A program made the position numbers and the translations under genes. Positions 1-64,000 of a DNA stretch of 64,000 bases are shown in pieces. The number at the start of each line of letters is the position of its first letter. Position 1 is the first letter of the stretch. This DNA is from Naumovozyma dairenensis CBS 421 (taxonomy: Eukaryota; Ascomycota; Saccharomycetes; Saccharomycetales; Saccharomycetaceae). The notes beneath the pieces are model-generated. The model searched no databases and was not told the DNA's origin. It saw nothing but the letters and a program-made list of their open reading frames with translations. The stretch spans positions 1,610,686 through 1,674,685 of the forward strand of contig NC_016479.1 in NCBI RefSeq assembly GCF_000227115.2. The letters are read 5' to 3'.

Positions 1-1675
1 CTTGTTCATCTTCTGATGATGATGAAACTTCGTTATCTTCTTCCCAACTAATATATCCTTCATCAGTACCTTTCGGTATTGTTGGTAAGAATCCATTATT
101 AGATAACGATACGACAATCTTCTTTTTCTCCTTCACATCGTTTAAAAATATCTTATAAATACCTCCATCTTCTGTACCTAAAAAAATACATTCAGGATTA
201 CCAGGTTGTAAAACAAGCGAAGTAATACATAGTTCGGAATTTTGAGATATCCTTAATAATTGTTTCCTAAACATTTTAATCTCTATCGATTCCTCAAGGT
301 CGTCGGCACCATCGTTATCATTATCATTACCATCATCATCATAACCACCTTGCTTGAATTCTAAATAAAGTAAATCATTTCGATTTGGAGCTACGATTTT
401 AATTTGAGATATTTTCTCCTTATTACTTATCGAAGAATCATTAAAAATTGATAAATCCATCGAGTTGATTTCATTAATTATCCCATTATTACTACCCGTA
501 ATAATCCGTTGGTTCCCCATAGCAGTCATATAATATTCATCCCATCCTAAAATCGGACTATTATGATAATTCTTTATAATTAAATTCCTTTCAAAACTCT
601 TCGTATTTATCGTCGTACTCGATTTTGGTGTTGTCATTGTTTCCCGAAGTTCATAAAGTATCGTCTTACCTGTGCTTGATCTGATAAGGATCGGGATAAC
701 AGAATGATTATCGAAAATATTATCTGAATATTTGGATTCAATTTCAACATTATGTAAAAAATTGGCCCCAATCATTGATTGACCTCTAAAATCAACCCTA
801 TCCAATAATATAGATTTACCATAATGAAATATTTCCAAATAGGACCATTCTAATCCATTCATTTGATATTTCCTACTTTTAGTACTGTTGTTCCCTTCTT
901 TCATCGATAATTTCATTAAAACGATACAAAGTTCATTATAATAGAAATCAATGGACATACATATAGGTTCATAGTTTTCAGAATTATGTAATTGCACCGG
1001 TAGTCTTGTTTCCCAACTCTTAAGATGTTTAAGGGCACTAGAATTATTAGATATCAACCTTGTTTTTGATGATGAAAGCTTACCATCATACATATTTAAA
1101 TCTTGTAACATTTCTGTAATCGAAAAACTTCTACCTGTCGTGGAGATTGAGTTCGCTTGATTTGTCACTAACAATGGTTCTAAAAACTTAATATCTTTCT
1201 TAGATATTATATCTCCGTTCTCTTCATCTTTCCTCTGATTCTGAAGACTAGAAGTATGTTGTTCATTTGTCTTGAGATTCGAAGATTCATTGGCATTGGC
1301 ATCTGCACCATTGTTCTCATCATCCTCGAAATATTCATCTGTTTGTATACCCTTACTATAAGTAATGATTTCATGAGATACAAATATATTATGGGATTCC
1401 GATTCTCCATCGTCAATGTGATTATTATATGATTCAGAAATGTGTTCTTGATCAGTCTGTACTGCCACATTAATCATTTCGATTTCTCTTTTATCATCTG
1501 GAGATGACACCTGTTGCTTCAATGGTCCATCCTGAGCCCTCCCTTCATTACCATTATCATTGGGATTATTAGTCTTGGTATTGGCATTAACAATATTAAT
1601 AAATCGATCTTTCCTTTGTCTTAACTCTTTTAATCTTTTTCGTTTCTCTTCCAATTCCTTTAATTTATTCTCCAT
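1..1675 (-). CDS. PAC11: Dynein intermediate chain Pac11 (partial, C-terminus outside window)
   Basis: The open frame runs leftward from an ATG at 1675 to the window edge, about 558 codons without a stop. Pac11 is the cytoplasmic dynein intermediate chain, which joins the heavy chain to light chain Dyn2 and dynactin for spindle positioning. Residues 1-25 are highly charged (MENKLKELEEKRKR...), typical of the dynactin-binding helix of intermediate chains. Two QT motifs of the kind bound by Dyn2 are visible: AVQTDQ at about 71-76 and GIQTDE at about 109-114. The rest should be the WD-repeat half, though repeats are not clear by eye. The divergent neighbour is SLD5, as in S. cerevisiae (YDR488C/YDR489W), which supports the name. 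S. cerevisiae Pac11 is about 533 residues, so only a short C-terminal piece can be missing. Confidence 0.85.
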   Translation of the reverse strand, partial: MENKLKELEEKRKRLKELRQRKDRFINIVNANTKTNNPNDNGNEGRAQDGPLKQQVSSPDDKREIEMINVAVQTDQEHISESYNNHIDDGESESHNIFVSHEIITYSKGIQTDEYFEDDENNGADANANESSNLKTNEQHTSSLQNQRKDEENGDIISKKDIKFLEPLLVTNQANSISTTGRSFSITEMLQDLNMYDGKLSSSKTRLISNNSSALKHLKSWETRLPVQLHNSENYEPICMSIDFYYNELCIVLMKLSMKEGNNSTKSRKYQMNGLEWSYLEIFHYGKSILLDRVDFRGQSMIGANFLHNVEIESKYSDNIFDNHSVIPILIRSSTGKTILYELRETMTTPKSSTTINTKSFERNLIIKNYHNSPILGWDEYYMTAMGNQRIITGSNNGIINEINSMDLSIFNDSSISNKEKISQIKIVAPNRNDLLYLEFKQGGYDDDGNDNDNDGADDLEESIEIKMFRKQLLRISQNSELCITSLVLQPGNPECIFLGTEDGGIYKIFLNDVKEKKKIVVSLSNNGFLPTIPKGTDEGYISWEEDNEVSSSSEDEQ

Positions 1676-1898
1676 CAGTTAAACATGTAACCCAACAAAT
1701 GAATAAAGCATTAATTTTCTAATACTTTCCTTCCTTTACCTTTGCTTCGTTTTTCTCAAATGTTCTAATTGCTTTATTGAATACCACCAAATTACTTATG
1801 ACGTGAAAGAAAAAATCATAGAAAAAAAGAACCACTATCCAAAAGGACCTAAAATAAAACCAATAAAAACACCATACATACAGACATACTAAAAGAGC

Positions 1899-2891
1899 AT
1901 GGATATTGACATCGAGGATATCTTAGCAGAATTGGATCGTGATACCACAGCAGTCGATGAAAGTCTACCGTCACATGATGAAATTCCAAGTGAATCCAAC
2001 ACTACTAGCCATACATTATTAAATAATTCATTAGAAACAGGTCTTAATAACGATAAGAATGGTAAACGTATCACTACTACGGTAGCTACAGATAATAATC
2101 TTAGAATTGTATCACCTGAATTGAGCTTTAAACAATTGATGACATGTTGGAGAAATGAACGTTGTGCGCCTGAATTATTGCCATTTCCTCATGAACTAAT
2201 GAAAAGAATGATGTCAAGAATTCAAGAACAAATGGAGTATATTGAGAATATATCAATGGGGTTCCTCGAGAACGATCATACTCATTATTCAGATCATTCC
2301 CCTCAAGATAGGAATAAACTTGCAACTGATGATGATCCTGTTGCCACTAGAATGAATAGTAATCATGATTCAAAATTGCCATTGTTATGTATGGAAGCAG
2401 AAATTGAAAGAGTCAAATTTGTTATAAGAAGTTTTATACGATGTCGATTATCAAAGATTGATAAATTTAGTTTATATTTAAGACAATTGAAAGAGGATGA
2501 TACTAATATTATTTCGTTAGATGAAATACTGTCCAGAGAAGAATTAGAATATCATGAAAGACATTTCCTGATCTCATTGAAATTATTGAATGATAGTGTC
2601 TTGAAATATATGCCTACTGAATTACAAGCAATTAATGATACTGAAGGGAGTGTTAATATGATTGAAGAACCTGATTGGAATAAATTTGTTTTTATTCATG
2701 TTGTCGGACCGCCTGATGGGAATTTAGAAAAGGATTCATCTTTAACCACGAATGAATTTAATAAATATTGTTATTCTGTTACTATTCCAGAATTAAAGGA
2801 AGATGTTGAATTGACAATTAATAGTATTTATGTCATGAGGTATGAAGTAATAAGAGATCTCTTGAAAGCTGGGAAAGTTGAATTGATATAG
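1899..2891 (+). CDS. SLD5: GINS complex subunit Sld5
   Basis: This 330-residue protein is the Sld5 subunit of GINS, part of the CMG replicative helicase (Cdc45-Mcm2-7-GINS) in the nucleus. The first residues, MDIDIEDILAEL, match the family start closely. The alpha-helical A domain follows, with strongly conserved stretches such as NERCAPELLPFPHELMKR and RCRLSKIDKFSLYLRQL. The C-terminal B domain contains INDTEGSVNMIEEPDWNKF and ends in YEVIRDLLKAGKVELI, which docks into the GINS core. An acidic and polar linker near residues 20-70 and another near 125-150 make it longer than the S. cerevisiae protein (294). It is divergent with PAC11 across 223 bp, which must hold both promoters. Confidence 0.95.
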   Translation: MDIDIEDILAELDRDTTAVDESLPSHDEIPSESNTTSHTLLNNSLETGLNNDKNGKRITTTVATDNNLRIVSPELSFKQLMTCWRNERCAPELLPFPHELMKRMMSRIQEQMEYIENISMGFLENDHTHYSDHSPQDRNKLATDDDPVATRMNSNHDSKLPLLCMEAEIERVKFVIRSFIRCRLSKIDKFSLYLRQLKEDDTNIISLDEILSREELEYHERHFLISLKLLNDSVLKYMPTELQAINDTEGSVNMIEEPDWNKFVFIHVVGPPDGNLEKDSSLTTNEFNKYCYSVTIPELKEDVELTINSIYVMRYEVIRDLLKAGKVELI

Positions 2892-2898
2892 AACTGAA

Positions 2899-2909
2899 CC
2901 CCCCCCCCC
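2899..2909 (+). repeat. Poly-C tract (11 C) after SLD5
   Basis: A run of 11 cytosines begins eight bases after the SLD5 stop codon. Similar C or G tracts recur in other spacers of this window. Confidence 0.9.
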
Positions 2910-3123
2910 AAAACGGTCGACATTGCCATATTATGTATAAACAATTTTTATAGATATAGATACATAAAGAAATAATGGCCCCTGCAAAAGATTTAATAGA
3001 GTGCTTTATATACAAGGACGAGAGTTACAAGTGTACATGTGTATAATATGGTATACATAAGCTTACGAGTTATTTAAAAAGAATAAAGATGACACATAAG
3101 TGGTGACGGTAAGGGTGAAAAAT

Positions 3124-6100
3124 TTATAGGTTTAGGTCTGGATTTGATTGAAGGTTTCCCTGCGTTGATAATGACTTCAAAGAATATAGTGGATCATCAA
3201 TAGTACTTCTGATACCTCTTTTAACATCAAAGAAAGAATCATTATGACGAAGAGTGACTATACTATCTACTATTTTTTCATCATTTGGTTCTTTCCAATT
3301 AAATTCCCACCCACTCATTGAGAAAACACGATCAATATCAATTGATGAACCTTTGGTATATAATAAGTGTAAAGCTAGGGCAGCTAAAGTTGGGAAGCTG
3401 TTTTTGTTTTTCATCCAATATGTGAAATATCTTTTTGTTGCAGCTAACCCAGAACTTGGTGGTATAGAAATTGGTTCTTTTAAGTATCTTATAATTTCGT
3501 GTTGTGGGTCAACACCGCTAACTAAAATTGGGAAAGATCGCGAGTTTATTGCTAAATGTTGGTCATGTGGAGCAGTAATAATAGTACTAGAGTTGGTTCT
3601 AATGTTATCTACAGTATGAAAATAGTTTTCAGTTTCATTCATTATATCAGAATATTGTAGTAACCAATTGATAACGTCACTTAAAACTCTAGCGTTAGTT
3701 AACAACCCAGAATTATTAGTTTCAGTTAATTGTTTAGTGAACGATAATTTTGAAAATGGATTTAGAAAATCGCAAATGGATATCAGTAGATTTTCAGATA
3801 ATAAATTTTTAAAGAAATTTTGGAATTTATATTGATTATCCAAGATAGATTGGATGATTGCAATCTCCGCAGTGTCAAGAGGATTATCAATCATGAAGCC
3901 AAACATGTCATTATCATCGTTAGTAACTACTTTTGTCACTATAATGCTGCTTAAAACCTTATAATAGTTTATAATATTGTAGGATGAATACAAAGTTGTA
4001 ATGATGGAATTCGTATGATCGTAATTTGTTGAAAGGATTAATTGATAAAAGGAATTCAAAATTTTGGAAATGAATTTCAATTTCTTAATAGAGTCAGTCG
4101 AGAATTTAAACATTTCAACATATTCAATGGGATATGAGTTGATCATTGTTTTAGCAAAATTTTCAATCAAGGGCCAATCCTCAACAAATCGATGTAACAA
4201 GATTAATTGGCTCATTGGTTCCATAGGGTCACTAACTGGTAATAATCTCTTAACGAAGTTTAAATATTCATTTTTCAATGATGCAACGGATCTGGTATGT
4301 CTCGATAGTTTATTTAATTGATCAAATAATTTTGGTTCTAATAAATGTAAACTATGGAATGTGTTTTTCAAAACCATGGAAATTGTTGTTTTAAAACAAT
4401 TAATATTAAAAAATTTACTTGAAATATTTGAGATTAATTTCTTATTGTTAGCATTAGTTGCCAATTTTTGATAAAGTTCATCACCTAATGAGAATTCATT
4501 ATAATTATTCTCTGAAGTTATTGATAAGATTTTTGATTGAATTCCATAATAGTTGAAAATTTCTAAAATTTTATTTGATAAGGAATTATTTAGAAATTCT
4601 TGATTAGAAACATCGATAACTCCCAACACAGCTTTACATTGCGTTTGATTATGATTATTCTTAACCATGGTGTTGGCCAATCTATTCTTCATTGGTTTTA
4701 ATTGAGTTAAATTTGGAACGAAATTAGCCAAAATGACCATATACTTTTGAGATGGTAATTGAGACGAGGAAATAGTTGGGTCGGTCATGTCATTGTTTGA
4801 ACGAATACCCAACGTAATGGACACTAATGAAGATTGGAGTAACGCATTTTTAATTGACAATTTAAATAATTCAGTTACTTCAAAAAGATATCTTTTAATA
4901 GTCACTTGCTCCTTCATTGTAATTTGTTGTTCAAAAATATTCAATCTATAACCTAATGAGAAGTTTAATGATTGATTCATTGTGAAATGATAACGTAACT
5001 GTTGAAATCTTTTAGTTTTCAGTAGTTTTTCTAGGGTAGATCCTACTATCATTGCCTTTGTTAATACTTTTCTTGGATAATTATTGGTATTAATGGTACT
5101 ATTATTATTGGATGAAGGGGACGGAGATGATAATGAAGAGTCTGATGGTGAAGAATTTTTTTTGATATCAGAGTCTGGAACACTCAAAAATTCGTTACCT
5201 GTATGAATACCTATATGTTTAGCTGCATTCCCCGTTGAACTGGAAGTTAATAATAAAGAATGTTTACAGAATTTACAAATTAAACAAACTTGATAACCAT
5301 TCTTTAAGAAAACATTTTTACTTTGCGGTAATCTGAAACATTTAATCAAAATTTTGTCATAAAATTGTCCAAATTTTGATATTTTCAATGTTGCTTCAAA
5401 TTGTGTTTGAACTTCCATTGGTGTTGTGGAAATATCTATTGGATTAAAAACTGTGCCCTTCTTGTCTGTTATGGCTAGAGCTGCGTTACTTGATATTGCT
5501 TGGTTATTATCATCATTACTGTTACTGTTATTACAACTGTTATTAGAAGCAGTAAAATGTGGATCTGATTGGTGTTGGATTATTCCTTCAAGAAGTTCGG
5601 CAGATGTAGGAGCCGTTGAGTTAGCATCTTCATTCACACTAGTATTGAACCGGCTAGAATTATAAGTGACGTTGTTTGATGATGTCATTGGAGATGAAAC
5701 CGAGACTTTAAAATCGTTAGACGAAAATTCCACATTAAAATCGTAAGAACTGAAATAGGAGCCGGTTTTGTCATAAAACGAATCCAGGAAATTCCATAAC
5801 CGGACGTCAATATCTTTATTTTGAGATATTTCGGAAGACAATTGCTCTAAATCTACTTTTGGTAAGTGCAATGTTATATGAGGTTGTTCCACATTTCTAG
5901 TGAACACGATTTGTTCTTGTTGTTCATGCATTTCAGGGAGCCGGAAAGAAGCATCGTCATTATTTTCGAGAGTACCATCTACGATATCATTTGAGGTTTC
6001 CTCCTCTCTTTCTTCATCGTTTTGCTGTGGTGCAGCATGATCGTTGCTAACTTCATGACTTTCCTCATCGTCTGGTTCATTGAAAGAAGCCATTAAACTC

Positions 6101-6381
6101 GTATCGATATTAGCATTTTCGGTATTACTTACATGAGTTGAGCTGGTATGAGTACCTTCGATAGCAGTTGCAGTGGCAGAAGTAGTGCCAGTAGTAACAT
6201 TAGTTGTAGCGGCTTCGATACTATTAGCGAATGTAGTCGCAACATCGTTGACGATATCTGGATCCACTACGTCAAGTTGATGATCATCACTGTTCTCCCC
6301 ATTACCAGCAGAATCATTTAATCTTTGCCTTTTGGATGGTGGATCTTCAGAAAGAAAATTGTAAGAGTTATCTCTCTCCAT
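3124..6381 (-). CDS. Vid22/Env11-like BED zinc-finger protein derived from a hAT transposase
   Basis: The protein is about 1085 residues if translation starts at the ATG at 6381 (MERDNSYNFL...). The frame is open further upstream to 6642, but that stretch reads through a TATA-rich promoter and is unlikely to be coding. Residues 1-250 are acidic and low-complexity. Around residue 364, CLICKFC followed by AKHIGIH makes a BED-type finger (C-x2-C ... H-x3-H). Near the C-terminus, about residue 1010, IDIDRVFSMSGWEFNW resembles the hAT dimerisation segment. The usual hAT acidic site, normally a TDN-type motif, reads SITSENNYN here, so catalysis is doubtful. S. cerevisiae has two domesticated proteins of this kind, Vid22 and Env11, linked to gene regulation and genome stability; I cannot tell which this matches. 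It occupies the PKH1 position next to SLD5. Confidence 0.7.
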   Translation of the reverse strand: MERDNSYNFLSEDPPSKRQRLNDSAGNGENSDDHQLDVVDPDIVNDVATTFANSIEAATTNVTTGTTSATATAIEGTHTSSTHVSNTENANIDTSLMASFNEPDDEESHEVSNDHAAPQQNDEEREEETSNDIVDGTLENNDDASFRLPEMHEQQEQIVFTRNVEQPHITLHLPKVDLEQLSSEISQNKDIDVRLWNFLDSFYDKTGSYFSSYDFNVEFSSNDFKVSVSSPMTSSNNVTYNSSRFNTSVNEDANSTAPTSAELLEGIIQHQSDPHFTASNNSCNNSNSNDDNNQAISSNAALAITDKKGTVFNPIDISTTPMEVQTQFEATLKISKFGQFYDKILIKCFRLPQSKNVFLKNGYQVCLICKFCKHSLLLTSSSTGNAAKHIGIHTGNEFLSVPDSDIKKNSSPSDSSLSSPSPSSNNNSTINTNNYPRKVLTKAMIVGSTLEKLLKTKRFQQLRYHFTMNQSLNFSLGYRLNIFEQQITMKEQVTIKRYLFEVTELFKLSIKNALLQSSLVSITLGIRSNNDMTDPTISSSQLPSQKYMVILANFVPNLTQLKPMKNRLANTMVKNNHNQTQCKAVLGVIDVSNQEFLNNSLSNKILEIFNYYGIQSKILSITSENNYNEFSLGDELYQKLATNANNKKLISNISSKFFNINCFKTTISMVLKNTFHSLHLLEPKLFDQLNKLSRHTRSVASLKNEYLNFVKRLLPVSDPMEPMSQLILLHRFVEDWPLIENFAKTMINSYPIEYVEMFKFSTDSIKKLKFISKILNSFYQLILSTNYDHTNSIITTLYSSYNIINYYKVLSSIIVTKVVTNDDNDMFGFMIDNPLDTAEIAIIQSILDNQYKFQNFFKNLLSENLLISICDFLNPFSKLSFTKQLTETNNSGLLTNARVLSDVINWLLQYSDIMNETENYFHTVDNIRTNSSTIITAPHDQHLAINSRSFPILVSGVDPQHEIIRYLKEPISIPPSSGLAATKRYFTYWMKNKNSFPTLAALALHLLYTKGSSIDIDRVFSMSGWEFNWKEPNDEKIVDSIVTLRHNDSFFDVKRGIRSTIDDPLYSLKSLSTQGNLQSNPDLNL

Positions 6382-6853
6382 CGTGTAATGAATTGTTTTG
6401 TTTTGTTTTGTTATTATTTTGCCACCAGTATAGTATTCTATATATACATAATTGTAAACTACTCTTCCCTTAACTTGTGGATACTTCAAGGATACTCCAC
6501 AGGTTTTCTTTCTTTGGCTTTTTGTTTTCGTCTTGTTTATTTTTCTTGATATGTCTTCCTTCTCTCTGAAATATCTGGGCCAAAAATGACGATTGTTTCG
6601 TAAGTGATGATAATTACAACCGCTTTCCAAATACATTTCCAAATTGTTTCTCTTCCGCTTACTGTTTCTCGTTAACCGTAGGCAGAGGATTGTGCCAAAC
6701 TAGCAAACCCTGTTCTGTGCGGAATTCATAGTAGTGCCAGTCGTCTCCATAGTTCGTTAATTGCAGATTTTTGTTATTTATATGGTACAAAGTTCTCTCT
6801 ATTTGGTTGATATAATAAGCTAATTAATTAAGTATTCATGATTCTTCTGTTTT
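6382..6853. other. Spacer: promoter of the hAT-derived gene and 3' side of PUF6 upstream gene
   Basis: A TATA-like stretch (TATATATAC) lies near 6431-6440, about 50 bp before the chosen start of the hAT-derived gene. No reading frame of interest, tRNA or terminal inverted repeat is visible. Confidence 0.5.
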
Positions 6854-8911
6854 TTATTTCAATAGTTTCAATAACAATTGAGCACCCTTGTTATTTTCAT
6901 CTTTCGTGGCATCAATCCTACCCTTGATTTCTTCTAAATCTCCTATCAATTGATCGCCTTCTTCTTTATCATTTAATGCTTCATATAATGCTACTACAGT
7001 AAAGGAACTATCAGATGTATTGATCCATTCTAGAAGATTGGATGAATCAATGATATCCTCATAAAATCTCTTGGCGAATGGAACACCTAATCCTTCTACC
7101 TTTTCTAATGGTTCCAATTTCTTATCTTTATTATTCCACTTACCACCTTGAATCAATGATTTTAATAGTCTGGTAGAATATGGTCTATGTATTGGATGAG
7201 ACTCTTCTGAGATATCACCTTTAAAGGATGTAATTATACGATCAATAATTTGAACGAAAACAGCTTTATCCTTCTCACCTAATTGTTCATACAATTCATC
7301 ATTAATTAAAACTTCTGAAATAAATTGACTACCAAGATTTTCTGAAAGAATCTCGGAATAATATTTGGAAATAGTCTTCAAATACATTGGTGAAAATTTA
7401 TTTAACAATTCTTGTCTCTTTTGTGATGTTGGTTTCTTAGAGGTTAATTCAGCCATGGCAAGATATTTTGATAACTCCTTCTTCACATTGGGTGCAAAAT
7501 ATTTACCGTTCAATCCTAAAAGAATATAAATCCATGGTCTTCTACCATATTTATCAATTATGAAATCTTGTAAATGTTCCTTAACAGATGGTCCAAATGA
7601 TTTGAATATTAAAACTGTATCATCAACACATAATAAGAGAGTAATGAAAACTATATTACCATGCTCATTCTTAATTAATTTCTCAGTATGATCCTTCAAA
7701 GCTCTTACTAACAATTTTCTTTCTTTCGCGTTTGCCTTAGCGATTAATGTACATGCCACTTCTGAACCTTCTGGTGTATGAACTAATTCTGCAAATTGTT
7801 CATGTAATAATTCAATCATTTCGGATATTTCTTTATCATCTGCAATTTTAACAAATTCCTTCATGGCAGCATGTAAGATTTGGAACCCAGTGGATCCCTT
7901 TTCAACGGATGCTGTAATGGTACCGATCAAATTTCTGGAAATAATATTTCTCTTTTCGATACTAGATTCACAAACTTGTTCAATTGTAGTTCCACTATGC
8001 TTCTCTCTAAAGGCAGCATATTCAGCCCCCCAAAATTCCCTAACCATTTGTTGTCTTTGTTCTTGAGTAGCATAAAGTACATATAAATCTTCCACAACGT
8101 ATGCACCTTCACGATGTCTCATTAATTTTCTTAAACAACCATGTAATTCATTAATGATAACTTGTCTTGAATTTTTAGAACCATAATGTAATAATTTAAC
8201 TAAAAGGTACTTACCATATGCTGAAGTTGCTAAAACATAATATTTACCCTTTAATGAATTAATAATTTGTTCACGACGAGCTTTAGTAGAATATTTGACT
8301 AAAGTTTGAACGACACGGGAAGCATCATGTTTCATCACTAAATCAGATATACAATTTTTGGATAATTCCCAAATTTCATTGGATAATTTTTCACGAACTT
8401 CTTTAGGTAATGGTGGTGTATTTACACGTAATTTTTCCCATAATGATTTGATATGTTGAACTTCAATACCGGATTTTCTTTGCATTTTTCTTTCCTTTAA
8501 TAATTTTCTTTGTTCAGTATGATTATCTGAGGTCGATTTCTCACCATCTTCAGTCCTTTCTCCGTCTTCATCTTCTTTGTCTTGGTCTTCACCTTCCTCA
8601 TCATCGTTTGATTCTTCTTCATTGTTATCTAAATGATCTAAGTCATCTTCGTTGACATCAGAAGCAGATGAGACAATATCATCCAATTCATCAGCGTCAT
8701 CATCATCAGATGATGATTCAGAAGCAGAACCAGAACCAGAAGAAGCGGAATCATCGTCTAATTGATCCAATTCATCTTCATCTTCATCTGAAGAAGAAGA
8801 TTCAACTGAAATTTTAGCCTTCTTATTTATTGATTTTTCATTAGAAGGACTTGAACGTTTCTTATTATTATTCGATTTGTTATTGAACTTCTTTGTAGTA
8901 GTTGGAGCCAT
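6854..8911 (-). CDS. PUF6: Pumilio-homology protein Puf6
   Basis: The protein has 685 residues (S. cerevisiae 656). Puf6 is a nuclear and nucleolar RNA-binding protein of the PUF-A class, which represses ASH1 mRNA translation and works in 60S subunit biogenesis. The N-terminal 130 residues are lysine-rich, then strongly acidic with serine runs. From about 150 onward lie the Puf-A repeats, with well-conserved stretches such as SAYGKYLLVKLLHYGSK, LRKLMRHREGAYVVEDL and LVHTPEGSEVACTLIAKA. The C-terminus ends QLLLKLLK as in the family. The gene is co-oriented with ITR1. Its promoter carries a PAC motif and an RRPE-like motif, matching its ribosome-biogenesis role. Confidence 0.96.
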   Translation of the reverse strand: MAPTTTKKFNNKSNNNKKRSSPSNEKSINKKAKISVESSSSDEDEDELDQLDDDSASSGSGSASESSSDDDDADELDDIVSSASDVNEDDLDHLDNNEEESNDDEEGEDQDKEDEDGERTEDGEKSTSDNHTEQRKLLKERKMQRKSGIEVQHIKSLWEKLRVNTPPLPKEVREKLSNEIWELSKNCISDLVMKHDASRVVQTLVKYSTKARREQIINSLKGKYYVLATSAYGKYLLVKLLHYGSKNSRQVIINELHGCLRKLMRHREGAYVVEDLYVLYATQEQRQQMVREFWGAEYAAFREKHSGTTIEQVCESSIEKRNIISRNLIGTITASVEKGSTGFQILHAAMKEFVKIADDKEISEMIELLHEQFAELVHTPEGSEVACTLIAKANAKERKLLVRALKDHTEKLIKNEHGNIVFITLLLCVDDTVLIFKSFGPSVKEHLQDFIIDKYGRRPWIYILLGLNGKYFAPNVKKELSKYLAMAELTSKKPTSQKRQELLNKFSPMYLKTISKYYSEILSENLGSQFISEVLINDELYEQLGEKDKAVFVQIIDRIITSFKGDISEESHPIHRPYSTRLLKSLIQGGKWNNKDKKLEPLEKVEGLGVPFAKRFYEDIIDSSNLLEWINTSDSSFTVVALYEALNDKEEGDQLIGDLEEIKGRIDATKDENNKGAQLLLKLLK

Positions 8912-9028
8912 CTTTAACTCTAGGTTGCGATTGCTTTTGGTTTCCTTATACTATATATATGATACTCGAAAATATGTTTATTACTTACTTCTTACTACTA
9001 TTTTTATTATTACAATTGCCAATCGCAT

Positions 9029-9041
9029 CTCATCTCATCGC
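9029..9041 (-). promoter_or_regulatory. PAC motif upstream of PUF6
   Basis: Read on the minus strand this is GCGATGAGATGAG, a full match to the PAC consensus bound by Dot6/Tod6 in ribosome-biogenesis promoters. It lies about 120 bp before the PUF6 start codon. Confidence 0.8.
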
Positions 9042-9071
9042 ATAATTAAATTTTCCTGCCTATACGTAGAT

Positions 9072-9080
9072 AATTTTTCA
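9072..9080 (-). promoter_or_regulatory. RRPE-like motif upstream of PUF6
   Basis: The minus strand reads TGAAAAATTA, one base from the RRPE consensus TGAAAAATTT bound by Stb3. It sits about 30 bp from the PAC motif, the usual pairing in ribosome-biogenesis genes. Confidence 0.5.
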
Positions 9081-9424
9081 TTATATTTTTTTTTTCTTGA
9101 AGTTGCACGTGCTGGAAAAAACAAAGGAAAATTTTTGCGGAATCGTTCAATACGGTGACAGGACAGACGACGGAGGATTCATCACACGTAAGGAATTTAA
9201 GTGCGACGCCTGTCGACAGCAAGTCTACCTAATGATGATAAATATTTTTGGTATTATGATTACACACATATATTTATTTTCATTTTCATATTTATTTGCC
9301 CGCTGGTGGCTTAGTACTTTTATCTTATTTAAATTAGAAATTAGGAATGTTATTTTTTTTATGTATTTTACTTTATTTTATTTTATTTTATTCTATTCAT
9401 TGTCATTCTCTTCTTGTTTTTCGC

Positions 9425-11233
9425 TCAATCTTCAATGACTTCTTCAATAACTTCTTGAGTTGGTTCAAATTTCGTATCTTTAGAATGATTCATCTTAGCG
9501 ACTTGTTGTTTCCTCTTCTTAGCCAAAGCTTTCGAAGCTTTAATATTAAATCCATCTTTCAAAATACTTTGAACTTCTTCTAATTCCAATCCTGATAATT
9601 CAGGATAACAGAAATAACAAAATACAGTAGATAAGAAAGACACCCCCGCAAAGAATGCAAATGTCCCCGTTGGAGTAATATTTTGTAACATAGTTAAGAA
9701 AGTAGACGCAATGACAAGGGAACCTGCCCAATTAGTTGCAGTAGCATATGAGGTACCAATACCTCTAACATTTTGTGGGAATAATTCAGATTGTTGCCAT
9801 GGAACAGTACCGATACCTAAAGCGTAAAATGCAGCAAATACAATGATAAATACAATGATGACGATCCCCCATGATGTGAACCCTGAATGTGATACGACCG
9901 CTTCATTACCAACGAATTTAATACCGATGAAATGGAAAGCAATGGCACAGATTGCTAATGCTACTGTCATACCTGGTAGCCCAATTAATAAAATATATCT
10001 TCTTCCAATTTTATCAATGGCGAAGAATGCGATAAGAGTGAAGATGAAATTTGTACCAGAAACAATGATGGAAACAGCGGATGAATTTGAGAACCCGACA
10101 GTTTCAAAAATTGTACCAGAGAAATACATTAAAGAATTCCAACCTGTAAATTGTTGAATAGCTTGTAACCCACATGCAATAATTAAGGCTCTAAAATTAG
10201 CAGGATTTGTATGTAATTCTTTGACAGTATTCCAAACTCTAACACCAGCGTTTTTACCAGGTATAGATTGATTAAGCATAGCTAATTCTTCCACTTTCTT
10301 TTCAATAATTTCATCCGATGTATCTACATAACTTCTTCTCAAAACTTTCTTAGCCATTTCTAAATTCCCCTTCATAACGTAATATCTTGGAGTATCAGGT
10401 AAAAAACAAAAAAAAGTGAATTGAATAACAGTAGGGATCAAAGACAATCCAACTAAGATTCTCCACCCATTATGAACTTTATTCAACCCAGCCCCACAAC
10501 CATAAGCTATCAATTGTCCTCCAGTCAACCAAAGAGAATTAATAACAGTCAATCTTCCTCTAATCATCTTGGGAGCGATTTCACTAATAAACAATGGAGA
10601 AATTAAAGATCCAATCCCGACACCGAACCCCATGATCAATCTTCCCGCTGCCATTTGCCAGAATTTATGAGCAGAGATTTGTAAGATGGCACCAATGATG
10701 AACATTACGTTGGAGAACATTAAACATGGTTTCCTACCGAATACATCAGCTGCTGTACCTGCGAAGATACTACTGATAAGGGCACCTAATGATGTTGCTG
10801 CGGTGACTATTTCCTTGTCACCGTACGATAGGACTTTGTTATCTAAGTCTGTACCTATGGAGATTAATGCACTTGATATGTAACCTGTGTCATAACCAAA
10901 CATGAACCCTGAGATTGAGGCAACGAAAGTTAGGGTGATGATGAAGGGAGAAATTTTTTGGTTGAATGTGATTATAACGGATGTATTGTCTTCATCGTTT
11001 ACTGGTTTGATTTGGATTCTGTCGTCGTTGTCTGAAGCATTTTCATAGTCAAATGATGTGGTTGTTTGTTTGTTTTTCATTTTTTTGGTTGATTCTTCTT
11101 GTTCGTTAAGGAATTCTTCATAGTCTGTAGTTGGGCGTTGTTGTTGTATTATACCATGACTTGTTCCTGTGTATTCTTCTTCTTCTTCACTTTCATCTCT
11201 GAAGGATGGCGGTGGAAGCGGAGAGACTACCAT
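9425..11233 (-). CDS. ITR1: myo-Inositol/H+ symporter Itr1
   Basis: The protein has 602 residues and is a 12-helix sugar-porter-family transporter of the plasma membrane. An acidic cytosolic N-tail of about 90 residues precedes helix 1 ([21 protein letters not shown]). Family signatures visible are the D-x-x-G-R-K loop after helix 2 (ADVFGRKP), the PESPR-like loop ([12 protein letters not shown]) and GRR after helix 8 ([10 protein letters not shown]). The lysine-rich C-tail ([13 protein letters not shown]) suits regulated endocytosis. Neighbours PUF6 and SEC20 match YDR496C-YDR498C. A perfect UAS-INO lies upstream, consistent with Ino2/Ino4 control as known for ITR1. ITR2 is a paralogue, but locus and promoter favour ITR1. 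Confidence 0.95.
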
Positions 11234-12007
11234 TTGTTGTCGTCAGTCTTGGTTTGTTCGAGGAATATATGGGTAGAAATTATGACAGGGTCTATGGCAC
11301 TTTATATTGTGGATGTATCCTATTGTATTTATATACAATATGGAATACACTGTTTCTCACAGTTACCGTTTTCTCTGCATAAAAGCATAAACATAAGGTA
11401 TGGACGTTGAAAAAATAGAATGGACAGCGGGGCGCGTTTCGCGATGAAATTTTTTCATATTTCTTTGAAATGTGAGTGGAATGTGAAAATGTTATGAGAG
11501 TCTTATCCTAGCGAAGCGACGGGCGGCGGCGGTTAACTGTGTGTTTGTGTTTGTTTGTTTGTTGAGTGGGCGGGCCGCGGATGTGGTGTCTAAAACCGGA
11601 GTGGGGGTCCCCCGCGCAGGCACCACTCTATGTGGACAGGCATTACCCGGTGGATACCCGTTGGTTTGTTGACAGGTATTCCGGAGAGGGGTCCACTATC
11701 CCTTCTCTTTGTATTATTTATAGCCGCCGAGGTGACTTTACGATTTATTTCACATGCTCTTTAATATGTTGACTCGGAATACAGACGATAGTCCCCTAAT
11801 AATAGCACTTTCATATGCTTGCGACTTGCGCTTCGCTTACCTCATGCAATAATAAATAGTACATACGTACGTACGTACTATTCTTGAATACAATACATGC
11901 GTCACAGTTCTATATGTCATATTCATATGCTAAGGATAGTCAAGTACAGAGAATGCATACAATACAGGCAGGTTATATGAAGTTATGGACGTGTCTATGA
12001 AAGTTGT
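11234..12007. other. Spacer: ITR1 promoter and SEC20 3' flank
   Basis: It contains locally GC-rich patches (11520-11590 and 11600-11660) unlike the AT-rich surroundings, and a UAS-INO element. The half nearer SEC20 has a short tacg repeat near 11862-11880. No gene is visible. Confidence 0.5.
11747..11756 (-). promoter_or_regulatory. UAS-INO (Ino2/Ino4 site) upstream of ITR1
   Basis: The minus strand reads CATGTGAAAT, a perfect match to the 10-base inositol-sensitive element. It lies about 515 bp before the ITR1 start. Confidence 0.75.
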
Positions 12008-13411
12008 CTAGAGCTCATCATGGTAATTGTAATCCCCGTATTGGTTTTCCTGTTGCTGTTTTTGTTTTTGTTGTTCTTGCTCTTGTTCCTCTAAGATACG
12101 GCCCATGGCTTCGTTTACTGCATCCTCTAAGGCACGATCTGTATTACTTTCGAAATCTTCTTGATTTTGAAATTGAGAGTCATCTGTTGTCTCAACAATG
12201 TTATTACTACCTGCTGTAGTAGTAGTAGTAGTAGTAGTAAGAGAGGTGGTTTCAATGGATGTAATCATAGTAGATATCACACCACTACTTTTATAATTGG
12301 AAGATTGTATTGAAATAATTGAGGGTGATATTGTCATGTCGGCTTCCTCTATTGAAGATGCTGTTGTTGCTGTTGTTGTTGCTCTGACTTGCGCACTTGA
12401 TATTATGCTATTTTCCGTACCCTTACTACTGCTCATCTGTTTACTAACTAACCCAATGGTTAATAAAATACTCTTGAAAAATTTGAATAATAACCAAAGA
12501 GACAATTTGATAGGTAATTTAAAAATACGTCTCCATAATACCCAAGATATACAACAAATTAAAAACCCCAAAGCAAAATAAACATCCCTTTTCTCTTGAT
12601 GAGAGGCCTTTTCCAATGTCTTAACCAATTTATTCGTACTATGGAATATACTTTCAAATTGTGTATATTTATCATCAATTGTCATTAAATATTTGGTCTG
12701 TTGCTTTAATTCATCCAAATTTAAATCACTTTGTAAAATCCCTGATTGTAAAATTTGATTACTCTTAATTAAATTATTGGTCAATTTCTTTGTCGTTTGT
12801 AATAATTTATCCTTCGTAGTTATCATAGTCGTCGTTCTTACAGTCCTTTTCCCATTATTATTCTTATTATTCAGGATTCTTGTATCATTCTCATCATTGT
12901 CGTGAGAATTACAATGTAATTCAATACAAGCATCCCTTTCCATATCTTGTGCATTAATCATATCTAAACGAACTTTTTCAATCAATGTCTTCATATGTGA
13001 TTTATATTGTACAATCCAATTAATCAATCTGATTAGATTATCCAAAACATATTGTGTCTCATTATCATTAACGGTCATCAATTTCAATTTAAATAGTAAT
13101 GATAATTGACCATTTAAGTGATCAGAATCAAATTGTAAAAACCGTATATTGGTAATATCATCACCACCACTACCACCACTACCATTCATTTTCCTACCCA
13201 TCCTCGCTATACTACTGTTATTAATACAAACAATAATACAATTCAAAAGAGATTCAAACTTCATTATCATATCATAACAATACTCTTCTTCTTCTTCAAC
13301 GATGTTCCTCGTGGAATCGTTATCGCCATTCTTCATCATTATTTTGTCTAGTATTTCAAACATCAAGTTTTGTAATTGATTCAATTCTTCAATATATACA
13401 CTGGCACTCAT
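12008..13411 (-). CDS. SEC20: ER SNARE Sec20
   Basis: Starting at the ATG at 13411 (MSASVYIEELNQLQN...) the protein has 467 residues; an in-frame ATG at 13468 would add 19. Sec20 is the Qb-SNARE of the ER acceptor complex (with Ufe1, Use1, Dsl1) for Golgi-to-ER retrograde vesicles. The long helical N-half carries the SNARE-like segment before a hydrophobic anchor beginning VYFALGFLICCISWVLW. The lumenal tail is low-complexity, rich in Thr and Gln/Glu, and ends in HDEL, the retrieval signal also found at the end of S. cerevisiae Sec20. It is longer than the S. cerevisiae protein (383), mainly from the tail and loop insertions. It is divergent with VPS3 across about 300 bp. Confidence 0.93.
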   Translation of the reverse strand: MSASVYIEELNQLQNLMFEILDKIMMKNGDNDSTRNIVEEEEEYCYDMIMKFESLLNCIIVCINNSSIARMGRKMNGSGGSGGDDITNIRFLQFDSDHLNGQLSLLFKLKLMTVNDNETQYVLDNLIRLINWIVQYKSHMKTLIEKVRLDMINAQDMERDACIELHCNSHDNDENDTRILNNKNNNGKRTVRTTTMITTKDKLLQTTKKLTNNLIKSNQILQSGILQSDLNLDELKQQTKYLMTIDDKYTQFESIFHSTNKLVKTLEKASHQEKRDVYFALGFLICCISWVLWRRIFKLPIKLSLWLLFKFFKSILLTIGLVSKQMSSSKGTENSIISSAQVRATTTATTASSIEEADMTISPSIISIQSSNYKSSGVISTMITSIETTSLTTTTTTTTAGSNNIVETTDDSQFQNQEDFESNTDRALEDAVNEAMGRILEEQEQEQQKQKQQQENQYGDYNYHDEL

Positions 13412-13719
13412 CTTTGATCGTATCGTGTTCTTTATTTCCTTGATTTGAGAGATTTGGGTTGCTATCACAATTGTTAGAATAAACTACATTAATTAATGTC
13501 AGCTTGTTCAATAAATAGTTCATGTTCAGATGAAAACTCGTTCGTTCGCTATAAGTATCTTTAGGGTAAAAAACAATGCTGGGTTTGCGCCCTAATTGTA
13601 CCTATCAATTTTGTACCCCCAATATATTAGGGTCCATCTAAACATTATTAGAATACGAATACGTAGATTTTTGAATCAATTGAACTGAATTTAAAGGGAA
13701 TCTGTCTAAATAATATTGT

Positions 13720-15930
13720 TTGCCACTTCACCCAAACAATCAAAAACAAGATAATATATACCATAAAGTTTTGCTCGAAATAATGAATAATGATCATGAT
13801 CATGATCATGATCACGATAATAGTGTTACCGACACAGTGACGGCTGAAGCTTCTTCTACTGCGTCCGGCAGTCAATCACATGAGGAACATAATGATATTA
13901 GTACCGAGACGATTGAAGAAGAAAATACCATGATATCGACAATTGAAGACAGGAATATTGATACGAATGATAATGATAATGCAAACAATAATGAATCCAA
14001 ATCTCAAGTTGAAGAAGCTACCGAAGATCATTGCGATAACGGCGACAATGAATCATCGCAAAAATTAGAATTAGTTATTAACGATGACATCACGAGTAAT
14101 AAGACCACGGATGGAAACCTCGAGCAAGAAATTCTTATTTTTGAAAAAACTACATTGTTGAAGAATTTACCTGCAGAATTACATTATACTTGTTGTGACT
14201 GTTATGATCAACATATTTATTTAGGTACAAAAACTGGTGATCTTCTACATTATTTTGAAATTGAACCTATGAATTATATTCTAATATCAGAAACTAAGTT
14301 AAATAATAATACTAACTCTGAGAACACCTCTTCCAACATCACAACTAGCAATACTGCCTGCATAGATAAAATCATTATATTACCTAAGATTGAAAGAGCT
14401 CTAGTATTGGCTGATGGTAAATTACATTTGTTTTTATTACCTGAATTTGCTCCAACTCCGAATACAATGTGTTTACAAAATGTTGAAACAATTGCCCAAT
14501 ATAACTCTTCCCCTACTACTGCTTCTTCTTCATCATCAAGTTATAAAATCTTTGCCTTTTATAAGAATAAATTTGATTTCATTAAAGTCACTCAAACAAA
14601 CTTTATGTTATTAAAATCATTTAATATTCCAAATATTATCAAAGCATATTCACATCGATCAAATTTAATGGTAGCAAGATCAAATAATTATGAACTAATA
14701 AACCTACAAAATTTTGGAAACACCACCAAAACAGGTACAAGTACAAGTACAAATACAAATACAAATACAAATACAAATACAAATACAAATACAAATACAA
14801 ATACAAATACAAATATAAATGAGAATATCATCCCATTGTTTAGAATAAGTGAAACAAATGGACATTCTTTACCTCCAATAATTGAATCCTTCAATAAGTC
14901 CGAATTCATGGTTTGTTCTGGTGGTTCCATAGATGATAATTCCATGGCTTTGGTGGTAAATCATAATGGTGATATAATTCAAGGTACAATAATACTAAAT
15001 AAATTCCCCAATCATCTATTGATTCACTATCCTTACCTCTTGGTAACTTATCCAACTGATCCAAATCATATTTATATTTATATGTTATTGAATCCAGAAA
15101 ATGAAGAATCAAAATTGATTCAAAAATTACGAATAACAACCCATAACGATGCTAAGGATAATAATGATGAAAAGCAAGCGTTCGAAATTGTCAAGACTTT
15201 TAAATCGTTCGCAAATCCAAACCCAAATGAAAAAGATAAATCCGAACTTGTTGAAAAATTAAGATTGATACCGTTAATAAATAGGAATAATGAATTAAAT
15301 ATTGAAAGTGAAAGAAATTATATTCAACAATTGATTAAACAAAAATCCAATCTTATCCTATTTGATAATAATAATCATGATATTTCAATTCTTTTCTTCA
15401 AATCACCATTACTTATATCGAATCTTTCCAATAAATTCGATGAAAGTCAAATTGAATTGATTGATAAATACCTAAAAAATACTAACAACAACAATACGAC
15501 CAATAATAATAATGATAAGTATAAAAAAATTGAATTTAAATTCTTAACCTTACTACAATTATTATTGACACTACTACATTCAAAAACAATCGATGAATTA
15601 ATATTATCAAGTTGGTGTTTTAAATCAAAATTAATTGATATACGAATACTATTTTATATACTGGATTTGAAATTATATGGTAATCTTTGGATATTTAACG
15701 GATTATCATCATTAATTAATAATTTGAAAATTTTAAAGTTGATTCATAAATGTGATATGGATTTATTATCACTTTTAAAATTTATTAAAGCTAAATTACA
15801 AAATTTAAATGAAAAGGACCAAGATAGTAGTAGTGGTAAAAAAAGGAGTATGACAATCCCAGATTTTAGAAACACAATTAAAACTATTGATATTAACATC
15901 TTGTTAACATTGTTATCTTTAAAAGGTAGT

Positions 15931-15969
<39 letters not shown>

Positions 15970-17337
15970 GTCATCGATAAAATAGATATTGAGTTTTTTG
16001 AATATGAAAATTTGGAAGATATTATTAACGTAATCATTCAAGAAAAAAGTAAAGAGGAACATAACGAAAGAGAAGAGATTATTTTGGACAATTTATTATT
16101 AAAATGCTATCAAAGAAGGAAAATGTTTCTACAAGTGATTGAAACTTTCAAAAATCAAAATCGTTTAATGGATCTTTTCCATTATATTGAATGTAATATT
16201 AATGAATTGATATCTCCATCCAACAAAGAATATAATAATGAGATGCTTATGAATGATTTGATGTTTATTATAATTAAAGAAAATGAAATTGAAAGTGAGA
16301 ACAATCAGTTTATATCAAAAGTTATTAAACTTTTAAATTCAATAAATATAGATCCTCATCAACTTATTTCCAAAACAGCAACACAAAATATGGACGACGA
16401 GGGTAATGAAATGAATATTAAATTGAAAGTAGCCATAGTAGAAGAATTGGGGATATCCAATAATGATGATGATAAAGGATTTTTAATAAATTACTATTTA
16501 ACAAAATTGGAAGAAACCATATTAAATGATGAACTTTGGGTTAAATTTAGTAGATTTATTAAAGAATATAAAGATGATTTGAATTATAACAAGATTAATA
16601 TTGGGGATTTTTTGAAGATTAAAATATCTTATGATAAAGATTTTGCGAAGTTTAATAAATTTTTAAAATCAATTAAGAATTTATTCCAACATAATGGTTC
16701 TTCTAACCTTGCTAATGAAGACAGTAATAATAACAACGATGTTGTTAACAAGAAGTTAAAACAACAAATATTTAAGGAAATCGAGAAATTTGATAAAAAC
16801 CATATCTTATATTTAATATTCCTTAAAGAAATATTAGAAGCAGGAAAAGAAGAAGATGTTTCCGATCTTCAATATGATAGTGAAACTCACCTTGATATCT
16901 TATTGAAATATAACGATTATTTAAGTATTGAATCATACCTTACATCTACCAATTTTATGGAAGTTTTAACACATTATATTTCAATGTCAGGGAAAGAAAA
17001 AGTTGATGCGAATGAACATGAACTCCCGAAAGGGGAAGGTACATCATCGCCATCATCATCATCATCATCATCCCCGTTAATAATTGAAATAGTGGTATTA
17101 TTTTTGAAAAGAAATAATCAATATTATAATGATGATTATAATCAATTTATTAAGATATTACATATGATACCTAGAAGTTATCCATTAGTGTCATTATTTG
17201 AAATAATTTTCCAAATTTTAAAAGATGTTGATTTTAAAGAAAATGAAATTGAATTAAAGAAGGCACTATTAAAAAATGAAATTATCAATATTAATGACAT
17301 GAGGACGAATTTGATGAGAGATGATGAAAAAAATTGA
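13720..17337 (+). CDS. VPS3: CORVET subunit Vps3
   Basis: The protein has 1205 residues against 1011 in S. cerevisiae. Vps3 is the Vps21/Rab5-binding subunit of the CORVET tether on endosomes. The first 130 residues are acidic and low-complexity, opening with a His-Asp repeat. A citron-homology-like beta-propeller starts near residue 145 (FEKTTLLKNLPAEL...YLGTKTGDLLHYFEI). Later come helical solenoid segments. Simple-sequence insertions explain the extra length: a Thr-Asn repeat near residues 340-365, a poly-Asn run near 738-750 and a poly-Ser run near 1110. A second in-frame ATG at residue 23 could be the real start. The order VPS3-RSM28-MZM1-IZH1 matches S. cerevisiae. Confidence 0.9.
13792..13818 (+). 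repeat. Hexamer GATCAT repeat in VPS3 start
   Basis: Tandem GATCAT copies encode alternating Asp-His near residues 25-33 of Vps3. Confidence 0.8.
14737..14814 (+). repeat. ACAAAT hexamer array in VPS3
   Basis: About a dozen tandem copies, the first few as ACAAGT, encode an alternating Thr-Ser then Thr-Asn run in the N-terminal propeller region. As whole codons are repeated, length changes keep the frame. Confidence 0.9.
15931..15969 (+). repeat. AAT trinucleotide array in VPS3
   Basis: A pure trinucleotide run encodes 12 or more asparagines. Confidence 0.9.
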
Positions 17338-17460
17338 ACTAGCATTATAGACAAAGAGATAAATGTATATACTTTCGTTTGCATATAGACTAAAAAGCAT
17401 TTATTATTATTATTTCATTTATATTTACAAGTAAACTGGACATATATATATAAGGGGAAA

Positions 17461-18642
17461 TCATGAAGATGGAGGTGGTGGAGAAGGTTTTGTGTTTGAA
17501 TTTGGAAGAAACATAATTTCAGAAATTGGTTTTAAACCAGAACAAACATCATAAAGTAATGTTTTCACATTATTATCATTATTAATTTGAAGTTTTTCCA
17601 AATTTAATTTAACAGTATTACTATTTTTCAATAAATCTGAATTTTTTTTTGTATTTGAATTTGTTAATTTATTAAAATCATTGAGATTATGATTTGATAA
17701 ATTTGAATATTTCCCCAATACAATTTCATTGAAAGCATTCGTATCAAAATTGATCGATAAATTTTTAAATAATTTTTCTTTGGAGAGTTGTAATGATGAT
17801 GCAGGTAAATATTTACCAAAATTTGGTGTATGTTTAACAGTTAATGATAAATTTTCTTGATTTTTTTTTGGATCAATTGTAGAATTGAAACCTAAATTTG
17901 GTGATCTATGAATAGGGAAATTTGAATCGTTCAATGTTTTCATTGCAAATTTAGTTATTTTTGATTTAGGAACATTATAAAGATTTGAAGAGTATTTTAA
18001 TAGAGATAGCTTCGTTGGTAATTGAGGTACAAAATCTTTAGAATGCATCATTGCAACTTCAGTTTGATTCGCTGATTTATTTCTTTGTGTATTGAAATCG
18101 TTATTGTCCCCATTTCTCTTCTTGAATTTGAATAATCTGTTATTATTTCCTCTTGCTAATTTGTTCAATACTTGTTGTGTTCTTTCATTTCTTTCAATTG
18201 ATGATTTTAGAATAATACCATCATTTTTGGTAACTACAGTTGAGTTTTCAGTTTTACTAATAATATTTAAAAGATCATTTTCCATAGAGGCATGGCTCTC
18301 AGTACCAGTTGTAGTACCATTTTTTGAATCATTAGATAGGATATCTAAGAATTCTGAACTAAATGAAGGTTTCTTGCTGGTTTGAATTCTTGGTTGAAGT
18401 TTTTTTATGGGTAGCTCATCAAATCTTTGTTGTCCTCTATTATTATCATCAAGTTTTCTTTTGTTTCTATTGAATTGTCGTCTATTAGCGGAGGAAGAGT
18501 GTTGGTCATAATCTTTCAAACTAGTTTTCCTTTTGGGATTCTTTGATGTTGCCTCTAGGGCTTTTGCTAATATATCACTAATGAAATCTTTCGTGATATT
18601 ATTTGAACTGTACAAGACCCTTGAGTTCCTTATCGAAAGCAT
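17461..18642 (-). CDS. RSM28: Mitochondrial small-subunit ribosomal protein Rsm28
   Basis: The protein has 393 residues (S. cerevisiae 361). Rsm28 is a yeast-specific mitoribosomal small-subunit protein that helps initiation of mitochondrial translation. The start MLSIRNSRVLYSSNNITKDF is basic, hydroxylated and free of acids up to residue 19, as expected for a matrix presequence. The next stretch, DILAKALEATSKN, is typical of the family. The remainder is basic and polar without an obvious fold. The C-terminus is proline-rich (NTKPSPPPPSS). It sits between VPS3 and MZM1 as in S. cerevisiae (YDR494W). Confidence 0.85.
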   Translation of the reverse strand: MLSIRNSRVLYSSNNITKDFISDILAKALEATSKNPKRKTSLKDYDQHSSSANRRQFNRNKRKLDDNNRGQQRFDELPIKKLQPRIQTSKKPSFSSEFLDILSNDSKNGTTTGTESHASMENDLLNIISKTENSTVVTKNDGIILKSSIERNERTQQVLNKLARGNNNRLFKFKKRNGDNNDFNTQRNKSANQTEVAMMHSKDFVPQLPTKLSLLKYSSNLYNVPKSKITKFAMKTLNDSNFPIHRSPNLGFNSTIDPKKNQENLSLTVKHTPNFGKYLPASSLQLSKEKLFKNLSINFDTNAFNEIVLGKYSNLSNHNLNDFNKLTNSNTKKNSDLLKNSNTVKLNLEKLQINNDNNVKTLLYDVCSGLKPISEIMFLPNSNTKPSPPPPSS

Positions 18643-18911
18643 TATTTCTGATAGTCACTTGAACTTTATACACTCTTCAGAAGGATCCTATCACACAGTT
18701 CTTAATAGTTATTCTTGTTTTCTAAAAAGGTAATTGATTTTATTTAGTTTACAAAGGAAGATCCTTTAAAGGTTTCGGTTTCCCTCGGCGCAGATTATAT
18801 TCAAACGGATGTAACGTTATATAAAAAAAGATGCCTTAAGAATTTTTATATTTTTACGTATTACATTTTTTTATATACAAGACGAAAATGAATAAATGAA
18901 TAGTTTATGTA

Positions 18912-19295
18912 TTACAGTCCCCCACAACATCCTCCTTCAACAACTCCCGATGTCAAAGAATTTCTTTTAGAGGCCTTTTTCAACGTGTCATTATCTCCCA
19001 ATTCAATATCCTTATGTATATTCAAATGATATTTAGAATCCGCGACCGTTGTTTCTTTAACACCTTGTACCACATTCCTCTTTAATAAAATGGCTACTTC
19101 TTCAAGATGTTTAATCTCATGTTGTATTTCAGTCTCATTACTATTTTTTGTTGAGGAATTTCTCATTGCTTCACGCATTTGTACCCTTGACGCTACTAAC
19201 ATCCTTGTATCATTATTGAAGGCAATTTTAGTGGCTCTTAATCCATGTCTGTATGCCCTTAGAGCTCTAGTTTTTAACGGTGCATTTAGTATCAT
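18912..19295 (-). CDS. MZM1: Complex III assembly chaperone Mzm1 (LYR family)
   Basis: The protein has 127 residues (S. cerevisiae 123). Mzm1 is a matrix LYR-family chaperone that binds the Rieske protein Rip1 before its insertion into complex III. The N-terminal helix ALRAYRHGLRATKIAFNND holds the LYR-type A-Y-R signature. The middle segment HLEEVAILLKRNVVQG and the later YHLNIHKDIELGDN match the family. The C-terminal tail ends VVEGGCCGGL, with two adjacent cysteines I do not know from S. cerevisiae. Neighbour order RSM28-MZM1-IZH1 is conserved. Confidence 0.9.
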   Translation of the reverse strand: MILNAPLKTRALRAYRHGLRATKIAFNNDTRMLVASRVQMREAMRNSSTKNSNETEIQHEIKHLEEVAILLKRNVVQGVKETTVADSKYHLNIHKDIELGDNDTLKKASKRNSLTSGVVEGGCCGGL

Positions 19296-19529
19296 GCTGG
19301 CGTTTTAGTAGTTCCACGAGCTTCCCTATATGTTTCCTTTGTAATAGTGACAGTGATGGTGATAGTAATAGTAATAGTAAAGGTAATAGTAGTAAATCTG
19401 GGGTAGACTGTCTTCTCTCTCCCTTTGCAAATGGCCTTCAAACTTTAAAAATGTGGAGATTACGGAGGTCATGTGACAGGGCGGTTTAGTTGGCTGGTAA
19501 CCAATCACGGTGTTCTCCCAAGTTCGTAC

Positions 19530-19601
19530 GGTCCTATAGTGTAGTGGTTATCACTTTCGGTTTTGATCCGGACAACCCCGGTTCGAATCCGGGTAGGACC
19601 T
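19530..19601 (+). tRNA. tRNA-Gln (anticodon UUG)
   Basis: The 72-base gene folds as a cloverleaf: the acceptor strand GGTCCTA pairs with TAGGACC, and the discriminator base is T. The A box (TAGTGTAGTGG) and B box (GGTTCGAATCC) are intact. The anticodon loop TTTTGAT at 19561-19567 gives UUG, reading CAA. The stem has no intron. It differs from the S. cerevisiae gene mainly by paired changes in the acceptor stem. Confidence 0.97.
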
Positions 19602-19607
19602 TTTTTT
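19601..19607 (+). terminator. RNA polymerase III T-tract terminator
   Basis: A run of T directly follows the tRNA 3' end, the standard Pol III stop. Confidence 0.85.
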
Positions 19608-19796
19608 ATTTCTTTTGTTTTTGTTTTTGACCTCTGACATCCATCATATATGAACCACTAATAAGACAAAAATGCAATAAAAATGATACTTTTTATTCGT
19701 TTGATATTAGGTTAGAATGGTTGGAATGGTTAGAATAGAATATTATGAAGTCTATATAGAGATATATTTAGTAATATAATAACATACCCCTTTACG

Positions 19797-20807
19797 TTAA
19801 TTTATCAAATGATGCATTAAACAATATGATTTGATGACAGCACCAAAATGACAAATGGAACCTAATACAACAAAAATATGGAAAATTTGATGAGAACTAC
19901 CAAACATATCGAAATTTCCTGGTTTAAAAGTTTCCGGGATTCTAAATCCATACAATAGAGTTCCAATAATATAAAAGATTGCCTCTAATAAAACGAAATT
20001 TAATGATATTCTCTCCATGACACCCTTGTATCCAAATATATAAAATCCAGTTATCATGGGGATTAATCCTGTAAAACTAAATAACATGAAAAGTCCAGCT
20101 CTTAATGGTCTATAACTTGGTAAATCAAATTTTTCATTCAAGACAATGATGGAACAGACGATAGCAAATGAAAATGTTAATATTGTGAAAAATTTGAAAT
20201 AACTTAAACGATCAAAATATCCAAAATATAAGATGGGGATGATGGAACATGAAATTAAAATGATTATACCGATGTAATCTAATTTACTCCAAAGAGTACA
20301 TTGTTTAAAAGAATGTTGTTTTAAACAATGGAAACAACTACTTAATAAAAGACATGTAAATGCACCCAAAATGAAGATATTGATAACAATATAATCTATC
20401 ACGGAAGTTGTGGGGAATTTAGGGATTGCAATGAAATTAATGAAGATGAATGTAAGGGAAACTATCAAATAGATAATTGATGGGATTAAATGAGTATAAA
20501 TATTGATTGTTTCATTGTTTAGATAGAATAATGATTGGAAACAATGAATAAATGAATTGGTTTCTCGAACATATCCTGTTAAAATCTTATCGTTATCCTT
20601 TTGCCATTCAGGTAATTCGTCAAATTTGGAAAGATGTATCTTGCGTTTCCGTCTGTTGGTCTTAGGTTTCTGTGAAGTATCATTATCTTCGAGATGATTG
20701 GTTTCAAAAATTCCGCCTACTGAATTAGACCTTGAGCGAAGAAGACATGTTGTGGTTAAATTATCTAAATTAGTAGCAGTTGAAGCCATTTTTTTTTGTA
20801 TGTTCAA
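19797..20807 (-). CDS. IZH1: PAQR-family membrane protein Izh1
   Basis: The protein is 336 residues from the ATG at 20807, or 330 from the second ATG (MASTATN...). Izh1 is a seven-helix ER-associated PAQR (adiponectin receptor/hemolysin III) protein tied to zinc and sterol homeostasis. PAQR signatures are visible: [29 protein letters not shown] in pieces (the E...N motif before helix 1), [11 protein letters not shown] (S-x3-H), and [16 protein letters not shown] (H-x3-H) in the last helix. Together these His and Asp residues normally bind zinc. It is the YDR492W position. IZH4 is a paralogue, so the exact name rests on synteny. I saw no Zap1 site by eye. Confidence 0.9.
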
Positions 20808-22415
20808 TCTTACAGTTTTACAGTGTTTATGAATATGCGAAAGTAGTTATGTATTTGAGTTAAATTGAGAAAGAAAATAAGAGATTAACGTAGCGCATAA
20901 TCACGTTGTTTGTTAAATATATACAACTAGTCATCATTTGAGCTGTACGAATAAAGGAAATATACACACATTGTTTTTTGTCAACTTTCCAAACTATTAC
21001 ATACGTACATTGTTGTTCTTTTCCATGAACCGGAGTTTAATCGAAAAATTCTCAAGCCAAATTTATTTTGTTGAATTACTTTTTTTTTTTTTTTTTTTCT
21101 ATTTTTTTCGATTACGATATCCTTTGATGACATGTTACCTAATTGGGCCATTTGCCGCGATTGAATGTAAATAAACGCGTGAAAACGGGTTTATATATTT
21201 TCTTTCCGAAATTTTACCCGGGGTGTGGGCGGGTAACGGAAGGCCTGGGCGGCTATTTTCATACATTTGCATTATATGGGAAGTAAATTATGTGCATTAT
21301 GAATTTTATCTGCTGAGGATTGTTTTCTTGAAGGAGACATATTGGAAGGTATTCTTTGTATAATGAATGTTTGTATCTACGTAAATGCTATTAACTTTGA
21401 CTGCGTTCACTGAAACTTTGTTATTTGATAATAAATGTGGAACGTTGATTATTTCCAGTTTGGAATAATACTAACTTTTTTCATAAATAGCAACGTATGT
21501 TTAGAATTATTATTTTCTTATTACATAGTCAATATACTGGATTGTGCCAACTTAAACTAACCCCATACAGGTATAAGGAACCCATTTTTACGGTCTCAAG
21601 TAATCGCCATTATAGGATAAGACTATTGAAAAAAGATGGCAATGCAAATGAGATTCAAAAGATATCCTAGTGAATATGGGCTTTATTAAAAAAAAAATCT
21701 TACGATGGATTGCCGTTTATTGTTCTTTACGTATATAATTCATTGGAGCATTGCAGGTTCCAATTTGTAAAAATAATTAGCAAGATGAAAAGATTGAGTA
21801 AGAATGAAGGACCTGAAGAATCAATAGGTAAGTTCGCAGGCATAAACATAAAAACTAAATGGTAACTCAATTCAGTTTCATCTTCTGCAACTTATATCTA
21901 CAAGAAGGCAAATCTGGGTGCACGCTAATATCACACTAGTTCAAGAGGCTTATTCAACTTCATAAATGATATTTTATATAAGCGATTCATTTTGCCCTCA
22001 GATACGACATCTAGAGATTGATTAAGATATTTCTAATTTGTTTTCTCTGTTTAATGGCTTAAACCACTGGGTACTCTTCTCATTTTCGTAAAATTTCATG
22101 TTAACTTCGTTTATTTTCACCAAATGGGCGAGATATCGTTCATAACGTCAAGAACACGCATACCCACATACGATGGATGTACGTAAGGGAATTAATCATT
22201 GTTTGAAATAGAAGGACACAAAGTAATATAAACGTCAACGATATGACCGATCCCTTCTTATACGTACACTTTCTACTTTAGCACACACATATATGTTATA
22301 TAATACTGTAATTCATCAGCTTCTATAACTTAAAGATTTAAGTTCCTTATATTACAAAGTATTTGGCTATCAAGTTCGTTAACGGATCCAAATAACGCAC
22401 GCAGACTCCCGCAAG
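20808..22415. other. 1.6-kb spacer between IZH1 and ERG24
   Basis: Both gene starts face this spacer, so it holds two promoters. Features seen: a T18-like tract near 21079-21098, a GC-rich patch at 21216-21250, a TACTAAC sequence at 21468-21474 and a 57-codon open frame just after it. I see no tRNA or known protein. Confidence 0.5.
21497..21670 (+). CDS. Small hypothetical ORF (57 codons)
   Basis: ATG at 21497 to TAG at 21668 gives a basic 57-residue peptide starting MFRIIIFLLHSQY and ending KDGNANEIQKIS. A yeast branch-point sequence TACTAAC (21468) with a following T-run and ATAG (21487-21490) lies only six bases before the ATG, so it might be the second exon of a spliced gene. I found no good 5' splice site upstream and recognise no homologue. 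Chance remains likely. Confidence 0.2.
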   Translation: MFRIIIFLLHSQYTGLCQLKLTPYRYKEPIFTVSSNRHYRIRLLKKDGNANEIQKIS

Positions 22416-23747
22416 ATGACATTGAATCCAAAGACCACTAAATTTGAATTTGGTGGGCCTCTAGGAGTCACCGTATTAACTATCTTCCTACCAATCTTAT
22501 CAGTGGTATTAAATGAACTTATACGCTCAGATTATTACATCAAGGGTATTTTCCAAAATTTTTCAATCAATGAAACATTGAAAAACATCACTCCCTTCTC
22601 CTCATTATTACAATTAACTTTCAATAAACAAGTTTGGACATATTACTTAACTTGGTTCATCTCTTTGTTGGTCTTTGATACCATATTACCGGGGAAGTAC
22701 ATGAATGGTTGTGAATTAAGAGATGGTACAAAACTTACTTATAAGATTAATGGTATAAGTATGGTCACTTTATTAATTTTGATCCTTTCCGTTAGATGGA
22801 ATTTAACTAATGGTACCATGCCTGAATTACAATTCTTATATGATCATATTTTGGAATTATGTCTAGTTACTATTGTATTTGCATTCATCTTAAGTATCTA
22901 TTGTTACGCGGTTAGTTTTATTCCTTTGTTAGGGAGTAAAAGAAATGGTCAAGACGGCAAGGAAAAGGTATTAGCCGTGGGAGGGAACTCGGGCAACTTA
23001 ATTTATGATTGGTTTATTGGGAGAGAATTAAATCCAAGATTTTTCTTTAACATAATTGATATAAAGATGTTTTGTGAATTAAGACCTGGTATGTTATTGT
23101 GGTTATTGATTAACTTGTCATGTTTACATCATCATTATTTAATGAATGATGGAGAGATTAATGACGCTTTATTGTTAGTTAACATATTGCAAGCATTTTA
23201 TATCTTTGATGGCGTCTTGAATGAAGAAGGTGTTCTTTCAATGATGGATATTACTACTGATGGGTTTGGATTCATGTTAGCCTTCGGTGATTTAACTTTT
23301 GTACCATTCACATATTCATTGCAGGCAAGATATTTGAGTGTGTCACCAATCACTTTGGGTTATACCAGATGTATATTAATTTCAACAATAATGTGTATTG
23401 GTTATTATATTTTCCATTCATCAAATATGCAAAAATCAAATTTTAGGCAAGGGAAATTGGAAAATCTGAAAAGTATTCAAACTAAACGTGGTACAAAACT
23501 ATTATGTGACGGATGGTGGTCGAAATCTCAACATATTAACTATTTCGGTGATTGGTTGATATCATTAAGTTGGTGTTTAACTACTTGGTTCCAAACTCCA
23601 TTGACATATTATTATTCCATATATTTTGCTACATTATTAATGCATAGACAAATAAGAGATGAAGAAAAATGCCATGCAAAATATGGTAAAAGTTGGGAAG
23701 AATATCAAAGGAAAGTTCCATACAAGATCATCCCATATGTATATTGA
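22416..23747 (+). CDS. ERG24: C-14 sterol reductase Erg24
   Basis: The protein has 443 residues (S. cerevisiae 438). Erg24 reduces the C14-C15 double bond of 4,4-dimethylcholesta-trienol with NADPH in the ER membrane during ergosterol synthesis. The start LNPKTTKFEFGGPLG is typical of the family. Eight or more hydrophobic segments follow. Sterol-reductase signatures are present: GNSGNLIYDWFIGRELNPR, LLCDGWWSKSQHINYFGDW and the C-terminal KVPYKIIPYVY. S. cerevisiae ERG24 lies on chromosome XIV (YNL280C), so its position here between IZH1 and CDS1 marks rearrangement breakpoints on both sides. Confidence 0.97.
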   Translation: MTLNPKTTKFEFGGPLGVTVLTIFLPILSVVLNELIRSDYYIKGIFQNFSINETLKNITPFSSLLQLTFNKQVWTYYLTWFISLLVFDTILPGKYMNGCELRDGTKLTYKINGISMVTLLILILSVRWNLTNGTMPELQFLYDHILELCLVTIVFAFILSIYCYAVSFIPLLGSKRNGQDGKEKVLAVGGNSGNLIYDWFIGRELNPRFFFNIIDIKMFCELRPGMLLWLLINLSCLHHHYLMNDGEINDALLLVNILQAFYIFDGVLNEEGVLSMMDITTDGFGFMLAFGDLTFVPFTYSLQARYLSVSPITLGYTRCILISTIMCIGYYIFHSSNMQKSNFRQGKLENLKSIQTKRGTKLLCDGWWSKSQHINYFGDWLISLSWCLTTWFQTPLTYYYSIYFATLLMHRQIRDEEKCHAKYGKSWEEYQRKVPYKIIPYVY

Positions 23748-24186
23748 TACCACGAATTTACGTATATTCTTATGTATATATATATATATATATTGTGACG
23801 TTTATACTTTGTATCATTTTCACATGTGCCGTCCACAGCGATAGTGGAAACTTCAATGTGAAAAGTAAAAGTGAAAAAAAAACTAACAGTAAGACTAAAT
23901 TGACAATATCAAAGAAACTGTAAACACTGAGAAGTTGTAGAATATGATCCTTCTTATTGCACTTGCTATATCGTCTATATAGATTTTTCAATTCAGAGAA
24001 TACCTGTATTCATTTGTCTTTCATAAAACTTTATCTGGGCTTCTGTTAAAGAAAATTATTCTGAAAGAATTGGCAACGTCTGCGAGAATAAACTACGAAC
24101 TGCGATCAGTATTTTATTATCCAATTCGTTCTATTAAGGTTGTTCCTACATCATAATATATTCCCTTAAATATCCAATAAGAAAAG
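23748..24186. other. Spacer: ERG24 3' flank and CDS1 promoter
   Basis: It holds a TA dinucleotide run (23777-23793) that probably belongs to the ERG24 3' end signals, and a near-perfect inositol element. Nothing else is seen. Confidence 0.5.
23817..23826 (-). promoter_or_regulatory. Near-match UAS-INO upstream of CDS1
   Basis: The minus strand reads CATGTGAAAA, nine of ten bases of the inositol element, about 360 bp before CDS1. Inositol control of CDS1 is known in S. cerevisiae; its action here is inference. Confidence 0.45.
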
Positions 24187-25500
24187 ATGTCTGAAGTCGA
24201 ACAAGCTCCGGCAAAGGAATCCAAGGAAAGCATACCTTCTAAGGATACGATAGATACAACGTCAAAAGAACAAGATGAAATCACAACGACGCTTGCAAAT
24301 GAAAGTAAAAAATCCAACTTCCTTGTAAGAACATTCTGGACTTTAATTATGATTGCAGGATTCTTCATCATTATTGGATCCGGTCATATTTGGTGTGTTA
24401 TTTTAATCTTAGGTTGTCAAATTGCAGTCTTTAGTGAATGTATTGCCGTAACAAGTGCATCAGGCCGTGAGAAAAATCTACCTTTAACAAAGACTTTAAA
24501 TTGGTATTTCCTTTTCACAACAATTTATTATTTAAATGGATTATCATTTTTAAGTTTTTTCCAAAGAAGACTATCGTTCTTTGAATATAAGATAATAGCC
24601 ATCATTGCAACTAATCATAAATTCATCTGTTATTGTTTTTATGTCATTGGGTTTGTCTTATTTGTTTGTAGTCTAAGAAAGGGGTTTTTGAAATTCCAAT
24701 TTGCATCGTTATGTGTCACTCATATGGCTTTATTATTAGTCGTCTTCCAAGGTCATTTGATTATGAACAACTTATTAAATGGTATCATTTGGTTCTTATT
24801 ACCTTGTGGATTAGTCATTGTTAATGACATTTTCGCATACTTATGTGGGATTACATTCGGTCGTACCAAATTAATTGAAATCTCTCCCAAGAAAACTTTA
24901 GAAGGGTTCCTTGGTGCATGGTTCTTTACAGCATTAGCAAGTATCATATTAACAAGATTATTAACACCATATGATTATTTGACTTGTCCAGCAGCCAACG
25001 AGATTAATTCTAATTTCTTTACATTTGTTACATGTGATTTAAATCCAGTTTTCATCCCACAAGAATATAGATTATCACCTATGGTTTTCGATAAGATTGG
25101 AATTTCATCAATCACTATGAAACCAATATATTTCCATGCATTGAATTTGGCCACTTTTGCATCCTTATTTGCACCATTTGGTGGATTTTTTGCATCCGGG
25201 TTGAAAAGAACCTTCAAAGTGAAAGACTTCGGTCATTCTATTCCAGGTCATGGTGGTATTACCGATAGGATTGATTGTCAATTCATCATGGGTTCATTTG
25301 CTAATCTCTACTACGAAACTTTTATCAGCGAACATAGAATTACTGTTGATACTGTACTATCAACCATCTTGATGAATTTGAATGACAAACAAATTATTGA
25401 ATTGATTTCCGTGTTAAATTCTGTTTTATTCAAGAAAGAAGTTGTTGGTGAAGAAACCTATGAGAAATTAGTTGACATTTATAAGTCAACAACAGCTTGA
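24187..25500 (+). CDS. CDS1: Phosphatidate cytidylyltransferase (CDP-DAG synthase) Cds1
   Basis: The protein has 437 residues (S. cerevisiae 457). Cds1 makes CDP-diacylglycerol from phosphatidate and CTP in the ER, the branch point to phosphatidylinositol, phosphatidylserine and cardiolipin precursors. A polar N-tail of about 45 residues precedes several membrane helices. The family signature begins at about residue 337: SGLKRTFKVKD then HSIPGHGGITDRID, holding the metal-binding acidic residues. The preceding motif EISPKKTLEGFLGAW is also conserved. It is followed by YPK3 as in S. cerevisiae (YBR029C, YBR028C). Confidence 0.97.
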   Translation: MSEVEQAPAKESKESIPSKDTIDTTSKEQDEITTTLANESKKSNFLVRTFWTLIMIAGFFIIIGSGHIWCVILILGCQIAVFSECIAVTSASGREKNLPLTKTLNWYFLFTTIYYLNGLSFLSFFQRRLSFFEYKIIAIIATNHKFICYCFYVIGFVLFVCSLRKGFLKFQFASLCVTHMALLLVVFQGHLIMNNLLNGIIWFLLPCGLVIVNDIFAYLCGITFGRTKLIEISPKKTLEGFLGAWFFTALASIILTRLLTPYDYLTCPAANEINSNFFTFVTCDLNPVFIPQEYRLSPMVFDKIGISSITMKPIYFHALNLATFASLFAPFGGFFASGLKRTFKVKDFGHSIPGHGGITDRIDCQFIMGSFANLYYETFISEHRITVDTVLSTILMNLNDKQIIELISVLNSVLFKKEVVGEETYEKLVDIYKSTTA

Positions 25501-26087
25501 GGGGAGAAATAAAATAATATGTGTCACAAAAACCATCATATACCAGTGCATCATTATTACGCGAGACAAACACGAATCTATGTACAAATAAAAAGAGGAA
25601 GGGAACCAGACTTCTATATCAGTTGGCTCCCACAATATCGGGCACAATAATATTTGTGTTATATTATTTTTATTACGAATCATATCTCTATAGGTCTATA
25701 TATATATATATTATATTATATTATTAGTGAAAGTTAACATTTTAGTTAATTATTAGTGCACAAATATATATATATATGTATATCATAAATTGTTCCTCCA
25801 AATCCGTATACTATAATTTTCTGGTCACCCACTTGGGTTTATTATACAGTGGTATGTCTTTTACTTTGCTTTTCGGAATTTTTCCAAATTATTTATGGAC
25901 TGAGTGACACCTTTTTTCTTCTACGTATATGTATAAAAATTTCAATAACTGAACAAAGGAAGTGAAAAATGTATTTGACAAAGACGTCGACTCTCTCGCT
26001 ATAGGTTGATATTATTATACAATCTAGTTAAAACTAGTCGTCGAGAAGTACATGTAATATAACCATAAACTGCAGTGTAACGGCATA
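25501..26087. other. Spacer: CDS1 3' flank and YPK3 promoter
   Basis: AT-rich, with TA dinucleotide runs near 25700 and 25765. No gene or clear regulatory motif is seen. Confidence 0.4.
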
Positions 26088-27695
26088 ATGATATTTGCTT
26101 TAGATGAAGAACTACAAAAATTAAACCTAAATCCATCAACGTCATCACCATCACCAGGAGACATCGAGCCCAATCTACCAACATTCCACAGGTCAGAAGT
26201 GGAAGAAACTTTGGAGACTGATGATGAATTAGATATAACAAATCCACCACATTTGAATGGACAGCCAATCCCATTTACTAGCTCGAAAATTGGGACAAGA
26301 AGAAGATCATCACGTATTGATAAATTCCCTGTATTGACCCCCACAAACGTTAAACATATTCCCTTAACATACGATCATAATGATGACGTAGTTGAAGAAG
26401 AATTAGAACGCTCCTCTACTCATATAGATACTTTAGCTATCCCAATCCCTAGTACGACAGAGAAGAAGAACAGGAAGAAAAGTGTAAGTAGAACTGTGCG
26501 TGATTTTAAACCTGTAAGAGTCTTAGGACAAGGTGCGTATGGTAAAGTTTTATTAGTGAAGGATAAGAGTTCAAGTAAACTTTATGCTATGAAACAATTA
26601 AGAAAGGCAGAAATATTAATTACACAAGATGTCACCAAGACGAAGCAAGAAGAAAATGAAGAAGATGAAGAGAAGAAGTTACAAAAGAGACTTGAAAGGA
26701 CATTTGCTGAAAGATCAATTTTGTCTGAATTGGAACATCCAAATATTGTTAAATTGTTTTATTCATTTCATGATAATTCTAAATTATATCTATTATTACA
26801 ATATATTCCTGGTGGTGAATTGTTTTTCCATTTGAAAGAGTATGGTACGTTGGATGAAACTACTGTTGCATATTATGCTGCTGAAATTAGTTGCGCTTTG
26901 AAATTCTTGCATGATAAAGGCATCGTTTATAGAGATTTGAAGCCTGAGAATTGTTTATTAAATGAAACAGGTCATTTAGTCTTAACTGATTTTGGATTGA
27001 GTAAGAAAAGTGTTTCACAAGAGGTTAATTCAGAGTTAAATAGTGAAGATACTGATACACCCACAGAACAAATAGGTGAGAATGTTGATACGCTACACTC
27101 GATTATCGGAACACCTGAATATTGTGCTCCAGAAATTTTAAAAGGGTTACCATATGATAGAAATTGTGATTGGTATTCATTAGGTTGTTTATTATATGAT
27201 ATGCTTTCAGGTAAACCACCTTATACTGGGGTCGATCATAAAGTCATCTTAAATAAGATTCAAAAGGATAAGACAGGTCCAAAAATCCCATTCTATTTAA
27301 GTGATGGTATGAAAGATATGCTAACTTGGTTGTTGAAAAAGGATAGAAGTAAAAGATGGGATGTTGATAAATATTGGGCACCAATTGCAAATAACAATAA
27401 GAAATTAAAGAAGAAAAATGGTAAAGAACGTACAAGTGATTTCCAAAGTCATTTCATCTTTAGAAAGATTGATTGGAACCTATTAGAATCTGGAGAATTA
27501 CAAAAGACTACTATGGGTCCTATTGTACCAATTATTACTGATTTGGAATTGGCCGAAAATTTCGATTCTGAATTCACTTCAATGTCCTATGAAAACTTTG
27601 ATGAAGATATTTTGAATAATGATACGAATTCCATTGATATGTTTCAAGGATTTAGTTATAAAGCAAGTGGAAGTTACTTAGAGAAGTATTTTTGA
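26088..27695 (+). CDS. YPK3: AGC protein kinase Ypk3
   Basis: The protein has 535 residues (S. cerevisiae 525). Ypk3 is an S6-kinase-like AGC kinase that phosphorylates ribosomal protein S6 downstream of TORC1. The start MIFALDEEL matches the family. The kinase domain runs from about 143: glycine loop GQGAYGKV, VAIK-type lysine in LYAMKQL, catalytic HRD-type YRDLKPEN, DFG at LTDFGLS, and activation-loop IIGTPEYCAPE with the Pdk1-type threonine. An insertion rich in Glu/Lys sits after the VAIK lysine. The hydrophobic motif FQGFSY at 519-524, with its TORC1-type serine 523, lies 12 residues from the C-terminus. Confidence 0.96.
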   Translation: MIFALDEELQKLNLNPSTSSPSPGDIEPNLPTFHRSEVEETLETDDELDITNPPHLNGQPIPFTSSKIGTRRRSSRIDKFPVLTPTNVKHIPLTYDHNDDVVEEELERSSTHIDTLAIPIPSTTEKKNRKKSVSRTVRDFKPVRVLGQGAYGKVLLVKDKSSSKLYAMKQLRKAEILITQDVTKTKQEENEEDEEKKLQKRLERTFAERSILSELEHPNIVKLFYSFHDNSKLYLLLQYIPGGELFFHLKEYGTLDETTVAYYAAEISCALKFLHDKGIVYRDLKPENCLLNETGHLVLTDFGLSKKSVSQEVNSELNSEDTDTPTEQIGENVDTLHSIIGTPEYCAPEILKGLPYDRNCDWYSLGCLLYDMLSGKPPYTGVDHKVILNKIQKDKTGPKIPFYLSDGMKDMLTWLLKKDRSKRWDVDKYWAPIANNNKKLKKKNGKERTSDFQSHFIFRKIDWNLLESGELQKTTMGPIVPIITDLELAENFDSEFTSMSYENFDEDILNNDTNSIDMFQGFSYKASGSYLEKYF

Positions 27696-28546
27696 AACAA
27701 AACAAAAAAAAGATAGACTTTTCCCCCGCATCACACTTTAATATTAATATTCTTTAAAAGCCATGACTTCAACATAGAAACGATAAATTGGTAATATAAG
27801 CTGCCATAAGGGAGAGTAATACTCAATTGTAATATTACATTGTATTTATTAATAGAAATGAGAGAAATCCCTAATACAAAACCTATACTCTGAATATAGC
27901 TATTTATTTTTAAACAATTTTAGCACATGAGGTTATATTATTTACTTCCGAGAACTATGGACTCGAGTTCTGAAAATATGTTAAATACATAACCTCTATA
28001 TATATTTTTAGTACGAATGGCAATATTAGATCACTGGTTATTCTTCTGAAGAAAAAGGGATACCATGCAGAAAGAAGATAACGTCTAGCGTACGCCTTGT
28101 CAGTTCCCTGCCAAATTTCTTACTTAGCCATCACAGCCAGAGAGCCCTTTTAAAAGGAGGAAAGATGTCTCTTATTTAAACATACGTCAGTTATTCTTGT
28201 AGGGTCAACATCACTCTGAACATGCTATTATCAATGGAGGAAGTAAACTGTTCTCTTGATACATTTACATAGATTATTGTTGGTTACATTATAGTAAAGC
28301 CCGAGAAATAGACCCGAAGGGCGAGTTAAAGGGAGACTTGGAGCGTATGATGCTCAAAGGATTATTTAACAATTGGGGTATAATAGGAACAGGTCAGTTA
28401 GCTATTCCCAACTTTCCCAACTTTCCCAAACATATCTGCCAATAAGTAGAAGCAAGATTTTCAAGAAAGGTACTGTCTCGATTATAATCAATTAATTATA
28501 TCAAAAAACTAACAGAGGATAATAGCTTCAACAATTCAAGAGAAAC
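27696..28546. other. Spacer: YPK3 3' flank and ETR1 promoter
   Basis: It contains a direct repeat TTCCCAACTTTCCCAACTTTC near 28408-28430 and an AT-rich first half. No gene is seen. Confidence 0.4.
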
Positions 28547-29671
28547 ATGTCTACTAAGATCCCCAAGACTTTCAAATCAGTAATTTATTCGACCCATAGC
28601 GTGGAAGATTGTGCATCAGTACTCTCAATCCATGAATATACCCCCAAGGAAGATCTCTCAAAATCAATCGTATTAAAATCCCTTGCGTTCCCTATCAATC
28701 CATCCGATATCAATCAATTACAAGGTGTATACCCGTCTTTACCACCCAAGACGTTAGAATATTCTACAAATGAACCTGCTGCCATTGCAGGAAACGAAGG
28801 TGTCTTTGAAGTGGTGTCAATCCCACCTGAGATGAATACTAACAGTATCAATGATTTAAATGAAGGTGATTGGGTTATCCCGTTATATGCGAATCAAGGG
28901 ACATGGTCTAATTATCGTGTATTTAAGGATCCCAAGGAATTGGTCAGAGTGAATGGATTGGATCTCTATACTGCTGCAACGGTGGCTGTGAATGGTGTCA
29001 CTGCTTATCAATTGGTGAAGAATTTCATTTCATGGGATATTGAGAGTACTGGGAATGAATGGTTGATTCAGAACGCAGGTACCTCAGGAGTCTCTAAGAT
29101 GGTTACTCAAATTGCTAAAATTAATGGTATCAAGACTTTGAGCGTTATTCGTGATAGGGATGATTTTGATGAAGTTGCCGAGACTTTGGAGAAGACGTTT
29201 GGAGCTACTAAAGTTATTTCTGAATCACAAAATAATGATAAAGTCTTCAATAAGGAAGTTTTGCCTAAGATTTTAGGAGAGAATGCAAGGGTTAGGTTGG
29301 CTTTGAATTCTGTTGGTGGTAAATCAAGTTCATCGATTGCAAGAAAATTGGAAAATGATGCCTTGATGTTAACTTATGGAGGGATGTCAAAGCAACCTGT
29401 AACTCTACCAACATCTTTACATATCTTTAAGGGGTTAACTTCTCAAGGGTATTGGTCCACGAAACATAATAAGGAAAATCCAAGCCAAAAAATTGATGCG
29501 ATTGACGCAATAGTTGATATGTATAAAGAAGGTGATTTTATCTCGCCAAAAAATGAGCTAGATATCTTAGAGTGGGATGTTAATAATGCATCAGATACTG
29601 AAGTCCTTGACATGATTAAATATGGTATTACTGGTAAGGGTAAGAAGAGATTAATCAAGCTAAACTGGTGA
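28547..29671 (+). CDS. ETR1: Mitochondrial 2-enoyl thioester reductase Etr1
   Basis: The protein has 374 residues. Etr1 is the NADPH-dependent medium-chain reductase catalysing the last step of mitochondrial type II fatty acid synthesis, needed for lipoate and respiration. Conserved stretches include LAFPINPSDINQLQGVYP, EPAAIAGNEGVFEVVS, QNAGTSGVSKMVTQIAK (nucleotide-binding), LALNSVGGKSSSSIARK and the C-terminal GITGKGKKRL. The start MSTKIPKTFKSVIYS aligns several residues after the S. cerevisiae start, and a stop codon lies in frame upstream, so the targeting peptide is short or weak. The gene order YPK3-ETR1-OLA1 is conserved. Confidence 0.95.
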   Translation: MSTKIPKTFKSVIYSTHSVEDCASVLSIHEYTPKEDLSKSIVLKSLAFPINPSDINQLQGVYPSLPPKTLEYSTNEPAAIAGNEGVFEVVSIPPEMNTNSINDLNEGDWVIPLYANQGTWSNYRVFKDPKELVRVNGLDLYTAATVAVNGVTAYQLVKNFISWDIESTGNEWLIQNAGTSGVSKMVTQIAKINGIKTLSVIRDRDDFDEVAETLEKTFGATKVISESQNNDKVFNKEVLPKILGENARVRLALNSVGGKSSSSIARKLENDALMLTYGGMSKQPVTLPTSLHIFKGLTSQGYWSTKHNKENPSQKIDAIDAIVDMYKEGDFISPKNELDILEWDVNNASDTEVLDMIKYGITGKGKKRLIKLNW

Positions 29672-30137
29672 ACGCGCACCTCTCTCTCTGCCTTACATTA
29701 AACATATCCATTTAAATATATTCCATAACATTGACTATTTATTATTTCATTGAATGAAAATACATACACATCCCCCACTCTATTATTACACCACCAACTA
29801 AACCAAATGTATATACAAACTTCACAATAGCTGACTGACACCTTTAGATGTCCTTTTAATGAATTTTACATAAATACACCATATCATATTACTGCCTGTC
29901 CAAGATTCCAGTCACGTGATCTCTCTTTTAATAAGTGAAAAAATTTTCAGCGCCCATCGAGTGAACAAATCTATACGTAAGGTAAAGTTCGATGAAGCAA
30001 CAATTCGTAGTCGTCGATAATTCTATAAGTAAAAGAGCAGTTAATTGTCAATTCAATTGCCAATATTTTTTTGTATTTTTTTACAGGAGGGCAACAACAG
30101 GTTAGAGATCCAAACCCAAAACTCGAAGGAAGAAAAA
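29672..30137. other. Spacer: ETR1 3' flank and OLA1 promoter
   Basis: It holds a GTCACGTG box listed separately. A T-rich stretch ending in acag at 30068-30085 resembles a 3' splice site but lacks a TACTAAC partner. Confidence 0.5.
29911..29918 (+). promoter_or_regulatory. GTCACGTG box (Cbf1-type) upstream of OLA1
   Basis: GTCACGTG is the full Cbf1/Pho4 E-box, about 220 bp before the OLA1 start. Confidence 0.55.
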
Positions 30138-31301
30138 ATGCCACCAAAGAAGCAAACTGAAGAAAAAAAAGTCCTACTAGGTCGTCCAGGTAACAACTTG
30201 AAAGCTGGTATTGTTGGTCTAGCCAACGTTGGTAAATCCACTTCCTTTCAAGCCATTACTAGATCTCCATTAGGTAACCCAGCCAATTATCCATTTGCTA
30301 CCATTGATCCAGAAGAAGCTCGTGTCATTGTCCCATCTCCAAGATTCGATGAATTATGTGCTATTTATAACAAGACTGCTTCTAAAGTCCCAGCTCATTT
30401 GACCGTTTATGATATTGCTGGTTTGTCTAAAGGTGCTTCTGCTGGTGAAGGGTTAGGTAACGCTTTCTTGTCTCATATTAGAGCTGTCGATTCCATTTAT
30501 CAAGTTGTGCGTTGTTTTGATGATGCTGAAATTATTCATATTGAAGGTGATGTTGATCCTGTTCGTGATTTGGAAATTATTAGTACTGAATTAGGGTTAA
30601 AAGATGTGGAATTTTGTGAGAAGGCTCTTGAAGCTGCTGAAAAGATCGCTAAGAGAGGTGGTCAATCTTTAGAAGTTAAACAAAAGAAAGAGGAAGCTGA
30701 ATTGATTAAACGTATTATTGAATTGATACAAAGTGGTCAAAGAGTTGCCAATCAAACTTGGACTCCAAAGGAAGTGGAAATTATTAATACTATGATGTTG
30801 TTGACTGCTAAACCATGTATTTATTTGATTAATTTGTCTGAAAAGGATTATATAAGAAAGAAGAATAAGCATTTGCTAAGAATTAAAGAATGGGTGGATA
30901 AACATTCTCCAGGTGATTTAATCATCCCATTCAGTGTTCCATTGGAAGAAAAATTATCTCATATGAGTGAAGAAGAAGCTGCTGAAGAATTGAAAAAATT
31001 GGGTACCGTTTCAGCTTTACCAAAGATTATTACTACCATGAGACAAAAATTAGATTTAATTTCCTTTTTCACTTGTGGTCCAGATGAAGTTCGTGAATGG
31101 ACTATTAGAAGAGGTACTAAAGCCCCTCAAGCTGCCGGTGTTATTCATAATGATTTAATGAATACTTTCATCTTAGCTCAAGTTACCAAATATGAAGATG
31201 CTATTGAATATAAAGATGAAGCTGCCGTTAAAGCTGCTGGTAAATTACAACAAAAGGGTAAAGATTATGTAGTTGAAGACGGTGATATCATCTATTTCTA
31301 G
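30138..31301 (+). CDS. OLA1: Obg-like P-loop ATPase Ola1, C-terminus truncated by a one-base insertion
   Basis: The protein is 387 residues from the ATG at 30138 (MPPKKQTEEKKVLLGRPGNN); a further upstream in-frame ATG is poorly placed and not used by the family. Ola1 is a cytosolic YchF-type P-loop ATPase linked to stress and ribosomes. The P-loop GLANVGKS is at 27-34, the G3 motif YDIAGLSKGAS follows, and a TGS domain ends the protein (DYVVEDGDIIYF). The family normally continues with RAGAGKN. Here TTC is followed by TAG, but skipping the T at 31299 gives AGA GCA GGT GCT GGT AAG AAC TAG, exactly those seven residues and a stop at 31323. So a single T insertion removes the last seven residues, or the base is an error. 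Confidence 0.93.
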   Translation: MPPKKQTEEKKVLLGRPGNNLKAGIVGLANVGKSTSFQAITRSPLGNPANYPFATIDPEEARVIVPSPRFDELCAIYNKTASKVPAHLTVYDIAGLSKGASAGEGLGNAFLSHIRAVDSIYQVVRCFDDAEIIHIEGDVDPVRDLEIISTELGLKDVEFCEKALEAAEKIAKRGGQSLEVKQKKEEAELIKRIIELIQSGQRVANQTWTPKEVEIINTMMLLTAKPCIYLINLSEKDYIRKKNKHLLRIKEWVDKHSPGDLIIPFSVPLEEKLSHMSEEEAAEELKKLGTVSALPKIITTMRQKLDLISFFTCGPDEVREWTIRRGTKAPQAAGVIHNDLMNTFILAQVTKYEDAIEYKDEAAVKAAGKLQQKGKDYVVEDGDIIYF

Positions 31302-31500
31302 AGCAGGTGCTGGTAAGAACTAGGAAGAATCATGTATTTCCATAATTAACGTAGATATGTATTCACATCTATATCTTAATATATATAGTATCTACGCAAC
31401 ACAACACAACACAAAACAGGATTTATTGGAAAGACCAATAGTTGTTATGAGAGTAAAGGCACGTCAACGTGTATTAAAATTAGTGTTTATTTACTTGTTC

Positions 31501-31531
31501 ATTAATTTATTTATTTATTTATTTATTTACT
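31501..31531 (+). repeat. ATTT tetranucleotide array
   Basis: Tandem ATTT units lie between the convergent OLA1 and SCO genes, reaching the SCO stop codon. Confidence 0.8.
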
Positions 31532-32501
31532 TGAATAAAAAGGAATACCACTTATTATTTAACTTTTCACGTTCTTCCTTTGGAATATAAGCTTTAATAT
31601 GTTGTTCAATCTTATCAACACCAGATTTTTCATCATAAGTTCCACCCAATGCATCAATGAATTGGCCTTCAGGATCCATTAGATAAAAAAAGATCGAATG
31701 TTCCACAATGTAATCTTGATTCTTTGTCTCCCTTGGAGTTGCAAAGAAAGCCTTATATTTAGCACACATATCTTTAATTTCGTCATAAGTCCCCGTAACG
31801 CCAACAATATCAGGATGGAAATCCTTCAGATAAGCCTTTAATACCTCCGGAGTATCTCTATTTGGGTCACACGTAATGAAAATTGGTTGGATCTTTACAT
31901 GCTCACTACCACGACGTTTCTTTAGATCATCTAACCAAACGCCAAGCTTGTCTAATTCTTCAGGACAAATATCGGGACAATGAGAGAATCCAAAATAAAT
32001 TATTGTGAATTTCCCTAATAAATCTTGATCAGTGAATGGATTACCGTTAAAATCTGTTAATTTAAAGGGACCGCCAATAAAGGGGGTTCCATAACCTCTG
32101 TTAGCTTCTGCCTCTTTTTGAATTTCCAATAATCTTTTCTCTCTCCTCAGATATAGATATAAACTTGCTCCCACGGCTAAGAATATTACACTTGCTTTCC
32201 AAGTGGAGAATTTCAAGTTGAAGCCATTTGTTTTTGATATTGGTTCGACTTTTTGGTGTTGTTTAGTACTATCCTTATTGATTGTTATTCTCTCTAGTAC
32301 TTTTTTGTTATAGTTTCTTATACTACTGCTGAAAAGTTTCGAAGAAGTATATAAAACGGTGCTATTACGCATTAGTGATCGATTATTACATCGAACAATT
32401 ACATTAAGCAAAGGTGTCGTTTTGTCCTTAGTAAATGACGTTCTAAGTAGTCTTTGCATTTTTGGATGATATAATTTTTCTTTGACTCTACTAACGCTCA
32501 A
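31527..32501 (-). CDS. SCO2: Sco-family mitochondrial copper chaperone
   Basis: The protein is 324 residues from the ATG at 32501, with an alternative in-frame start at MQRLLRTSF. Sco proteins sit in the mitochondrial inner membrane and deliver copper to the CuA site of cytochrome oxidase subunit Cox2. A basic N-terminus precedes a single membrane helix (ASVIFLAVGASLYLYL). The thioredoxin-like domain holds the copper motif C175-PDI-C179 and the distal histidine in IVEHSIFFYLMDPEG. S. cerevisiae has SCO1 next to CHS2 and SCO2 between CHS3 and OLA1. This gene touches both OLA1 and CHS2, so it may equal either; SCO2 is a positional choice. Confidence 0.9.
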   Translation of the reverse strand: MSVSRVKEKLYHPKMQRLLRTSFTKDKTTPLLNVIVRCNNRSLMRNSTVLYTSSKLFSSSIRNYNKKVLERITINKDSTKQHQKVEPISKTNGFNLKFSTWKASVIFLAVGASLYLYLRREKRLLEIQKEAEANRGYGTPFIGGPFKLTDFNGNPFTDQDLLGKFTIIYFGFSHCPDICPEELDKLGVWLDDLKKRRGSEHVKIQPIFITCDPNRDTPEVLKAYLKDFHPDIVGVTGTYDEIKDMCAKYKAFFATPRETKNQDYIVEHSIFFYLMDPEGQFIDALGGTYDEKSGVDKIEQHIKAYIPKEEREKLNNKWYSFLFK

Positions 32502-32640
32502 TCTACAAGATGAATTGGGTTATTTTATTTATGCCAGTTTCCTCGACTGTCATTATTGGCAATCCTTATAAAGTTTCATTTTCTCTGTCATTTCTTTCAT
32601 TTTTCGAATGAAAAATAAGGGGATGGGTTTTTCTACAAAG

Positions 32641-32708
32641 TATCCGCCTGGAAATAAAGAATACATATCCGCTTAAAAACTGCGGATACTTTTCAAAATA
32701 TGTATCCG
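32641..32708. repeat. Cluster of four TATCCG boxes
   Basis: TATCCG occurs at 32641, 32666, inverted at 32682-32688 (GCGGATA) and at 32703. Two of them form an inverted pair TATCCGC/GCGGATA. Confidence 0.7.
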
Positions 32709-32738
32709 TCTTTCCGTGGCAGATAGTTTCCTCGGAAA

Positions 32739-32763
32739 TGTTTACATATTTCCCTTTTGGAAG
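32739..32763. promoter_or_regulatory. Possible Fkh2-Mcm1 composite site before CHS2
   Basis: TGTTTAC (forkhead core) is followed three bases later by TTTCC-N-GGAAG, an imperfect Mcm1 box with one base too few between CC and GG. CHS2 is a known CLB2-cluster gene driven by Mcm1-Fkh2 at G2/M. The match is imperfect. Confidence 0.35.
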
Positions 32764-33034
32764 TAATTGACATCGACCTTTAAAATCTAAATATGCAAAA
32801 GTTAGCATTTTGGAAAGATTCCTAGCATATACCTATGCTTCTTGAAAAACCCTGTAAGACCTCTTGGCAAGGGTTTTTATAATTCTGAAACAAATTGCTT
32901 ATTGCTTACAACAACAAGAAAATATAAATTATCTGCCTTTCAAATTTTTGCAGGAAATAAGGCAAAAAACAAGCAATAAGCAGAGGACCTCTTCTTCACA
33001 CAGCATATCTTTCATAAGGGAAATCAAAAAAGAA

Positions 33035-36004
33035 ATGACAAGGAACCCATTCATGGTAGAGCCTTCTAACGGTTCTCCTAAAAGAAATAATACTTTGACA
33101 AGATTTCATACTAATACCAGTTCTACGTCGCCTTGGTCTCCAAGAAATCAGCAAGAGTACTCCGTCGACTCGAATGAACAACAACAACATCATCAGCAGT
33201 ATTATCCAGATAATACTAGTAGCGAATATGACAACTCAAGAAATTTCCAAGGATTACCACAATCCCCATCAAGAGCAGCATTAAGGTATTCTCCAGATCG
33301 TCGTCATAGAACCCAATTCTATCGTGATAGTGCACACAATTCCCCAGTCAATATGAATAGATATACTGCAAACCTGAAAGAATCTCCAACAAGACCATCA
33401 GACGTCGTATTACAATTCCATGAGGAAAAAGTAAATAGAAATGTTGATGTCGCTGATCTTGTAGATAGTTACTATTCAGATCGTCCTAACCTCAATGAGG
33501 CTTCACCACATATTGAAAATTTATATAGTAATTCAAGAAGATTCTCCCAGAATTCCAAATTAACATTTTCCACAACGTCTACAGCCACAAGATCATCCTT
33601 TTTCGATGACGAGGACCAAAAGGAAAAGAAGTATAAGGATGATGACGATGGCTCTTCGGTCTTTTCATCAGATACATTTACAGAAACAAGATTCGAATTA
33701 AACCATCCAATTCGTCGTGATTATGTTAGACGTGCTAATTCTGAAAGTAAAAGAAGACCATTCCCAGCGGGATCATCTACTTCTTCCTCATCCATGAATG
33801 GTACTGGCAAAATGGAAAAGACTATTTTGAAATTAGATAATCCTATTCCAAGAGGGTTATTAGATACATTACCAAGGAGGGATTCTCCTGAATTTGTGGA
33901 GATGAGATATACGGCATGTACAGTGGAACCTGATGAATTCTTGGAAGCTGGATATTCCTTAAGGTTTGCTGAAATGAATCGTGAATGTCAAATTGTAATT
34001 TGTATCACAATGTATAATGAGGATAAAGTTTCGTTAGCAAGAACGTTACATTCTATAATGAAAAATGTGGCACACTTGTGTAATCGTCCAAAATCTCATG
34101 TTTGGAATAAAGACGGGTGGAAGAAAGTTTCCGTCATCTTGGTTAGTGATGGAAGAGCTAAAGTGAATCAAGGTGCTTTAGATTACTTAGCCGCGTTAGG
34201 TGTCTATCAAGAAGATATGGCTAAAGCTTCAGTTAATGGTGATCCCGTTAAGGCTCATATTTTTGAATTGACCACACAAGTTTCCATTGATGCAGACTTG
34301 AATTATGTTTCTAAAAATATTGTTCCAGTACAATTGGTATTTTGTCTTAAGGAGGAAAATAAGAAAAAAATTAACTCCCATCGTTGGTTATTTAATGCAT
34401 TTTGTCCAGTTTTACAACCAACTGTAGTGGCATTAGTTGATGTCGGTACACGTTTAAATCATACGGCAATTTATCATCTATGGAAAGTATTTGATAGAGA
34501 TTCTAATGTTGGAGGTGCCGCTGGTCAAATTATAACGATGAAGGGTAAATATGGGTCCAAGTTATTAAATCCATTAGTCGCGTCACAAAATTTTGAATAT
34601 AAGATCTCAAATATCTTGGATAAACCCCTGGAAAGTGTTTTCGGTTATATTTCCGTGTTACCGGGAGCTCTTTCAGCTTATAGATACCGTGCTTTGAAAA
34701 ATCACGAAGATGGTACAGGTCCGTTAAATTCTTATTTTTTGGGTGAAACGCAAGACGGTAGTGAACATGATGTTTTCACGGCAAATATGTATTTAGCAGA
34801 AGATAGAATCTTATGTTGGGAATTAGTTGCTAAAAGAAATTCTAAATGGGTTTTAAAGTATGTTAAAGAAGCTACCGGTGAAACAGATGTCCCTGAAGAA
34901 GTCCCTGAATTTATTTCACAAAGAAGACGTTGGTTAAATGGTGCTATGTTTGCAGCTTTATATGCTCAATTGCATTTCTTCCAAATTTGGAAAACTAGAC
35001 ATTCTGTGACACGTAAATTTTTCCTACATATTGAATTCATTTATCAATTTATTCAAATGTTATTCTCTTGGTTTTCTATTGCAAATTTCGTGTTAACATT
35101 TTACTACTTAGCAGGTTCATTGAATACAACAATTAAACATGGTGAAGCATTATTCATTTTCTTCAAATATTTAATATTTTGTGATTTAGCCAGTTTGTTT
35201 ATCATTTCAATGGGTAACAGACCACAAGGTGCCAAACATTTATTTATCACATCTATGGTCATTTTAACGGTATGTGCTGCCTATTCAGTTATTTGTGGGT
35301 TTGTATTTGCCATTAAAGTGTTACGTGACAATGAAAATTCCAATAATGTATTCTTAAATGTTGTTGTATCATTATTATCGACATATGGACTTTACATGTT
35401 TTCATCTATCATGTATTTGGATCCATGGCACATGTTTACCTCTTCTTTCCAATATTTCTTTACCTTACCGGCTTTCACGTGTACTTTACAAGTTTTCGCA
35501 TTTTGTAATACACATGATGTTTCATGGGGTACTAAAGGTTCTAATAAGGAGACTAAGCAACTGTCAAAAGCTATTGTTGTTCAAGGACCAGACGGGAAAC
35601 AAATTGTTGAGACTAGTTGGCCACAAGAAGTGGATAAGAAATTTATGGAAATAAAGAGTCGTTTAAAGGAAGTAGAGTTTGAAGAAACTACAACGGATCC
35701 AGCACAAGAAAGGAACGATTACTATAGAGATATTAGAACTAGAATAGTTATGATTTGGATGTTATCTAATTTGATCTTGATTATGGCTATCATTCAAGCC
35801 TTTTCTCCTGAAAAGACTAACAATGGATACTTAATCTTTATCTTATGGTCTGTTGCAGGGTTGGCTTTATTTAGAGTCATCGGTTCAATGGGATTCTTAT
35901 TCATGCAATATTTGAGGGCCATTGTAAGCTTTAGGAATAAGGCGGAAATCAATGGGTCATGGAACCTTCCTAGCGTGAATAATATCTTCAACAGAGGAGC
36001 ATGA
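33035..36004 (+). CDS. CHS2: Chitin synthase Chs2 (primary septum)
   Basis: The protein has 989 residues (S. cerevisiae 963). Chs2 makes the chitin of the primary septum at the bud neck. The start [17 protein letters not shown] is nearly identical to S. cerevisiae; it lies in the N-tail whose Cdk1 SP sites hold Chs2 in the ER until mitotic exit. Further conserved N-tail is [19 protein letters not shown]. The GT2 catalytic domain includes [17 protein letters not shown], the DVGTR metal motif, the EDR of [12 protein letters not shown] and QRRRW at 629-633. Membrane helices follow, then the SWGTKGS segment. It has its own promoter and lies in tandem with CHS3. Confidence 0.98.
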
Positions 36005-36566
36005 ACAGTGCAAAGCAACCAGAACTTTAGACCAACAAAAAAACAATAAATCAAATTGCCAAAATTAATACCATATGTAAACTAATTATTCAAAAAAAAA
36101 TAAGCAATAATAACCTCAAATACCTTTTAAAAGGTCAATATATTATTATAGTCTATACAGTTGTATATATTTCCCTCGTATGGTTCCAACTTGGGCGGCT
36201 AACTGCGGGAAGATAAGGAATCCCCCACACAGGCGCAAGAGGCTTCAGAGGCGGGGGAAGTCTGTTTCTATTTTAAACAAACGATTTTGTTCGAAATTTC
36301 CTCTTTGGGAAACATATTGATATTTTTGAGAAAGAGAAAGACAATACGCCAATTATTTTTTACAAGAATTTTTCAATTTAGAAAACAAAACCAAAAACAA
36401 GTGGAATTAAAAGTGTTTGTATTCGTGGAGAGCTCATAGCAAGACACAATTGTAATAAGAAGAAGAAAAAGCAAAGGTTACTCTTCTCAGTTTTTGAAGT
36501 TTTGACGAAAACGCAAGGACTAAAAACGCTAAAAGAAACTGTTTACTTTCTCGATAGCAAGAAGCG
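36005..36566. other. Spacer: CHS2 3' flank and CHS3 promoter
   Basis: A GC-rich patch (36190-36262) includes GGCGGGGG, which resembles a Mig1 core without clear AT flank. No gene is seen. Confidence 0.4.
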
Positions 36567-39500
36567 ATGCTCGAACCTCAAAATGATGATGACTATTATC
36601 TGAACGTACCTCACGATGAAGAATCATTACTCCGTTCAAGATCAAGTGTAGGTTCAAATGCTGCTCCTCATAGACAAGGATCACTAGTGAGACCTGAAAG
36701 GAATAGGTTCGATAATCCTGAAAATCCTCATTATTATTATGTTCAAAAGACACAACAACAAAAGGATCACTTGAGTGTACTGCCCTCGACTACTGGGTTG
36801 AATCCTACTTTGAATCGTACTCGTGGGTCTATTCGTTCTCAAAGTCAAAAAAGTAGCCATTTCCATGATAATGTTAATGCTGATGAGGAGTTCCCATTGA
36901 ATGATTTCTCTTCCCGCGGTACAAACAGATCAACTGATAAAGAAATTGGAAAAGGTGACGTGAGAATATTAGATCAAGATGAAGTGGACGCAGAAGAAGC
37001 GGATGAGGATGACGGATTCATGGTTAACAATGCTCCAAGGAAGAAAACCTTGAGAAGAGAACTTGATACATCACTTACTCCATGGCAACTATATTGCTAC
37101 TTGTTAACATTTTGGATACCTACTCCCCTAATGAGAATGTGTGGGATGCCCAAAAAGGAAAGACAAATGGCATGGAGAGAAAAGATTGCATTGATATCTG
37201 TCATCTTTTATATCGGTGCCATCGTCGCATATATTACATTCGGTTTTACAAAGACAGTTTGTGGAGATCAAAAATTACGTTTAAGAAATAATGAAATTTC
37301 AGCTTCATATATTACAATAAATGGGAAAGCATACGAGTTAGACGCTACAGGACGTGCAGATGGTACTGATTTAGAAGCTGGTGAAAAAAAAATATATGGG
37401 CCTTGGACGGCTGCTGGAAAGGATGCATCTTTCCTTTACCAAAATGTTAATGGTAACTGTCTTGATATTATAGTCCCAAAGGAGGACTCCATTATCCCTC
37501 ACGATGAAGAAAATAAGTTGGCTTGGTATTTCCCTTGTAGATTGATTAATCAAGATGGTTCTTCAAAACCGAATTTTACCACTATAAATTATCCTGGTTG
37601 GGGTTGTCATACCACAGAAGACGAAAGGAAAGCATATTATAATATGCAAAGTGTGGCTGATGTTTATTTCTCATGGGATGACATTAAAAATTCCTCAAGG
37701 AATTTGGCGGTCTTCAATGGACATGTGTTAGATCTTGATCTATTGAATTGGTTAGAAAAGGATCAAGTCGATTATCCCCCACTTTTCGATGATTTATCAT
37801 CTTTCAATTTACAAGGTTACGATTTATCTTTGATTCTTTCTAACGGTCATGAAAGAAAAATTGGTAGATGTTTAAGTGAAATCATCAAAGTTGGTGAAGT
37901 TGATTCAAAAACTGTGGGATGCATAGCATCAGATGTTGTCTTATATGTTTCCTTAGTTTTCATCCTTTCCGTTGTTATTATTAAGTTCTTATTTGCTTGC
38001 TATTTCCGTTGGACTGTCGCTAGAAAGCAAGGTGCTTATGCGGTTGATAATAAGACTATGGATAAACATCTTAATGACGTAGAAGATTGGTCAGGTAATA
38101 TTAAAACACAAGGTCCTATAAAACAAGTCGAACCAAATATGAGACCCATTAAGCATCAAGAAAACATTAAAAAAGCACATAAACGTTCTTCTACTTTTGA
38201 TATTTTCAAAAAACAAAGTTCTAAGATGCTTCAAATGAATGAATCTATCGTTGATCTTAATAGCAATTATGGAGAAACAAATTCATCTGATCCTTCAAAT
38301 GTGATGACCACCATGACCACACAGAACGCATCTAGGTTATTTAATAAAGAAAATTCAGCACAAAAATCTCATTCGACAAATCCATCAGCTGTTTTCCGTC
38401 CACCTTCTATGTTATGGAATAATACAACATCGTCTCCTACACCTGGTGCATCTGCTGTTCAAAGTTTGGATACATCAATTATTCATCCAGATATTGTTCA
38501 GCAACCTCCAATTGATTACAAACCATTTGGATTTCCCTTAATCCATACCATTTGTTTCGTTACATGTTATTCTGAAGATGAAGAAGGTTTAAGAACTACA
38601 TTAGATTCCTTAAGCACAACAGACTACCCAAATTCTCATAAATTATTGATGGTTGTCTGTGATGGGTTAATTAAAGGTTCAGGGAATGATTTAAGTACTC
38701 CCGAAATTACCTTAGGTATGATGGAAGATTTTGTTACAGAACCAGAGGATGTCAAACCATACTCTTATGTAGCAGTTGCATCGGGTACCAAGAGACATAA
38801 TATGGCAAAAATATACGCTGGGTTTTATAAATTTAATGATAATACTGTTCCTATTGAAAAACAACAGCGTGTGCCAATGATTACTATTGTCAAATGTGGT
38901 ACTCCTGCTGAACAAGGTTCTCCAAAACCAGGTAATAGAGGTAAACGTGATTCTCAAGTTATCTTAATGTCATTTTTACAAAAGGTGACATTTGATGAAA
39001 GAATGACTGAACTAGAATTCCAACTACTAAGAAATATTTGGAGTTTGACTGGGTTAATGTCAGATTTCTATGAAACTGTGCTTATGGTGGACGCTGATAC
39101 TAAGGTTTTTCCGGATTCTTTAACACATATGGTTGCTGAAATGGTAAAGGATCCAACTGTTATGGGCCTTTGTGGTGAAACTAAGATTGCCAATAAGGCA
39201 GAATCATGGGTTACAGCCATTCAAGTCTTTGAATATTATATTTCTCATCATCAATCTAAGGCTTTTGAATCCATCTTTGGTTCCGTTACTTGTTTACCTG
39301 GTTGTTTCTCATTATATCGTATTAAATCCCCAAAGGGATTAGATGGTTATTGGGTCCCTGTGTTGGCTAACCCAGATATTGTTGAAAGATATTCTGATAA
39401 TGTTACTGACACATTACATAAGAAGAATTTATTATTATTAGGTGAAGATAGATACCTTTCATCTTTAATGTTGAAGACTTTCCCAAAGAGAAAACAAATT

Positions 39501-40103
39501 TTCGTCCCTAAGGCTGCTTGTAAAACAATTGTACCTGATAGTTTCAAAGTTTTGTTATCACAACGTCGTCGTTGGATCAATTCTACAGTCCATAACTTAT
39601 TTGAATTGGTTTTATTGAATGATTTATGTGGAACTTTTTGCTTTTCGATGCAATTCGTCATTGGTATTGAATTGATTGGTACTTTAGTCCTACCGTTAGC
39701 AATTTGCTTTACTATTTATGTTATTATCTTTGCCATTGTTTCTAAACCAACTCCGATCATCACATTAGTGTTACTAGCCGTTATTCTTGGTCTACCTGGG
39801 TTAATCGTTGTCATAACAGCCACAAGATGGTCGTATTTGATGTGGATGGCTATTTATATTGTTGCTCTGCCTATTTGGAATTTTGTATTGCCATCTTATG
39901 CATATTGGAAATTTGATGATTTCTCATGGGGTGATACAAGAACCATTGCTGGAGGTAACAAAGCTGGAGGTCACGATGATGTAGAAGGTGAATTTGATCA
40001 TTCTATGATTAAAATGAGGACATGGAGGGAGTTTGAACGTGAAGAAAGAATGTCAAAAAATGAGAATGGTAATTATTCTGTAGACAATGTTTTTCTTACT
40101 TGA
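36567..40103 (+). CDS. CHS3: Chitin synthase Chs3 (bulk cell-wall chitin)
   Basis: The protein has 1178 residues (S. cerevisiae 1165). Chs3 makes most cell-wall and bud-neck-ring chitin and cycles between the plasma membrane and chitosomes. An N-terminal cytosolic region of about 170 residues precedes the first helices (IALISVIFYIGAIVAYITF), then an extracytosolic loop and a second helix pair (VLYVSLVFILSVVIIKFLF). The catalytic domain has VDADTKVFPDSL, GEDRYLSSLML and QRRRW at 999-1003. Later helices are followed by SWGDTRTIAGGN and the conserved tail IKMRTWREFEREER. CHS2 immediately upstream in tandem is unlike S. cerevisiae, where they are about 15 genes apart. Confidence 0.98.
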   Translation: MLEPQNDDDYYLNVPHDEESLLRSRSSVGSNAAPHRQGSLVRPERNRFDNPENPHYYYVQKTQQQKDHLSVLPSTTGLNPTLNRTRGSIRSQSQKSSHFHDNVNADEEFPLNDFSSRGTNRSTDKEIGKGDVRILDQDEVDAEEADEDDGFMVNNAPRKKTLRRELDTSLTPWQLYCYLLTFWIPTPLMRMCGMPKKERQMAWREKIALISVIFYIGAIVAYITFGFTKTVCGDQKLRLRNNEISASYITINGKAYELDATGRADGTDLEAGEKKIYGPWTAAGKDASFLYQNVNGNCLDIIVPKEDSIIPHDEENKLAWYFPCRLINQDGSSKPNFTTINYPGWGCHTTEDERKAYYNMQSVADVYFSWDDIKNSSRNLAVFNGHVLDLDLLNWLEKDQVDYPPLFDDLSSFNLQGYDLSLILSNGHERKIGRCLSEIIKVGEVDSKTVGCIASDVVLYVSLVFILSVVIIKFLFACYFRWTVARKQGAYAVDNKTMDKHLNDVEDWSGNIKTQGPIKQVEPNMRPIKHQENIKKAHKRSSTFDIFKKQSSKMLQMNESIVDLNSNYGETNSSDPSNVMTTMTTQNASRLFNKENSAQKSHSTNPSAVFRPPSMLWNNTTSSPTPGASAVQSLDTSIIHPDIVQQPPIDYKPFGFPLIHTICFVTCYSEDEEGLRTTLDSLSTTDYPNSHKLLMVVCDGLIKGSGNDLSTPEITLGMMEDFVTEPEDVKPYSYVAVASGTKRHNMAKIYAGFYKFNDNTVPIEKQQRVPMITIVKCGTPAEQGSPKPGNRGKRDSQVILMSFLQKVTFDERMTELEFQLLRNIWSLTGLMSDFYETVLMVDADTKVFPDSLTHMVAEMVKDPTVMGLCGETKIANKAESWVTAIQVFEYYISHHQSKAFESIFGSVTCLPGCFSLYRIKSPKGLDGYWVPVLANPDIVERYSDNVTDTLHKKNLLLLGEDRYLSSLMLKTFPKRKQIFVPKAACKTIVPDSFKVLLSQRRRWINSTVHNLFELVLLNDLCGTFCFSMQFVIGIELIGTLVLPLAICFTIYVIIFAIVSKPTPIITLVLLAVILGLPGLIVVITATRWSYLMWMAIYIVALPIWNFVLPSYAYWKFDDFSWGDTRTIAGGNKAGGHDDVEGEFDHSMIKMRTWREFEREERMSKNENGNYSVDNVFLT

Positions 40104-40599
40104 ATTGTCGTAATAAATTAAATACAACTATAATGCAATATATATATATATATATATACCAGATTATTTTACAATTAATAAAAAATATTATTCGTTTTAT
40201 AGATTATATTACCTATTCAAATAAATCAAGAAACATTTATGCAAACATATGATACAAGGAAGAAAGAAATCGTCGTATTCTACTAAATGTTTAAGTCATA
40301 TTCCAAACTGAAGCTACTTCAGCTTATTGTTACTACATGTCTTAGACTATAGCCGGTTGGAAATAAAGTTAAATAGAAATTTCTTATGTATGCGTGCCAT
40401 CTTCTAATTTCTGAAAGAATCTCTCATTCCATGTAACTATGATAGATATCAGATACACAATTTTCCACTTATATCAGATTTCTTTCGATGAATCAAAATG
40501 GAGTTACCATGGGTATCTTTTTTACTTATGTATAGTGCAATAGTTTGACGAAGATCTACACTTCCTCATAGTATCTCTGGCAGATAGGAAAATGTACTT
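40104..40599. other. Spacer between convergent CHS3 and POA1
   Basis: It holds 3' ends only, including a TA run at 40139-40158 after CHS3. No gene is seen. Confidence 0.4.
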
Positions 40600-41112
40600 T
40601 TAAAGAGCATATACGGTAAAGGACGCTTGATGTTTATATTTCTTCAAGATTTCTTCTGTCTTGGCCCAAGGAACACCGAATATACCACTATTTATTTTTG
40701 GCATTTCCAACTCGAAATTCTTCAAGTTTTCTCCTTCAAAACTGAACGGGTGCATCTCATCAATCCTTCTTGTTTCTATGGTATCCATCAAATCATTCAA
40801 TGCCATTTCGGTATATTCTAGAATGCTTCTTGAATCATCATGACGAGAGCCGCCAAAAGCAGAAGTGAATAAACATGCGATTAAAACGTTATCGCCTTCG
40901 AATGATGGTAATAACAAACAAGTCCCCAGTAAATTGGCACCATATTTATCACAATGTTTCATGTAAGTATCTTCAGCTTGAGGATATTTCCTGGCTAGTG
41001 CATATGCGAACCCACCACCCCATGAACCATTACAATTGCATGAATGAATAATGATTCTTTTGTAAGTTCGAGGCTTTAGAAGGTCACCTGCTGCGTATTT
41101 TATATTTTGCAT
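40600..41112 (-). CDS. POA1: ADP-ribose 1''-phosphate phosphatase Poa1 (macro domain)
   Basis: The protein has 170 residues (S. cerevisiae 177) and is a single macro domain. Poa1 removes the phosphate of ADP-ribose 1''-phosphate, a product of tRNA splicing. Visible family features: IIHSCNCNGSWGGGFAYALA (the catalytic Asn-loop and glycine-rich ligand loop), LIACLFTSAFGG (phosphate loop) and the C-terminal PKINSGIFGVPWAKTEEIL. Its place between CHS3 and FUR4 matches YBR022W. Confidence 0.96.
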   Translation of the reverse strand: MQNIKYAAGDLLKPRTYKRIIIHSCNCNGSWGGGFAYALARKYPQAEDTYMKHCDKYGANLLGTCLLLPSFEGDNVLIACLFTSAFGGSRHDDSRSILEYTEMALNDLMDTIETRRIDEMHPFSFEGENLKNFELEMPKINSGIFGVPWAKTEEILKKYKHQASFTVYAL

Positions 41113-41896
41113 CTTGTGCCTTTATGGGTGGTAAGAATGGGTGACTTGAAGGAGGTACATTTTCTTCCTATATCCTTTTCATTCCTTTTCTTTTGTCTAT
41201 ATTTTATAACTATAGATTTCTTGTTATGAATTCGGAGTTCACTTACATACGTACTCTCTTCTCGAAGCAGATTTAAACTACTTCATATAGCGTTGGCATC
41301 AGAATCAATCAAGGATTGAATACAAAATGGGGCAAAATTATGAATTTAGAGGATAGATTTACCATTAACCGTCAGCACAGAATTATTGCTTTTCTGAAAA
41401 TGAGGTTCAAAGGTTAAACAACTGAACGATTATGGGTTTTCGGTAAAACTAAACACTATAAACTAGCTGCCAACCTACAATGTATACATAAAGGACAATA
41501 ACAAGTGAAAAAACAGCGTCATATACCAAGATCGGTGTTGGCAACTATATTTCTCTGGGAAAATTTGGAGTATAAACTCTTTTCCAAGGCAAGGCAGTAT
41601 CGTATATTTCAAATTCCCTTAAATTAGACATTTTGCACAATACGGTAAAGTGACGCCAGTGATCTATATGGTCCCGCCTCGAACAGCAGAAATAGGTTCA
41701 CACCTTTCTTTGACAATTAGAGATAATCACAGTGGCATCAGGGGAAATATGGAGAATATAATATAATCTACATAAAACTCATTGAGGTGGGAAGCCAGGA
41801 TGGCTTAGTTTAGAATATAAAAATGGATATATGAAAAGATATAAATTATTGTACAAAATTGTAGACTTAATTAGATATATGCAGAAATAAGGACAT
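41113..41896. other. Spacer: POA1 promoter and FUR4 3' flank
   Basis: AT-rich. I see no gene, repeat or convincing factor site. Confidence 0.4.
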
Positions 41897-43900
41897 CTAG
41901 AAAAATGTCTTTTCATGAGCATATTCCTGAATGCTGATTGTATCATCTGCGAGGTCATCCTTATTGAGAGACATTCTCCATTGATGATCAAAATCTTCTA
42001 CATTGGTCCAATGTTGGAACCATCCTTTGTCTGTCAAGAAGTTCTTAACGGGGACACCTGGGACAGGGAAGAAATAACATAACACCAGATATGAGAGGAA
42101 ACTTAATGCATAGCCAATCCAATAATTCAGATAATACAGTTTCATAGCACCGTCTGAAACGGTAATCTTTGGAGCACCCACTTCACCAATAAACCCTGGC
42201 AAATTTGGAGCGACACCACAAAGATACCCTACTAAAGCTCTCCAATTAATACCATATTTGTTACCATACATATAAAATGATCCTTTTTGATGAGAATAAA
42301 CGTGTGTTAATTTAATATAACCTCTTCTAACGACGAAATAATCAGCACAAACGACACCGGCAATACTTGATAAGAAGATAGCATATGCAGATAAAGCCAT
42401 AGTGAACTTACTTGAAGTTGCCATCAAATTCCATGGACAAATACATAATGCCATGAATGCACAAAACACAGAGCCACGTCTAATATTGATAAATTTAGGC
42501 AACAAGGCGGACATATCAGTACCACACGATAGGGAGTTTGCAGAAATGTTAGTACCTAATTGAGCTAAAGCAAAAACAAATGAAATTAAAAAGACACCTG
42601 CTCTGGTTCCCTTAGTGTATGATCTAACAAGAAATTGTTCTAAAACATCTAATGGTGACCAATAATTAACACCGTATAATTCATAACCTGCCGCGGTGAC
42701 AAGAATACCGACTAAACAAGTTATTGAGAAAAGGAATGGGATACAAAATAATTGAGACCATAATGCTGAGTGTTTCGTCTTAGCGAACCTGGAAAAATCC
42801 GGTGCATTGATGACCATTGTGGAGAAATTTGCCATACAACCCATGATTGATCTTAGCATTGCCCAAGAAAATTCTGAACCTTTTGGCTGTTCTGAATTTA
42901 AAGCACCTAAAGCAATGGTACCGCCAGCCTTCCTAACAGACCAAATTAAGAACCCAAAAGACGCAAAGGGAACTAAGGCAGCTTTAACTGTAAACAAATG
43001 TCTTACCTTATGAGGTTCAATCAATAAGAACGGGAATTCCACTACCCAAAAGATGAAAAAACACATGAATTCAAAAGTAGTTGAATTAGGAGATCCGAAA
43101 TGGTTGGGTATTCTGTCAGGTAAATTTTTGCCAAAGATTGATCTTAACATTAAAGCTACAGGAGCAACTGCAATCCATGATTGAACGGAGTACCAAACAA
43201 TAGCCATGACCACACGATTGATAATAGGCCATAAAGAAAAGAAAACACCGAAAGATGCTCTTGAGGAGATTGGGAAGGAAAGGTGATATGCAGACCCTAT
43301 TCTTGATGCCAAAACAACAAAAACACCAACAAACCCATAGCCGATCCAAATGGTAATCCAACACTGCCACCAATTTAAACCCAGCTGTAGCCCGGTAGCG
43401 GCAATTTGCCAAGTATTAATGTTGAAACATTCCGCTAACCAAAAATAACAAAAATTATACCAAGACCATACTCTTCTTTTCTTTTCGACAGGTTTCAAAT
43501 CATTATTAAACATGAAGGAATCTAATAATGAAACACCAGCAGTAGATTTATCGACAATCAAGTATTCATTATAGATTTTTTCCCATTTGGTTTTATATTC
43601 AGTTGGCTGACGAGCAGGCGGAAGCTCAATACCTATATCCTTTTCTTCTATTGAAGATTGTTCGTAATATCTTGTCGTTACCTTGTTCCCAGTAAATTCC
43701 TCCTCTTTATCCTTCTCGTCATTTGCATCTCCCGTACGCGGTCTTCTATACCCATTTGAGGATTGATGTACGTTATCTATTGATTCGAAACTACCTTGTC
43801 CTTGTAAGGGTTCATATTCTTCATTTTCGTATGTGTGACCACCTCTTGTTGTTGTACTGAAAATGATCGCCAGATCATCACCAGGCATTTTGTTTGACAT
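41897..43900 (-). CDS. FUR4: Uracil permease Fur4
   Basis: The protein has 667 residues (S. cerevisiae 633); a second ATG lies at codon 5. Fur4 is the plasma-membrane H+/uracil symporter of the NCS1 family, with 12 helices. The N-tail is rich in Glu, Ser and Thr (PEST-like, as in the ubiquitin-controlled S. cerevisiae N-tail). Core signatures are RRVWSWYNFCYFWLAECFN in parts, NTWQIAATGLQLGLNWWQ, SRASFGVFFSLWPIINR and APDFSRFAK. The C-terminus SIQEYAHEKTFF matches. FUI1 and DAL4 are paralogues, but the POA1-FUR4-GAL1 order fixes the identity. Confidence 0.97.
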   Translation of the reverse strand: MSNKMPGDDLAIIFSTTTRGGHTYENEEYEPLQGQGSFESIDNVHQSSNGYRRPRTGDANDEKDKEEEFTGNKVTTRYYEQSSIEEKDIGIELPPARQPTEYKTKWEKIYNEYLIVDKSTAGVSLLDSFMFNNDLKPVEKKRRVWSWYNFCYFWLAECFNINTWQIAATGLQLGLNWWQCWITIWIGYGFVGVFVVLASRIGSAYHLSFPISSRASFGVFFSLWPIINRVVMAIVWYSVQSWIAVAPVALMLRSIFGKNLPDRIPNHFGSPNSTTFEFMCFFIFWVVEFPFLLIEPHKVRHLFTVKAALVPFASFGFLIWSVRKAGGTIALGALNSEQPKGSEFSWAMLRSIMGCMANFSTMVINAPDFSRFAKTKHSALWSQLFCIPFLFSITCLVGILVTAAGYELYGVNYWSPLDVLEQFLVRSYTKGTRAGVFLISFVFALAQLGTNISANSLSCGTDMSALLPKFINIRRGSVFCAFMALCICPWNLMATSSKFTMALSAYAIFLSSIAGVVCADYFVVRRGYIKLTHVYSHQKGSFYMYGNKYGINWRALVGYLCGVAPNLPGFIGEVGAPKITVSDGAMKLYYLNYWIGYALSFLSYLVLCYFFPVPGVPVKNFLTDKGWFQHWTNVEDFDHQWRMSLNKDDLADDTISIQEYAHEKTFF

Positions 43901-44240
43901 TGTTAGCGTACGTTTTTTGCTTGGTATATGTATTATCAGAGGATTAGTGACTGGAAAAAAATGATAATTTCCTTAAAACTATAACGAAAAAATTTTCCCT
44001 GCTTCAAATATAGTAATGACAAGATGATAAACAGAATACTCGATCACGAAGCAATCGAAGAATAGAAATACTTCAAAAAAAAACTTTCCATATCTTCTGG
44101 AATTTGATTAAACAATAGTCTTCTTATTCCTTCCTTACCTATAAGAGCAGTTTTCCGCTTCCTGCGTCGGTGAAAAATTTTCAGGTAAACAATTTGGTGA
44201 AAACCTTTACATTTGTCATTATTTTATGGACATCTCTTTT

Positions 44241-44260
44241 CATTTTGTCATGACAAAATG
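44241..44260. repeat. Perfect 20-base palindrome in the FUR4 promoter
   Basis: CATTTTGTCATGACAAAATG is its own reverse complement. It sits about 340 bp before the FUR4 start and could be a dimer-bound site; no known factor is assigned. Confidence 0.85.
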
Positions 44261-44324
44261 CCATTTTTCCTAAAACGGTAATTGTTCAGTTGAAAAACTT
44301 TAGCCGCCGAAAGTCCCAGCGGTT

Positions 44325-44338
44325 CCCCCCCCCCCCCC
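44325..44338 (+). repeat. Poly-C tract (14 C)
   Basis: An uninterrupted C run in the spacer upstream of FUR4. Confidence 0.9.
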
Positions 44339-44837
44339 GACAATTTTTTTCTTTATATATACCCCACCTTTTGCCCTTTTTTCCACACAACATACATACT
44401 TGTCATTATTGACTTTAGTTTACCGATTGAGTTCGAGTTCTTAAAAATAAGTATTTAACTAAGGCAAATTTTTGTTAAGGTAATCTTTCCGCAAAAGATT
44501 TTGAAAGAAAGGATGTGAAGCTAATGTTGACTTTGAGTCTCTGCAAAGTTAGATTATATAGAAAAAGAAGCTCTTATTTTATAGTAAAAAAGTTATTTGC
44601 TTTTTTTTGTATTATATTGAGTTTGAGTATATCTTGTTTTTTAATATATAAATATATAAGTTTAAGGTTCATTAAAAGTAAGTACAATAGTTTGCGTTAA
44701 AGGCCAAACGGAATAAGTAATGGACGTGGAAAAAGAAGTATTGTATCATGTTATACTTTTTTTATTGTTACATTACGGTCATTATGATCATAAGCGGAAG
44801 AGAAAAAGAAAGAAAATAAAAAAATTATTCAAAATTC

Positions 44838-46392
44838 TTATAATTCATACAAACAACTACCTAGAGCTGGTTTGGAAACAATGATAGCTTCTTCCAATTC
44901 TTGGTCGGTAATTTGTGGGAATTTAACCTTGTAGTATTGATCAATCAAGGCCTTCTTGACCTTTTCAACACTACCATCTGGACCACCATAGGACCAAATA
45001 GGACAGTACAACACCCCAACCAGCACCAGTCAAACGAGAACCATAAGAACCATTAGCCAAAGCAATAGAACAAATCTTATCAGTTTCTGGACAAGAGCAT
45101 TCGTATAATTTATCACAAGAATGTTGAGATTGGTTCATTAAAGCACCAAATTGCTTGAAGAAATCTTCATCAGAGGCAAAAGTAGCCTTGGTCATTAATT
45201 GTAAAGCTTCCAAACTCTCAAAGATTCAGAGTAAACATGCTTAGCTCTTTGGTATAGCTTCAAGACTTGGAATCTAACTGGGAAAGTAGTCAAATAATCC
45301 TTGGTGAATTCTTCACGAGAACAGTTCAAAGCGGCAGCAGCTTCATCAACAGAATAACCATCCTTCTTTGGTAGCGAAAGTTTCTTCAACTAATTCTAAC
45401 ATCTTGTTCAAACGTTCGACACCAGTGGCAACTTCACCATCCCAAGCTTCAGCATTGTGATATCTAGCGTAGTAAGCATTCATGAGATCTCTCAAGTTAC
45501 CCTTGTTCAAACTAGATGGACCATCATGTTTTAAAACAACACCATATTTCTTAGCTAAGACATTAGCAGCGGCAGTAACTTCGACAACTCTCAAGTTATA
45601 GTTAGTTGGACCAGTTTCAACTTTGTTAGAAACGACCAAAGTATTAGCAATGACAAATTGAACATCACCTTTCTTCAATTGTGGGAACTTGAATGGAGTA
45701 GCTTTCAATTCAGGTTTGAATTCGACGTAAAGAGCGTGATCTTCTTCACCACAAACAGAAGCAGCTTGATCCATACCACCATTGTTGACACCGACATAAT
45801 GTTCAGCGACAACAGTGATCTTAGTCAAATCATGCTTGGATAATTTGTATTCTTCTCCCATGTTAGCTCTAATGATGGCTAAAGCGGTAGCACAAATGAA
45901 AGCAGCAGAGGAGGATAACCCACTACCAGTTGGGACGTTACCTTGACAGAAGATTTGTAACCCAGTTAATGGAGCGTTTTCGTATTTTGGAGCAATTTTC
46001 TTTAAGAATTCTTGAGCGACGTGTAGACCACATTTGAAATAGTTAGACCAGTCAGAGATGGATGGGTCAATGGAGACGTATGAACCATCTAATGGTAAAT
46101 CGAATTTCTTTGTAGCGAATCTAGCATCAGAGTTGGTTAAAGTGATTGATGGGTTTTTGTCGTTTAGGATTTTGACTGCAAGCAACATATCAACGTCAAT
46201 GGCTAATGGTAAGACAGAGAAATCAGCATAATCGATATGTTCACCAATTAAGTTGACTCTACCTGGAGATCTGGCGATGAAATCTGGTTTAGAACCGTAA
46301 GCTTTGACGAATTCTTCAGTGATAACCGGACATTTAGTAGCCAATGGCTTTGGCAAATCTTTAGTAGCAGAAGAGTAGATTGGAATAGACAT
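44838..46392 (-). pseudogene. GAL1: Galactokinase GAL1, broken by several frameshifts
   Basis: GAL1 phosphorylates galactose at C1, the first Leloir step. From the ATG at 46392 the frame is clean for about 341 residues: the galactokinase signature [12 protein letters not shown] and the GHMP ATP motif [15 protein letters not shown] are intact. That second motif keeps the Ser-Ala that Gal3 lacks, so this was a kinase. Then an extra A at about 45367-45369 leads to a stop soon after. The old protein continues in other frames: a T is missing at 45212-45214, a G is missing near 45011, and Ts are added near 45000 and 44992. The last segment, ending [12 protein letters not shown], still matches the family. 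As read, it encodes only the first 348 residues of about 520. Few other changes are seen, so the damage is recent or partly a sequencing artefact. Confidence 0.85.
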
Positions 46393-46813
46393 TTTTGGTT
46401 GTAAGTGTTTGTAGTTTATGGAGTTGTTTGTTGTTCTTTTTCTACTTTACTATTAGAAGTGTACAAGAAAAGGAAGAGTGGAAAAAAAAACCCTTCTGAT
46501 AGAAATAATGGCTTGTTTATATATGATATAATTCAAGTTCAAATTCAAGTTCTCCAGGAACTTCCCAAATCCATTATGCAACTTATTATTCTCCTCCGCA
46601 TTTCCAAAAAAAGAGGAAGGGAGAAGGAGTTACTTATTGATACGTGTATTTGCAGTTGTTTCTCTAGTCTTGGACAGTGTTTCCTACGTAGGAAAAAGAA
46701 TTGTTGTGGGGGTGCTATGAATATCATTATGGTATGCATGTATGGTATGTTACTGGAAAAAAGAGAACCGAGAAGGTAAAGAAAGGTTTCCCAAATTTTT
46801 CAACTGTCATGTT

Positions 46814-46830
46814 CGGGACATAGCCGTCCG
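46814..46830. promoter_or_regulatory. Gal4 site 1 (CGG-N11-CCG)
   Basis: CGGGACATAGCCGTCCG: both half-sites are exact with the 11-base spacer. Confidence 0.75.
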
Positions 46831-46959
46831 AATCCCGGCCACCACCAAAAACAGCAAGACAACCGAGAGAGAATGAAATGGAAGAGACCAAACCGTTTTG
46901 TTGCCAGCCTTGGTACCCGAGTGTCTCAAAATGATGAGAAATTCGTCGGAGCAACCTTC

Positions 46960-46986
46960 TTGTTGTTGTTGTTGTTGTTGTTGTTG
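46960..46986 (+). repeat. TTG trinucleotide array followed by C tract
   Basis: About nine TTG units run into GCGG and eight Cs (46990-46997) inside the GAL promoter. Confidence 0.85.
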
Positions 46987-47043
46987 CGGCCCCCCCCAAC
47001 CCCTCTCTCCTTCCCTCGCCGAGGCTTCACAAGCACACACACA

Positions 47044-47060
47044 CGGACCACTCCTTGCCG
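47044..47060. promoter_or_regulatory. Gal4 site 2 (CGG-N11-CCG)
   Basis: CGGACCACTCCTTGCCG: exact half-sites and spacing. It is two bases from site 3. Confidence 0.8.
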
Positions 47061-47062
47061 CC

Positions 47063-47079
47063 CGGCCAGTGGAGCACCG
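47063..47079. promoter_or_regulatory. Gal4 site 3 (CGG-N11-CCG)
   Basis: CGGCCAGTGGAGCACCG: exact half-sites and spacing, in tandem with site 2, as in cooperative UAS-GAL clusters. Confidence 0.8.
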
Positions 47080-47383
47080 AGGCCCGATTCTGGACACCAA
47101 CTAATTGAAAAAGCAATCCGAGATTTTCAAAAGGGAAAACCCCACTAAAAGAAACAAGCGAGGTAACGTTACTTCTTTTGTCATTATGGTAATTACGTAC
47201 AATAGTAGCCTGGGCCCTAATTGGCAACCTCGAGGAGTATACGTAAGAGCACATGTACGTACTTATGTGGAAAAAAAGCACCAAAGATATATAAGGAGGA
47301 TGTATCTACATTTATCATCGATTGTCTGACTTTTACCTTATTTCAATATTATGCTTTCCACTTTATGTTTTGCTTTTTCCTAA

Positions 47384-49561
<2,178 letters not shown>

Positions 49562-50186
49562 AAAATGAAATTTACTGATGCTTAAAACGTAACCAACCCA
49601 AATAGAAAAGAATAAAAAAAACTAATTAATAATTATTTTTATCAATCTTTATATACGTAACTTAACGACTCTAAAACAATAAATGATACACATTTTTTTA
49701 AATACATTTGATTTTTGTTCTCTATTTTTCAAGGTAGAGACTTATAGGTAGTGTCAGATCAAGGAACTTTTAATGAGACACACACCAGGGCGTAAGAATT
49801 AATTCTAGACGGTCACCGTTCGAAATTGTTACACGACGGAGAGTCTCCAAACTACCATTGAAAGGAATATGTATCGTAACTCTGTACGTAGTAAAGATGA
49901 CCTTGTTTTTGACATATGAAACAAATACCCACTAGTAAAACCGGAAAATCAACAGTCTTTCAGAAAAAGATTGAGGGGTTCACCAGGTAGCAGGAAAATG
50001 ATATATTCCAATATATATTCCCTCGAAAGTAGAATTATTCCATATTTAACAGAATTGTTCCGACTGGGAAAGAATTACAGAAGAAACTACATACTTGCTT
50101 AATTTTTCTTTCACTCACCATCGTTACATTGTCGCGGTAGTGTCATTAATCCTTCCTTATACTTCCGTCATAAAATGCGGCCGCTG

Positions 50187-50199
50187 CCCCCCCCCCCCC
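50187..50199 (+). repeat. Poly-C tract (13 C) followed by AACCCC
   Basis: The same CCC...AACCCC arrangement occurs in the GAL1-GAL10 promoter at 46990-47003. Confidence 0.9.
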
Positions 50200-50264
50200 A
50201 ACCCCTAAAATTCCGGCGAGGCTCGCGTCACCGGCGGACCCACTCCCCAGTTCCCCGTTCGGTT

Positions 50265-50281
50265 CGGTTCGCTATACTCCG
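50265..50281. promoter_or_regulatory. Gal4 site before the GAL7 relic
   Basis: CGGTTCGCTATACTCCG: exact half-sites and 11-base spacer, about 225 bp before the old GAL7 start, the expected distance. Confidence 0.75.
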
Positions 50282-50503
50282 GGCACGTCGAGGGAAAAAG
50301 AACCGAAGAAAAGGCAAATAAGCAATTTAATTTCCCTTTTTTTTGGACTGACGTTAAGTCAGTTTCAAATTAGCTGGACCTGCCCAGGGAAATGTAATGG
50401 AAATAAAATTAAATTGTTTTAAAGGGTGTATAAGAGAAATACGAATATTAATTAATCATGAAAAAAAGCAGACAACAATCTTAGAAATCAAAATATATTT
50501 ACA

Positions 50504-51529
50504 ATGACTACTCAAGAAGTCGATTCCAATAAACTATTCACATAGACGTTATAATTCGGTAACCTATTCTTAAATTTTTGTCTCACCACACATAGCCAAG
50601 ACACTATAGGTATGTGAACAAGAAACTCAAGCCAAACCAAAAGTTTCGCTATAAGGATGAAAAGTATTTGGTAATTCAAGAACTACAGAGGGAATCCAAT
50701 CCAAATTATAAACAGAGATATGTTTTCCTAAATGATGATGATGATGATGATGATTTGAGTTAAATCAGTTATCACTACCAACTGATTATAACGGTAACCA
50801 TGAACTAAAGAGTAGAATATCATGAGGTAGACCCCGTCAAGTAGGAGGAATTGTTACTTCATTTGCTTCAATCCAGAACATTGACGTTAGTATCCCACAA
50901 TTGTAAATGATAAGTTCGTTAATGTTATTGGTGTTTAGGCCAAAGAACTATATGATTATTTGTTTGAGGATCCCTAAGAAAAAGGTAAGCCCTTTGAATA
51001 CGTTCAAATATTTGGAAATAAAGGGACCGTTATGGGTTGTTCTAACTTGTAGCCCCATGGTCAAGCTTGGTGTTATTCTATCACGCCAAGTGAAGTTTCT
51101 CTAGAATTGGAATTGTTTAAAAGATATAAGTCAGAGAACCATATTGTACTGGGTGGTTTGGTCATTTGAAACTATGATTTCTTTTAAGGCAAAGACGCAT
51201 GCTTCCATTAAAGCTCAAAAGAGTGATATGGTTTCGCTTTTTAAGAACTTGACAATTAGATATGATAATACGTTTAAATATAGGTTTCCCTTACTTCAAT
51301 GGGTCTGCAAGAAACCCTATTAAATGCTACTGAGGGAAAATAGATGGTTTCATATGCATTTCTGCCCACTATTAGTAAATCCGCTACAATTAGAAAATTC
51401 TTGCTATTGCAAAGAGATTTAACACCTGGAGAATCAGCTTCTATTAGGTTAAGAGAGTTAGAAGGTAAAACCATTTGTTTGAAGAAGCAATTCTCTAATC
51501 TCTTAACCTTTTTTTATTATTTGAATTAA
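50504..51529 (+). pseudogene. GAL7: Decayed galactose-1-phosphate uridylyltransferase GAL7
   Basis: GAL7 homology survives in pieces scattered over all three frames. The old ATG is at 50504. An HRRYN-like piece is at 50541-50555 followed by a stop in place of the family Trp, and VSPH is near 50580. NCYFICF (family NCFVICF) is at 50849. KPFEYVQIF then MGCSNL lies from 50987. The active-site HPHGQ is readable but its first His codon is TAG (51050-51052), followed by PHGQAW. TIRYDN lies near 51256, and SATIRKFL is at 51380-51403. Stops, indels and substitutions are many, so no uridylyltransferase can be made. Position after GAL10 matches YBR018C. Erosion is greater than in GAL1. Confidence 0.93.
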
Positions 51530-52165
51530 TCAATTACCGTTTAATGGATTTTCTCCAATGGAATAGAGCATATAACTACACTTACAATATATACAACCTA
51601 TAAATAATTCCTTTATCCTACTACCTATGAAGTTTAACCACCTTTGTGGTTCAATGTTCTGTAAAAGTTACCTCCAGTACAGTTACCGATTCATCTTTCT
51701 GTCGTCTACCAAACTTTAAGAAAGAACCCTGTAAGAAATTATCTGACAATGTATATTAACATAAGATTCAGAACTTAAATAGATATCAGCCATTGCTATA
51801 TTTCTACCTTTAAAGTAACCATGATTCTTATATCTATACAAATGCGACAAGACATGATTCTGACACCTTTTCTTGCCTCTCATTTAGTACTAACTTGCTT
51901 TCGCGGTGCCGTTACGGAAGGAAGGAAAGCACGGTGGCAAAATGTAGAATTTAGAACAAATACCAAAAACTGAAGAAATAACCTTCAGTAAACTCAAATA
52001 TGTACGAAAACAAAGAGCAAGAGCAACAATTTGTTAAAATTAAAGGACTCTCATAAGTAACAGCTAATTGCTCTATTTCCACTTTCTCATACACCAGAGT
52101 AAAAAAGTCTTAGTTAGGCATTACATTTTCAAAAAAACAAGAAGAAATATATAAGTAAAACAATA
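51530..52165. other. Spacer: end of GAL7 relic and RPT2 promoter
   Basis: It holds a PACE box (51933-51941). The junction GAL7/RPT2 is a synteny break against S. cerevisiae. No further gene remnant was recognised. Confidence 0.5.
51933..51941 (+). promoter_or_regulatory. PACE box (Rpn4 site) upstream of RPT2
   Basis: GGTGGCAAA is the exact proteasome-associated control element, about 225 bp before the RPT2 ATG. Confidence 0.85.
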
Positions 52166-53481
52166 ATGGGTCAAGGAGTATCACAAGGACAGGGCGAGAA
52201 ACAAATAAAAAGGGTGGTAATCAAAAACCTAAATATGAACCACCTGTACAATCTAAATTTGGTCGTAAGAAAAGAAGAGGTGGTCCCGCTACAGCAGAAA
52301 AATTACCAAATGTATCACCAAGCACACGTTGTAAATTGAAATTATTAAGAATGGAACGTATTAAGGATCATCTCTTATTGGAAGAAGAATTCGTTACTAA
52401 TTCTGAGATTTTGAAACCATTTGAGAAAAAGCAAGAGGAGGAGAAGAAGCAATTACAAGAAATTAGAGGTAATCCACTAAGTATTGGTACATTGGAGGAA
52501 ATTATTGATGATGACCATGCTATTGTGACCAGTCCAACCATGCCTGATTTCTACGTTTCCATTTTGTCCTTTGTGGATAAGGAATTATTAGGACCTGGTT
52601 GTGCTGTTTCTTTACATCATAAGACTATGTCTATTGTTGGTGTCTTACAAGATGATGTAGATCCAATGGTTTCTGTTATGAAAATTGATAAATCTCCAAC
52701 GGAAAGTTACGGTGATATTGGTGGGTTAGAAGCTCAAATTCAAGAAATTAAAGAAGCTGTGGAATTACCATTGACTCATCCCGAATTATATGAAGAAATG
52801 GGGATTAAACCTCCAAAGGGTGTTATTCTTTATGGTGCTCCGGGGACAGGTAAAACTTTATTAGCTAAAGCTGTTGCTAATCAAACATCCGCTACATTTT
52901 TAAGAATTGTAGGGTCTGAATTGATTCAAAAATATCTCGGTGATGGACCAAGATTGGTGAGACAAATCTTTAAAGTAGCAAGTGAAAATTCTCCAAGTAT
53001 TATATTTATTGATGAAATCGATGCTATTGGTACTAAAAGATATGATTCTAATAGTGGTGGTGAAAGAGAAATTCAAAGAACTATGTTAGAATTATTAAAT
53101 CAATTAGATGGATTTGATGATACCAGTGAAGTGAAAGTGATTATGGCTACGAATAAGATTGAAACATTAGATCCTGCATTAATTAGACCAGGTAGAATTG
53201 ATCGTAAAATCTTATTTGAAAATCCAGATTTATCAACAAAGAGGAAAATTTTGGGAATTCACACATCGAAGATGAATTTAAGTTCAGATGTTGATTTTGA
53301 AACATTAGTGACGACGAAGGATGATTTATCAGGTGCAGATATTCAAGCTATGTGTACAGAAGCTGGGTTATTGGCATTAAGAGAAAGAAGAATGCAAGTG
53401 ACAGCGGAAGATTTCAAACAAGCTAAAGAACGTGTAATGAAGAATAAAGTGGAGGAAAACTTGGAAGGGCTGTATTTGTGA
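52166..53481 (+). CDS. RPT2: 26S proteasome ATPase Rpt2, with a frameshift near the N-terminus
   Basis: Rpt2 is one of six AAA ATPases of the 19S base and gates the 20S pore. The family start MGQGVSQGQ is present at 52166, with Gly2 for N-myristoylation. The rest ([19 protein letters not shown]... onward) is in another frame: one base is missing between about 52190 and 52210. The ATG frame ends at about residue 50. The main frame has no ATG before 52336, so a product started there would lack about 56 residues. Downstream all is intact: Walker A GAPGTGKT (52834-52857), Walker [12 protein letters not shown] and the C-terminal HbYX-type LYL. As RPT2 is essential in S. cerevisiae, either another copy exists or the indel is an error. 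Next gene PTC1 matches YDL007W-YDL006W. Confidence 0.9.
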
Positions 53482-54004
53482 TTATTTTCTTTCCCATTTG
53501 AAGTCTATAAAGTTTTGTATATACAGCTATTATATATGAATCTGAATATATAGATAGTGTGACATAAAGAAACACTCCATTCTCAATCAATCAATCAACA
53601 CCTGCCCGATAAGATAAAAAGACAGACGTCTTTAGCATTTGAAGTTTTTGAAATTTATTTATACGTATGTGAAACTTGAAACTTGAAATTTTGACAGAAA
53701 ATAAAAATGCGTACGTACGTAACGTGAAGTAAAAAATAACATAGACGTTTGGGGCAATAACGCATCTCATTCCATGAATAATACAATACAGTACAATACA
53801 ATAGAAAGGGTTCCATAGCAAGACTAAAATATATTTACTTCTCTTTCACCATACACTGACCATCTTTTTAGAAATTGGGAAATATTGGTAATAGCAGGGA
53901 CAATACGATAAGAGAAGAGTTTAAAAATAGAAGTAATCCCGACATAAGAATAATAATATATATAATAACAATACGAAAGACAACACCACGATATTAATAT
54001 AATA
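53482..54004. other. Spacer: RPT2 3' flank and PTC1 promoter
   Basis: AT-rich, with a tacgtacg repeat near 53712. No gene or clear motif is seen. Confidence 0.4.
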
Positions 54005-54952
54005 ATGAACACACAGCCACAAGAGGAAACACCAGAATCATATGAATTAAGTTATAAGATTGGAGTAGCTGAGAATAAAATTCCAAATTTCGTAAGACGA
54101 TGGAAGATGTTCATACATATGTTCAAAACTTTTGCATCAAGGTTAGATTGGGGATATTTTGCCATATTTGATGGACATGCTGGCTTCCAGGCGTCTAAAT
54201 GGTGTGGGTCTAATTTACATTCTATTATTGAAGAGAAGCTTTTGAATAATGATAATGAAGATGGTAGTGCCAATGTTGATGTTAGAGATATCTTGAATGA
54301 ATCATTTTTGATTGTTGATAAACAAATCAATACTCAATTGGAAGGTAATAGTGGGTGTACTGCGGCAGTTTGTGTATTACGTTGGGAATTGCCTGATGAT
54401 AATGATAATGCTAATGATAATGATAATGGTAAAAGCACTGGTAATGCTGATGAGATACAGACAAATACTAATAGTAATAATAGTAAAGATTTGAGACAAC
54501 ACAAGAGGAAATTATATACGGCAAATGTTGGAGATTCTCGAATAGTATTGTTTCGAAATGGACATAGTATAAGGTTAACTTATGACCATAAGGCATCTGA
54601 TTTATTAGAGATGAAACGAGTGGAGGAAGCAGGTGGACTTATAATGAAAAGTCGAGTAAATGGAATGTTAGCTGTGACTAGATCTTTAGGTGACAAATTT
54701 TTTGATAGTTTAGTTATTAGTAACCCATTTACTACGAGTGTTGAATTAATCGATTCAGATGAATTTTTAATAATAGCGTGTGATGGATTATGGGATGTTA
54801 TTGATGATCAAGATGCATGTGAATTAATACAAGACATAAAAGATCCGAAAGAAGCTGCAAAGAAACTTGTTAAATATGCCTTAGAAAATGGTACAACAGA
54901 TAATGTTACTGTCAATGGTTGTAACGTTGTAAATATATATGTGTGTACGTAA
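54005..54952 (+). CDS. PTC1: Type 2C phosphatase Ptc1, with three one-base indels
   Basis: Ptc1 is a PP2C phosphatase that dampens the Hog1 and other MAPK pathways. As read it is 315 residues. IGVAENK is followed by an unrelated stretch (IPNFVRRWKMFIHMFKT) and then ASRLDWGYFAIFDGHAG in register. The other frame over this stretch reads NSKFRKTMEDVHTYVQNF, the proper family sequence. So an A is missing at about 54077-54082 and a T is added at about 54127-54132, restoring frame. The lost MED motif holds a metal-ligand acid of PP2C enzymes. LAVTRSLGD, ACDGLWDVIDD and GTTDNVTV are intact. A further A at about 54916 changes the family end (VMVV...) to NGCNVVNIYVCT. A Gly/Asn/Asp-rich insertion lies near 132-160. 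Confidence 0.88.
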   Translation: MNTQPQEETPESYELSYKIGVAENKIPNFVRRWKMFIHMFKTFASRLDWGYFAIFDGHAGFQASKWCGSNLHSIIEEKLLNNDNEDGSANVDVRDILNESFLIVDKQINTQLEGNSGCTAAVCVLRWELPDDNDNANDNDNGKSTGNADEIQTNTNSNNSKDLRQHKRKLYTANVGDSRIVLFRNGHSIRLTYDHKASDLLEMKRVEEAGGLIMKSRVNGMLAVTRSLGDKFFDSLVISNPFTTSVELIDSDEFLIIACDGLWDVIDDQDACELIQDIKDPKEAAKKLVKYALENGTTDNVTVNGCNVVNIYVCT

Positions 54953-55094
54953 GTGTCATTATACACAGTCAATATCATATACTAATATTAATACTATTTT
55001 GTTTCTACATATAATATGTAGGTAAAAGATTAAAAATGAATGTTGATGTCTTTATTTATCTGATACGTATTATAGAGAATATGCAGGTACCAAG

Positions 55095-55764
55095 TCATAT
55101 GTTAAACCCATTTAAATCTAAATCATTATTTGGATCATCTCCTGTATTTCCAGTATTTGTCCAATCGACGTTTAAATCATTGAAGTCATTTAACGTTAGA
55201 TAATCATCACCTGCATCTTGTAAACCTATATTATTATTGTTGTTGTTGCCTGTATCTAAGTTTAGATCTAATAATGGATTATTATTGTTGTTATTGTTAT
55301 TATCATTATTATTGGTATCTGTAATATTATTAATATTCGTATTACTATTATCTTTGTTATTTGATAGTGGGTCCATTCCAGCTCCTGAAGAAGTTGTTAA
55401 ATCAAGGGTATTGTCCGGAGGTTGTTGTTCATTGGTTATAGGAATTTGTTGCTGCTGCTGTTGTTGTTGTGAATTCTCTACTGATGTTGTATTAACCAAA
55501 TCTGGAGAGATTGATATATCCATTGCATCCAAATCTGTAAATATATCACCATTCATGCTATTATTGTTATTGATATGGGTTGTAATAGCATTGGTCGTTG
55601 GATTAGGAATATTTACATTTGGGTTTATCGTATTTGAATTGAAATTTGCTAATAAATCATTATCTATAGCTTCATTTGAAAAATTTAATTGAATATCACC
55701 TAATAATCCGGTATTGTCATTATTATTATTATTTGCGGTAGTTATTGGGATGAGATTATTATTA

Positions 55765-55807
<43 letters not shown>

Positions 55808-55830
55808 CGTTATTATTATTTATATTATTA

Positions 55831-55864
<34 letters not shown>

Positions 55865-56468
55865 CGATTGGAGATTTTTTATTCGTCAATAGCATTTGTT
55901 GTTCTTGTTCCTCTTTTCGTTGTTTCCTTTTCCTCTCCAGTTCTTCTTCCTCTTGTTTGAGTTTTAATGCCTGAGCCTCAGCTTCCTCTTGTTCTTGTTT
56001 TTGCTTTTGTTTCAATAATTCTAATTGTTTTTCCTTCTCTTTCTCTTCTTGTTCTTTCAATATTTTTGTTTTTATATTTTCCTTTCGTTTCTCAATAGAT
56101 ATCTTGGAAATAGTATCTAGGTAAGTCAAACTTTTATTAATTGAAATTTCCAAATCATCTAATATACCATGGAAAGAATTAATTTTTTCCTTTAAGGAAT
56201 TTTGTTGATTTTCATTGAATCCATTAATTAAATTTGAATCTAATTGAATAGTTTTCAATTGTTGTTGGACCATCATTTCTGTTGATAATTTCAATATATC
56301 ATCGAAACATTGTGTTAATTTATTGGTTTTCCTATTTTCTAGTAATGAAGATGGTACAGATCCTAGTGACGATGAAGATGAACGAGAGTTATTACTCTTT
56401 GCAGTTGATACTGTTCCTGCCGTAGTCATTGTTGTGGCAGTGGATGAACCTGTAGATAGTGAACTCAT
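55095..56468 (-). CDS. MED2: Mediator tail subunit Med2
   Basis: The protein is 457 residues from the ATG at 56468 (MSSLSTGSS...); an upstream in-frame ATG adds 27 hydrophobic residues and is unlikely. Med2 is a Mediator tail subunit, with Med3 and Med15, through which activators including Gal4 recruit Mediator. The conserved part is near the N-terminus: KLTQCFDDILKLSTEMMVQQQ and the following helices to about residue 140. A long charged coiled-coil (EKEKQLELLKQKQKQEQEEAE...) follows. The C-half is poly-Asn, poly-Gln and Asp-rich, ending NDLDLNGFNI. It is convergent with PTC1, as in S. cerevisiae (YDL006W, YDL005C). Confidence 0.9.
55775..55863 (-). repeat. AAT/AAC trinucleotide array in MED2
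   Basis: Interrupted asparagine codon repeats (read as ATT on the plus strand) encode most of a 30-residue poly-Asn block. Confidence 0.85.
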
Positions 56469-58363
56469 GGTTGGTTTTTCTAGTTGTTCAAGTAGTAGTA
56501 GTGGTGGCAGTATACTGAACACGGATTCCTTGAAAAAAAGCAAAGACAATAAAGCCCGTTATTTTTGGCTATATTCAAAAGCTACTGCACCTTCGAGAGA
56601 GATAGATCGATGGGTGCTAATATATCGTTAAGTCCTTGTTATCAAGTTCAATTTGTTAATACTAGTATTACTCTCGTATTGTATTGTATGTACTATTTCA
56701 ACTAATTCTTAGATAGTTAAAAAAAAGAGCCAGTTCCGGGTAACACGCCCCAACGACCCCATTTTAAAAATGACAGAAGTGACAGCGACAGAAAAGAGAA
56801 AACAGAACGTTAACGTTTCTCTCTATTTTCCTCTCTTGAAGCACATGCTAATTGTGCTGCTTAGCACTAGAGCCACGAATGTCTCTTTGTTCGTTTACCT
56901 GAGTGTCTTCAGCATGTTAGTGTTGTTGGTCATGTTGTTGCTATTGTATTAATCATGTAAAGGTTATTTAATAGTGTTGGTTCATTATATGTATTTTTCT
57001 TTCAGTTTATTTACTTATTCAAGGAGGGTCTTTCTATCTTCTTGCTTTTATTACTTTGTCCACATTTATATTCCATACAGAAGTACAATTGAAGGGGTTG
57101 ATCCATGCTCCCATATATTCACTCACTCACACACTCATAGTATGTCTTGTCTTTCCTTGCGTTGTAAATTCGGATCAGAAAGCAATTAGCAGACGCCCAA
57201 TTCACCTTTGAGATGGGTATAAAAAATCACTAAAGGCTTAGTCCAACTGTAATGGCATATCCTTCTGGTTTTTTATATGCTATTATTGTTCAAAAGAAGA
57301 GATTCCGGATTGAGATTGATTAGCCATCTTGAAGTTTATAGATAATATAATATAATTGATACTGTGATTTTCTGCACACCCTATTTAAAAATAACTAAAC
57401 AAAATAATTCTATTGTACATAGGAAACACCGGAATGGTTCCTTCCATTTTGTTGTATGTTTATATACAGTTTAGGATTGTGACCTAAATTCGTTTCTAGT
57501 TTCATTCTTTGATTCATCATGAAAATATTATATCGGCTTAACTATTTCTCGAGCCCCAGTTTCAACACTTTTATTCTTTTTATACTGAGTTTTCTGTTTT
57601 CGTTCTTTTTTATTATTCTTGATTAATAAAATTTCACCTTTGTTCATTATGAGGTTTCTATGTTTATAAAAAGTATTATAATGAAATATAAACAAATTTC
57701 TGAGTATTTTTTGTTCTACTTTAAAGTATTTTAAATGTTTTTGAAAAGGTAATATATGATGACAATAGACGATTATACATGAATTGTTTATTAGAAATCA
57801 ATCAGAGAAGAACCTGTTATAGTTTTTCTTTCATAAACTCTGTCAAAACAGGCACAAATGATCTCTGTATATGAATGCATTAATAAGAGATATTATCAAC
57901 AACAATACTTTTAAATAAATGTATTTGTTCTACTACTGAATAAATTCAAGATAAGTTAGTCAGTATTGATATTTTTCCTACTTGAATTACTATTTTCCGC
58001 AGCCGCTAATATTGTTTGAAGGTTAAGATTGCGGGGGGGGGGGTTGGCAACTAACTACATCACTATGTTTAAATATCTATTCTTCAATACAATACAGAAT
58101 AGTATACTGTCATTGTTTCATCCTCTTCCTTTTCTTGTGTCTTCTCTTGCAAAAACTCCTTGCAGTTTTCATAATGATGATGATTATGAGGTGGGGGGGA
58201 ATCCGCGACGTTATGAAAAATAACGAAAAAGGGTGATTATTAGAGAAGATCGCCCTTCTTTGCTGATATAAAAGGTATGGTCGCAGCTTAGAACATAACC
58301 AACTATCCCTTTTGAAACTTATATACTGTAATAGGATATAATAAGATAGCGCGATCAGAGAAG
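56469..58363. other. 1.9-kb spacer between MED2 and ECM15
   Basis: Both genes start facing this spacer. ATP16 and MCD1, which follow MED2 in S. cerevisiae, are absent. An 11-base G tract lies at 58033-58043. It is strongly AT-rich at 57500-57800. I see no tRNA, gene relic or standard point-centromere consensus. Confidence 0.5.
58033..58043 (+). repeat. Poly-G tract (11 G)
   Basis: Followed by TTGGC, it is on the other strand the same C-tract arrangement (GCCAA-CCC...) seen in the GAL region. Confidence 0.85.
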
Positions 58364-58690
58364 ATGTCACCACCAAAAGTGTTTTGTTTAGCAGATATAT
58401 GTATGGTCCCAATTGGTACCTCTAGTGCAAGTGTTTCTGATTTCGTAGCGTTAATTGAAACTAAGATCCGTGAAAGTGAATTGAAGAGTACGTTACATAG
58501 TGCTGGTACTACGATTGAAGGTCCTTGGGATGAAGTCATGAATTTAATTGGGTCTATTCATGAATATGCTCATGAGAATGGATATATTAGGATCCAAAGT
58601 GATGTAAGGATTGGGACTAGGGTGGATAAACATCAAACTGCTCAAGATAAGATTGATACTGTTTTGAAGAAGATGAATGTTTCCAAGTAA
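58364..58690 (+). CDS. ECM15: Thiamine-binding-like small protein Ecm15
   Basis: The protein has 108 residues (S. cerevisiae 104). Ecm15 belongs to the MTH1187/YkoF family of small ferredoxin-fold proteins that form tetramers; its role is unknown, with a cell-wall phenotype given the name. The start [22 protein letters not shown] and the middle [19 protein letters not shown] match the family, with [16 protein letters not shown] at the end. Next to H2B and H2A, it reproduces YBL001C-YBL003C. Confidence 0.93.
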
Positions 58691-58961
58691 GTCTATATAC
58701 TCATATATATATATATATAAATTTATTGAAGTAAAGAATCACGCTTTTTTATAAGTTTTTTTTGTCTCTATTTGTGGTTTGTTAATTTTATATACGAACA
58801 TAGATAGGTGTAGATGTATATAAAGAATAATATTACAACTTAATGGAAACTCTGAAATAAAGTTTTTCCATTAAATAAAAAGTTTGATTTGGAGGAAAAT
58901 ATGATAATGTGTGTGTGATATGGTATTTGAAGTTTTCTTCGCATTGAATAAGCTTGAGAAC

Positions 58962-59366
58962 TTAAGCTTGAGTGGTAGAAGAGTATTTGGTAACAGCTCT
59001 GGTACCTTCAGAGACGGCATGTTTAGCCAATTCACCAGGTAAGATCAGTCTAACAGCTGTTTGAATTTCTCTAGCAGATATGGTAGATTTCTTATTGTAA
59101 GCAGCTAATTTAGAAGCTTCAGTAGCGATTCTTTCAAAAATATCATTAACAAATGAATTTAAGATAGACATAGATTTTTGACTGATACCAGTGTCTGGAT
59201 GTGTTTGTTTCAAGACTTTGTAAATATATGAAGAGTTAGTTTCCTTTCTAGTCTTTAGATCTCTTCTTGATATCAGTGGAACCTGGAGCGGTCTTCTAGC
59301 AGCAGTTGGCTTTTTTTCAGCTGGAGCCTTAGAGGCAGTTGGTTTCTTTTCAGCGACAGAGCTCAT
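58962..59366 (-). CDS. HTB2: Histone H2B with frame-scrambled tail (paired one-base indels)
   Basis: From the ATG at 59366 ([19 protein letters not shown]) the protein is 134 residues. An upstream in-frame ATG (59441) adds an odd Thr-rich leader and is not the histone start. The histone fold from [16 protein letters not shown] through [11 protein letters not shown] is essentially identical to S. cerevisiae H2B, including the ubiquitinated lysine of AVTKYSS. Between them, residues about 23-38 read [15 protein letters not shown]; the alternative frame reads [15 protein letters not shown], the proper tail. An A is missing near 59297 and a base is added near 59253, so frame is restored. The replaced part covers the H2B repression segment. 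It is divergent with H2A. HTB2 is chosen by linkage to ECM15. Confidence 0.93.
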
Positions 59367-59719
59367 TTTGACAATATTAGTTGTTTTAGTTGTAGTTGTT
59401 GTAGTTTGTGCAATAACCTTTTGTTGTTGAGAGGTTTCCATTAAGCAACTTTAATAGTAATACTCAAATTATCAAGAGTAGGAAAACGGGAACGCAAAGG
59501 AAAAGACATGGTTAGAGATAAGTTTTTATTCCCATATCCACATATATATATATATATATATTTTACATACACGAATGCACTATGTTGTTCCTGTAGTAGA
59601 TAGTAGTAGTATTATTATTATTGTTGTAGTTGTAGTTGTAGTTAGCTGTACAGTACTTACATAGTGGAAGTACAACAAATACAAATAAGAAAAACGCGAA
59701 AACGGACCAAAGATAGTAC

Positions 59720-59735
59720 GCGAAACTGTCGGGAT
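59720..59735 (+). promoter_or_regulatory. Histone UAS element, one mismatch
   Basis: GCGAA-ACTGTC-GGGAT against the Spt10 pattern GNGAA-N6-GGAAY; one base differs. Confidence 0.5.
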
Positions 59736-59737
59736 GT

Positions 59738-59753
59738 GCGAAACTGTGGGAAT
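59738..59753 (+). promoter_or_regulatory. Histone UAS element, full match
   Basis: GCGAA-ACTGTG-GGAAT fits the Spt10 pattern GNGAA-N6-GGAAY exactly. Confidence 0.7.
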
Positions 59754-59755
59754 AT

Positions 59756-59771
59756 GAGAAAACGAAGGGAC
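59756..59771 (+). promoter_or_regulatory. Histone UAS element, one mismatch
   Basis: GAGAA-AACGAA-GGGAC, one base from the Spt10 pattern. Confidence 0.45.
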
Positions 59772-59780
59772 AACTGGCCC

Positions 59781-59796
59781 GCGAAGATATGGGAAC
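59781..59796 (+). promoter_or_regulatory. Histone UAS element, full match
   Basis: GCGAA-GATATG-GGAAC fits the Spt10 pattern exactly. Confidence 0.7.
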
Positions 59797-59928
59797 GGTC
59801 TGTGGTCCGGGGGTTTCGCGTGTGCCCTTCAGGAAGGGAAGCGGTCGCCCTTTTTTTATTGGGAAGTTATGAGAACGGGGCGGACTCCAAATAACTGCGG
59901 CCACCACCCGCTCAGGGCCCCAAGAAGC

Positions 59929-59944
59929 GCGAAAACCTCAGAAC
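59929..59944 (+). promoter_or_regulatory. Histone UAS element, one mismatch
   Basis: GCGAA-AACCTC-AGAAC, one base from the Spt10 pattern. Confidence 0.4.
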
Positions 59945-60269
59945 AGGACAGACATCAACTCAAGTAAAAGGCGCGAAATATATTCAACAAACAAACAAAT
60001 AAACACAAACACAAACACAAACACAAACAAACAAGACAGAGAGAAAGAGAAAGAAAGGAAGGGATAATGAATGTTTAATGAATCAAGAATATGTCGGCCA
60101 AAGATACATTATGCATAGCAACATGTTAAAATATATATATATATATATTGCGACCTGCGATATTTATGATCCATACATATTTTCTTGTTTTTTAATTCTT
60201 GCTTCTTCTTTGAAGGTCGTACTTATATACAAACAAGCAAAGACAACACATACAACATATATATAAACA

Positions 60270-60668
60270 ATGTCAGGTGGTAAAGGTGGTAAAGCAGGTT
60301 CTACAGCTAAGGCTTCTCAATCTAGATCAGCTAAAGCTGGTTTAACTTTCCCAGTCGGTAGAGTTCATAGACTTCTAAGAAGAGGTAACTACGCTCAAAG
60401 AATCGGTTCCGGTGCTCCAGTTTATTTAACCGCTGTTTTGGAATATTTAGCCGCTGAAATCTTAGAATTAGCTGGTAACGCTGCTAGAGATAACAAAAAG
60501 ACTAGAATTATCCCAAGACATTTACAATTAGCCATCAGAAATGATGACGAATTAAACAAATTGTTAGGCAACGTCACTATCGCTCAAGGTGGTGTCTTAC
60601 CAAATATTCATCAAAACTTGTTGCCAAAGAAGTCTGCCAAGGCTGCTAAGGCTTCTCAAGAATTATAA
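60270..60668 (+). CDS. HTA2: Histone H2A
   Basis: The protein is 132 residues and nearly identical to S. cerevisiae H2A. The start [19 protein letters not shown] is the acetylated tail. The fold includes [20 protein letters not shown], acidic patch [19 protein letters not shown] and [18 protein letters not shown]. The C-terminus ends KASQEL, the SQ-E/D motif phosphorylated by Mec1/Tel1 after DNA damage (gamma-H2A). No indel is seen, in contrast to its H2B partner. ECM15 linkage favours the HTA2 locus. Confidence 0.98.
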
Positions 60669-60863
60669 ATTCACAACATAAAAACATAAAACATCCCCCG
60701 ATTCTATCTATCATACCAATTATATCTCCCATAAAAATAAAAAACCAGGAAATATAATTATTTGTAACATTATTTATTCATTAAACAAAAATATATAATA
60801 TAATATCATATAAAAATATTATTGCCATTTTACGAATTAAAAATTCAATATTATACTATATAT

Positions 60864-62432
60864 TCACTTATTGCTGTTTGCAAACATATCAACCGCTATA
60901 TTAACCAAAGATATAATAACTTCCACAGCAACTAAAAAGATGACAATAAATTCTAAATATTCTTCATGAGAATGTCCTAATTGTTCCTTCAACATTTGTA
61001 AAAGATCAGATATGACTTCTAATCTTTGATTTAATAATGCCACTCGTTGATTAATCTCTAAATATCCTCTTGTGGCTTGATAAATTGGCTCCAATTGTGG
61101 TTCTGACCACATAATCTCTGGAGAATCTAAAACAGATCCATGTAAATTAATATTTATCCTTAATATGAATAATTCCCCAATACTTTTCATTATTTCCTCT
61201 TTAGTCATAGAGACTTTACCACTAGATGCAATCTCCTGCGGAATATCTTGAGTATCTTCAATAGTATTATCCACTAATTCTTCAAAAAGCGATATCTTAA
61301 CACTTTGCGCTATAGCATGTGATATAGATAATTTAGTCATATAATTAGATCCATCTCTCAAAGTAATGAAATCATTATAAATCCTAGGTTGATAACTTTT
61401 TGTAACATAATAATTGAATTCTTCAATTTGAATATCTTCCTCTGCTAATTTCTCCTTTTCAAATTTCTCAAGATCATTTAAAAATCGTTTCTCTTCCCTT
61501 TCTGTAAACCCCCACATAACAATCACTCCATATTCAAATATAAATAAATCTGGATATCGTTTATCACTAACACTAATCTCTCCACCTTCGTCATCTAATC
61601 TAATAACATCTCCATGATCTTCATCATCTTGAGATCCTTCATCATCTTGAGATCCTTCATCATCTTGAAATCCTTCATCAGGTATTACACCGGTTTGCTT
61701 CTTGTTCTTTTTCTTGTTCTTCTTCTTCCAATCACTATAAACAAACGGTGTATACAAACATTCATCAAATAATTTAGGATGAGTATGATAAACTCCCGAG
61801 AAATCTCTTAACCAACGAATTAATTCTCTCATATTATAACTACTAGCAGTACAATAACCTGTGGTTCTAGGTAACAAATGTCTGTGAGCTTTACCTAATT
61901 TTTCAGCATCTTTCCTCGCTGGTTTATCCATAATCTTATTAACTTGTGAATAAACTTCTTCATTCCCTCCTACTCTATTCCTACCGGTTTTATTATTAAC
62001 AATTCCAGTAATGTAACCACCAACATCATTGCCACTCGCGCGATTACCACTATTATCATAATCTAAGAATGGTTCATCTGGTAATAGTTTCAGTTTTTGA
62101 CTAGTTCTGGAACTTCGCTGTGCTCCAATCCTATTCATACTCGTACCACCCTTAATCATATTACTATTATTATTGGGATAAGATCGCATTTTCGTATTCC
62201 TATCCTTCATACTCCCATTATTATTATTGCGACAATTACTATGTCTCGATAATGTTGACGATATTCGTGGTGGACCATCCATGTATGGTATATACTTATT
62301 CGTACTTTTCTGCGATCTTGATATTAAAGGATCTTCCTTCTTTAATAGCGACTGTTCTTGTTCTTCTTCTGGCTGTTCTAGATCTGTAGTAGCATAATGA
62401 CCGTCTTCGTTTCTATTGTCATCTTTTTTCAT
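60864..62432 (-). CDS. RMD1: DUF155 protein Rmd1
   Basis: The protein has 522 residues (S. cerevisiae about 402). Rmd1 is needed for sporulation-related nuclear division and is a membrane-anchored DUF155 (RMND1-type) protein. Residues 1-180 are polar and poorly conserved except SRTSQKLKLLPDEP and KLGKAHRHLLPRTTGYCTASSYN in parts. The domain core includes YPDLFIFEYGVIVMWGFTEREE, YNDFITLRDGSNYMTKLSISHAIAQS in parts, and NLHGSVLDSPEIMW. One C-terminal helix (EFIVIFLVAVEVIISLVNIAVD) is the membrane anchor. The extra length comes from the N-region and a Lys-rich plus GSQDDE repeat insertion (near 241-275). It is divergent from NHP10, as in YDL001W-YDL002C. Confidence 0.93.
   Translation of the reverse strand: MKKDDNRNEDGHYATTDLEQPEEEQEQSLLKKEDPLISRSQKSTNKYIPYMDGPPRISSTLSRHSNCRNNNNGSMKDRNTKMRSYPNNNSNMIKGGTSMNRIGAQRSSRTSQKLKLLPDEPFLDYDNSGNRASGNDVGGYITGIVNNKTGRNRVGGNEEVYSQVNKIMDKPARKDAEKLGKAHRHLLPRTTGYCTASSYNMRELIRWLRDFSGVYHTHPKLFDECLYTPFVYSDWKKKNKKKNKKQTGVIPDEGFQDDEGSQDDEGSQDDEDHGDVIRLDDEGGEISVSDKRYPDLFIFEYGVIVMWGFTEREEKRFLNDLEKFEKEKLAEEDIQIEEFNYYVTKSYQPRIYNDFITLRDGSNYMTKLSISHAIAQSVKISLFEELVDNTIEDTQDIPQEIASSGKVSMTKEEIMKSIGELFILRININLHGSVLDSPEIMWSEPQLEPIYQATRGYLEINQRVALLNQRLEVISDLLQMLKEQLGHSHEEYLEFIVIFLVAVEVIISLVNIAVDMFANSNK
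61624..61680 (-). repeat. 18-base tandem repeat in RMD1
   Basis: Three copies, coding E-G-(S/F)-Q-D-D units, lie in an acidic insertion of the Rmd1 protein. Confidence 0.85.
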
Positions 62433-62786
62433 TGTCTATCAAAAATGGGAATCAATATTCTAATCTGTAGTTGCTCCACTCTGCTCCTGTTGCTTTTCTT
62501 GAACGGTTGCTTTTTATTTCACCTCTTCTTCTTTATCTTGTATATATATAATATTCCATATTTGTTTATTATAGTTCCTTGTTCCCTTACAATGTCTCTG
62601 TCTATGCGAATTGCAAATGAATTGAAAAGTGAAATAAAGAAACCAACCTTCAACAAAGAGAAAAAAAAAAAAACCAAAGAAGACATCAAACCCATCAAAT
62701 ATAGAAAGAACATTATTACATTCATCTCAGAATCCGACATATATATTTATATCAAATCATAACAACAACGTAGCTTTCAATCCACG
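62433..62786. promoter_or_regulatory. Divergent RMD1-NHP10 promoter
   Basis: It is AT-rich, with a TATATATAT element near 62539 and an A tract near 62661-62672. No specific factor site is recognised. Confidence 0.45.
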
Positions 62787-63527
62787 ATGAATACAAACAA
62801 CGATCCTAGCGAACTTAAAAGGAAGATTGAAGAATTGAAACAAAACAATGAAACATTAGGCCTAGTAGTACAAAGAACAAGAAAATCAGTGAAAAGACTT
62901 AGATTAGAATATGGGATCCTCTTGGAAAGATTAGAATCCAGAATTGACATTGATCCAGAATTAAGTTCTGAAATTCCCCTACCAAATTTAGAATCTTTCA
63001 AAACTGACTTATTAAATAAACCATTGAAAAAAGGGAAAAGTAAAAGAATTAAGAATAAATTAAGAGATCCAAATCTACCCAAAAGACCAACGAATGCATA
63101 TCTTATCTTTTGTGAAATGAATAAGGAAAATTTAAGATCAAATGGATCATTGGACGTCACCAGGGATTTATCTGAATTATGGAAGAGTCTGGATGAAACA
63201 GGGAGAAGCCCTTATTTCGATCTTTATAATCAAGATAGAGAAAGATATAGATCTGAAATGGAAACTTATAATAAAAATTTGGAAAATTCAAATAATATCG
63301 TCCCAGCTTTAACTTCAGCTACAACGTCAGCTACAAATACAACTGCTAAAACAACACCGATGAAAGTGACAAAATTACTACCAATATCCGATGATTTAAA
63401 GACACAAGAACTTACAACTTCCACCAATGGTATCAATAATGTTAATGGTAGCAAACCAAAATTAAATCACGTAACAAAAGATGGCCCTATTGGTGACAAA
63501 ATAGACCACGAAGATACAAACGATATC

Positions 63528-63562
<35 letters not shown>

Positions 63563-64000
63563 GGAAGTAGAAGAAGAGGAAGATGACGATGAAGAAAATG
63601 AAGAAAATGAAGAAAACGAAGAAGACGAGGAAGATGATGACGATGATGATGATGATGATGATGATGAAGAAGAAAACGATCATGATGATAATAGTGAAGA
63701 AGAAGATGGATTTAACAAAGTGGGTAGCAGTCGCGGCGAACAAGAAGACGAGGAACTTGAAGATGAAGAAGACGATGAAAAAGCAGAAGATATTATAGAT
63801 CAAGATGAAAATGTTGAAGAAGAAGAAGACGATGAACACCCAGGAGAAGGAGATGAACAAGCAGAGGAGGAAGCGGAAGCAGAAGAGGAAGAAGAGGAAG
63901 TTGATGATGACGATGATGACGACAACGATGACGATGTGATGCAAATCCATACAATAGCTAAACAAGATGACCCAGATGCATCAGAAACTGATACTACCGA
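62787..64000 (+). CDS. NHP10: INO80-complex HMG protein Nhp10 with a long acidic tail (partial)
   Basis: The frame opens at 62787 and is still open at the window edge (404 codons and counting). Nhp10 is a non-catalytic subunit of the INO80 chromatin remodeller that binds DNA and supports nucleosome spacing. The N-part has the family coiled-coil SVKRLRLEYGILLERLESRI. One HMG box spans about 94-165, from DPNLPKRPTNAYLIF to RERYRSEMETYNK. S. cerevisiae Nhp10 ends at 203; here a Ser/Thr/Asn linker leads into more than 150 residues that are mostly Glu and Asp, with few breaks. Neighbour RMD1 supports the name. Confidence 0.9.

What the first reader, a model, noticed from the sequence alone, without database searches (positions are those of the whole stretch)
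50504..51529. GAL7 is a decayed relic at its ancestral site, with a stop in the active-site motif
Uridylyltransferase homology is split over three frames. The first His codon of HPHGQ is TAG while PHGQAW remains, so loss is certain. Relics of GAL genes in place are rarely seen outside Saccharomyces kudriavzevii, so this catches Leloir pathway loss in progress in another lineage.
Basis: partly seen in the sequence, partly recalled or inferred. Interest (0 to 1): 0.85.

Follow-up and report, generated by a model that had tools for sequence, protein, structure and literature searches.

The report
Dead duplicate GAL7 in dairy yeast
A broken copy of the galactose gene GAL7 sits beside GAL10 in the yeast Naumovozyma dairenensis, but an intact copy remains on another chromosome, so this looks like the leftover of a duplicated gene cluster that was split between two chromosomes and not like a yeast losing the ability to use galactose.

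Summary
Window 50504-51487 is a real GAL7 pseudogene: a frameshift-aware alignment scores 652 (8 shuffles: 31-41), with 15 frame changes, 4 in-frame stops and a 28-codon gap. TAG at 51050-51052 replaces the first His of HPHGQ. But the Leloir pathway is not being lost: the genome has an intact 368-aa GAL7 on contig C7, NDAI_0G01870 of Naumovozyma dairenensis, beside an intact galactokinase gene, while the window keeps GAL10. SCO, GAL1 and GAL7 share order and orientation on C1 and C7. The relic is best read as the lost part of a duplicated GAL cluster, probably from the whole-genome duplication (WGD): C1 kept GAL1-GAL10, C7 kept galactokinase-GAL7. Locus tags suggest the same split in 3 of 5 tagged relatives. 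The relic groups with N. dairenensis Gal7, not with Saccharomyces Gal7 (p-AU 0.029), which suggests gene conversion before loss, or a later duplication. C1 GAL1 also has broken frames but no missense decay; assembly error is likely, since RPT2 and PTC1 nearby show similar breaks.

The parts
50504..51487 (+). GAL7 pseudogene (relic), from ATG to near the original end; 15 frame changes, 4 in-frame stops, a 28-codon gap
51050..51052 (+). TAG in place of the first His codon of the HPHGQ motif; PHGQAW follows
50265..50281 (+). Perfect CGG-N11-CCG (Gal4-type) site 220-240 bp upstream of the relic's ATG; possible leftover promoter (local chance 0.058, so weak)
47480..49561 (+). GAL10, intact 693 aa, the only match in the genome search with this protein
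46393..47479 (.). Divergent GAL1-GAL10 intergenic region with three perfect CGG-N11-CCG sites (46814, 47044, 47063)
44841..46392 (-). GAL1: open for 348 codons (45346-46392), then at least three and probably four frame changes between about 45365 and 44987; residues stay conserved to the C-terminal GSCLYEL
41897..43900 (-). FUR4-like permease (Pfam Transp_cyt_pur), flank on the GAL1 side; the S. cerevisiae gene order is recalled
31527..32459 (-). SCO1/SCO2 homologue; paralogue at C7:402860-403804, a shared marker of the duplicated block
52167..53481 (+). RPT2 (proteasome subunit), flank on the relic side; its N-terminal part is in another frame (possible assembly error)

Best explanation
The relic is the inactivated C1 copy of GAL7 from a GAL cluster that was duplicated, most likely in the whole-genome duplication. 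Shown: this copy is dead; an intact GAL7, beside an intact galactokinase gene and with two Gal4-type sites upstream, exists on C7; the only GAL10 match is on C1; the two loci share SCO, GAL1 and GAL7 in the same order and orientation. Inferred: after duplication the two clusters were thinned reciprocally. C1 kept GAL1-GAL10 and lost GAL7; C7 kept a galactokinase and GAL7 and lost GAL10 without detectable trace. The pathway stays complete, in trans, presumably under one Gal4/Gal80 system. The relic itself probably does nothing. It was probably kept similar to the C7 copy by gene conversion until it lost constraint, roughly 0.15-0.22 substitutions per site ago.
For: Intact C7 GAL7: PF01087 226 bits, no stops; 368 aa, identical to NDAI_0G01870. 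Adjacent 522-aa galactokinase, NDAI_0G01860, without the two-residue gap that S. cerevisiae Gal3 shows in the GSGLSSS..AF motif. Only GAL10 match on C1. Of the window's ORFs of at least 100 aa (32), 6 match C7:310001-530000 at E <= 1e-8, in 7 rows. Of these, SCO (58% over 264 aa) and GAL1 (68% over 351 aa) lie in the block; the other 4 ORFs give distant matches (24-33%) at scattered places. With GAL7 three genes share order and orientation. The two N. dairenensis galactokinases fall in different groups, each with Kazachstania-type kinases: C7 copy with K. africana 0C (92/64) and an unnamed contig (95/91), C1 copy with H. naganishii (93/89) and K. africana 0F (93/85). Perfect CGG-N11-CCG sites: two upstream of C7 GAL7 (local P 0.0006, stretch chosen after seeing them), three in the C1 GAL1-GAL10 region (0 of 5000 shuffles). 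Two Gal80-type loci (248 and 247 bits) and two partial Gal4-dimer matches (33 and 28 bits, cut-off 22). The relic keeps 98 of 147 family-invariant residues, which neutral decay reproduces.
Against: The relic does not branch with Saccharomyces-type GAL7, as an unconverted orthologue at the GAL10-linked place should (p-AU 0.029), so gene conversion must be added. No GAL10 trace was found between the C7 genes (best E 1.7), so the full second cluster is inferred. FUR4, POA1 and CHS3 homologues have no ordered partners beside the C7 locus; three shared genes make a small block. The kinase tree has an open backbone and does not join the C1 copy to Saccharomyces GAL1 or the C7 copy to GAL3; H. naganishii's kinase, next to GAL7 by its tag, groups with the GAL10-linked C1 copy. 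Perfect Gal4-type sites also lie in unrelated places (window 42694, C7:426143). No growth or expression data were available.
Confidence: 0.83

Rival explanations
1. The Leloir pathway is being lost in this lineage and the relic is the first casualty.
For: GAL7 at this place is dead, and C1 GAL1 has several frame changes.
Against: An intact GAL7, an intact galactokinase gene, an intact GAL10, Gal80-type and Gal4-type loci are present. LaBella et al. 2021 list N. dairenensis among four species isolated only from dairy niches and give mean GAL1, GAL10 and GAL7 codon optimisation for them (PMC8084343, passage).
Confidence: 0.03
2. The relic is not a WGD copy: GAL7 was duplicated later, within the Naumovozyma lineage, and one copy died.
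For: The relic groups with N. dairenensis C7 Gal7 and its nearest unnamed relative P0002 (97/97; 99/96 and 97/95); the AU test rejects grouping with Saccharomyces-type Gal7 (p 0.029). Alignment scores are 652 and 618 for these two against 495-554 for the 7 others tried.
Against: The relic sits next to GAL10 in the orientation usual for the GAL cluster (recalled). The galactokinase-GAL7 pair of C7 is mirrored by neighbouring locus tags in K. africana, T. phaffii, V. polyspora and H. naganishii, so both places look ancestral. No more than 13-14 bp of similarity in either flank. At fourfold sites 48% of 58 match, against 38% of 90 for the GAL1 pair: not clearly younger.
Confidence: 0.13
3. The whole C1 cluster is decaying: GAL1 there is also a pseudogene and only GAL10 will remain.
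For: GAL1 opens for 348 codons only, with at least three frame changes in its last third; C7 carries a complete galactokinase gene that could replace it.
Against: 165 of 168 residues invariant in 15 kinases are kept in C1 GAL1 (114 of 117 head, 51 of 51 tail), so there is no missense decay. Two neighbours, RPT2 and a PTC1-like gene, show similar frame breaks in stretches that I recall as conserved, which points to assembly errors. This rival is compatible with the main reading.
Confidence: 0.25
4. The relic is an artefact: an intact GAL7 with sequencing errors.
For: The assembly seems to hold one-base errors (RPT2, PTC1-like gene, GAL1).
Against: Four in-frame stops, a 28-codon gap, loss of 49 of 147 invariant residues and near-equal synonymous and non-synonymous single-difference codons (69 against 67, where the GAL1 pair has 102 against 26) cannot come from one-base read errors.
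Confidence: 0.01

Closest known systems
GAL pseudogenes of Saccharomyces kudriavzevii (Asian populations)
   Same: Relic of a GAL gene still in place, recognisable by sequence.
   Different: Those strains contain only GAL pseudogenes (PMC10850751, passages); here one of two GAL7 copies is dead and each enzyme of the pathway has an intact gene.
GAL1/GAL3 ohnologue pair of Saccharomyces
   Same: Two galactokinase paralogues in one genome; GAL1/GAL3 are known ohnologues (PMC8084343 and PMC5089864, passages), and the N. dairenensis pair is also old.
   Different: In S. cerevisiae GAL3 has no GAL7 beside it (recalled). In N. dairenensis the second kinase stands next to the only intact GAL7 and lacks Gal3's two-residue gap. 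That the pair stems from the same duplication is inferred; the tree backbone is open.
Relics left by reciprocal loss of duplicated genes after the yeast WGD (recalled)
   Same: One copy lost at each of two sister places, with a degenerate remnant in one.
   Different: Here a three-gene pathway cluster is split, so that linked enzymes became unlinked while the pathway stayed whole.

Membership tests
Working Gal7 / GalT (galactose-1-phosphate uridylyltransferase) | One open frame over the GalT domains | tested here: not met
   Relic: 15 frame changes and 4 stops. C7 copy: met, 368 aa.
Working Gal7 / GalT (galactose-1-phosphate uridylyltransferase) | HPHGQ active-site motif | tested here: not met
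   Relic has stop-PHGQ; C7 copy has HPHGQ.
Pseudogene of GAL7 | Significant homology over the gene's length, with disabling changes and loss of constraint | tested here: met
   Score 652 against 31-41 in 8 shuffles; 98 of 147 invariant residues kept.
WGD ohnologue relic | Sister block with paralogues in the same order and orientation | tested here: met
   SCO, GAL1, GAL7 shared by C1 and C7; only three genes, so modest.
WGD ohnologue relic | Gene tree places the copy apart from its sister copy, at the depth of the WGD | tested here: not met
   Relic groups with N. dairenensis C7 Gal7 and P0002; grouping with Saccharomyces-type Gal7 rejected at p-AU 0.029, on a long branch. The GAL1 pair is split deeply, with an open backbone. 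Filed by position only; conversion is needed.
Lineage losing the Leloir pathway (S. kudriavzevii type) | No intact copy of a pathway gene in the genome | tested here: not met
   Intact GAL7, galactokinase gene and GAL10.
Lineage losing the Leloir pathway (S. kudriavzevii type) | Gal-minus phenotype | not testable with these tools
   No growth data seen; I recall only that the species ferments galactose.

The most novel reading that the evidence does not exclude
The duplicated GAL cluster was split into a GAL1-GAL10 half and a galactokinase-GAL7 half in parallel in several post-WGD genera. The N. dairenensis relic is the fossil of one late, independent case, in which gene conversion had kept the two GAL7 copies alike until the GAL10-linked one died. 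If so, two halves, each with its own kinase and a shared divergent promoter, would be a favoured alternative to the classic three-gene cluster.
Probability: 0.35. Interest if true: 0.6.

Novelty: new member of a known kind. Interest (0 to 1): 0.38.

Why it matters
Why pathway genes stay clustered is debated. Lang and Botstein (PMC3178652, abstract) found that disrupting the S. [quoted passage not shown] N. dairenensis, and by their locus tags K. africana, T. phaffii and V. polyspora, look like natural cases in which GAL7 became unlinked from GAL10 while all enzyme genes were kept. The relic shows which gene was lost from which place and allows a rough relative date. For annotation it is a warning: one dead GAL gene in a yeast with a duplicated genome says nothing about pathway loss until the sister place has been read.

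Tried and rejected
Pathway loss: rejected after the whole-genome search. Sequencing artefact of an intact gene: rejected. A GAL10 trace between the C7 galactokinase and GAL7: none (tblastn, best E 1.7). Similarity of relic flanks to C7 flanks, to see how far a conversion tract reaches: best matches 14 bp upstream (opposite orientation) and 13 bp downstream. Residues private to N. dairenensis C7 Gal7, to date the conversion: too few (1 shared, 3 like others, 2 neither). Dating from fourfold sites: near saturation, so only the invariant-residue simulation is used; it assumes neutral decay from a C7-like start, and of the ten values tried 0.15-0.22 fit within the 5-95% range. The Gal4-type site at 50265 as a proven fossil promoter: only weak (local P 0.058). 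My note that C1 GAL1 has no public name was misleading: the tool prints '-' for whatever the window itself encodes, so the public annotation of C1 GAL1 and GAL10 was not tested. My note gave 0.13-0.22 for the age; one search bears out 0.15-0.22. Literature: ten searches (one search found no paper). No title or abstract start in the listings, and no passage that I read in seven papers, describes this relic or the split; I read no paper whole. That is not proof of absence from print: Slot and Rokas 2010 and Hittinger et al. 2004 are not held, and most subscription papers are missing.

Full report
WHAT IS THERE. The window is C1:1610686-1674685 of a 13.53-Mb genome in 11 contigs. The intact Gal7 of its contig C7 is identical to NDAI_0G01870 and the galactokinase beside it to NDAI_0G01860, both of Naumovozyma dairenensis, on a contig of the same length, 1565278. 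The window therefore comes from that yeast.

The sequence downstream of GAL10 is a GAL7 pseudogene. Pfam PF01087 finds it with 7 stops inside. C7 Gal7 aligns by tblastn significantly in two frames (E 1.3e-32, 4.4e-26) and weakly in the third (E 0.13), and by blastn over 1121 columns, 700 identical and 164 gaps. My frameshift-aware alignment covers 50504-51487, protein 1-365 of 368: 316 codons, 179 identical, 15 frame changes, 4 in-frame stops (50571, 50607, 50975, 51050), 44 residues missing, 28 in one gap; score 652 against 31-41 in 8 shuffles. Eight other Gal7 proteins give scores 495-618, with 11-15 frame changes and 3-4 stops.

THE REST OF THE PATHWAY. A search of the whole genome gives two GalT places: this relic and an intact gene at C7:419698-420804, 226 bits, no stops. 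GAL10 is intact in the window, and a search with it finds no second place. There are two galactokinase genes: C1 (window 46392 to about 44841) and C7:416459-418027, 522 aa, 69% identical over the C1 open frame. The C7 kinase matches S. cerevisiae Gal1 (831 bits) and Gal3 (813 bits) about equally, and it does not have the two-residue gap that Gal3 shows in the GSGLSSS..AF motif. There are two Gal80-type loci and two partial Gal4-dimer matches; other factors of the Gal4 kind could also carry the latter. Perfect CGG-N11-CCG sites: three in the C1 GAL1-GAL10 region (0 of 5000 shuffles as many), two upstream of C7 GAL7 (P 0.0006, stretch chosen after seeing them), one upstream of the relic (P 0.058); also one inside the FUR4-like gene (42694) and one at C7:426143, with no link to GAL genes. 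The enzyme genes are complete, in trans.

ORIGIN. On C1 the order is SCO(-)..., FUR4-like(-), GAL1(-), GAL10(+), gal7 relic(+). On C7 it is SCO(-), two large ABC transporters(-), galactokinase(-), GAL7(+). A tblastn of the window's ORFs of at least 100 aa (32) against C7:310001-530000 at E <= 1e-8 gave 7 rows for 6 ORFs; SCO and GAL1 are block paralogues, and the other 4 ORFs give distant matches (24-33% identity) at scattered places. GAL7 adds the third. That the transporters are of the SNQ2 kind (by eye) and that S. cerevisiae GAL3 lies beside SNQ2 and GAL1 beside FUR4 is recalled, not tested. In the galactokinase tree (23 rows) the C7 copy groups with K. africana 0C (92/64 for the pair, 95/91 with an unnamed contig) and the C1 copy with H. 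naganishii (93/89) and K. africana 0F (93/85), so the pair seems to predate the split of these genera. Against a neat picture: the backbone is open, neither copy is joined to Saccharomyces GAL1 or GAL3, and the H. naganishii kinase stands next to GAL7 by its tag but groups with the GAL10-linked C1 copy.

The GAL7 tree fits a plain WGD pair less well. The relic falls with C7 Gal7 and P0002, an unnamed close relative (97/97), and holding it with S. arboricola Gal7 and two unnamed proteins of its clade is rejected (p-AU 0.029). Placement is the same with either guide protein in a larger set (99/96 and 97/95); pairing with C7 Gal7 alone is weak (89/57, 86/60). The relic is a very long branch (3.2), so this is moderate evidence. 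Either gene conversion kept the two GAL7 copies alike until one died (my preference, because both places look ancestral) or GAL7 was duplicated late.

SAME SPLIT ELSEWHERE. In the top-120 lists of three protein searches, five species appear with a name and a locus tag that I recall as post-WGD, besides Saccharomyces and N. dairenensis. In 3 of 5 GAL7 has the tag next to one GAL1 homologue and GAL10 the tag next to another: K. africana (0C00800/0C00810; 0F02430/0F02420), T. phaffii (0A04240/0A04230; 0M00660/0M00650), V. polyspora (1037p45/p46; 1036p26/p27). In H. naganishii GAL7 is next to GAL1 (0K01540/0K01550) and GAL10 is 0K01390, on the same chromosome but apart. For H. blattae only two GAL1 homologues were listed. 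Against a universal pattern: Saccharomyces keeps GAL7-10-1 together (PMC10850751, passages), and two unnamed contigs (lengths 11292 and 21483), whose kinases fall among the post-WGD ones, seem to carry all three genes, judged by equal contig lengths in the three lists. Tags give neighbourhood, not DNA; only in N. dairenensis did I see the DNA.

AGE. The relic keeps 98 of 147 residues that are invariant in 17 Gal7s, and 65 of 96 away from gaps and frame changes; of the ten decay levels simulated, 0.15-0.22 substitutions per site fit this within the 5-95% range. Single-difference codons are 69 synonymous, 67 non-synonymous and 1 stop, against 102 and 26 for the first 335 codons of the GAL1 pair. 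So constraint was lost long ago, though long after the WGD if conversion is right.

THE C1 GAL1. Its frame breaks after 348 codons and changes at least three, probably four, times down to 44987. Yet 165 of 168 residues invariant in 15 other kinases are kept, 98%; leaving out each of those kinases in turn gives 88-100%. In the same stretch of the assembly the N-terminal part of RPT2 and the TMEDVHTYV stretch of the PTC1-like phosphatase, both conserved by recall, lie out of frame. Assembly errors are the simplest reading; a very recent loss of GAL1 cannot be excluded. These errors do not touch the GAL7 verdict.

LITERATURE. Passages read: GAL1/GAL3 and GAL80 pairs from the WGD (PMC5089864; PMC8084343), two GAL4 and two GAL80 copies kept in S. 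castellii, by recall now Naumovozyma castellii (PMC3048525), GAL cluster retention in Candida (PMC5067116), S. kudriavzevii GAL pseudogenes (PMC10850751), GAL losses in Candida glabrata (PMC2675101). Abstract and outline read: PMC3178652. None of these passages mentions this relic.

VERDICT. Observation confirmed; interpretation of pathway loss not supported. It is an ordinary kind of object, a relic of a duplicated gene, in an interesting setting: a metabolic cluster split between two sister chromosome regions.

Noticed in passing
window 44841-46392 (-): GAL1 on C1 changes frame at least three times in its last third while its residues stay conserved (165 of 168 invariant positions kept).
   Followed up: partly
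window 52167-52350 (+): The N-terminal part of RPT2, from the ATG that reads MGQGVS, is in a different frame from the rest of this proteasome gene; likely a one-base assembly error.
   Followed up: partly
window about 54080-54140 (+): PTC1-like phosphatase: the TMEDVHTYV stretch (conserved by recall) lies in another frame than the protein on both sides; two compensating one-base errors are likely.
   Followed up: partly
G000:C7:404289-413918 (L003, L004): Two adjacent large ABC transporters of the PDR/SNQ2 kind by eye (1502 and 1500 aa) in tandem, two genes away from GAL7 on C7.
   Followed up: no
G000:C4:328996-329451 and C2:262007-262462; C9:163053-163166 and C6:297971-298150: Two Gal80-type loci and two partial Gal4-dimer matches: the regulators may be kept in duplicate too.
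   Followed up: no
window 44325-44338, 46990-46997 and 50187-50199: Runs of C between the FUR4-like gene and GAL1, in the GAL1-GAL10 intergenic region and upstream of the GAL7 relic.
   Followed up: no
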